This document shows, one piece after another, positions 1-33,507 of a DNA stretch of 33,507 nt. Position 1 is the stretch's first letter. The number at the start of each line of letters is the position of its first letter. The notes under the pieces were generated by a model. The model worked only from the letters and a program-made list of their open reading frames with translations, did not search any database and was not told the origin of the DNA. A program made the translations under genes and the position numbers. This stretch comes from Myxococcota bacterium (GTDB lineage: Bacteria; Myxococcota_A; Polyangia; HGW-17): assembly GCA_018821305.1 (NCBI GenBank), contig JAHJMN010000073.1:1-33507 (forward strand), given 5' to 3'.

Positions 1-156
1 CGGGAAAAGTGAATGTTTTCATCCTGCCATTTGTAATTATGCTTTTATGTTGAATGTTTATGACCTGATCCTGAACCTGTTTTCCTGACTACCTGAGTCC
101 CTGTTAAAAAATTTCAGGTAAACAGGAAATCAGTAGCAGTAACAGGAAATCAGGGG
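1..156 (-). repeat. Dispersed palindromic repeat, family 1, copy 1
   Basis: Read on the minus strand, this is a roughly 150-base repeat that recurs at 23121, 23320, 23554 and 29524. The left arm is rich in CCTG words and the right arm in CAGG words, so the arms pair imperfectly around an AAATTTTTTAAC-type centre. A conserved tail follows (ATAAACATTCAA, then AATTACAAA, then AAACATTCA). The window edge cuts the tail end. The copy lies just downstream of the lipoprotein gene that ends at 178. Confidence 0.85.
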
Positions 157-163
157 CGGGATC

Positions 164-180
164 TTTCCGGACACGAACTA
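164..180 (+). repeat. Copy of the 17-base terminal sequence of repeat family 2
   Basis: The 17 bases TTTCCGGACACGAACTA are identical to 17629-17645, and the first 14 recur at 33494-33507. In the other two places they end a multi-hairpin element, whereas here they sit beside family-1 repeat DNA. The last three bases (CTA) are the stop codon (TAG) of the minus-strand lipoprotein gene, so the repeat overlaps the gene's end. Confidence 0.8.
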
Positions 181-1080
181 TTTATCGACTACGAGGTTTC
201 CGTCTTTGATTCCGCCTTTTTTGTCAAGCTGGAATCCGGAATCGTTGAGGAGTTTCAAAGCACTGTCTTTGTTGAGTTCGCCGGAGGGACCGAAGGAGAC
301 TTCTTTAAATTCCATACCTTTTTTGCCTTTTCCGACTACAAAATCATATTTAGCTTTGCCGTTGTGCAGGAAGATAAATGACTGGTGCCTTTTGTTCCGG
401 AAACTGGAATCTGTCGTTACAAGAGCAATCATGCTGCCATCGGCAAGTTTCTTGAATTCATAATTACTCTGGGCAACTTTTTTGCCTCCCCGCTCAGTCC
501 AGGTTTTCAATGAGAAATAACCTTTACCAAGATCAGCTTTACCCTGCTCCACTTTCACATCACCTTTTTTATTAGAATCACCGAATTTGTCTTTATCAAG
601 GGTATATGTGTATCCAAAAGTGAGTATTGCTCCTTTTTTCTCAACGAATGCCTTCTTTCCAGCAAGAATAAGTACTCCCTCAAACTTTCCATCAGCGTTA
701 TTGGAATTAAGCAAATCATACTGAGGAGAAGTAACAAGCCCCATTACCGGAGTTACGAGCGCCATAATTGGCATTCCCTGATATTTATTAATAACTGGTT
801 CGTTTTTTGAATAAAGGTCGTTCCACATATCCAGAAAATGCCCAATTTTCTTCAGTTCTTTAATTTCTTTCGAGGAAGACTTTTTATCAACTTTTTTGTC
901 TACTTTTTTAACAGGCGCTTCGTCTTTCTTTGCACTTCCCATTTCGGCCTTCATGGATGGTTCGCTTTTTCCCGGGCCGTTCTCTTTTTTCTCAGATTCT
1001 TTACCGGATTTTCCGCCACAGGATGCTAAAATCATTGAAGCAATGATAATTCCAGAATTAAAAAATGATTTCATACGCAT
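178..1080 (-). CDS. Lysine-rich lipoprotein of unknown function
   Basis: I do not recognise the family. The start at 1080 is chosen because GGAGG (minus strand, 1087-1091) lies 6 bases upstream and the protein then opens with a type II signal peptide: MRMKSFF, a hydrophobic stretch, and lipobox LASC followed by GG. The open frame extends to 1218, but that part looks like leader DNA. After the lipid cysteine comes a low-complexity linker of about 60 residues rich in Lys, Glu and Ser (repeats of VDKK), then a globular part of about 220 residues with many short beta-prone stretches and no cysteines. It is probably tethered to the inner leaflet of the outer membrane or to the inner membrane. It is transcribed alone, divergently from the DUF342 gene. 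Its stop codon is supplied by the repeat at 164-180, so an older, longer C terminus may have been cut by insertion (inference). Confidence 0.75.
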   Translation of the reverse strand: MRMKSFFNSGIIIASMILASCGGKSGKESEKKENGPGKSEPSMKAEMGSAKKDEAPVKKVDKKVDKKSSSKEIKELKKIGHFLDMWNDLYSKNEPVINKYQGMPIMALVTPVMGLVTSPQYDLLNSNNADGKFEGVLILAGKKAFVEKKGAILTFGYTYTLDKDKFGDSNKKGDVKVEQGKADLGKGYFSLKTWTERGGKKVAQSNYEFKKLADGSMIALVTTDSSFRNKRHQSFIFLHNGKAKYDFVVGKGKKGMEFKEVSFGPSGELNKDSALKLLNDSGFQLDKKGGIKDGNLVVDK

Positions 1081-1373
1081 AAAAAACCTCCATTTTACAA
1101 CCAAGCTTGGTGAATGTTCTGAATATTGGACTCTAAAATATACAGTCGACAAACTCAGAAACTGCGATTTGATATCAGTTTGTAAATAAAATATCAAGCA
1201 TTTTTTACCCTCGCCCAAAGTCAGGAATTGTGTTTTTTTGTGTTTATCCGAATCATTATATATGCTTTCAAAACCGCAGTATCTCGGATGTTTTTCATTT
1301 TTTTAGTCGTAAAATTTGATGTATTGCGGAAAAGGCAAGGTGTATTCTGGAAATCAGACTAGGTGAAGATAAA
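1081..1373. promoter_or_regulatory. Divergent intergenic region with an inverted repeat
   Basis: This gap separates two divergent genes and so should hold both promoters, but I cannot place a convincing -35/-10 pair for either. An inverted repeat of 6-base arms (AAACTG, 11-base loop, CAGTTT) lies near 1158-1180 and could be an operator. Confidence 0.3.
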
Positions 1374-2744
1374 ATGGAAGCGGTGCTGATTCTAGGGCCC
1401 GGGGAGGTGCCTGAAACAGCGAAAATACAGGATTTATTAGCAAAAATGAATATTGTGGCTGGCATTTCAGAAGATGTCCTGAAGACAGTTGTCAGTTCCG
1501 AAAAGGGAGAATCCTATGTGATCGCGAGGGGAAAACCTCCGGAAAAAGGATTTGCGACCAGATTCGAGTCGCTATTAGAAGATGCATCTATCAGGTGGCC
1601 AAAAAAAATTAAAGATAAGCCCATCGATTGGCACAAAATAGAAAAGGTTTCAAGCGTAGGGCCCGGCGATGTCGTCATGAGGCGACTTCCTCCTACAAAG
1701 GGCACCGATGGTATTACAGTCTGCGGAGAGATAGTGCCTGGCCTGTTTGGTGATGATATTCCTTTTGCCTCCAGACTGAATGGAGTGGAAGTTTCCCCGG
1801 ATGATCCGAACATTCTCATTGCAACCATTGGAGGAAAGCCCGTTGTTGTAAATCATGGAGTGAACATTGAAGATGTCTATACCTGCAACGGTGTTGACTA
1901 CAGTACAGGATCCATTTCTTTTTCCGGTTCCGTGCGGGTAAATGGAAATGTCAATCCCGGAATGTACATTAAAGCTGAAGGAGATGTTTATATAAGCGGG
2001 ACAGTGGAGTCAGCTTCAATCGAATCTGATGGTGATGTTATAATAAAAGGTGGCATTATCGGAGTTAAAGAGCTTCACGGTGAAGAAACGGATTCCACTG
2101 ACTGGATGTCTCACGTTAAAGCAAAAGGAATGGTAATGTGCCTTTATGCTGAACATTCAATTATTGAAGCTTATAAAACAATTAATATTATGAATTTCGC
2201 CCTTTCAAGCAGCCTCAGAGCGGTGGAAAAGATCACCGTAGGTAAAAAAGGTGCGAAAATGGGTGCGATAATAGGGGGGGAAGCAATTTCCAGCCAGGGT
2301 ATTATCTGCAATGCATCCGGGTCAAACGCCGGTATTCCCACGAAAATCAGTATAATGTTTTCTGAAATCTACACCGAGCGAAAAAACTTTGTTCAGTCCC
2401 AATTGAAGGAAGCTGAAGGAAAAATTGATCGAATCCTGAAAATGATGGAAATGATGAAAAATTCCAAAATATTGCGACATAAAACCAGTGATAATGCGGA
2501 TAAGAAGCTCGAACATCTGATAAATGACAAAGAACTTCTAAATACACAACTTGCTTCAATACTGGCTCTTGAATCCTCACTTTTGCAGGGGAAAATAACT
2601 ATCTATCGAGAAATAAATCCTGGGCTGCACGCCAACATAGGTGATTATTCCGTTGATATTGAAAATCACTCCCCCGGAAAGACGATCAACTTGAAAACGG
2701 AAGAAGATGGTCGATTAAATATTGACCTGACTGCACCGGTTTAA
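1374..2744 (+). CDS. DUF342 / FapA-type polymer-forming protein
   Basis: This 456-residue protein resembles the DUF342 (FapA, 'flagellar assembly protein A') family. The family has a central right-handed parallel beta-helix of Gly/Val/Asp turns and a C-terminal coiled coil. What I see: an N-terminal region with PPTKGTDG (about 105-112), a motif common in DUF342 proteins; a helix-like stretch at about 175-320 with repeated G-x-V-x-I-x-G turns (VNGNVNPGMYIKAEGDVYISG, GDVIIKGGIIG); and a charged coiled-coil segment (about 335-395, KMMEMMKNSK). The start has an AGGTGAAG ribosome-binding site about 7 bases upstream. No signal peptide is visible, so it is cytoplasmic. Its job is not settled in the family; roles in flagella, polar localisation or biofilm have been proposed. 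No flagellar gene lies nearby. Its 3' end overlaps dapB convergently by 4 bases. Confidence 0.85.
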   Translation: MEAVLILGPGEVPETAKIQDLLAKMNIVAGISEDVLKTVVSSEKGESYVIARGKPPEKGFATRFESLLEDASIRWPKKIKDKPIDWHKIEKVSSVGPGDVVMRRLPPTKGTDGITVCGEIVPGLFGDDIPFASRLNGVEVSPDDPNILIATIGGKPVVVNHGVNIEDVYTCNGVDYSTGSISFSGSVRVNGNVNPGMYIKAEGDVYISGTVESASIESDGDVIIKGGIIGVKELHGEETDSTDWMSHVKAKGMVMCLYAEHSIIEAYKTINIMNFALSSSLRAVEKITVGKKGAKMGAIIGGEAISSQGIICNASGSNAGIPTKISIMFSEIYTERKNFVQSQLKEAEGKIDRILKMMEMMKNSKILRHKTSDNADKKLEHLINDKELLNTQLASILALESSLLQGKITIYREINPGLHANIGDYSVDIENHSPGKTINLKTEEDGRLNIDLTAPV

Positions 2745-3487
2745 TCTTCAAGGCCAATAGCTTGTTCAAACGTGTAAAGGCCGGGGTTTTTATTCAATAA
2801 CCATTCAAGGGCTAAAACAGCCCCCATTGCGAGCACATTGCGACTTTCAGAATGATGTGCTATTTCAAGGTGTTCACTTTCCCCAAAGAAATACATTCTG
2901 TGTTCTCCAGTGACAGTTCCCCCACGAAGAGCCATAATTCCGATTTCATTGTCGGAACGCACATCGCCAATTCCACTTCGACCATATACCGGAGTCATCT
3001 CTTTACGGACGCTTTTCACTGTCTCGGCAAGAGTCAAGGCAGTACCAGATGGTGCATCTTTTTTCATTTTATGATGGATCTCAACGATTTCAACATCAAA
3101 TCCATCGAGTTTTGCTGCAAGCGCGGCCATTTTTTTCATAAGGGCAATCCCCCGGGAATAATTACTCGCCCAAATTACTGGAGCTACTTTCGCTGCTTTT
3201 TCCAGAAGATCATGTTGGTGTTCGGAAATACCCGTAGTTCCACTTACAAGCGGGACACCAAGTTCGGAAACCGTATTGATAACATTTGTAAAACCTTCGG
3301 GAGATGAAAAATCAAGAATTCCTGATAATCCGAATGTGGAAGAAGGAGACAACCGTTCAAACCCTGGATTTGAATCAAAAATTATTACGGTACTTTGTGG
3401 ATATAATTTCTGCAGACAGGTGTGCACAGCCATCCCCATTCTTCCCGCCCCGCCGTTAATACCAATCCTTAGATTTTCACCAGACAT
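2741..3487 (-). CDS. dapB: 4-hydroxy-tetrahydrodipicolinate reductase (DapB)
   Basis: DapB reduces 4-hydroxy-tetrahydrodipicolinate with NAD(P)H in the diaminopimelate/lysine pathway, feeding peptidoglycan and lysine synthesis in the cytoplasm. The 248-residue product has the N-terminal nucleotide-binding loop (GINGGAGRMG, 8-17) and the catalytic signature around EIHHKMKKDAPSGTAL (about 136-151), holding the His-His pair, the Lys and the PSGTA substrate loop. It is somewhat shorter than the E. coli enzyme (273). GGAG at 3494-3497 gives 6-7 base spacing to ATG. It is the last gene of the long minus-strand run, 10 bases after the TPR lipoprotein. A housekeeping gene behind a transporter/sensor operon is probably read through from it or from an internal promoter I cannot see. 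Confidence 0.95.
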   Translation of the reverse strand: MSGENLRIGINGGAGRMGMAVHTCLQKLYPQSTVIIFDSNPGFERLSPSSTFGLSGILDFSSPEGFTNVINTVSELGVPLVSGTTGISEHQHDLLEKAAKVAPVIWASNYSRGIALMKKMAALAAKLDGFDVEIVEIHHKMKKDAPSGTALTLAETVKSVRKEMTPVYGRSGIGDVRSDNEIGIMALRGGTVTGEHRMYFFGESEHLEIAHHSESRNVLAMGAVLALEWLLNKNPGLYTFEQAIGLED

Positions 3488-3497
3488 ATAAATCTCC

Positions 3498-5126
3498 TCA
3501 GTTTTTGATTTTATCTTTTTTCATTACCGTCTTTTTTTCGCCGGCATTTTTCAGTTTATCTTCAGCATCTTTTATTGATTGTTTTATTGTTCCTTTTTCC
3601 TCAGAATTTCGAGAAAGAATTTCCATCTTTTTAAGGGTATCTATGTACTCGGGAAGTTTTTTATCAAGGTGGTAATACTGGGCAAGTACATCCAGATAAA
3701 AAAGGCGATCTACTGGATTTTTAATATGATCCTTCACCTGTTCAAGTTTTTTAAATGCCAGATCCCTTGAAACGCTCAGAGTGAGAAAAGCTGACCAAAT
3801 TAAAGCCTGAGGATAACGAGCTGTTTGCCAAGGTTTCTCTATATTTTTCAGTGCAGTTTCCTGCTCATTTTTTTTCTCTGTCTGATAGTACTCTGCAATC
3901 CAGTAATTAACGGTAACTTCATGATCTTTTTCTGATAGCAGGGGTTTTAAAAACTCTGATGCCCTTTTGTAAAGGCCCGCATACCGTGCAAGAAGTCCAG
4001 CTTTTCGACTGAACTCAGGCGTTGCACTTCCACCGATACTGAGCAATTTCATATAGTTTTCGAAGGCCATTTTATAATTACCCATCCCCTCGTAAACCAC
4101 AGTCATGTATTCCCAATACTGCCTGTGCATGGAATACTTTCCGGCTGCTGCCTCAAGATTTCTATAGGCAATTACGAACATTTTCTTTTCCAGATAAAAA
4201 GGAACCATCTTCCATTTCAGATCTTTATTCTGGGGCTCCATAGTCGAAGCTTTCAGAAGATAATCCCAAGTCTCATTTTTGCGATTAAGTTTTTCAAGTA
4301 CCTCGATAATGCCCATTACCGGAGCAATATCTTCGGGAAGGTATTCAATGGCCTTTTTATAATACCCAATACTTTCAGAGTACTTAGCTTGCATCAGAAG
4401 AGCTTTTGCAAGTTCCAGATGTCCAGGTCCATGTTCTTTTTTTAATTTAAGCCAGTTTTCGAAAATAAACTGTGCTTTCTGGGGTTGACGGTTTGACATG
4501 TACAGGGATCCGAGGGCCATAATAGCGGGTTCGTAGGATGAATCTATACTGATAGCTGCCAGTAAGTGTGCCTCCGCTTTAATGAGGCCTTCGGATTCTT
4601 CCTTCATTTCTAAAAGTGCAAGTCTCACAAGCACTTCCAGAATACGCTTCCCGAATTTCATATCACCAGCAACGGATAAATAAATATCCTTTGCTGCCAC
4701 CCATTCTTCGTAATTTTCATAGATTTTCCCCAGAAGCAATGCCGCTTCCGGGTATTTGGGTTTTCGTTTTATAGCTTCATCAAGGGCTTCCACAGCATTT
4801 TCATACTTGCGTTCAAAATACCGGCTTTCCCCGAGTTTATACCAGGTGGAGGCCTTTCCATGACCATGACCAAGAAAAACAGCGAGTATATGACTGGCTG
4901 CCCTTGGTTTATCAGTTTTTAAAAGGAAATCTGCATAGAGCATCAGTCCATCTTCATCCCGGGGATTTTTTTTATAGGCCTCAAAAAACAAACTTCTGGC
5001 TATTTCACGGTTGCCTGCACGAAAATGCTTTTCTGCCCGACGATAAAGCTTTGAGCCCTCCTTCTCCGTTTTTGAACAGGAAGAGAAAAGAACTATTGCT
5101 AATATGAAGATATTTAAATATTTCAT
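3498..5126 (-). CDS. TPR-repeat lipoprotein
   Basis: This 542-residue protein starts with a lipoprotein signal (MKYLNIFILAIVLFSSC, lipid Cys at 17). Most of the rest is tetratricopeptide-like helical pairs, for example at about 33-66, 92-125 (WYKLGESRYFERKYENAVEALDEAI), 195-260 and 300-365, with the typical Ala/Gly/Tyr spacing. TPR arrays are protein-binding scaffolds, so a periplasmic assembly or chaperone-like role at the membrane is likely, partner unknown. The C terminus is a Lys-rich tail. Start and upstream stop share one base (TAATG), which indicates translational coupling to the small gene before it. dapB follows after 10 bases. I see no catalytic motif. Confidence 0.85.
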   Translation of the reverse strand: MKYLNIFILAIVLFSSCSKTEKEGSKLYRRAEKHFRAGNREIARSLFFEAYKKNPRDEDGLMLYADFLLKTDKPRAASHILAVFLGHGHGKASTWYKLGESRYFERKYENAVEALDEAIKRKPKYPEAALLLGKIYENYEEWVAAKDIYLSVAGDMKFGKRILEVLVRLALLEMKEESEGLIKAEAHLLAAISIDSSYEPAIMALGSLYMSNRQPQKAQFIFENWLKLKKEHGPGHLELAKALLMQAKYSESIGYYKKAIEYLPEDIAPVMGIIEVLEKLNRKNETWDYLLKASTMEPQNKDLKWKMVPFYLEKKMFVIAYRNLEAAAGKYSMHRQYWEYMTVVYEGMGNYKMAFENYMKLLSIGGSATPEFSRKAGLLARYAGLYKRASEFLKPLLSEKDHEVTVNYWIAEYYQTEKKNEQETALKNIEKPWQTARYPQALIWSAFLTLSVSRDLAFKKLEQVKDHIKNPVDRLFYLDVLAQYYHLDKKLPEYIDTLKKMEILSRNSEEKGTIKQSIKDAEDKLKNAGEKKTVMKKDKIKN

Positions 5127-5425
5127 TACACACCATCAAACAGTGAATCCAGGCCCGAAAGAAAATCCCTGTTTTCAAGATTTATTACTCCGCAGATAAG
5201 TTCTTCCTCCGCATAAGGAAGCAATCGCAAAGCAGTCAGAGGAAGAGGAGCAGAAATGAGTGCCACGGGTAAAAGAGCCTGCCCAAACACTGCCTTTTGT
5301 GCCATCAAAAGATTTTTAACATGGCCAAAAGCCGCCTGATGATGGACTTCGTAAAACCATCTACCAACAGCTTTTAAAAAAAGCACTGCTTTAGTATAAA
5401 GATCAGACAATTTCACTTCCTTCAT
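5126..5425 (-). CDS. Small conserved-looking protein between cstA and the TPR gene
   Basis: This protein of about 99 residues overlaps the 3' end of cstA and is coupled to the TPR gene (TAATG). Start choice is open: ATG at 5425 is used here. GTG at 5416 has a better-placed AAAAGGA (8-base spacing), and the frame stays open to an ATG at 5473 deep inside cstA. The product is rich in aromatic and hydrophobic residues (FYEVHHQAAFGH, then a Leu/Ala/Pro stretch, then LRLLPYAEEEL). The pattern 'FYE...LRLLPY..EEL' faintly recalls small proteins sometimes encoded beside CstA carriers, but I cannot name the family with confidence. It is not YbdD-like. The hydrophobic centre (about 60-80) is too short and interrupted for a sure membrane segment. 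Confidence 0.6.
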   Translation of the reverse strand: MKEVKLSDLYTKAVLFLKAVGRWFYEVHHQAAFGHVKNLLMAQKAVFGQALLPVALISAPLPLTALRLLPYAEEELICGVINLENRDFLSGLDSLFDGV

Positions 5426-7019
5426 CCTTTTTTCTAATAACCTTAACCGCCTCAACGCCCAGAAAAAGTGCAAGAATAATTAAAATGGCGGCTAAACCGG
5501 CGAGAACTAACTTTCCGGTCTTTAAAAAACTGTAAATGTTCCAACCCAGGGCGCCCATAGTAATAAAATAAATAAAAACTCCAGGAATTGCCGCAAACGC
5601 AGATGGCTTTTTCCTGTGAATAAGCCAGACGGTAATTGCAAGGAAAGAAAGTGCTGCTAAAAGTTGATTTGCACTACCGAAAATAGGCCAGATTTCGCGA
5701 TCTGAACCACTGAACACCATGAGGGCGCCAGCGATAACAGTTATGATGGTAGAAACATATCGATTTTGGGCAATTATATTCTGTTTTTCGGACCTGGGAT
5801 TATAGGCAAGTTCCTGAACGGCAAATCTTCCCAGACGTGTTGCTGTATCAAGACTTGTCAGAGCAAAGGCGGCCACGGCAAGGGACATAAAAGTCCGCCC
5901 GAATTCAAATGGGATTCCAAGACTTGAAGCCATCTTCGCACTTTGAGATGAAAAAAGCGGTATTGCTCCGGAGGAAAACTTCTGATTGAAAGCTTCCGGA
6001 GTAAGAGCAGCAGCGGTAATTAAGGCTCCTGTTGCGAGGAGTGACTCAATAAGCATGGAACCAAACCCTACAGGCTTTGCATGGGCCTCAGATGCCAATT
6101 GTTTTGCAGTAGTTCCAGTGGAAACCAGAGAATGAAAACCACTAAGTGCCCCACAGGCTACAGTTACAAAAAGAAGCGGAACAAGGGGCCCCGAAGGAGT
6201 TGAAAATACAGGCTTTGCGGTATTTTTAAGCTCCGGATTAACCCATATTATTCCAGCAACGAGAATAAACAGCATTGCGTACAGAATAAAACTGTTTAAA
6301 TAATCCCTCGGTTGAAGTAAAAGCCATACAGGAAGCACGCTTGCAGCAAATATATAAATCAGAAGTATCACCCGCCAGGTGTTGACGGAAAGTTTGATTG
6401 GCCATAGAAATCCCGCATACATGGCAAGTCCAAGAAAACCAATCCCCAGTATTGTAGAAGCAATAAAATTAAAATTCCAGCGATATACTCCCAAGCCGAA
6501 CACTATGGCAATTACCATAAAAATCATTGAACTTGTACCCGTCTGAGGTACTTTAACAAAAGTCACGGCAACGGCATTGGTAAATACACTGATTACCAGA
6601 ATAAGAGCAGCATAAACAAACAGGAGAAATAGTATTTTTGATGTACGCCCCATTCGCTCTTCAATGACCATTCCCAGAGATTTTCCCCCATGACGAATAC
6701 TTATGACAAGAGCTGAGAAATCATGGACAGCCCCCATGAAAAGTCCTCCGAGAACAATCCAGAGAAAAACAGCAATCCACCCGAAATAGGCTGCAGTAAT
6801 GGGTCCAATAATCGGCGCTGCACCAGCGATTGATGAGAAGTGATGGCCCACCAGTACTCCCGGTCTGGTTGGCACGTAATCAATACCATCGTTTATCTCT
6901 TCTGCGGGAGTTTTACGGGTTTCATCAATACCCAATTGCCTGCTGACATAGTTTCCCCAGAACTTATATCCTACAATAAAAAACACTATAGATGAAATAA
7001 TAAGAACAAGCCCATTCAT
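5403..7019 (-). CDS. cstA: CstA-family carrier (carbon starvation protein A)
   Basis: CstA/BtsT carriers are inner-membrane transporters linked to peptide uptake during carbon starvation and to pyruvate uptake. The 538-residue product has many hydrophobic segments. Family hallmarks include GHHFSSIAGAAPIIGP (about 58-73), GGLFMGAVHDFSALVISIRHGGKSLG (about 90-116), FHSLVSTGTTAKQL (about 295-308), TSLDTATRLGRF (about 395-406) and FGSANQLLAAL (about 448-458). It is shorter than E. coli CstA (about 700) but within the range of the short clade. ATG directly follows the stop of the histidine kinase gene (TAA-ATG), and the 3' end overlaps the next gene. Lying downstream of a peptide-binding lipoprotein and a sensor kinase, it is probably the uptake arm of a peptide or pyruvate response system (inference). 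Confidence 0.93.
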   Translation of the reverse strand: MNGLVLIISSIVFFIVGYKFWGNYVSRQLGIDETRKTPAEEINDGIDYVPTRPGVLVGHHFSSIAGAAPIIGPITAAYFGWIAVFLWIVLGGLFMGAVHDFSALVISIRHGGKSLGMVIEERMGRTSKILFLLFVYAALILVISVFTNAVAVTFVKVPQTGTSSMIFMVIAIVFGLGVYRWNFNFIASTILGIGFLGLAMYAGFLWPIKLSVNTWRVILLIYIFAASVLPVWLLLQPRDYLNSFILYAMLFILVAGIIWVNPELKNTAKPVFSTPSGPLVPLLFVTVACGALSGFHSLVSTGTTAKQLASEAHAKPVGFGSMLIESLLATGALITAAALTPEAFNQKFSSGAIPLFSSQSAKMASSLGIPFEFGRTFMSLAVAAFALTSLDTATRLGRFAVQELAYNPRSEKQNIIAQNRYVSTIITVIAGALMVFSGSDREIWPIFGSANQLLAALSFLAITVWLIHRKKPSAFAAIPGVFIYFITMGALGWNIYSFLKTGKLVLAGLAAILIILALFLGVEAVKVIRKKDEGSEIV

Positions 7020-9758
7020 TTACTCAACCACTTTTTCAGTTCCGACGGAAATGGGAAGAATTACAGTGAATGAAGTCTCTCCGGGCCTTGAAGTGACTTT
7101 AATATCCCCTCCGTGGCGCTTTTTAACGATAGAATGAACAATACCAAGACCCAGTCCTGATCCTTCGCCGGTTTTCTTTGTTGTGAAGAACGGTTCAAAT
7201 ATTTTATCGAGTACGTCCGGGGAAATTCCTTTACCCGTATCCGTTACAGTAACACAAATTTTGTCTCCGGCCTCCACCTGGGTGCGTATCAGTATCATCC
7301 CTTTGCCTTCAATGGCTTGTGATGCATTTGTTATAAGATTCGTCCACACCTGGGACAGCTCATCACCGAATACTCGTGCAGGGGGAATTTCACTGTATTC
7401 ACGAACAATGGTTATGTTCTGCTTCAATCGGTTTGCCAGAATAACAAGGGAAGTTTCAATTCCGTCATGGATGTTAGTCCACTCCGGTACATCCTGATGA
7501 ACATGACTGTACGCTCTCAATGCCTTGACAATTGTAAGAATTGAATGAGTGGCCCTGCCCATGGAACCGATATTCTTAACAATTAACAGGAATTCGAGTA
7601 TAAATGCAGTGAACAATGGAGCGTGCTCATCGCCTCGCTGATTTAAAAATTCGGTTATGAGCTCAACAGCTTTAAGTTCCGTAAATTTTCTTGCGGTTTG
7701 TCTTGAATTCTGAACTCCGTGTTTCTCAAGCTTTTCAACAAACCTGTTAAGCATTTCCCGGTCAGGATCCCTCGAATCCGTAGTATAGGCAAAGTCGGAC
7801 AGGAAATTTTCCATGAGGGTCAATGCAAATGTAAGTGTCGAAGTATCATGAACATTTTCACTTATTAAAATCAGATTATCGAGAAAAACTTTTATCTGTC
7901 GTGATAAATTACCAGTGGCAGCCTCAATGGCCCCGATGGGGGTATTTATTTCGTGAGCTATGCCTGCCATCAATGACCCCAAACCCGCAAGTCTGTCATT
8001 AATTCGAACTTTGTATTGAGTAGCGGTTAGTTCTTCCAGAGCGTTCTCAAGTTGTTCATTGGAGCGGATAAGCAACTGCGTTCGTTCCTCAACCATCTGT
8101 TCAAGGTGCTCATTGAATGAACTGATTTTTTCATAAAGTTGAGCATTAACGAGATAAATACCCACCTGATCGAAAACACGATTTAGAACCCTGATGTGAA
8201 CGTCATTCCATTTTCCAGATTCAGTGTTCCGGTAAAACAGCGCACAGGCAAGATAGTCATCCTTTAAATGAACAGGGAAAGCTATAAGTTCCCCTTCAAG
8301 ATCTCCATCAGTAACTTCTTTCTTAATGCTGTTTATATGAATAAAAGACCCTTTGTTAATTGCAGCTTTAAAAACAGCAACATTTTTATATTTAAGGTCC
8401 GGCAGTTTTTCCCCGGAAATTCCATCGGAAATAACGCAGTGCCACTTTCCATCCTCAGTTTTCAACATAAGAGCACTGTCAGAAGCCTGAATTGCAAGAG
8501 AAATGCTGTTAAGTACCTCAGAAGCAACATTTTCCAGTCCCACCTGAACACTGATAGCGTTTGCAATTTCGTTCATAGTCTGAATTTCAGACATCTGTAC
8601 TGCCTGCTTGTCCCGCAGTACACGCAGTTCACGCGTCATATTATTAAAAGACTGACTTACTTCGCCAATTTCATCCCCACGATCAATTTCGATTTCAACG
8701 TTGAGATCACCTTTTGCAATTTCCTGAACTTTGTAAACAAGTTGATCCAAAGGCCTGGAAATATTTCCTGCAAGCCAACTGGCGAGACCGATTACAATGA
8801 GGAGAGCCAAAAGTGAAACAAGTACGATGGTCAAAATAGCGTCATTACGACCTTTTTGTATTGCACCCACATTCATACCCACACCAAATACAGCTACAGG
8901 AACGCCTCGGTTGTTATAAAGTAGTCTGGAAGCAAAACTGTATCTGGCCCTACCCACCGTTGATTCAAAGATCGTTGTTTTACTATGTGTATTACGGGAT
9001 TTACTGATGTTTTTTTCGCTCACAGGGATGCGCGTTAAAGGCTGGTTATCAGTATTTCGAAAACTGCTGACGAAATCCGCAGAAGGATCACCTTCTATGG
9101 GATAAAGTATGATCTGACTCCCCAGAACTGTGCTCAAATTCTGACAAAAGAGGCTATCAAGTACTGTAGTTACAGCTAAAGCGCCTTTAAGATCATAATT
9201 TTCATCGAGAATAGGGATGAGTGCCCGGATGTAAATCTGATTGATTCCTTTGCGACTCCCGTACCTTACCTTCCAGATGAAAATATCAAGGGATGTGGAA
9301 TAGTCCTTCAAAGCTTTATTGATAAGATCCCTTGATACATCAAGAGATTCTTCATAATCCCTTTCAATTTCCTTTTTAGTTGTTATTTCATCAACATTTC
9401 CAAGATAGATTGAACCTCTGACTTCCCCTTTTTTAGATAGTGTTTGAATTGATCCATAACCAAGGTTCTGAAAATCTTTCCGAATCTGAGCCTTCTGATT
9501 AAAAGTCAGTTCGCCACCATTTAAAAGCACGTGGATATGATTTTTTTTAACAAGTGAGGAGGCTGCATTCTTAACGGTTTCAATCTGAGAAACTACCAGA
9601 TTTACTCCAACGTTTAGATTCTGCATAGTTTCAGCTTGTAAATTTCCCCGAAGGCGTTTCAAAATAACCCGGATACTTACAGCACTTGCCGTAATAGCAG
9701 GCAGAAGTGCAACTATGGCCATCCAGATTACCAGTTTATGTCTGATTCTGAACTTCAT
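7020..9758 (-). CDS. Membrane sensor histidine kinase (Cache-HAMP-GAF-HisKA-HATPase)
   Basis: This 912-residue kinase is anchored by two membrane segments (about 10-30 and 307-330). They flank a periplasmic domain of about 270 residues that looks like a double Cache ligand-binding domain. HAMP follows (about 331-385, ending in DEIGEVSQSFN), then a GAF-like domain (about 400-540) and a coiled coil. The phosphoacceptor His is at 602 in GIAHEINTP. The ATPase domain carries an N box (NLITNASQAI, about 808-817), a G1 box (DTGKGI, about 840-845) and a G2 box (GEGSGLGLG, about 864-872). There is no receiver, and no response regulator lies nearby. His to N box spans about 209 residues, against about 109 in the other kinase of this window, so roughly 100 residues are inserted after the H box. 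It overlaps the binding-protein gene by one base (TGATG). Confidence 0.92.
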   Translation of the reverse strand: MKFRIRHKLVIWMAIVALLPAITASAVSIRVILKRLRGNLQAETMQNLNVGVNLVVSQIETVKNAASSLVKKNHIHVLLNGGELTFNQKAQIRKDFQNLGYGSIQTLSKKGEVRGSIYLGNVDEITTKKEIERDYEESLDVSRDLINKALKDYSTSLDIFIWKVRYGSRKGINQIYIRALIPILDENYDLKGALAVTTVLDSLFCQNLSTVLGSQIILYPIEGDPSADFVSSFRNTDNQPLTRIPVSEKNISKSRNTHSKTTIFESTVGRARYSFASRLLYNNRGVPVAVFGVGMNVGAIQKGRNDAILTIVLVSLLALLIVIGLASWLAGNISRPLDQLVYKVQEIAKGDLNVEIEIDRGDEIGEVSQSFNNMTRELRVLRDKQAVQMSEIQTMNEIANAISVQVGLENVASEVLNSISLAIQASDSALMLKTEDGKWHCVISDGISGEKLPDLKYKNVAVFKAAINKGSFIHINSIKKEVTDGDLEGELIAFPVHLKDDYLACALFYRNTESGKWNDVHIRVLNRVFDQVGIYLVNAQLYEKISSFNEHLEQMVEERTQLLIRSNEQLENALEELTATQYKVRINDRLAGLGSLMAGIAHEINTPIGAIEAATGNLSRQIKVFLDNLILISENVHDTSTLTFALTLMENFLSDFAYTTDSRDPDREMLNRFVEKLEKHGVQNSRQTARKFTELKAVELITEFLNQRGDEHAPLFTAFILEFLLIVKNIGSMGRATHSILTIVKALRAYSHVHQDVPEWTNIHDGIETSLVILANRLKQNITIVREYSEIPPARVFGDELSQVWTNLITNASQAIEGKGMILIRTQVEAGDKICVTVTDTGKGISPDVLDKIFEPFFTTKKTGEGSGLGLGIVHSIVKKRHGGDIKVTSRPGETSFTVILPISVGTEKVVE

Positions 9759-11350
9759 CAGTCTTCCAGCCTCACAAGGTTATAAAGGGTTGTTGTGTCC
9801 ATGTTGTGTTTAAGATTAAGGACCCTTTTATTATACGCAACAACGATTTTAGCATATACGAGGGGCACCCACGGAGCTTCATTTTTAAAAATATCAAGGG
9901 CTTTGCGATAAAATTCCGCTCTGAGTGACGGCTTATCAATAGTGCGACCTTTATAAACCGCTTCATTATAAGCTGAGTCATTGAACTTGGAATAATTTGT
10001 TCCCGTAGACGAATAGTGAAGTAGACCAAAAAGAAAGTTATCGGGATCCCACAGGTCGCCAATCCATGAGTGAATTGCCATTTCATGCTTTCCCGTCGCC
10101 AGAGCAGTTTTGTAATCACGGTATTCGAGGGCATGTATTTTTACTTCGATACCCATTCGCCGGAAATCATTCCTGATCAGATTTGCCATAAGAAGTGGGT
10201 TCGGAAGCGTGCCACGGGGATTACGAATAACGTATAAATTAAGAGGCTTTGAAGCCATCTGTTCGGCAAAACCACCTTCTCGAAATAATTCCAATGCTCT
10301 GGCCTGATTATATTCATACCAGGGCCATGATTTTTTATAAATCTTGATTCCATCAATTGTCAGGTACGGCGGAATTGGCGCATTTGCGGTATCACCAGTC
10401 CCCTGATAAACCATTTTGTTTATTTTGTCTCTATCAATGAGATGATTTGCTGCAATGCGGTTTTGTCTGATAGAAAAAGGATATTTTTGTGTATTCAATG
10501 CAAGATAGGCAACGTTAACACTTTGAACTTTTTTAAGGGCCAGAGAAGGATGAAGTCCAATAGCAAGGTGCCCTTCCGGATCCAGGTGGTATGCAATATC
10601 AGCTTGTCCACCTTCAAGAGCAAGCACCCTCTGGCGATTTTCTGGTATTGTTTGAAATACCAGATATTCGTACGAAGCCTTTAGTTTACTGTTCCAGTAA
10701 GCGGAATTTCGCTTAAGTACAACACGCCCCTCCATGCGACGATGAATTTTGAAAGGTCCTGTTCCTACGGGGTTTTTATCAAGAGAATCAGGCTTTTCTT
10801 CGGAAAAAGGTGCAACAATGTAGACGGAAAATATCTCCAGCATTTTCAAAAATGGAGCATAATTGTATTTAAGCGTAAACCGGACGGCATAATCGGAAAT
10901 AACTTTAACATCGTCAATCATGTTAAAATAAGCTTTCCAGTACGAAAAGTTGCAGTTGTATTTTGAAGATGTCCCTTTCTGGACAGCTTCCATCTGACGC
11001 TTAAAACTGAAGGCTACAGCCTGAGCATTCAGAACCATTCCATTGTGGAATTTGATACCCTCGCGAACTTTTACATCCCAGACGAGACCGTTTTCACTAC
11101 TCTTCACAGACTGTGCTAAACGCATTTTTACCTGGTGAGTATCAGGATCTTCGTAGACAAGCCCTTCATAAATTTGGGAAATTACTTCAGCACTTTCCCA
11201 ACCATCAGCACAGGCGGGATCAAGGGTTGTAATATCTTTTGCCCATGCAACCACAAGCGTATTTTTACGCGTCATGCCTCTTTGAGAGTCTCCGGAAGAA
11301 CAACCGGAAAGCCAGAGAAAGTTTAAAAGCACTAGAGCAATGATTTTCAT
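9758..11350 (-). CDS. Family 5 extracellular solute-binding lipoprotein (DppA/OppA-like)
   Basis: This lipid-anchored periplasmic binding protein is of the SBP_bac_5 class, which usually captures di/oligopeptides, sometimes nickel or other ligands. ATG at 11350 is chosen over 11371 because GGAG sits 9 bases upstream and the signal peptide then begins cleanly (MKIIALVLLNFLWLSGC). Family features: TLDPA near the mature N terminus, YEGLVYEDPDT, LRLAQS-type segment, GVKFHNG-like 'GIKFHNGMVLNAQAVAFSF', NPVGTGPFK, and the C-terminal WVPLVYAK. No permease or ATPase genes accompany it. Instead it is co-transcribed with a Cache-type kinase and CstA, so it may present peptide to the sensor or to CstA rather than to a classical ABC importer (inference). 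A 106-base gap to sppA probably holds the operon promoter, but I cannot resolve it. Confidence 0.92.
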   Translation of the reverse strand: MKIIALVLLNFLWLSGCSSGDSQRGMTRKNTLVVAWAKDITTLDPACADGWESAEVISQIYEGLVYEDPDTHQVKMRLAQSVKSSENGLVWDVKVREGIKFHNGMVLNAQAVAFSFKRQMEAVQKGTSSKYNCNFSYWKAYFNMIDDVKVISDYAVRFTLKYNYAPFLKMLEIFSVYIVAPFSEEKPDSLDKNPVGTGPFKIHRRMEGRVVLKRNSAYWNSKLKASYEYLVFQTIPENRQRVLALEGGQADIAYHLDPEGHLAIGLHPSLALKKVQSVNVAYLALNTQKYPFSIRQNRIAANHLIDRDKINKMVYQGTGDTANAPIPPYLTIDGIKIYKKSWPWYEYNQARALELFREGGFAEQMASKPLNLYVIRNPRGTLPNPLLMANLIRNDFRRMGIEVKIHALEYRDYKTALATGKHEMAIHSWIGDLWDPDNFLFGLLHYSSTGTNYSKFNDSAYNEAVYKGRTIDKPSLRAEFYRKALDIFKNEAPWVPLVYAKIVVAYNKRVLNLKHNMDTTTLYNLVRLED

Positions 11351-11456
11351 TTCGAATGACTCCAACGGCATTTTAATAAAATTTCAGGATAATTACCAGC
11401 TGAAGGATGGAATTCTGCCATAGACTTTCAATATGCAGGATATAAGATTCTAAAGA

Positions 11457-13907
11457 TCAATGGACAGAGAATCGGTGCATGAGAAAAAGCCACGGCCCGT
11501 TTTCAAATAATGAAGGGCTGAGGTATTTTCCTTTAAGCATCGGATGAACTTTTGAACCAACGGGAATTGATTCACCAAGGGTCATTTTTACCAACTTTTT
11601 CCAGATAGGAGGGGGTGGTGGATACAAAATATATGTGGGTGATTTTGAAGACAGACCTGATTTTTTTCTTGCAAAATCAATTGCTTCGTTAATACCACCA
11701 AGTTCATCACAGAGTTTATAAACTACTGCATCTTTTCCCGTAAACACTCTTCCTTCCGCAAATTTTTTCAACTGGTCAAGAGGAATTTTACGCCCCGTCG
11801 CCACTGATTGAAGGAAAGACCTGTAACCATGGGAAAGTCTCTTTTCAAGTAATTTAATCTCTTCAGGGGTATATGGTCTGAATTTTGACTCCATATCGGC
11901 ATATGGCGACTGTTTTATTGTGTGAAGCCCGACTCCAAGCCGATCCACCAGACCTTTAATATTATATTTTCCCCCGTAAATACCAATGCTTCCGGTTATG
12001 GTACTGGGTTCGGCAAATATCCTCACTGCTCCACTCGCAATATAATATCCTCCACTGGTGGCATACTCTCCAAAAGTAATAATAACAGGTTTTAGTCTGC
12101 TCAGATTTGAAATACGTCTCCAGAGAACCTCTGAAGCCATTGCACTTCCCCCGGGGGAATTGATTCGAATTACAATCGCTTTGAATTTCGGGTCTGCCGC
12201 AGCTTGATTAAGGGCGGATATTACTTTTGAAACTTCAATAGCTTCCGATTGTTCAATGAAAGAGGGAATTGAGCTCTTTTTGCTCACAATTTCTCCTTCG
12301 AGAATCAGCATCGCTAATCCTTTTCCTTCAGAACTCTGAGGTAACAGAGCTGCTGCGTTCTTCAGAACCGCAAGTTTTCGAGTTACCCTGAAAGAAGCTG
12401 TACCGATTTGATCTGGATATATTACGTGATCCACAAGTCCCGCGGACTGAGCCTCCAGAGAAGTCATTGTGCCAGTGGAAAGTACTTTTCCAATTTTCAC
12501 ATCGTCTAACCCACGTCGCTTTTTGAGAAGTCCGCGAAAATTCCTGTCCATGGATGAAAGAAGGGACTTCATATTATCTTCATTTTCTTTAGATGGAACT
12601 TTCTGAGTATAGCTTTCAACGGCACTTTTCCAGGGACCGAAGCGGACAAACTGATATTCAAGGCCAATGAGTTTCAGCGCCTCTCCGGCGAAATATCTTG
12701 TGACACTTAGCCCCCGCAAATTCACGCTCCCGCCGGGAAAAATCATTATTCGGTCTGCACCGGCAACTAAAGCGTAAGAGGAGTTCGAATATCCAAAACC
12801 ATAGGCCAGAACTTTTTTACTTTTCTTTTGGAATTGTTCGATAATCCTTGACCACTCCTCCACTCGAGAAAGTGCGATTTTGTTATCCTCCATCTTCATG
12901 ATCATATATATACAATATTTTGAAGCCAGACATCTCCGGGCAGTGGAAACAAGGAGCGCATAATCTTTTTCTTTATATTCCCTGCTGAAATCCACCATCA
13001 GGGCATACTCAACTTCAGGAACAATGCTGGTATAAACAGGTTTTTCTTCCCAGATGATACCCATCATACTTCCGGGAACTGGTCCTCGACCACCCATGGA
13101 TAAAGACATATTATCAATAACAATACTTAGACCAGCATCCACTCTGAGTGCCGGGGGAATGCGATAACTGTATAATTCCTGTCCAAGATTGATTTCTCTT
13201 TCCAGCCGATTCCAGGAGGCACTTCCCCATAAGTATACGCCGTCAATAATCTGCATGCGGAAACCGCCGTGAAAACCGAAATCCCTCCTTCTTTCGGAAA
13301 CACTGGCACCAAGATACATTTTGTAATTACGACCAAAAACAGCTTCAATCCGGTGAATCCGGTCCATGGGAACGGAATTATTTTTGTACATCAAGGTATT
13401 TTCCATCTGCCAGGCAATATTAAAATACCTCATCGGATTAAGACGCAGTGCAAAAGTAATATCTTTAAGACCATTTGTTTCCGAAGTCCCTGGCGACACT
13501 ATTGTGGAATACCTGATACCCCAGGAAACCATTTCACTCGACGCACTACCGAGACCAAAAGAAAAACGACTTCCCAGCCACTCTATAGATCTCATTACAT
13601 CAACTGAGGCACCGAACCCCATCTGAATCAATGGTATAGGCGTAGAAAAGAATACCGTTTCACCACTCATGTCATAACGTTCATACTTTGCTTTCAGAGT
13701 TTCTGATGACAAAACCCCAAGGCGCATACCCTTCATGTATGCTAAGGAAGCAGGAGCATTGACATTCTGCTGAAAAAGCCAGCCTTCTCCCGGCTCAAAT
13801 ATTCCAGGATTTGTAATGGAAAATGGAAATTCCGGAAAACTAACACCCTGTCCATAAGCTGTTTGTGTAAAAAAACAAACAAACAACAGAAAAAATAATT
13901 TTTTCAT
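11457..13907 (-). CDS. sppA: Signal peptide peptidase SppA with N-terminal barrel-like extension
   Basis: SppA (peptidase family S49) degrades cleaved signal peptides in the membrane using a Ser/Lys dyad. In this 816-residue protein the two tandem S49 halves lie at about 340-490 and 530-740. By alignment of motifs the catalytic Lys is K427 (FGPWKSAVE) and the Ser is S618 (ATSGGYYIA), 191 apart, close to the E. coli spacing (K209/S409). INSPGGS (592-598) and ITGSIGIYGG (637-646) are also present. Residues 1-20 form a cleavable-looking signal peptide. Residues 21-285 are an unusual extension with alternating aromatic/hydrophobic and Gly-rich strands typical of an outer-membrane beta-barrel or sheet. 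That suggests an outer-membrane or periplasmic location, unlike inner-membrane E. coli SppA (inference). The ribosome-binding site is weak. Confidence 0.9.
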   Translation of the reverse strand: MKKLFFLLFVCFFTQTAYGQGVSFPEFPFSITNPGIFEPGEGWLFQQNVNAPASLAYMKGMRLGVLSSETLKAKYERYDMSGETVFFSTPIPLIQMGFGASVDVMRSIEWLGSRFSFGLGSASSEMVSWGIRYSTIVSPGTSETNGLKDITFALRLNPMRYFNIAWQMENTLMYKNNSVPMDRIHRIEAVFGRNYKMYLGASVSERRRDFGFHGGFRMQIIDGVYLWGSASWNRLEREINLGQELYSYRIPPALRVDAGLSIVIDNMSLSMGGRGPVPGSMMGIIWEEKPVYTSIVPEVEYALMVDFSREYKEKDYALLVSTARRCLASKYCIYMIMKMEDNKIALSRVEEWSRIIEQFQKKSKKVLAYGFGYSNSSYALVAGADRIMIFPGGSVNLRGLSVTRYFAGEALKLIGLEYQFVRFGPWKSAVESYTQKVPSKENEDNMKSLLSSMDRNFRGLLKKRRGLDDVKIGKVLSTGTMTSLEAQSAGLVDHVIYPDQIGTASFRVTRKLAVLKNAAALLPQSSEGKGLAMLILEGEIVSKKSSIPSFIEQSEAIEVSKVISALNQAAADPKFKAIVIRINSPGGSAMASEVLWRRISNLSRLKPVIITFGEYATSGGYYIASGAVRIFAEPSTITGSIGIYGGKYNIKGLVDRLGVGLHTIKQSPYADMESKFRPYTPEEIKLLEKRLSHGYRSFLQSVATGRKIPLDQLKKFAEGRVFTGKDAVVYKLCDELGGINEAIDFARKKSGLSSKSPTYILYPPPPPIWKKLVKMTLGESIPVGSKVHPMLKGKYLSPSLFENGPWLFLMHRFSVH

Positions 13908-13921
13908 GTAATAAATCCCAT

Positions 13922-13950
13922 TTAAAAAAACGAAAACCGTTTCGGTTCCT
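13922..13950 (-). terminator. Rho-independent terminator of the Asn/Thr lipoprotein gene
   Basis: On the minus strand, AACCG-AAA-CGGTT forms a short stem (13935-13947) and is followed by TTCGTTTTTTT. It lies about 75 bases beyond the stop of the lipoprotein gene at 14023 and just before sppA. The stem is only 5-6 bp, so strength is uncertain. Confidence 0.5.
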
Positions 13951-14022
13951 GATGCCAGAAATATTTTTAACAGAAAAACAGGCTTTTACAATGATTTGTG
14001 TGGGATGGTAATTACAGAGGGA

Positions 14023-14547
14023 TTATTCGATTCCGGAGCAGGTTACGAAATCATCGTGGCAGTTTTCGGCGATACACTCAGAGCATGCTGTGCTCTGGGG
14101 ATCGGAAATGCACTGCTGGAGGCAATTGTCTTTACCACATTCGGCACTGGAAGCAAAGCAGTCAGAGCAACCTTCAGAAAGGTTGGTTTCGGTCTGAACA
14201 CATTCAGAAACGCAACCGTGGAAATCAGTATCCATGAGGCAACCCTGGCTGCAGGTACCGGCGGCGGCGGTTTCATCATCATGGGATGCGCCGATTACTT
14301 CCTGATCTGCGGTATTCATACAAGCGCCATTAACATTATTAGTGTTATTGGTTGTGTTTGTATTGTTGGTCGTATTTGTATTATTTGTTGTGTTGGTGTT
14401 ATTTGTTGTGTTGGTGTTATTCGTGTTATTAACGTTTGTATTATTGGTATTGTTTACGTTATTAACATTGTTTGAGTTATCGTCGTCGTCGTCACAACCC
14501 ATTACGGCAACAGCACCAAGAGCGAGGATGAGTATAAGTTTTTTCAT
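14023..14547 (-). CDS. Lipoprotein with Asn/Thr-repeat stalk and cysteine-rich domain
   Basis: This 174-residue lipoprotein has the signal MKKLILILALGAVAVMGC, with the lipid Cys at 18 followed by five Asp (likely Lol-avoidance or spacer). Residues about 24-75 are almost only Asn, Thr and Val, with four NNTNTT units (an 18-base DNA repeat). This looks like a flexible stalk. The C-terminal domain (about 77-174) has 14 cysteines in CxxxC and CxxC pairs, suggesting a small disulfide-bonded module displayed at the surface or in the periplasm. I know this architecture from proteins of Myxococcota-like bacteria, but no function is assigned. AAAGGA lies 7 bases before the ATG. Like its neighbour at 14730 it is rich in disulfides, which implies an oxidising envelope. 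Confidence 0.8.
   Translation of the reverse strand: MKKLILILALGAVAVMGCDDDDDNSNNVNNVNNTNNTNVNNTNNTNTTNNTNTTNNTNTTNNTNTTNNTNNVNGACMNTADQEVIGASHDDETAAAGTCSQGCLMDTDFHGCVSECVQTETNLSEGCSDCFASSAECGKDNCLQQCISDPQSTACSECIAENCHDDFVTCSGIE
14329..14477 (-). repeat. In-frame Asn/Thr codon repeat
   Basis: Low-complexity DNA of AAC/AAT/ACA/ACC codons encodes the stalk of the lipoprotein. Near-identical 18-base units (encoding NNTNTT) repeat about four times at 14365-14440. All units are multiples of three, so length change by slippage would keep the frame. Confidence 0.85.
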
Positions 14548-14616
14548 TTTGGTTTCCTTTCATAAACTCTCAAGTTTATTAGTTTTTTCAGGTTCTTCAA
14601 TAGACCTGTTATTGAA

Positions 14617-14641
14617 ACGGAGTGACATATATCACCGTTCT
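14617..14641. promoter_or_regulatory. Palindrome upstream of the Asn/Thr lipoprotein gene
   Basis: AACGGaGTGA-CATATA-TCAC-CGTT is a near-palindrome with one bulge in the 182-base gap between the cysteine-rich gene and the lipoprotein gene. It could be an operator or the terminator stem of the upstream gene; no T-run follows, so an operator is slightly favoured. Confidence 0.3.
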
Positions 14642-14729
14642 GGGAATAAGTCAATAATTTCTTGTGGATACTAGCTTTTGAAATAACGCAGTGCAGCATT
14701 AACGCAGTGGATATTTTAATGAACGCCTT

Positions 14730-16589
14730 TTACTCCGTGGTGGTACAGTCGAAGGGGCAAAGTTGGGAGTTTTCACCGGCAGCAGTTTCGCACTTTCCAT
14801 CCCCGCAGTAGCAGTCTCCAGGACAGATAAACGTATTTTCATTGTCCGTCAGGGAGCAGACTCCGTCACCACAGTAGCAATCAGACGGACATAAAAGGCG
14901 GGTTTCACCAAGAGCATCTTCACAGTGTCCATTTCCGCAGTGCCAACATTCTCCGCAATCTTCCGGGCAACTCGTGCAGGTTTCTTCACGTTCGATATCA
15001 CAAACAGTATCACCACAAAACGGGCATGAGCCGCAATCGGCGGGACAGGAAATACAAGTTTCATTCATCGCGCAAATTCCGTCACCGCATAATTCGCAGT
15101 TTCCACAATCAACGGGACAAAGCGCGCAGTTTTCTCCATCTCCGCATTCTCCATCACCGCATTCGTTTGAGCCGCAATCGTAATGACACCAGGATGTGGC
15201 AATGGCAATGCAGTTAAGATCCCACATATTGCTGCAGCAGTAAGAATCCATAGCACAGACGCATTTATTTACCCATTGTACCTCGGTTTGATCATAATTT
15301 ACCGTACAGACATCACCACCGGTGCAGGTGCCACAATCGGAAGGACAGGAGGCACAATGTTCACCACTACCGAAAGTGCAACTTCCGTCACCACAATCCG
15401 GAGGCAAAGGCCCACAGTCGTACTCACAAATACCAGCGCCTTCAGTACATAATCCGTCGCCGCAGACTCCGCATGGACCGCAGTCAGCATTGCAACTCCA
15501 GCAGTTTTCGCCCTTTTCAATTTCGCATATTCCGTTACCGCAATCGGACGGGCAAACCTGACCACAACTGCGGCACCGGGCGGCGCATGTGGCATCCCAA
15601 CTGTGAGTGCAGCAGTATGGGTCCTCATTACAGACGCAGTCAAAACAATCACAATCGGTACAACCGGGCAGAGTATCTGCATTGCAACCGTCCAAAGTAG
15701 AGCAACCACCGCAATCGGCGGAACAAGAATCACAGGTTTCAGTTCCGTTGCAACTACCATCACCGCACTGTGGAATGCAGATACCACAATCTTCCGGGCA
15801 TACCTCACAGGTTTCGTCACCAGTGCACTGCGAATCACCACAGTAATTTGTACAGGTTCCACCACAAGTAGTTGCACAGAGCATAACGCAGCGGGAATCC
15901 CATCTTGCAGTGCAGCAGTTTGAATCTATTGCGCATACACAGTTCGTACAACTGCATCCGTCACATCCGGGACCTTCAATTACACTGCACTGGTCTCCCG
16001 GAGTACAGTCCCCGCAATCAAAAGCGCATGTATTGCAGTTTTCCCCGTCGTTTATGTCACAATAACCATCGCCGCATTCCAATGGACAAATACCGCACTC
16101 CGAAGGACAGGTATGACAGTTTTCCGCTGCATCACATATACCATTACCGCAGGTTTCAGGACACTCCCCACAATCTTCCGCACAGTTTATGCAGGTTTCA
16201 TTACTTGAACAAAGGCCATCACCGCACCCAGTGGGGCATAATCCGCAATCTTCCGGGCAGGTTTCACAGGTTTCTTCACCTTCGTAGCAGGTTCCATCAC
16301 CGCAGGTGGAGCAGTTACCACAGTCTTCGGGGCAATTGTCGCAGTCTTCGGAGAAAATATTACAATCTCCGTCGCCGCAGGTCCCGCAATTGCCACAATC
16401 GTCGGAGCAATTATTACAGTTTTCAAGAGCGCTGTTACAGAAGTTATCTCCACAAACAGCGCATATGTCATTTTCATCACAGATGCAGGATGGATCTCCC
16501 GGACAAACGGGGGGTGGATCTTTCTTTTTTTCAACGCAGGCAATAAAGCCCCAGGAAATTGCAAAAAGAAATAAGTAGATGCGCTTCAT
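14730..16589 (-). CDS. Secreted cysteine-rich protein with 17 CGDGxC repeats
   Basis: This 619-residue protein begins with a signal peptide ending in FIAC (MKRIYLFLFAISWGFIAC), probably a lipoprotein although the lipobox is not ideal. A Lys/Pro linker follows, then 17 repeats of the form CGDGxC-x(4-8)-C-xxC-xxDCGxC (about 25 residues each). The last three repeats lack one Cys pair. Three repeats carry an inserted module of the form CxCxxCVCxxDxxCCxxxWDxxC (about 205-230, 315-340 and 455-475). Regular Asp/Gly/Asn loops next to cysteines suggest metal (calcium) binding as well as disulfides, but this is inference. Such repeats occur in secreted or surface proteins of Myxococcota and related groups, without a known function. 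ATG overlaps the stop of the upstream gene by 4 bases, so the pair is translated together. Confidence 0.85.
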   Translation of the reverse strand: MKRIYLFLFAISWGFIACVEKKKDPPPVCPGDPSCICDENDICAVCGDNFCNSALENCNNCSDDCGNCGTCGDGDCNIFSEDCDNCPEDCGNCSTCGDGTCYEGEETCETCPEDCGLCPTGCGDGLCSSNETCINCAEDCGECPETCGNGICDAAENCHTCPSECGICPLECGDGYCDINDGENCNTCAFDCGDCTPGDQCSVIEGPGCDGCSCTNCVCAIDSNCCTARWDSRCVMLCATTCGGTCTNYCGDSQCTGDETCEVCPEDCGICIPQCGDGSCNGTETCDSCSADCGGCSTLDGCNADTLPGCTDCDCFDCVCNEDPYCCTHSWDATCAARCRSCGQVCPSDCGNGICEIEKGENCWSCNADCGPCGVCGDGLCTEGAGICEYDCGPLPPDCGDGSCTFGSGEHCASCPSDCGTCTGGDVCTVNYDQTEVQWVNKCVCAMDSYCCSNMWDLNCIAIATSWCHYDCGSNECGDGECGDGENCALCPVDCGNCELCGDGICAMNETCISCPADCGSCPFCGDTVCDIEREETCTSCPEDCGECWHCGNGHCEDALGETRLLCPSDCYCGDGVCSLTDNENTFICPGDCYCGDGKCETAAGENSQLCPFDCTTTE

Positions 16590-17359
16590 TTTGCCGGTTT
16601 ATCAGATGCAGTAGTGGCTCCCGTTGGATTGGAAGCTGTAGAAGGATTTGTATCCGCCGATACGGTTGCTACAGGCTGCTTTGGAGGTAGTGCATCTTCA
16701 GAAGTGGATTTCTTTTCTTCTTTTTTCGATCCAAATACATCAAACACCAGCCGGATTCCGCCTTTTACATAAAAGTGGACACCACTTGACTGGGCCAATT
16801 CATCATTGGCAGCAAACTGGGATAGTTGCATCATATGCATACCAAGTCCAGCATCAATAGATAACCGTATTACTTCAGTAAATTTGTATTCATATCTAAA
16901 ACCGGCATCTACAAACAGTATTTGTGCATAGAGATCCTCATGGGCAACCTGCGCTTTATCATACCAGGCATCGTCAATAGTAGCAAGGCCGACCCCTGCC
17001 ATAAGGTAGATGGTACCGGTACTTGATTCCCCAAGTTCAAAATCAGCATCCAGACCAACTTTTAGAGCAAAATAAGTTGAACGTTTTTCAGATGTTACAA
17101 ATTGATTTACCTCAAGCGCAACATCAATCAACATAAATTCTAAACCAGCTATAAAACCAGCGAAGGGACCGGCATTTACCTTGTAATAATCAGCATCGGT
17201 GTTCAGTAGGTATTCAGTGTCAGACCAGGGGAGTTTTTTCTGATTATAAAGGGATCCCATGTACCCTGTCTGAGGCTGCACAAAGAGTTCCAGAACTTTT
17301 CCATGAGAAACGGATGGAATAATCAATAAGGAAATAAGAACAAATAGAAATTTTTTCAT
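16586..17359 (-). CDS. Outer-membrane-type beta-barrel protein
   Basis: This 257-residue protein has a Sec signal peptide (about 1-20, ending SVSHG-K) and alternating aromatic/hydrophobic strands across 21-205 with Gly/Ala turns (GVGLATIDDAWY, GFRYEYKFTEVIRLSIDAGLGMH, VKGGIRLVFDVFG). This is the pattern of an eight-stranded outer-membrane barrel such as OmpW/OmpA-N types, though I do not recognise the exact family. The tail (about 206-257) is hydrophilic, rich in Lys, Thr, Ser and Pro, and probably periplasmic. AAAGGAG lies 9 bases before ATG. It overlaps the cysteine-rich gene by 4 bases (ATGA), so a functional pairing of barrel and secreted Cys-rich protein, such as anchoring or export, is plausible but unproven. 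Confidence 0.75.
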   Translation of the reverse strand: MKKFLFVLISLLIIPSVSHGKVLELFVQPQTGYMGSLYNQKKLPWSDTEYLLNTDADYYKVNAGPFAGFIAGLEFMLIDVALEVNQFVTSEKRSTYFALKVGLDADFELGESSTGTIYLMAGVGLATIDDAWYDKAQVAHEDLYAQILFVDAGFRYEYKFTEVIRLSIDAGLGMHMMQLSQFAANDELAQSSGVHFYVKGGIRLVFDVFGSKKEEKKSTSEDALPPKQPVATVSADTNPSTASNPTGATTASDKPAK

Positions 17360-17797
17360 GACCCGGCACTCCTTTCGAGCGTACGATTATGATTTGTGTC
17401 CCCGATTTCCGAACACATACAAATATACATCAATGAAGATAGCACGAAATATAACTATTTCTCCCTGCTTTTTTGTATGAGCTTTAAATAATTAATGTCC
17501 TGAAATACCAAATTTTCAAGGTTACACCAAATTTGGACACAGGACATTAAGAATGAAGACCTTGAAATTATTGTAGTGTTCTGAATAGCATGTTTTCGTA
17601 AACATGCTCAATTTTGATGAAAATTGAATTTCCGGACACGAACTAATGTGACGGAAAATTTACAATGTATATGAACGGCTGTTTCCTGATGTGAACGTCA
17701 ATTTACGTATTGTAAAAAAAGTGGTGAAATTGTTCCTTGACTTTGTTGCCCTCATAGGCAAAGTTAATTCCAGTAACAAACCCACGATGGAGGTGTC
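17360..17797. other. Intergenic region between divergent genes
   Basis: This 438-base gap holds no supported gene. It carries a full copy of the family-2 hairpin element (17492-17645) and must hold the promoters of two divergent units. GGAGG at 17789-17793 serves the downstream lipoprotein start. I cannot place either promoter reliably. Confidence 0.6.
17492..17645 (+). repeat. Hairpin-rich repeat element, family 2, copy A
   Basis: The element has a fixed layout. First comes a long hairpin with 11-bp perfect outer arms (17492-17502 with 17540-17550) and an inner 8-bp stem (17508-17515 with 17529-17536). A spacer of about 36 bases follows, then two adjacent hairpins (AGCATGTTT/AAACATGCT at 17587-17608 and TCAATTTT/AAAATTGA at 17608-17627). 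The element ends in TTTCCGGACACGAACTA. Copy B at 33367 has the same layout with largely different stem sequences. Confidence 0.8.
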
Positions 17798-18133
17798 ATG
17801 AAACATATTTTTGCAATTCTAATAGCATCAGCATTTTTATTTGGTGCATGTTCCACCCAGCGAGTTCTGGTGGAATCGCATCTGCCTAACCAGGTGAGAC
17901 TCACCAGCCACAAACATGGCTGTAAGTTACACAAGGGTGCAATTGTCGGCTACGGAGCCTGGGGTGCCTGGGGTGAAAAATCCACAGCCAATCTGGTTGA
18001 AGGCGCAAAAGGGCCCGTCCGAATTGAATTTAAAAACACCGTTGGAAGCTGGTTATTAACCGGTCTTCTGTGCCCTCTTGGCGGCTGTTTTTTTCAGTTT
18101 AAAACCCTTGAAGTTTATGAGTGTCAGGAGTAA
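17798..18133 (+). CDS. Small lipoprotein (first of a tandem pair)
   Basis: This 111-residue protein has a clear lipoprotein signal (MKHIFAILIASAFLFGAC, Cys 18). I do not recognise the family. The mature part has paired cysteines (HGCKLHKG about 47; LLCPLGGCFF about 91-96; YECQE at the end) and a Gly/Trp-rich stretch (YGAWGAWG). A hydrophobic segment (about 83-99) may be buried or membrane-associated. Strand order resembles the next gene: 'LPNQVRLTSHKHGCKLHK' here matches 'PGTQVTLASRNAKCQWVK' there, followed by a Gly/Tyr stretch and a final YxC. The two are therefore probably diverged duplicates. GGAGG lies 4 bases before ATG, and the next gene starts 5 bases after the stop. Confidence 0.75.
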   Translation: MKHIFAILIASAFLFGACSTQRVLVESHLPNQVRLTSHKHGCKLHKGAIVGYGAWGAWGEKSTANLVEGAKGPVRIEFKNTVGSWLLTGLLCPLGGCFFQFKTLEVYECQE

Positions 18134-18138
18134 GCAAC

Positions 18139-18621
18139 ATGAAGAAATTACTTTTTTTACTTGCCGTAAGTATCGTAGGAATCACCGGACTCTCATGCAC
18201 AACTGTGTCCATTATCGCCCCTCCGGGAACCCAAGTCACGCTGGCCAGCCGCAATGCTAAATGCCAGTGGGTAAAACGCCGCAAGGTTATTTACCTCTAC
18301 GGAATCCCAATGAACTGGACAGTATTCAATGAACTTCTTGCTGGTGTTCGTCAGCCTGTTAAAATCCGTGTACTCAACACTTGGTGGGACAATTTCATGT
18401 CAAATATGTCATCAAGTCGTGATCGTCGCGGCCGCAGTAACAACGAAATCGAAATTAAAACTATGGACGTTTACAGCTGCGTAGAACCCGGTCTTGCCGC
18501 CATGGACGCCGGTCCCGCTCCAGGTCCTGCACCAGCTCCGGCCCCAGGCCCTGCACCAGCTCCAGCTCCAGCTCCGGCTCCTGAGCCCGCTGCCGGCACC
18601 GCCACCGAACCCGCTGGCTGA
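18139..18621 (+). CDS. Small lipoprotein with Pro/Ala tail (second of a tandem pair)
   Basis: ATG at 18139 is chosen over the earlier frame start at 18121 because GGAG (18127-18130) precedes it and it gives a proper lipoprotein signal (MKKLLFLLAVSIVGITGLSC). The product is 160 residues. The globular part (about 21-120) resembles the preceding lipoprotein in its QVTLAS...C pattern and final YSC. It ends in a tail of about 40 residues made of Pro-Ala/Pro-Gly repeats, a rigid extended spacer that could cross peptidoglycan or bind it loosely. No family recognised. No terminator is evident after it. Confidence 0.75.
   Translation: MKKLLFLLAVSIVGITGLSCTTVSIIAPPGTQVTLASRNAKCQWVKRRKVIYLYGIPMNWTVFNELLAGVRQPVKIRVLNTWWDNFMSNMSSSRDRRGRSNNEIEIKTMDVYSCVEPGLAAMDAGPAPGPAPAPAPGPAPAPAPAPAPEPAAGTATEPAG
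18508..18596 (+). repeat. In-frame Pro/Ala codon repeat
   Basis: Imperfect 6-base units (CCAGCT, CCGGCC, CCTGCA) encode the PAPAPG tail of the second small lipoprotein. It is locally much richer in GC than the surroundings. Confidence 0.75.
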
Positions 18622-18683
18622 TCTCTTCCCCCACACTTCATTTTCTCCCGATTAATTTCATTTCAACAACATAAACATTGAAG

Positions 18684-18737
18684 AAAACCTGCCGATTAAT
18701 ATAATCGGTTAAAAGTAATGATTTAAAGACAGGTTTT
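18684..18737 (+). promoter_or_regulatory. Structured leader just before the corrinoid operon
   Basis: Two nested stems lie immediately upstream of the ATG at 18742: an inner perfect hairpin CCGATTA-ATA-TAATCGG (18692-18708) and outer arms AAAACCTG (18684-18691) with CAGGTTTT (18730-18737). The only Shine-Dalgarno-like bases, AGG at 18731-18733, lie inside the outer 3' arm, so folding would hide them. This could be a translational switch. It is far too small to be a cobalamin riboswitch, and I see no B12 box. Confidence 0.5.
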
Positions 18738-18741
18738 AAAA

Positions 18742-19437
18742 ATGAATGATGAATCATTTTTCAATCTCAATCGAAGCAGGCTTCTCAATTATATCCTTGA
18801 AGGAGAACAAAGCCGAGCGCTGGAACATCTGAACACTTTATCTGAATCCATGGGACACAATGCCGTTATGGATAAGATTCTCAGTCCAGTATTAGTAAAT
18901 ATTGGCAATCTCTGGCATCAGGAGCAAATAAGCCTTGCGGCGGGATATCTTGCCGGGAAAATTACGGAAACTTTTCTTTTGACTCTTAAGCCTGAAGAAA
19001 AACCATCGCAGTCTGCGGGCACTGCCGTTATCGGAAACATCGAAGATGACTATCACTCTCTTGGACGCAAACTTGTGGGGACGTTCCTTAACTACGCAGG
19101 GTGGAAGGTCATCGATCTCGGTAACGATGTACTCCCTGTAACCTTTATTGATGCTGCTTTAGAAAATAAAGCTCATGTCATCGGGGTATCCGCAATGATG
19201 CTTACCACTGCCCGGAATATAATTGAAGTGCGGCGGGAGCTTGATCGGCGAGGATTCGAGGGAAAAATTCCTCTGGCCGTTGGTGGAGCGGTGTTCAAAG
19301 TTCGTCCTGACCTCGTTAGTGAACTTGGGGGGGATGGAACTGCAGACAATGCAATTGATGCTCCGGCTTTGTTTGTAAAACTGAAAAATTCATTTTCGGG
19401 AGTCAGTGGTCTTCCCCGGGACGGTGTAACACAATGA
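18742..19437 (+). CDS. Corrinoid (B12-binding) protein, MtaC/MtbC-like
   Basis: This 231-residue protein has the two-domain layout of methyltransferase corrinoid proteins. A helical N-terminal cap (about 10-85, with GNLWHQEQISLAAG) is followed by a Rossmann B12-binding domain (about 92-215). The lower-ligand motif DxHxxG is intact (D103-Y-H105-S-L-G108), so base-off/His-on cobalamin binding is expected. The later motifs are VIDLGND (123-129), a slightly changed SxL (S150-A-M152) and the GG turn (181-182). Such proteins carry a methyl group on Co(I) between methyltransferases. It is the first gene of the operon and overlaps the UroD-like gene by 4 bases (ATGA). No substrate-specific MtxB-type methyltransferase and no reductive activator lies in the window. 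Confidence 0.92.
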   Translation: MNDESFFNLNRSRLLNYILEGEQSRALEHLNTLSESMGHNAVMDKILSPVLVNIGNLWHQEQISLAAGYLAGKITETFLLTLKPEEKPSQSAGTAVIGNIEDDYHSLGRKLVGTFLNYAGWKVIDLGNDVLPVTFIDAALENKAHVIGVSAMMLTTARNIIEVRRELDRRGFEGKIPLAVGGAVFKVRPDLVSELGGDGTADNAIDAPALFVKLKNSFSGVSGLPRDGVTQ

Positions 19438-20450
19438 AACCAATCGGGTATGTCATGTCAGCTATAAATGGCAAAACTGAAGATCGCCGTGCCTTTACCA
19501 TGCTGCTGAGTCTCTATGGTGCCCGTTTGACTGATTGCGACCCTGAGCTTTATTTTTCCGATCCTCAAAAGTACCTGCAGGGCCAGATAGCTGTTTTTGA
19601 TGCATTTACTCCGGACATCATTTTCTCCCCTTTTGCCCTGGCATTTGAAACAAAACGATTCGGAACGACGCTGATTTTTCCGGGGAAATATCCACCTAAC
19701 ATAAAAAAACCATCATCATTATCCGTCAGTGAAATAATTAAAACCTTTCCGGCGTCTCCATCGGAAGATCCTGCCATTAAATACATGGTTTCGTGCGTCA
19801 AACTCCTGAAAAATCATTTCGGAGATGATGTTCCCATCTGTTCTCCCATTGTTTCCTGCACAGATCTTCCGGCAATGGTGCTTGGTATCGAAGCATGGAT
19901 AGATCTGCTAATCTCAGATCCTGACACTGCAAGCGCGTTTCTTGAATTTACAACCGCACACTTCAAAGCATACTCAGATATGCTTTTTGAAGCTGGCTCT
20001 TCATTTCTGGTGGTTCCATCCGGATTTACAAATCCACAATTAATGTACCCCGGGCTAATTGAAAATGTGTGTCTGAAAGCCCTTGAAGAATCCTTTTCAA
20101 AACTCAAAGGCCCAGCAGTGCTGCACCATGGGGGCACCAGATTCGATTTCCTTTTTGAAAAACCATTTTCACTTCCAAATATGGCTGGTGTTTTAATAGA
20201 TTCAAAAGACTCGTTTTCAAAAGCGAGAAGTTCAGTACCTACGGGAACACTTCTAATTGGTAATTTTCAGGGCCCTATGCTGAACGCCCGGGACCCGGAT
20301 TTCATTATAAATTCTATTCAAAAAATACTGGAAAATCGAAAAGACGATCCTCACTTCATTTTCTGTACAAGCGGAGCTGATGTTCCCTGGGACACACCGT
20401 ATGAAAATTTAAAAATCGTTTCAGATTTTTTCACGAAGGCCCATAGGTGA
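19434..20450 (+). CDS. UroD/MtaA-like protein lacking the zinc cysteines
   Basis: This 338-residue protein belongs to the uroporphyrinogen decarboxylase/MtaA-MtbA superfamily (TIM barrel). Family members beside corrinoid proteins move methyl groups between cobalamin and coenzyme M or other thiols, using a zinc ion held by H-x-C and a later Cys. Here the first motif reads L-H231-H232-G233-G234 (usual LHxCG), and the second reads SGA315DVPWDTPYENL (usual GCxxPxxTPxEN). The His remains but both cysteines are replaced, by Gly and Ala; Cys311 lies four residues upstream. The barrel is otherwise well kept. Loss of the zinc site argues against thiol methylation and suggests a different acceptor, or a binding/sensing role. 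DUF1638 follows after 3 bases. Confidence 0.88.
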   Translation: MKPIGYVMSAINGKTEDRRAFTMLLSLYGARLTDCDPELYFSDPQKYLQGQIAVFDAFTPDIIFSPFALAFETKRFGTTLIFPGKYPPNIKKPSSLSVSEIIKTFPASPSEDPAIKYMVSCVKLLKNHFGDDVPICSPIVSCTDLPAMVLGIEAWIDLLISDPDTASAFLEFTTAHFKAYSDMLFEAGSSFLVVPSGFTNPQLMYPGLIENVCLKALEESFSKLKGPAVLHHGGTRFDFLFEKPFSLPNMAGVLIDSKDSFSKARSSVPTGTLLIGNFQGPMLNARDPDFIINSIQKILENRKDDPHFIFCTSGADVPWDTPYENLKIVSDFFTKAHR

Positions 20451-20453
20451 TTA

Positions 20454-21029
20454 ATGGAAATACCACATATTATATGCTGCGGAATTCTAGAAACTGAGGT
20501 CCGCAGAATACTTTCTGAGGATTACCCCGGTCTTGATGCGGTTTTCTGTAATTCCATTCTCCACATGAAACCTGAATCACTTCAGGGCGTACTCAATGAA
20601 AAAATCAAACCCGGCTATCACAATATACTGTTATATGGCGACTGTGCTCCGCATATAAGCGATCTTGAAAAACAGCCCGACTTTCATCGCCCTCCCGTTG
20701 TAAACTGCATCGAAATGCTTTTAGGTCCCGATCTCTACCGAAGCCTTCGCCGGGACAGGGCTTTCTTCATGATGCACGAATGGTCCCATCGCTGGCGCGA
20801 AATCTTTATTGATGAAATGGGTTTTTCGTCGGAAAAACAGGCGGGGATTTTTTTGCGGGAAAACTGCAGCAGAATCATATATCTCGATACGGGTTCTGTT
20901 GAAATTCCCCACGACATTATTGAAGATATAAGTACAGCTTTCGAAATATCCGTTGAAATCGAAAGTGTTTCACTGGATACTTTGCGTAGTTATATTAAAA
21001 ACATAATCAGTGAAACCGGTTATTGCTAA
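20454..21029 (+). CDS. DUF1638 family protein
   Basis: This 191-residue protein resembles DUF1638, a family of unknown function that commonly lies next to corrinoid and UroD-like methyltransferase genes. Visible family features are the N-terminal IICCGILETEV (about 6-16), LH near 36-37, LLYGDCA (about 58-64) and the central VVNCIEMLLG motif (about 81-90), followed by FMMHEWSHRW (about 104-113). Several Cys and His residues (C8, C9, C63, C83, H108, H112) could bind a metal or take part in C1 chemistry, but this is inference. No signal peptide, so cytoplasmic. Its stop shares one base with the kinase ATG (TAATG), pointing to coupled translation. Confidence 0.82.
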   Translation: MEIPHIICCGILETEVRRILSEDYPGLDAVFCNSILHMKPESLQGVLNEKIKPGYHNILLYGDCAPHISDLEKQPDFHRPPVVNCIEMLLGPDLYRSLRRDRAFFMMHEWSHRWREIFIDEMGFSSEKQAGIFLRENCSRIIYLDTGSVEIPHDIIEDISTAFEISVEIESVSLDTLRSYIKNIISETGYC

Positions 21030-23065
21030 TGAATTTGGACAAACTCACTTTAATCCTTCAGCAGAATCTGCTCCTTGATATTCTTCATATGTCTGAAGAT
21101 ATGGGTGATGCTGCGGGACATGTGACGACCAAGATCCGCGAAATCGTCGGTGCCCGCACCGTTGCTCTTTTTGAAATAAATACCGAGGGGAAATTCATCC
21201 TTTCCGGTATAGGCCCTGAGAAAAGAAGATACATTTTTTCCACTGTTGAAGGTCAATCTTTAGTGGATCTGTGCCTCGAAATGGACAATATAAGCCTTAT
21301 TAATCCCGGAGAGGGAGGGTCGGGGAAACTCCTTGAAAAACTTGGCCTTGCTCATTCCATTGCAGTCCCCCTTAAAGATCGCAATGAAACTCTCGGTCTT
21401 CTGCTTATTTTAGACCTCATGGATACCGTGGGTGTCAAATCCGTAATGGACAGTTTTGCTTCTCTCAGTTCCCTGCTGGCTATTATTCTTCGAAATTCAT
21501 TTTTATATAGAAACATGGAAGATCTGGTGGAAAAACGCACCTCGGATCTCCGTCGAAGTGAAGAACGCTTCCGCCGACTTGTGGAGGGCCTTGGAAATGA
21601 ACACTGTATATTCAGTTATTCCCCTGATGGCACAATCAACTATGCAAGTCCCGGAATAAAATCCATCTTTGGAATTTCGCCTGAAGAAATTATCGGTAAA
21701 AACAGGAGAATATTACCCCTTACTGCCGAATCAGCTGAATTAATGAACTCCTCTGATAATTTCATTCTCCAGAATTTACAGCGACAGATTATTGAAATTA
21801 AAGCACAATTGAGTAATGATGACCGACGGATTGTCATGGTAAACCATGCTCCGGCCATGGAAGAAAAAGAAATTACTGCCATTGAAGGTATTTTCACCGA
21901 CATCACTGATTACAGGCGAGCTCAGGAAGAAAAAGAAAAACTCAATTTTCAGGTCAACCAGCTCCAGAAACTGGAATCCCTCGGTATTTTAGCAGGTGGA
22001 ATAGCTCATGATTTTAATAATATGCTTGGCGGGATCCTTGGCTGCATTGAAATTGCAAGCCTTGATACACAAGATCCCGAAGTAAGTGCTTCCTTAAAAA
22101 TGGCCCTTTCCGTAATGGAGCGTGCCCGGAGTCTCACAGGGCAACTTCTCACGTTTGCCCGGGGAGGAGCCCCGGTTAAAAAACCGGCCCCGCTGTTTCC
22201 CTTCGTTCGGGAAACGTCGGAATTTGCCTTAACGGGATCAAGTTGCAATGCTTCTTATGATGTTCCACCAAACCTCTGTAACGCCGATTATGACCCCAGT
22301 CAGATAGGTCAGGTAATCGAAAACATCGTCATTAACGCCGCCCAGTCCATGGCTTCCGGAGGCACGATTAAAATTTCAGCTTCCAACGAAATCGTTTCCA
22401 CAGGTGATGATTCAACTCTTACAGTTGGCCCCTACGTTAAAATTTCATTTTCTGATTCCGGGTGCGGCATACCTTCTGATAACCTTTCCCGAATCTTCGA
22501 ACCGTTTTTCACCACCAGGAAAAAAGGCCACGGGCTCGGACTGGCAACTTCGTTTTCCATTGTTAAAAGACATGGCGGCACCATCACCGTCAGTTCCAGT
22601 CCCGGTTGCACCTGCTTTTCCATATGGCTTCCGGCTACAACTCAAGCAACTGAGGCTCAGAGTCGGATCCTGCCACAAGTCCATAGGGGAAGCGGCATCA
22701 TTGTAATTGTAGATGACGATGAAGCAGTACGGCGGGTTTTAACCCGTTTACTTGAAAGTTTCGGATACACGATTGTTGCAAAAGAAAACGGTGTTGACGG
22801 ACTCGAATATGTATGGAACGCCCGGGAAATGGGCACTGAAATAAAAGCGATGATTTTCGACCTTACGATTCCCGGTTCCATGGGGGGTAAAGAAGCTATC
22901 GAAATAATCCGGCGGGCTGGCATAAAAACACCGGTTTTCGTTGCTTCCGGTTATGCCGACGATCCCTGCATTGCTCACCCGGAAAATTACGGATTCACTG
23001 ACAGCATATCAAAACCTTTCCTCAAGCAGGCCCTATCAAATCTCCTGTCCACACACCTGTCATAA
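21029..23065 (+). CDS. Soluble hybrid histidine kinase (GAF-PAS-HisKA-HATPase-REC)
   Basis: ATG at 21029 is preferred to TTG at 21023 because it overlaps the DUF1638 stop as TAATG; this gives 678 residues. There is no membrane segment or signal peptide, so the signal is cytoplasmic. Domains (numbered from the TTG, two higher than from ATG): GAF about 20-160, short coiled coil, PAS about 180-300, phosphoacceptor H329 in GIAHDFNNML, N box near 438 (VINAAQS), G1 (DSGCGI, about 478-483), G2 (KGHGLGLA, about 501-508), and receiver about 558-680 with acidic DDD (564-566), phospho-Asp D613 and Lys664 (SKPF). No output domain or separate regulator is present, so phosphate would pass to a distant partner. 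Position after three C1/B12-type genes suggests it senses methyl-corrinoid, corrinoid redox state or a C1 substrate (inference). Confidence 0.92.
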   Translation: MNLDKLTLILQQNLLLDILHMSEDMGDAAGHVTTKIREIVGARTVALFEINTEGKFILSGIGPEKRRYIFSTVEGQSLVDLCLEMDNISLINPGEGGSGKLLEKLGLAHSIAVPLKDRNETLGLLLILDLMDTVGVKSVMDSFASLSSLLAIILRNSFLYRNMEDLVEKRTSDLRRSEERFRRLVEGLGNEHCIFSYSPDGTINYASPGIKSIFGISPEEIIGKNRRILPLTAESAELMNSSDNFILQNLQRQIIEIKAQLSNDDRRIVMVNHAPAMEEKEITAIEGIFTDITDYRRAQEEKEKLNFQVNQLQKLESLGILAGGIAHDFNNMLGGILGCIEIASLDTQDPEVSASLKMALSVMERARSLTGQLLTFARGGAPVKKPAPLFPFVRETSEFALTGSSCNASYDVPPNLCNADYDPSQIGQVIENIVINAAQSMASGGTIKISASNEIVSTGDDSTLTVGPYVKISFSDSGCGIPSDNLSRIFEPFFTTRKKGHGLGLATSFSIVKRHGGTITVSSSPGCTCFSIWLPATTQATEAQSRILPQVHRGSGIIVIVDDDEAVRRVLTRLLESFGYTIVAKENGVDGLEYVWNAREMGTEIKAMIFDLTIPGSMGGKEAIEIIRRAGIKTPVFVASGYADDPCIAHPENYGFTDSISKPFLKQALSNLLSTHLS

Positions 23066-23120
23066 CACAGTAGTTTCAGGAAAATGACCCTGTATAACAT
23101 TCCGCACCGCGAAATTGCTT

Positions 23121-23259
23121 GCCTGTTTTGGCTACTTCCTGATTACCTTATTTTTTAAACAGGAATTCAGGCAGTCAGGTAAACAGGGACAGGATCAGGT
23201 CATAAACATCCAATATCATTTAATAATTAAAAAGACTGGAGGCAAATATTCACTTTTTA
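23121..23259 (+). repeat. Dispersed palindromic repeat, family 1, copy 2
   Basis: Left arm CCTG words, centre TTATTTTTTAAAC, right arm CAGGCAGTCAGGTAAACAGG, then the shared tail CATAAACATCCAATATCA and CAAATATTCACTTTT. It carries a slightly shortened left arm compared with copies 3 and 4. Confidence 0.85.
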
Positions 23260-23319
23260 CAACGCTTTCGGGGTAATACGATAGTAAATAATTTAATGAA
23301 ATGCTTCAGGAGAAAGCCC

Positions 23320-23478
23320 CTGATTGTCCTGTTGCTGCTACTGATTTCCTGATTACCTGTTAAAAAAGTCAGGAACACAGGAATTCAGGCAGTCAGGTAA
23401 ACAGGGACAGGCGCAGGGCGTAAACATTCAATATCAATGGAAAATTACAAAGACTGGAAGCAAATATTCACTTTTTAA
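23320..23478 (+). repeat. Dispersed palindromic repeat, family 1, copy 3
   Basis: This is the longest copy here. Left arm CCTGTTGCTGCTACTGATTT and CCTGATTACCTG, right arm CAGGAATTCAGGCAGTCAGG and TAAACAGGGACAGG, then the tail GTAAACATTCAATATCA and CAAATATTCACTTTT. Tail and right arm match copy 2 nearly base for base. Confidence 0.87.
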
Positions 23479-23553
23479 ATTTCGAGCCTTTTACTCATTA
23501 AGCGGAGTACTACGATTGTGACTCGTTTTAATGAAATGCTTCAGGAATGAGCC

Positions 23554-23706
23554 CCCTGTTTTCCTGTTCCTGCTACTGCTTACCTGTATCCCTGAAATTT
23601 TTTAACAGTGACCCAGGTAGTCAGGTAAACAGGATCAGGATCAGGTCATAAACATTCAACATCAAAGCATAATTACAAATGTCAGGATGAAAACATTCAT
23701 TTTTCT
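23554..23706 (+). repeat. Dispersed palindromic repeat, family 1, copy 4
   Basis: Left arm CCTGTTTTCCTGTTCCTG, centre GAAATTTTTTAACAG, right arm CAGGTAGTCAGGTAAACAGG followed by ATCAGGATCAGG, then the tail ATAAACATTCAACATCA. It is closest to copy 1, including the tail word GATGAAAACATTCA. Confidence 0.87.
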
Positions 23707-23766
23707 CGTTTCGATCCTTTTATTCCGCAAGCGGTATAGTTCGGAGTTTGCAATTCAATTTCCGGA

Positions 23767-24825
23767 TCATAGCACTGCGAGTTCCCATAGTTCTACTTTT
23801 TCGGCGGATTTTTTCATAACTGAGACTTTTTTGTCCGTTTTAGCCCGGCGTTCCAGCTTCTGAACCAACCGGAATCTTTTATTCTCAAGCTCTTTTTCAA
23901 GGGGATGGGGAACATCGGGCTGCACCAGAGTGCTCACGCTGGAAAAAAGCATAACTACACGGCCTCCTGGAAGTAGTCGTGGACGTGCAGATTTAAAAAA
24001 TCGTTCAAAAAGATCGCCTTCATAAAACAAAGCTGAATCCAGAATGCCCAGTGGTGATCCAACGACCCAGGGCGGATTAAAAACTATGAGATCACACATT
24101 TCTTTCACTCCGGAAAGAAGATCACAATTTTTAACAACAACAGATCCTATTTCGGGATGGAGGGCAAGATCCCTGCGCAGGCTTTCGCAGGCATTGGGAT
24201 TAATATCCGTAGCAAATACTTTTCGAAACGATGAGCGCGCAAGATTCAGAGCTAAAATCCCACTGCCACAACCGGTATCAACGGCAGTATTACGTTTACC
24301 TTCATAGGTCTTGAGCCACGTGGTAAAAAGTTCAATGTGAGCCATGCGCGAAGGCAGATATGTTCCATAAAAAGGATGCAGTTTAAACCCTAAAGAAGGC
24401 ATCATTACCCCGGTATTAAAGTAATTCCATGCTCTTACAAGCTCCTGCAAATCACCGAAACCCAGATAAAAATCCAGCATTTCCGGGTAAAGAATTTTCA
24501 GAAATCCGTTGTCCGGTGCATTTTCAATCACTGCATTCCATTTTTGTACCCGCACGGCAAAAAGCCGGGAAACCTCCGCAAGTTTTTTTCTTGCAGCCTG
24601 AATTTCCGTGCGGGAAGGAGAATCGGACTTTACAAAGAATTCTTTTTCCAGAAGTTTCTGAATTGCACTTCCCGTGCGCCAGGAATCCGTAATCAGAAAC
24701 GCTTGTCCTTTTATAGCTAAGGAAACAGCTTCTTCAGGTGAATAAGAAGAATCAATTTCAATATGTTCCTTGAGGTCCAGAGGGGAAGGTCTTAAAAACT
24801 GTGGTTCATTCATTAAATTACTCAT
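23767..24825 (-). CDS. Class I SAM-dependent methyltransferase (PrmC/HemK-like fold)
   Basis: This 352-residue protein has a C-terminal Rossmann methyltransferase domain. Motif I is VDTGCGSGILAL (about 182-193), the acidic Asp of motif II is in FATDINPNAC (about 204-213), and motif IV is FNPPW (about 249-253). The NPP(Y/W) motif marks enzymes that methylate a planar nitrogen (glutamine or a nucleobase amino group), such as PrmC and RlmG/RsmC relatives. The N-terminal 150 residues are helical and may recognise substrate; I cannot name the target. The start could be M1 (24825) or M5 (24813); neither has a good ribosome-binding site. It lies downstream of the CorC gene on the same strand, 97 bases away with an interleaved palindrome between. 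Confidence 0.82.
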   Translation of the reverse strand: MSNLMNEPQFLRPSPLDLKEHIEIDSSYSPEEAVSLAIKGQAFLITDSWRTGSAIQKLLEKEFFVKSDSPSRTEIQAARKKLAEVSRLFAVRVQKWNAVIENAPDNGFLKILYPEMLDFYLGFGDLQELVRAWNYFNTGVMMPSLGFKLHPFYGTYLPSRMAHIELFTTWLKTYEGKRNTAVDTGCGSGILALNLARSSFRKVFATDINPNACESLRRDLALHPEIGSVVVKNCDLLSGVKEMCDLIVFNPPWVVGSPLGILDSALFYEGDLFERFFKSARPRLLPGGRVVMLFSSVSTLVQPDVPHPLEKELENKRFRLVQKLERRAKTDKKVSVMKKSAEKVELWELAVL

Positions 24826-24840
24826 TTTTTGGATTTTCTC

Positions 24841-24908
24841 TGTGTTGACAACCTCTTTCGGAATAAGTGATATTGCCAGAATTCAACACAGGCATATTAC
24901 TCCGAAAG
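24841..24908. promoter_or_regulatory. Interleaved double palindrome between CorC and methyltransferase genes
   Basis: Two perfect 8-base inverted repeats alternate: TGTGTTGA (24841-24848) pairs with TCAACACA (24883-24890), and CTTTCGGA (24855-24862) pairs with TCCGAAAG (24901-24908). The order A-B-A'-B' permits a pseudoknot in RNA or two exclusive hairpins. No T-run follows on either strand, so simple termination is unlikely. The last part (TATTACTCCGAAAGCGG) resembles sequence flanking the family-1 repeats. Confidence 0.5.
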
Positions 24909-24922
24909 CGGTCCAGTTGGTT

Positions 24923-26224
24923 TTACTCACATTCGCGCTCATCAGACGCAGAAAGTTTTCTTACTATAAGTTTCAAAATGGCTCGATCGCTCATTTCCGT
25001 AACGGTTATCTCAAGATTCAGTTCTTTAATCTCAACCTTTTCTCCAATAGCAGGAAGGCGGCGTAAATGGTGGAGAACAAGCCCGGCAACGGTTTCATAT
25101 GGTTCGTCTTCGCATAAATTGAGTTCCAATTCCTCATTAAGATGTGAAATGGTTATCCTGCCGCTCATAAGCCAGGAATCATTATCCATGGGCTTAATGA
25201 TGTCATCCGGCTTGTCAAACTCGTCTTCAATCTCCCCGACGATTTCTTCAAGTACATCTTCAATGGTGACGATTCCTTCCGCTCCACCATATTCGTTTAC
25301 AACAACAGCTATTCCCTTTCGCGCCTGCTGAAGATCAACTAAAAGCCTGTATGCCCGCTGATTCTCCGGGACGAAAATTGGTGGTTTCATTATTGAAGTA
25401 GCTTTTTCAGTCAGATTTGTAGCTGTAAGGATATCAAAACTGTGAACAATGCCCACTACCACGTCTACACGATCGCGATAAACGGGAATTCTGGTGTAAC
25501 CGTATTTGGTCACAAGCAAGGAGAGATCAGATAACGTACTTGTGCAGGGAGCAGATATGACTTCCGACATTGGAATCATCACTTCTTCAACGGTAGTTTC
25601 CCTTAAACTCAGAATATTACCGATAATTTCCCGTTCGCTTTCCTTGATCTGATTACCGGATATGCTGGGTATCTGATCTGCCGCATTTTTGTCCTCTTCT
25701 TCTTCAATGAGGAACTTGAGGTCTTCCCGACTGAGAGCCTGAACTTTATTCTGCTGTATTCCAAGGAGTGAAGTTGCGGAAACAGAAAAAAGTCGCATGA
25801 GCATCACAAGGGGATAAAACGGAATCCGTATCCAGTACAGAACATAGCTTACACGCATGGCAACAGCGGTGGAATGCTGCTGGAAAAGGGCTTTAGGAAC
25901 GATTTCCCCGAACAAAAGGATAAGTGGCGACATAACTAAAACGGAATACAGTTCGCCTTTCGCCCCGTATTTTCCAAGAAAATACAGAGTCATAATTATC
26001 GTGTTCGTAACCACAGCTACGTTAGTACCGATGAGCGTAACTGCCAGCAATATTCCTGAATTATCGAGAAGTTTTACGGCATAGATTGCGCCACGATGAC
26101 CCTTTGCCGCTTCCCGTTCCAGAGCAAGACGATCCGATGAAACCATAGCAATTTCGCTTCCGGAGAAAAATCCTTCTAAAAGCAAAGCCACTACAAGGAC
26201 GATGATCACTGTCATGAGGCTCAT
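24923..26224 (-). CDS. CNNM/CorC-family membrane protein with CBS pair and CorC domain
   Basis: This 433-residue protein has a DUF21/CNNM transmembrane region (about 1-180, with FFSGSEIAMVSSDRLALE near 20-37), then two CBS domains (about 205-330; VMIPMSEVISA opens the first, GIAVVVNEYGGAEGIVTIEDVLEEIVGEIEDE closes the second), and a CorC_HlyC C-terminal domain (about 345-425, SGRITISHLNEELELNL). Members act in magnesium/cobalt homeostasis or extrusion in the inner membrane, with CBS domains binding adenine nucleotides. The start overlaps the stop of its paralogue by 4 bases (ATGA). Family membership is certain, substrate not. Confidence 0.92.
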   Translation of the reverse strand: MSLMTVIIVLVVALLLEGFFSGSEIAMVSSDRLALEREAAKGHRGAIYAVKLLDNSGILLAVTLIGTNVAVVTNTIIMTLYFLGKYGAKGELYSVLVMSPLILLFGEIVPKALFQQHSTAVAMRVSYVLYWIRIPFYPLVMLMRLFSVSATSLLGIQQNKVQALSREDLKFLIEEEEDKNAADQIPSISGNQIKESEREIIGNILSLRETTVEEVMIPMSEVISAPCTSTLSDLSLLVTKYGYTRIPVYRDRVDVVVGIVHSFDILTATNLTEKATSIMKPPIFVPENQRAYRLLVDLQQARKGIAVVVNEYGGAEGIVTIEDVLEEIVGEIEDEFDKPDDIIKPMDNDSWLMSGRITISHLNEELELNLCEDEPYETVAGLVLHHLRRLPAIGEKVEIKELNLEITVTEMSDRAILKLIVRKLSASDERECE

Positions 26225-27246
26225 GATGCATCTCCCCGAACAGATGTCATTCTCTCTTTTTCGTCGTGTATCTCCCCAACAAGCTCCTCAAGCAGATCTT
26301 CCATGGTTACAAGACCTGCCATTTTTCCGTGCTGATTCAGGACAATGGCAAGATGAATGCGACGATTTTGAAACTCGTTAACAAGCCTGAGACATTTCGT
26401 ATTCATACTTACATAAAAAGGAGGTTTTATCAGTTCGCTGACGGGCACGGAGCCTTTAGCGCTCATCAGAACATCTTTTGCGTGGAGGATTCCCACAACT
26501 TCTCCAGCTTTCATAACGGGAATACGGCTGTACATACCGTTTTTAAAACATGTACTCAGTTCTTCAAAAGGGGTGGAAATATCCATCGTATAAACACGAT
26601 TTATCGGAGTCATGACGTTTTTAACCCTGCTGTCGCCGAATTTAAAAACGTTGGCGATCATTTCACCTTCTTTATCCAGTATCTTCCCTTCGTCTTTTCC
26701 CTTTTCTACAAGTTGTAAAAACGCCTCTTCCGAAAGGGGATTTTCATTGGGCGTTGGACGTCCACCGAAAAAATTAACAATAAGATCACTGAGATATCTA
26801 AACAACAACCTTAAGGGTGTTATCAGGATTGAGAAGATAAAAACCGGTGTTGCAGCTCGCCTTGCCCACCCTCGCGAAACTATGATTGCAATGGTTTTCG
26901 GTGTTATTTCACCGATTATAAGCAACAGTGGAACCACAATAGCAATAGAAATGAGAGTACGACCCCACTCACTGTAATGGGCAAAAAGATGAGAAGCAAT
27001 AGTTGCACTTACCGTGGAAGAACTGATGTTTACGAGTTCGTTCCCCACAAGAAGTGTAATAATAAGCCGCCTTGGACGTTTTAAAAGCCAAACAAGCAGT
27101 TTGTCTGATCTCTCTTCACTTGCGGCAGCTCTTTTTCTAGCAAGGGGATCAAGGCTGAAAAATGCCACTTCACTACCAGAAAAGAATGCACTCAGTAGCA
27201 GAAGTGTTCCCAGAATAAACAGTCTTACAATTATTTCATATTCCAT
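26221..27246 (-). CDS. CNNM-family membrane protein with CBS pair, no CorC domain
   Basis: This 341-residue paralogue of the next gene has a DUF21/CNNM membrane part (about 1-180, FFSGSEVAFFSLDPLARKR near 21-39) and a CBS pair (about 205-330, from VMTPINRVYTM to GLVTMEDLLEELVGEIHDE). It stops right after the second CBS domain and lacks the C-terminal CorC_HlyC domain present in its partner. The two may form a heteromer, with one subunit carrying the regulatory tail (inference). The GSEVAF loop and both CBS motifs look intact, so it is a natural short form rather than a broken gene. No strong ribosome-binding site before ATG. Probably metal-ion homeostasis. Confidence 0.9.
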   Translation of the reverse strand: MEYEIIVRLFILGTLLLLSAFFSGSEVAFFSLDPLARKRAAASEERSDKLLVWLLKRPRRLIITLLVGNELVNISSSTVSATIASHLFAHYSEWGRTLISIAIVVPLLLIIGEITPKTIAIIVSRGWARRAATPVFIFSILITPLRLLFRYLSDLIVNFFGGRPTPNENPLSEEAFLQLVEKGKDEGKILDKEGEMIANVFKFGDSRVKNVMTPINRVYTMDISTPFEELSTCFKNGMYSRIPVMKAGEVVGILHAKDVLMSAKGSVPVSELIKPPFYVSMNTKCLRLVNEFQNRRIHLAIVLNQHGKMAGLVTMEDLLEELVGEIHDEKERMTSVRGDAS

Positions 27247-27530
27247 GTTGTCATTACCGGCTTTGATTTCGAAGGATTTGACACTCTATCAAAAGTGTTA
27301 AAATCAGTCGAAACTTCCGGCTTAAAAACTCCCGGCAAGTGCCTGTTCCATGCTTTATTTTATAATACATAAAATCGATTTCGATAAAAAAATTTTCGAA
27401 AGAATATTTTTTTGTTGTATTTTGTCTCCTTCACATAACAAGCATGGTTACATTTATACTATAATTTCATACATATACCAAATATTATCCATTAAAATAA
27501 AAAAAAAATACAGTTTTTGAAAAAGTATCT
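27247..27530. other. AT-rich intergenic region
   Basis: These 284 bases between the divergent CNNM gene and the tRNA promoter are strongly AT-rich with long A and T runs (for example near 27381-27420 and 27496-27510). I see no gene or clear repeat. The A-tracts just upstream of the tRNA promoter could act as an UP element. Confidence 0.4.
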
Positions 27531-27559
27531 TGACACTGATATGCTTTTAGCGTATTTAC
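27531..27559 (+). promoter_or_regulatory. Sigma-70-type promoter for the tRNA pair
   Basis: A consensus -35 box TTGACA (27531-27536), a 17-base spacer and a -10 box TATTTA (27554-27559), with A/T-rich DNA directly upstream. Transcription would start near 27566, some 55 bases before tRNA-Val. Confidence 0.75.
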
Positions 27560-27565
27560 ATTGCC

Positions 27566-27616
27566 CGTTGCTGACTGCAGCAGCGGTTCAGGTCGCTGAG
27601 TACAAAGTGACCACTG
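27566..27616 (+). other. Two-hairpin leader before tRNA-Val
   Basis: Right at the predicted start lies a 9-bp hairpin, CCGTTGCTG-ACTG-CAGCAGCGG (27566-27587, one G-U pair). A second 7-bp stem follows (GGTCGCT near 27592 with AGTGACC near 27606). The structure probably guides or protects tRNA precursor processing. Confidence 0.5.
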
Positions 27617-27621
27617 CCTGA

Positions 27622-27694
27622 GGGCGGGTAGCTCAGTTGGAAGAGCAATTGGTTTACACCCAATAGGTCACAGGTTCGAGCCCTGTTCCGCCCA
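27622..27694 (+). tRNA. tRNA-Val (anticodon TAC)
   Basis: A full cloverleaf can be drawn: acceptor GGGCGGG with TCCGCCC (one G-U), D stem GCTC/GAGC, anticodon stem ATTGG/CCAAT with loop TTTACAC (anticodon TAC at 27655-27657), variable AGGTC, and T stem ACAGG/CCTGT with loop TTCGAGC. The discriminator is A. CCA is not encoded (CTG follows), so it must be added afterwards. Confidence 0.95.
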
Positions 27695-27708
27695 CTGCCG
27701 AAAGGCAG
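27695..27708 (+). other. Inter-tRNA hairpin with GAAA tetraloop
   Basis: CTGCC-GAAA-GGCAG forms a perfect 5-bp stem with a stable GNRA loop directly after tRNA-Val. It probably marks the processing site between the two tRNAs of one precursor. Confidence 0.6.
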
Positions 27709-27722
27709 CTTTCTTACCACGT

Positions 27723-27799
<77 letters not shown>

Positions 27800-27905
27800 T
27801 TTCTTTTTTGTCCTGAATCAAGAATCGATGAGAAATCGAAATTTTAGTATTTCAGTACATTAACTAAATAATTCCATTTTAACCGGGAAGCAGTCAGGGA
27901 GTGTT

Positions 27906-28253
27906 ATGGAATTACCTCAAGACGTACTCAAGGCTTTCGAAGCCGCTCAATCAAAAAAAGCAACAGATATTGCTGTATACCACGTGGGAAATCACAGTGG
28001 CTACACTGATTACATCCTCGTAGCAACGGGTTCCTCCTCACGGCAGGTCATTGCTATTGCCGATGAAATCGAAAAAACGCTTATTGACCTCAAAGTTAAG
28101 GTTATCGGCTGCGAAGGTCGCCGTGGTGGAGAGTGGATCCTTACGGATTTCGGCTTCATCATTTCGCATGTTATGCTTCCGGAAACCCGTCAGTACTACC
28201 AGATTGACAACATCTGGCATCAGGAACCGATCCTGCGCTCAAACGGAGACTGA
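27906..28253 (+). CDS. rsfS: Ribosomal silencing factor RsfS (YbeB/Iojap family)
   Basis: RsfS binds ribosomal protein L14 on the large subunit and blocks subunit joining when nutrients are scarce. The 115-residue product matches the family in length and motifs: KKATDIAVYHV (about 17-27), YTDYILVATGSSSRQVIAIADEI (about 33-55, the conserved D-Y-x-hydrophobic core and S-S-R-Q/H motif) and GEWILTDFGFIISHVMLPETRQYY (about 75-98). GGGAG lies 5 bases before ATG. It is followed after 3 bases by rlmH, the usual bacterial pairing, so both are co-transcribed. Confidence 0.97.
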   Translation: MELPQDVLKAFEAAQSKKATDIAVYHVGNHSGYTDYILVATGSSSRQVIAIADEIEKTLIDLKVKVIGCEGRRGGEWILTDFGFIISHVMLPETRQYYQIDNIWHQEPILRSNGD

Positions 28254-28256
28254 CCC

Positions 28257-28682
28257 TTGAAATGGCACATCTTTGCCGTGGGCAGAGAAAAGCGCGATCT
28301 CTATTCCCCTCAAATAAATGACTATATCAGCCGCATTGCTCGACGACTTCCCGTTGAATTGAAACTTTTCACCGATGATGAGGCCATGCTCCGGGCTGTA
28401 AAACCCGACTGGGATCTCATTCTCCTGGATGAAACGGGCACTTTGCACAAAAACAGTGATGATTTTGCCGCCTTTATCAACCGGCTTTTGTCCACAGGCA
28501 GCCGTGATATTGTTTTTGCAATTGGCGGCGCCTACGGACATATCCCTTCAGCTCGAACGCGATCGAAGTTATCCATTTCTCTTTCAACCCTCACCCTTCC
28601 CCATCAGATTGCCCGACTCTGTCTCGCAGAACAACTCTACCGTGCTCTGACAATAATAAACAACGAACCATACTCGCATTAA
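28257..28682 (+). CDS. rlmH: 23S rRNA pseudouridine-1915 N3-methyltransferase RlmH
   Basis: RlmH is a SPOUT-class methyltransferase that modifies pseudouridine 1915 of 23S rRNA in assembled ribosomes, using SAM. The 141-residue product has the family length (about 155 in E. coli, slightly short). The knot region shows LLDETG (about 60-65), FAIGGAYGH (about 91-99) and the C-terminal LPHQIARLCLAEQLYRAL (about 113-130) with a terminal NNEPYSH in place of the usual NHPYH. ATG is 3 bases after the rsfS stop. The stop codon TAA ends at 28682 and a strong hairpin begins at the next base. Confidence 0.96.
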   Translation: MKWHIFAVGREKRDLYSPQINDYISRIARRLPVELKLFTDDEAMLRAVKPDWDLILLDETGTLHKNSDDFAAFINRLLSTGSRDIVFAIGGAYGHIPSARTRSKLSISLSTLTLPHQIARLCLAEQLYRALTIINNEPYSH

Positions 28683-28882
28683 GTGTGCTCTCGCGCAGCG
28701 AAGCACACCCCGGTGTAGCGTTCTTTTTGCGCAGCAAAAAAACGCGGGCCGGTCATTCCTGCTCTCGCGCAGCGAAGCACACCCGGTGTAGCGTTCTTTT
28801 TGCGCAGCAAAAAAACGCGGGCCGGTCTGGTCAAAAAATGCGGGCCGGTCATTCCTGCTCTCGCGCAGCAAAAAAAAAAGGC
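28683..28882 (+). repeat. Tandem array of twin hairpins after rlmH
   Basis: Two full units and one truncated unit start at 28686, 28760 and 28856. Each unit holds hairpin 1 (GTGTGCT + TCGC, loop GCA, GCGA + AGCAC(AC), one bulged C) and hairpin 2 (GCGTT + TTTTTGC, loop GCA, GCAAAAA + AACGC, one bulged C), separated by CCGGTGTA and followed by GGGCCGGTC. The third unit joins the left arm of hairpin 1 to the right arm of hairpin 2. Hairpin 1 directly follows the rlmH stop, and the T-run in hairpin 2 could terminate transcription. Confidence 0.85.
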
Positions 28883-28960
28883 CTTGCTAATCAACATCAT
28901 CTGAAATAGAACTCATTTATCGGTGTTGCCGAAAATAATAAATTTTAAAAGGAGTCTTTT

Positions 28961-29452
28961 ATGTCAAATGATAAGTACAGATCGATTGTAAAACTGGATT
29001 TCCAGTATGCCCACAGATTCATGAACTATCCTGGCGAAGCAAGTTATCTTCATGGACATTCTGGATATTTAACTCTCGAAATAGAAGGAGATTTAAACAA
29101 TCATAATTATGCTTTTCCAGTGAAAGAAGCCCAAAAATTAGCCTGGGCAGTAGCTGATAATTTTCATCATGGTATAATTTTCCAGGAAGGCGATCCATTG
29201 CTTGATTTAGTTTTACAAGGATACGAGCAAGCAGGAATGAAAGGAACAACAAGTAGATTTGGAACACCTGCAAAAGCCATAAGCCATGAATTAGTTAAAT
29301 CTTTCCCTGAAAGCCGGGTATCTGTAAGTAAAGGACCATCTACATGTGAATGGTTCTGTACAGTGTTCTACGAATTATTGAAAGACAAACTGAATATTAA
29401 GAGAATTGAATTCCGTTCTTCATCACTGAACTGTGCTTCAAGGGAATTCTAA
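28961..29452 (+). CDS. QueD/6-pyruvoyl-tetrahydropterin synthase-like protein with altered active site
   Basis: This 163-residue protein has the tunnelling-fold PTPS/QueD pattern: FQYAHRF (H18), LHGHSGYLTLEIEGDL (H31 and H33) near the N terminus, and the C-terminal RIEFRSSS strand. The three zinc-binding His are kept. By eye, the catalytic Cys of QueD (C27, four residues before the first His of HGH) is Ala27. The Asp of the Asp-His pair (LDHHYLN) is replaced in DNFHHGII, and the acidic residue of the late VxVxE motif is Lys (VSVSKGPS). It is therefore unlikely to make 6-carboxytetrahydropterin or tetrahydropterin by the known route. GGAG lies 6 bases before ATG. It stands alone between repeat arrays and is more AT-rich than rsfS/rlmH, which hints at transfer. 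Confidence 0.8.
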   Translation: MSNDKYRSIVKLDFQYAHRFMNYPGEASYLHGHSGYLTLEIEGDLNNHNYAFPVKEAQKLAWAVADNFHHGIIFQEGDPLLDLVLQGYEQAGMKGTTSRFGTPAKAISHELVKSFPESRVSVSKGPSTCEWFCTVFYELLKDKLNIKRIEFRSSSLNCASREF

Positions 29453-29523
29453 CAAAGTCCATTAAACCAGTACGCCTCTGATTTTGGCCTTGCAATTCAC
29501 AACAACGTAGTGCGGAATTACTT

Positions 29524-29666
29524 GCCTGTTCCTGCTACTGACTTCCTGCGTCCTTGAAATCTTTTAACAGGGATTCAGGTAGTCAGGCAAACAGGATCAG
29601 GATCAGGTCATAAACATCCAATATCAATGTAAAATTACAAAGGCTGGAGCCAAATATACACTCTCC
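29524..29666 (+). repeat. Dispersed palindromic repeat, family 1, copy 5
   Basis: Left arm CCTGTTCCTGCTACTGACTT, centre GAAATCTTTTAACAG, right arm CAGGTAGTCAGGCAAACAGG then ATCAGGATCAGG, and the tail CATAAACATCCAATATCA with CAAATATACACT. It is about 6 kb from the tandem cluster and single here. Confidence 0.87.
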
Positions 29667-29790
29667 ATATATCGATCCTTTTACTCAGCAAGCACCATAG
29701 AAAAAAATCGCACAAAAGGTTGTAAATATTACCTTATTTATTCTTTTAATGGTCATAGTCATGGATTTTCTCTGGTTCAGGGAAAATTTC

Positions 29791-30092
29791 TTGAGTCCAA
29801 GTTTTCAGAATGTGGGCCAATTATTTTTTACTTGAGTCCATCGAACCTTTACCTGAGTCCATTTTTTCTTTCCTTAACACCATCGGAGTTGTACTTCAGT
29901 TCATTGGGGACGTACTTGGCATTACTGAAATCGTTTTTACGATGAATTTTTTCTTTTTTCCCATGAATAAAATAAATTCTCATGCCAATTTTTCTGGAAG
30001 GACACTGAAAGTTTCTAACCTTGAGTACAGCTTTTATACTTTCGGCAAAAAACACTTTTGTACCAAAGCCCATGGAAAAAAACCTGAGTCCA
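29791..30092 (+). repeat. Cluster of interspersed TGAGTCCA words
   Basis: The word TGAGTCCA occurs exactly at 29792, 29833, 29854 and 30085, with variants at about 29896 (TTCAGTTCA) and 30021 (TTGAGTACA). Neighbouring bases are shared ((C/T)TGAGTCCAT). Spacing is irregular. Confidence 0.6.
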
Positions 30093-30466
30093 TTGAATCA
30101 TGACCTCCACTTATTTTCTGCTGCAAAACACGCATCTACCCCGGACTGACACCCGATATGAAAAATATTCCAATCATTTGCTCCTGACCTCATCCGAATT
30201 GCCGGTGACGCAACCCCATTTACAAATGCATTCGATAGAAAAAAATTTTACTTCCGTTCATTTTCTTTCGACTTTTGCTGAAACCGCCGAAAAACTACAT
30301 CAAATAACTTTTACTTGGTTCGGAATAAAAAAGTTCTCGCAGCACTGAAACTAAATGCTGGTTCAAAAACTCGACCAACTCGTCATTTCGAAAGCAGGTT
30401 CGCAATAAAAAAAGAAATCAGCTTAACCTGTAAACGGATATTCTCGATTTCTTCAATCTTATGCTG

Positions 30467-30495
30467 TTGCCATATTGTTTTTGAGATGTTATAAC
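30467..30495 (+). promoter_or_regulatory. Promoter of the ABC operon, probably leaderless
   Basis: A -35 box TTGCCA (30467-30472), 17-base spacer and -10 box TATAAC (30490-30495). The ATG of the ATPase gene is at 30503, just 8 bases after the -10 box, where transcription would be expected to begin. No Shine-Dalgarno sequence lies in between (CCAGCCCT), consistent with a leaderless message. Confidence 0.6.
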
Positions 30496-30502
30496 CAGCC
30501 CT

Positions 30503-31213
30503 ATGTCCGATGTGATTATTTCAATTAGAGATGTCAATAAATTTTACGGTGAAGGGGCTGCGAAACAGCAGGTTCTGCACGATATCAACCTTGATATTAC
30601 CCACGGTGAGTTCATCAGCATCGTTGGAACCTCCGGCAGTGGTAAAACCACTCTGCTCAATATCATTGGAGGTCTGGACCGTCGGTACAAAGGCACGTGT
30701 ATCGTTGACGGAAATCCCGTCGAAAAAATGAACGAGCGTCGCCTTTCCCGCCTGCGCAACGAAACTATCGGGTTCATCTTTCAGAATTTCAACCTGATGG
30801 AACACCTCACTGCCTGGGAAAATGTTGCCCTGTCGAGCTACTTCATCGGTACCAACATCCCCTTAGGCGAAGAGTTTAAAAGAGCATCTGATGTCCTCGA
30901 ACGCGTTGGTCTCAAAGATAAAATTCTTTCTCACCCGGCAAATCTTTCCGGCGGTCAAAAGCAGCGTGTAGCTATCGCAAGAGCTTTGTTCAACAAACCG
31001 AAAATCCTCCTCTGCGACGAACCTACAGGCAACCTTGATTCCAAAACCGGTGAAGATGTAATTCAGTTTTTCAAAGATCTCAACCGGGAAGAAAAAATTA
31101 CCCTCCTTGTAATCACTCATGAGGACAGGGTTTCCAAAGCTACCGACCGAAGTGTTCACATTGAAGACGGGCATATTATTTCCATTGATTCAAAGGATGC
31201 CCCGGTAAAATAA
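30503..31213 (+). CDS. ABC transporter ATPase, LolD/MacB-like
   Basis: This 236-residue ATPase energises the permease encoded next. It has Walker A GTSGSGKTT (about 42-50), Q loop in IFQNFNLMEHLTAWENV (about 91-107), signature LSGGQKQR (about 148-155), Walker B ILLCDEPTGNLDS (about 166-178) and the switch His in VITHE (about 198-202). NLMEHLTAWENV and DEPTGNLDSKTG are typical of the LolD/MacB/FtsE group, which drives mechanotransmission-type export or lipoprotein release rather than import. The permease start is 1 base beyond the stop, so they are coupled. With many lipoproteins in this window a lipoprotein-related role is possible but unproven. Confidence 0.95.
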   Translation: MSDVIISIRDVNKFYGEGAAKQQVLHDINLDITHGEFISIVGTSGSGKTTLLNIIGGLDRRYKGTCIVDGNPVEKMNERRLSRLRNETIGFIFQNFNLMEHLTAWENVALSSYFIGTNIPLGEEFKRASDVLERVGLKDKILSHPANLSGGQKQRVAIARALFNKPKILLCDEPTGNLDSKTGEDVIQFFKDLNREEKITLLVITHEDRVSKATDRSVHIEDGHIISIDSKDAPVK

Positions 31214-31214
31214 A

Positions 31215-32849
31215 ATGTTTTCATTCCGACTTTTAAAACTGGTTCAGAAAAACGTAAAACGCAACAGTAAACAACTGGCTCTGGCTTCCATTGGCATTAT
31301 TATCGGCCTGTGGGCTTTTTCCCTGTTTTTATCTTTTGGTCTTGGCGTAACCAACGTCGTTGAAGGGGAGATCTTCCCCTGGGATAAAATCGAAGTAATC
31401 CCTCCCGCCACAAATCTTGAGATGACACGGGCAAACGCCGCTCGGACCCAGCAGACAGGCTGCGAAGAAGACGACTTTTATATTAATGATAAACCCAACG
31501 GTACTCTTGACAAGGAATCAGCTTCTCTGTTCAAAAAGCTTCGTTTTATTGATGATTCCGTTGTGGATATGCTCAAAAAGCGTCAGGAAGTCAAAACCGC
31601 ATACCCTAAAATGCAGTTGACCTTCCCTGCTATCGCCGAAGGCGGAATGGACGAACTGCATCTGTCTCATCCTATCCGCACGGAGATCTTCGCCGACGGT
31701 CTCGAGCCTAAAAACCTCATTCAGTGTAACGAACTCGAAACAAAAGAAGATATGGAAAAACCCCGGGAACTTCGTCGCTGCGACGTTATGTTTCCGTTCA
31801 AGTTTAAAGATTATTCCGACGACAATAAAGAACTGGATTTCTGTGAAAAAGACAGCGATTGTCCCAAAGCTATCTTCTGTGAAGCAAATTCTCCATCCAG
31901 GATCTGGATTTTCCCACTGGAAAAAGAAACGGGGGATTCGAGGAAAGCAGAAAACCAGTATCATCAATGCTATCATGCGGTTCCCGTGGTTATTTCCACT
32001 TATCTTCTCGAACTGTGGAACGGTTCCGTCGCTCCCGCACACGGATATCCCAAAATTTCAAAGTCCACCCTCGGGACTTTCCTTGGTCTGAGTTTTGATG
32101 TTCACCTCGGGCGAAGCATGTTCTCTTCCAAATCCCTCAACGTAAACCCCGTTAAGAAACGGTTTCAACTTGTTGGGATTTCCCGACGGGCAATTCCTCT
32201 GGGCGTTACCCTTCCAATATCCTATGCGTCGCGTTTTAATAAATACTTCACTCAGCGGGATGAATCCGGTGATGTACTTCCCAATGAAGTTCACAAATAC
32301 GAAACCTACTCCAGTGTAATCGTCCGCGTAAAGTCAAAGAAACACATAACAAGTTTCCTGGCCTACGTGAGCAAACTTGGATTCACGCAGAAGGACACAA
32401 ACGCCGAAACCGTCGGTCTTGTTATCCTTTTTGTTACTGGCATTTTAGTTTTCATCAGTTTTGTCATCATCATCATTGCCGCTATCAACATCGCAAATAC
32501 GTATTTCATGATAATTTCCGAAAGACGTCGTGAAATCGGAATCATGCGCGCCATCGGTGCCAACCGGGGAGATATACGTGCCATCTTCCTCTCGGAGGCG
32601 GCGCTCCTGGGTTTCATTGATGGTATCGTCGGCCTGTCATTCGGCTGGCTTACAAGCCGCTTTGTGGATTGGATTTTGTGGCATGTGGTTCCGGATTTTC
32701 CGTTTAAACCGCCAACAGCCTTTGCCTTCCCACTGTGGCTGGTTGCATCCACCATTGGTTTCGGTATCATCTTCTGTATTTTCGGTGCCCTGTGGCCTGC
32801 AAACCACGCTGCCGCCGTTGAACCGAGCGAAGCCCTTTTACCCCAATGA
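31215..32849 (+). CDS. ABC transporter permease, MacB/LolC-like (FtsX family)
   Basis: This 544-residue permease has the four-helix FtsX/MacB layout. One membrane helix lies near the N terminus (about 23-45, ASIGIIIGLWAFSLFLSFGLG). A periplasmic domain of about 340 residues follows, then three helices at the C terminus (about 395-432, 455-480 and 508-530). The conserved cytoplasmic SERRREIGIMRAIGANRGDIRAIFLSEA (about 434-461) is the family hallmark coupling helix region. The periplasmic domain has an unusual set of cysteines (TGCEE; IQC; RRCD; DFCEKDSDC and IFCEAN; HQCYH), about eight in all, suggesting disulfides. It overlaps the cyclophilin gene by 4 bases (ATGA). Confidence 0.93.
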   Translation: MFSFRLLKLVQKNVKRNSKQLALASIGIIIGLWAFSLFLSFGLGVTNVVEGEIFPWDKIEVIPPATNLEMTRANAARTQQTGCEEDDFYINDKPNGTLDKESASLFKKLRFIDDSVVDMLKKRQEVKTAYPKMQLTFPAIAEGGMDELHLSHPIRTEIFADGLEPKNLIQCNELETKEDMEKPRELRRCDVMFPFKFKDYSDDNKELDFCEKDSDCPKAIFCEANSPSRIWIFPLEKETGDSRKAENQYHQCYHAVPVVISTYLLELWNGSVAPAHGYPKISKSTLGTFLGLSFDVHLGRSMFSSKSLNVNPVKKRFQLVGISRRAIPLGVTLPISYASRFNKYFTQRDESGDVLPNEVHKYETYSSVIVRVKSKKHITSFLAYVSKLGFTQKDTNAETVGLVILFVTGILVFISFVIIIIAAINIANTYFMIISERRREIGIMRAIGANRGDIRAIFLSEAALLGFIDGIVGLSFGWLTSRFVDWILWHVVPDFPFKPPTAFAFPLWLVASTIGFGIIFCIFGALWPANHAAAVEPSEALLPQ

Positions 32850-33301
32850 AAATCTACGCCAACGTCGATACTGCAAAAGGTTCTTTTCGCTTCGAACTTT
32901 TTACGTCTTTAGAACCGGACATCTGCAATCATTTCAAAAACCTCGTTATGGGAAAGCCCTGGATCCACGGACAAACAGATCAGTTGTGCAAAGACCCTTT
33001 CTATGAAAAAACAACCGCAGGTCCCATCATTGAAGAAACAGCGGTGGAATTACCCGCTGATCGCTGGACTCCCCTTGAGGGCAAGCCCACTTTCAAAGGC
33101 CCTTCTCACACTGAAGGTGCCGTATCTCTCGCTTTGGCTTCAAAAAATCTCATGGGTGGCCGTTTTTTCATCTGCCTTCGTCCCATGCCTCAGTATGACA
33201 GCATATTCCCGGTTTTCGGCCGAATAACCGACAACATCGAAGCTGCCGCCGCCCTCCTCCCCGGCGATCAAATACATCGAATCTGGCTCGAAGAATTCTA
33301 A
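32846..33301 (+). CDS. Divergent cyclophilin-type peptidyl-prolyl isomerase
   Basis: This 151-residue protein has cyclophilin landmarks: GSFRFELFTSLEPDICNHFKNLV at the N terminus (about 11-33), EGAVSLALA (about 90-98), RFFICLRPMPQYD (about 105-117) and FPVFGRITDNIEAAAAL (about 121-137). The usual catalytic stretch (FHRVIxGFxxQGGD) is not recognisable; PFYEKTTAGPII stands in its place, without the catalytic Arg or the Gln. Activity is therefore doubtful, and a binding role is possible. No signal peptide, so cytoplasmic. It is the last gene of the ABC operon, translationally coupled to the permease. Family membership is clear; the start at ATG fits the domain start. Confidence 0.85.
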   Translation: MKIYANVDTAKGSFRFELFTSLEPDICNHFKNLVMGKPWIHGQTDQLCKDPFYEKTTAGPIIEETAVELPADRWTPLEGKPTFKGPSHTEGAVSLALASKNLMGGRFFICLRPMPQYDSIFPVFGRITDNIEAAAALLPGDQIHRIWLEEF

Positions 33302-33366
33302 CCAATCCAACTACTTCCGGTTCACAATAATTTTACTTGACTGCAATATAAAACGTTCTATAAATA

Positions 33367-33507
33367 GTTACTGTCCTGAAATACAATAAAACAAATTTTT
33401 CGCCGATTTTTTGCTCAGGACAGTAACCGCAAGGTGTTGAAAATATTACTAGTGGCCGGATAGAATTTTTAATAAAATTCTTCGCGAAGCGAATTTCCGG
33501 ACACGAA
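33367..33507 (+). repeat. Hairpin-rich repeat element, family 2, copy B (cut by window end)
   Basis: Same layout as copy A. Outer arms are 12-bp perfect (GTTACTGTCCTG at 33367-33378 with CAGGACAGTAAC at 33416-33427). After a spacer come two adjacent hairpins (GAATTTT-TAAT-AAAATTC at 33463-33480; TTCGC-GAA-GCGAA at 33481-33493), then the terminal TTTCCGGACACGAA. It lies 65 bases after the cyclophilin gene and may also end that transcript. Confidence 0.8.

Follow-up and report, generated by a model that had tools for sequence, protein, structure and literature searches.

B12-based signalling is known mainly through CarH-like repressors and photoreceptors, and B12 photoreceptors with other outputs have been described (PMC10979010). 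Among proteins of the UroD fold, CdmB from Acetobacterium dehalogenans is a substrate methyltransferase that does not need zinc (PMC13222342). Phaeobacter needs DUF1638 to make methionine by the B12-dependent route (PMC5764234), and the family has been tied to the reactivation of corrinoids (PMC5764234, PMC12478193). Since some genetics of this family are known (PMC5764234), the original prediction made for the locus described here, in which DUF1638 was of unknown role, needs correcting on that point. The window that we have analysed, a 33,507-nucleotide stretch of DNA from a Myxococcota bacterium, carries genes for a corrinoid protein (COR), a UroD-like barrel (URO), a DUF1638 protein and a kinase, with the following features:

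18678..18708, no strand assigned: candidate promoter of the operon (TTGAAG-16-TATAAT) that overlaps the palindrome CCGATTAATATAATCGG
18742..19437, + strand: COR, corrinoid (B12)-binding protein with a B12-binding_2 cap and a B12-binding domain (from Pfam)
19434..20450, + strand: URO, TIM barrel of the URO-D/MtaA type, lacking the zinc triad of MtaA (from Pfam and the best PDB match)
20454..21029, + strand: DUF1638 protein with invariant Cys9, Cys64 and Cys85 (from Pfam and conservation)
21029..23065, + strand: soluble hybrid histidine kinase (from Pfam, H-box, receiver and hydropathy)
Kinase domains, + strand: GAF ~21107-21412, PAS ~21566-21904, HisKA ~21989-22171, HATPase ~22292-22639, REC ~22700-23041

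The ORF coordinates reproduce exactly the arrangement first reported, four tandem genes on one strand joined by a 4-base overlap, a 3-base gap and a 1-base overlap; the kinase starts at the ATG at 21029, an alternative TTG at 21023 being possible. The promoter candidate is weak, because promoter-like sites are no more numerous than in shuffled sequences. In Pfam, COR matches B12-binding (2.7e-20) and B12-binding_2 (3.3e-6), URO matches URO-D (5.4e-40), and the DUF1638 protein (2.2e-20) reaches 73.6 bits, above the PF07796 gathering score of 27. The kinase matches HATPase_c (1.5e-23), Response_reg (6.4e-15), PAS (2.5e-6) and GAF (1.5e-4); its HisKA match, at 25.2 bits, lies slightly below the cut-off, and the H-box IAHDFNN is nonetheless present, so that the H-box, the HATPase_c domain and the receiver expected of a hybrid histidine kinase are all found. 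It also gives a weak match to NF041832. As had been claimed, it is membrane-free, with no obvious transmembrane segment and a top 19-residue hydropathy of 1.6, and no response regulator adjoins it in the window.

To place this arrangement, 80 relatives of the window DUF1638 from at least 12 phyla were collected in GTDB genomes, using a search pattern that was built from cassette members and therefore yields biased loci. Seventy-seven of them represent new loci, and 70 of these 77 have COR, URO, DUF1638 and a signalling protein in the same order on one strand, with five others cut upstream and two cut downstream by contig ends; in this tally L065, L073 and L080 were settled separately. One further match among the 80 is a solitary DUF1638 of the same subfamily, at the locus labelled both L061 and L020. 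Two PF07796 samples chosen without regard to synteny partly answer the bias of the search pattern: a kinase or another signalling protein lies beside DUF1638, or is fused to it, in 47 of their 48 URO-bearing loci, and the remaining one, L157, is truncated where its contig ends. The DUF1638 loci of these samples that lack URO are mostly lone genes or sets of MttB, COR and DUF1638, with or without RamA. A kinase is present at L195 and L222, where COR and URO were not detected (L222 begins at a contig edge), URO was not detected at the DUF1638-HK fusion L153, and in G006 the fourth gene breaks off behind its PAS domain and is followed by a transposase fragment. The cassette loci come mostly from metagenome assemblies. 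Their kinases are mostly soluble, and many have nothing but a receiver. A kinase confined to the window genome was rejected, since cassettes elsewhere keep it. The kinase GAF subfamily is conserved in 32 cassette kinases, and a heme or metal site in this domain was discarded, as none of its Cys or His residues is conserved in the 32.

Gene fusions join the members of the cassette in two pairs. COR and URO are fused at five loci (L066, L071, L102, L105 and L107), and DUF1638 is fused to a histidine kinase at no fewer than 15 (L025, L027, L062, L074, L081, L153, L154, L155, L156, L158, L159, L161, L200, L223 and L225). The L200 fusion, DUF1638-GAF-PAS-HK-REC, is colinear with the window genes, aligning with gene 3 at 34% over 186 aa and with gene 4 at 26% over 687 positions. 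DUF1638 is also found in a DUF1638-PAS-GGDEF fusion (L230) and in DUF1638-GAF-like-CxxCKKIRDD proteins. The DUF1638 tree, built in quick mode and with long branches, serves for grouping and not for counting fusion origins. Our results on gene order and fusion show that the four genes belong together, COR being linked to URO and DUF1638 to the kinase by fusion.

The corrinoid protein keeps its cofactor site. Its B12 motif, encoded at 19048-19065, is intact as first reported (D103-Y-H105-S-L-G108), and all 79 cassette relatives have the motif; COR has both the DxHxxG cobamide motif and the B12 cap domain of methyltransferase corrinoid proteins, and its closest matches are 7xcn and 1y80, both corrinoid proteins of the MttC type. 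URO, the sole URO-D member found in the window genome, has MtaA (4ay7) as its best PDB match, and the COR-URO fusion L066 aligns to 4ay7 with a Foldseek TM of 0.86 by target length. URO nevertheless scores far below the family cut-offs, with 72 bits versus 400 for MtaA and 35 versus 600 for MtbA, and none of the 84 cassette URO members examined keeps the MtaA zinc triad His-x-Cys...Cys; in the window H231 is kept, and G233 and A315 replace both cysteines. Three lineage-specific signatures occupy the old zinc region (HHG/ADIPxDTP, YYC/VMPxxIPEEN and ASxR/HGEIPxQVP), suggesting a ligand site under selection rather than a mere scaffold; in clade 2 a Cys may persist at the former Cys position (YYC), Tyr having replaced the His. 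Zinc loss was dropped as proof of a dead enzyme, since CdmB is active without zinc (PMC13222342). The AlphaFold model of DUF1638 is confident (pLDDT 96.4, pTM 0.90), and it has no PDB match at E <= 0.001 and no profile match. Its Cys9, Cys64 and Cys85, invariant and common also to DUF1638 proteins without URO, would form a metal or redox site.

The absence of a substrate methyltransferase and of an activator, noted originally for the neighbourhood, holds both nearby and genome-wide for MttB and RamA in searches with PF14574 and PF06253 of the 97.7%-complete window genome. In the 27 cassette genomes, the window genome included, MttB (MTTB) is absent from 25 and RACo/RamA from 15. The co-occurrence check proposed with the original prediction was run, and in related genomes the first three genes accompany the kinase, with RamA beside a minority of the cassettes, so that the main idea of that prediction survives the refutation set for it. 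MttB is seen only with DUF1638 loci that have neither a UroD-like gene nor kinases. RamA lies upstream of COR in 16 PAS-clade loci, so the corrinoid there probably cycles through Co(I), which would fit a catalytic role too. Among the cassette neighbourhoods, no transporter, dehydrogenase or enzyme accepting methyl groups recurs widely. The kinase fusions and the missing partners led us to reject an ordinary methylotrophy operon as the main reading.

Conservation of the quartet, the fusions, the kept B12 motif, the lost zinc triad and the frequent absence of RamA and MttB argue for a sensory module and not for a methylotrophy operon. The window genes appear to represent a single instance of a signalling module spread over at least 12 bacterial phyla, and we consider it likely that the four form one sensory pathway in which a corrinoid-based input module serves the kinase. 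The signal pathway first proposed is partly supported, by the retention of COR, the UroD-like protein and DUF1638 with the kinase and by the recurrent DUF1638-kinase fusions; the methylation or redox state of the corrinoid may be what is read, and the proposal is amended in that the UroD-like protein may be a substrate methyltransferase. We propose that COR carries the cobamide and docks on URO, a barrel that would have been repurposed from a corrinoid methyltransferase. The COR-URO state (methylated, redox or ligand-bound) would be handed to DUF1638, which would sit on the kinase's N-terminal region (GAF here) and set autophosphorylation, and the phosphate would pass to the kinase's own receiver and on to an unlinked output. 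The likely chain would run from a methyl donor to COR·URO, then to DUF1638 and to the kinase. The signal would be a methyl donor or C1/corrinoid status, URO either methylating COR in the Co(I) state or binding it once methylated. That the module controls the kinase directly is what we infer, co-occurrence and fusion not being proof of signal flow. A distinct class of bacterial receptors, enzyme-like sensors in which COR is methylated or changed at its cobalt on a repurposed methyltransferase barrel and the three-cysteine DUF1638 turns this state into activity of a histidine kinase or a diguanylate cyclase, is a more tentative proposal, somewhat short of an even chance.

Other readings of the same loci have to be considered. 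Since CdmB is a UroD-fold substrate methyltransferase without zinc (PMC13222342), and its structure 9rui is matched by the URO profile, URO could itself be such an enzyme. The cassette could then be a small corrinoid methyltransferase operon, in which URO is the substrate:corrinoid methyltransferase, COR the carrier and DUF1638 a reactivation helper, the operon having its own regulatory two-component gene while the enzymes do not signal. The 16 loci with RamA and the DUF1638 dependence of Phaeobacter methionine synthesis (PMC5764234) agree with this. It is, however, quite improbable, given the lack of a recurrent acceptor enzyme, transporter or dehydrogenase, the genomes devoid of RamA or MttB, the mostly soluble, often receiver-only kinases, and the fusions, unnecessary for control of expression, that join DUF1638 to signalling proteins, kinases and GGDEF among them.

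Signalling of another kind is also conceivable. In a variant of our explanation, the module senses cobamide supply or damage to the corrinoid, DUF1638 reading apo-, Co(II)- or holo-COR, and the barrel is merely a structural platform. The lost zinc site, the ties of DUF1638 to corrinoid reactivation (PMC5764234, PMC12478193) and the few corrinoid proteins of the RamA-less window genome (two B12-binding_2 matches) favour it, but the barrel is kept in essentially every cassette with signatures that suggest a ligand site, and we regard the variant as rather unlikely. A B12 light or redox sensor, with an alkylcobalamin on COR whose axial ligand is changed by light or oxygen and relayed by URO and DUF1638 with no methyl transfer, would draw on the likeness of COR to the B12 photoreceptors 8j2w and 8jbs, on the other outputs of such receptors (PMC10979010) and on the window genome, where without RamA Co(I) cycling is not assured. 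That likeness is weaker in both sequence and fold, COR resembling the corrinoid proteins of methyltransferases (MttC 7xcn, TIGR02370) more closely than CarH, whose model it matches with 35.7 bits versus 400 and whose MerR domain is absent, and its partner is an MtaA-like barrel. Many of the hosts (Geobacteraceae, Holophagaceae, groundwater metagenomes) come, moreover, from dark, anoxic habitats, and such a sensor seems very improbable.

If the corrinoid-based sensory module is confirmed, it would be a new two-component input, wired to hybrid kinases in at least 12 phyla, and DUF1638, so far known only by the genetics of B12-dependent methionine synthesis, would gain a testable role as reader of the corrinoid state. 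It would also account for many MtaA-like and corrinoid proteins of non-methylotrophs, which are readily annotated as methyltransferases, and it could give many such bacteria a means of sensing methylated compounds or C1/corrinoid status. Direct assays are made practical by the natural fusions COR-URO, DUF1638-GAF-PAS-HK-REC and DUF1638-GGDEF.

No description of a COR/URO/DUF1638/kinase module was found in the literature searched. In the H-NOX/HnoK and NosP/NahK systems, a free-standing cofactor protein is encoded beside the soluble hybrid kinase under its control, although these use heme, nitric oxide and one accessory protein, and the cassette has a corrinoid and three proteins. The MsmS/RdmS proteins of Methanosarcina are, like the window kinase, soluble kinases, and they are named methyltransferase-associated sensors, but they have no H-box, are reported to be non-autokinases and have no corrinoid/UroD/DUF1638 module described alongside (PMC11784639). 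CarH/LitR and the photocobilin sensors use a B12-binding domain for signalling, as proposed for COR, yet in them one protein is the whole receptor, with neither an MtaA-like barrel nor DUF1638, and CarH is a DNA-binding repressor (PMC4557120, PMC10979010). The split methionine synthases with DUF1638 and a RamA-like DUF4445 protein, from Phaeobacter (PMC5764234) and Ruegeria (PMC12478193), also place DUF1638 beside a corrinoid protein, but they are biosynthetic, and neither a UroD-like protein nor a kinase is described in them. The corrinoid O-demethylase and Cdm chloromethane systems pair a UroD-fold MTI with a corrinoid protein, like URO and COR, whereas they have an MTII acceptor enzyme and belong to methylotrophic acetogens, and the cassette has DUF1638 and a kinase instead (PMC13222342). 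The MtaA/MtbA methylcobamide:coenzyme M methyltransferases (4ay7), whose natural partner is a methyl-corrinoid protein, have the URO-D superfamily barrel in common with URO; in contrast to them, the HxC...C zinc triad is gone in 84 of 84 cassette members, and URO is linked to kinases.

The four genes lie in tandem on one strand of the window:

18742-19437, + strand: COR, the corrinoid (B12)-binding protein (Pfam B12-binding_2 plus B12-binding)
19434-20450, + strand: URO, the URO-D/MtaA-like barrel (Pfam URO-D)
20454-21029, + strand: DUF1638 protein (Pfam DUF1638)
21029-23065, ATG start at 21029, + strand: hybrid histidine kinase (Pfam GAF-PAS-HisKA-HATPase-REC)

The ORF coordinates bear out the spacing given in the original prediction (4-base overlap, 3-base gap, 1-base overlap), and COR and the kinase are as it described them, the former with the D103xH105xxG motif and the latter with no obvious membrane segment. 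The HisKA score of the kinase is slightly under the Pfam cut-off; the H-box IAHDFNN is present nonetheless. Upstream of COR, the palindrome CCGATTAATATAATCGG (18692-18708) overlaps a promoter-like site and is a possible operator. Directly after the kinase gene there is a 101-bp direct repeat in three imperfect copies (23159-23705; 89% and 70% identity, spacing 218 and 228 bp). On the - strand, 14733-16589 codes for a 619-residue protein that is built from CGDGxCxxxExCxxCPxDCG-type repeats and matches no Pfam family, and the consecutive genes for a CstA-like carbon starvation protein, a HAMP/HATPase kinase and an SBP_bac_5 solute-binding protein (5406-11371) are a second signalling locus.

Five DUF1638s of the cassette group were aligned, and searching GTDB genomes with this alignment yielded 80 loci, in Spirochaetota, Bacteroidota, Ignavibacteriota, Chloroflexota, Planctomycetota, Acidobacteriota, Bacillota, Myxococcota, Thermodesulfobacteriota, Pseudomonadota, Nitrospirota, Verrucomicrobiota, Omnitrophota and Hydrogenedentes. 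Three (L054, L061, L069) are not new loci, and one of these, L061, is a counter-example in which DUF1638 stands alone. COR, URO, DUF1638 and a kinase (or PAS/GAF signalling protein) occur in the same order and strand at 70 of the 77 new loci; the incomplete ones are truncated at the upstream (five) or downstream (two) contig edge. Automatic scoring gave no sensor for L065, L073 and L080, where multi-PAS or GAF-PAS proteins were found downstream.

Since this set is biased by its own search pattern, PF07796 (DUF1638) loci from the window's class and phylum (n=38) and from the class of Geothrix (n=36) were classified by neighbourhood. COR and URO are both present at 17/38 loci in the first sample, accompanied by a histidine kinase in 12, by a GAF-PAS protein in one (L005) and, in L026, L028 and L160, by fusion of DUF1638 to a GAF-like region and a CxxCKKIRDD segment, while L157 is interrupted by a contig end. 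Ten loci have COR and DUF1638 without URO, with MttB in all ten, RamA in eight and a kinase in none; DUF1638 is alone at 10 further loci, and L153 carries COR and a DUF1638-kinase fusion, with no URO detected. The second sample has COR and URO at 31/36 loci, with a kinase in 26, a CxxC-type DUF1638 fusion in four and DUF1638-PAS-GGDEF in one (L230); the exceptions are two lone DUF1638 loci, one unclassified locus and two with a kinase in which COR/URO were not detected (one, L222, starts at a contig edge). In L005 (9890-11629, genome G006), gene 4 stops after GAF-PAS, with a transposase fragment about 120 bp downstream, and the kinase may be truncated.

These neighbourhood classes lead us to distinguish two settings of DUF1638, a metabolic one with MttB and RamA and a signalling one with URO and a kinase. 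Published work links DUF1638 to the reactivation of cobalamin and to methionine synthesis that depends on B12 (PMC5764234, PMC12478193). A rival explanation is a metabolic operon carrying its own regulator. The commonest extra neighbour of the cassette is a Fer2-RACo protein, confirmed as RamA-like, found in 16 URO loci (L066, L077, L083, L087 and 12 more) on the same strand and usually directly upstream of COR; those listed by name all belong to the PAS clade, and their corrinoid probably passes through Co(I). RamA was not found in 15 cassette genomes (the window's, Geothrix fermentans and 13 others); the module can thus occur in its absence. In the window's genome (5.2 Mb, 97.7% complete), neither RamA (PF14574) nor MttB (PF06253) was found, and the two B12-binding_2 proteins are COR and a MetH-like protein. 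The other rivals are a B12 sensor of light or redox and a sensor of cobamide status. A URO-D family search of the whole genome found the cassette URO alone and no HemE; since this barrel is the only member, heme synthesis may be missing or run by another route.

The reading that we favour is a chain from URO through COR and DUF1638 to the kinase. Gene fusions, which occur at both ends of the operon, suggest a path from COR·URO to DUF1638 and on to the kinase. COR is fused to URO in L066, L071, L102, L105 and L107, and DUF1638 is fused in frame to a histidine kinase in L025, L027, L062, L074, L081, L153, L154, L155, L156, L158, L159, L161, L200, L223 and L225. The most telling is L200: its 880-residue protein (DUF1638-GAF-PAS-HisKA-HATPase-REC) is colinear with window gene 3 (34% over 186 residues) and then gene 4 (26% over 687 positions). 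An assembly error could yield a single false fusion, but hardly so many across unrelated genomes. The same module has other partners:

L230, 4332-6299: DUF1638-PAS-GGDEF (diguanylate cyclase) fusion, another output
L026, L028, L160, L226-L229: DUF1638, GAF-like region and C-terminal CxxCKKIRDD...FSHGxCPxC or similar, a segment with no Pfam match

In the proposed mechanism, URO would present COR with a methyl donor or small ligand, DUF1638 would sense the resulting corrinoid state, and would set kinase activity via the N-terminal GAF or PAS region. The cobamide-motif Asp and His are kept by COR in 79/79 relatives. Cys9, Cys64 and Cys85 of DUF1638 are essentially invariant across both signalling and metabolic members, and no PDB structure matches its confident AlphaFold model at E <= 0.001. 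Within the GAF clade, the GAF domains can be recognised as one subfamily (conserved Pro63, Arg/Lys at 65); because they have no conserved Cys or His, docking seems a likelier role than a cofactor site. The closest PDB structure to the URO family is MtaA (4ay7), but the MtaA zinc triad is intact in 0/84 URO members examined, replaced by three lineage signatures (HHG with ADIPxDTPxEN; YYC-like with VMPxxIPEEN; ASxR with HGEIPxQVP). Methyltransferase activity need not have been lost with the triad: CdmB, a chloromethane methyltransferase of UroD fold, is active without zinc (PMC13222342).

Sequence evidence supports the linkage of the four genes; the signal direction, ligand and cobalt chemistry proposed here are inferences. 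It is quite probable that the cassette is a corrinoid-based input module for the kinase; its specific methyl-transfer reading is tentative, at somewhat under an even chance. Going by titles and abstracts, the papers searched on sensor kinases that work with a corrinoid or cobalamin protein were not found to describe this module or its input. The module would fit a known arrangement, in which an accessory cofactor protein controls a soluble hybrid kinase.
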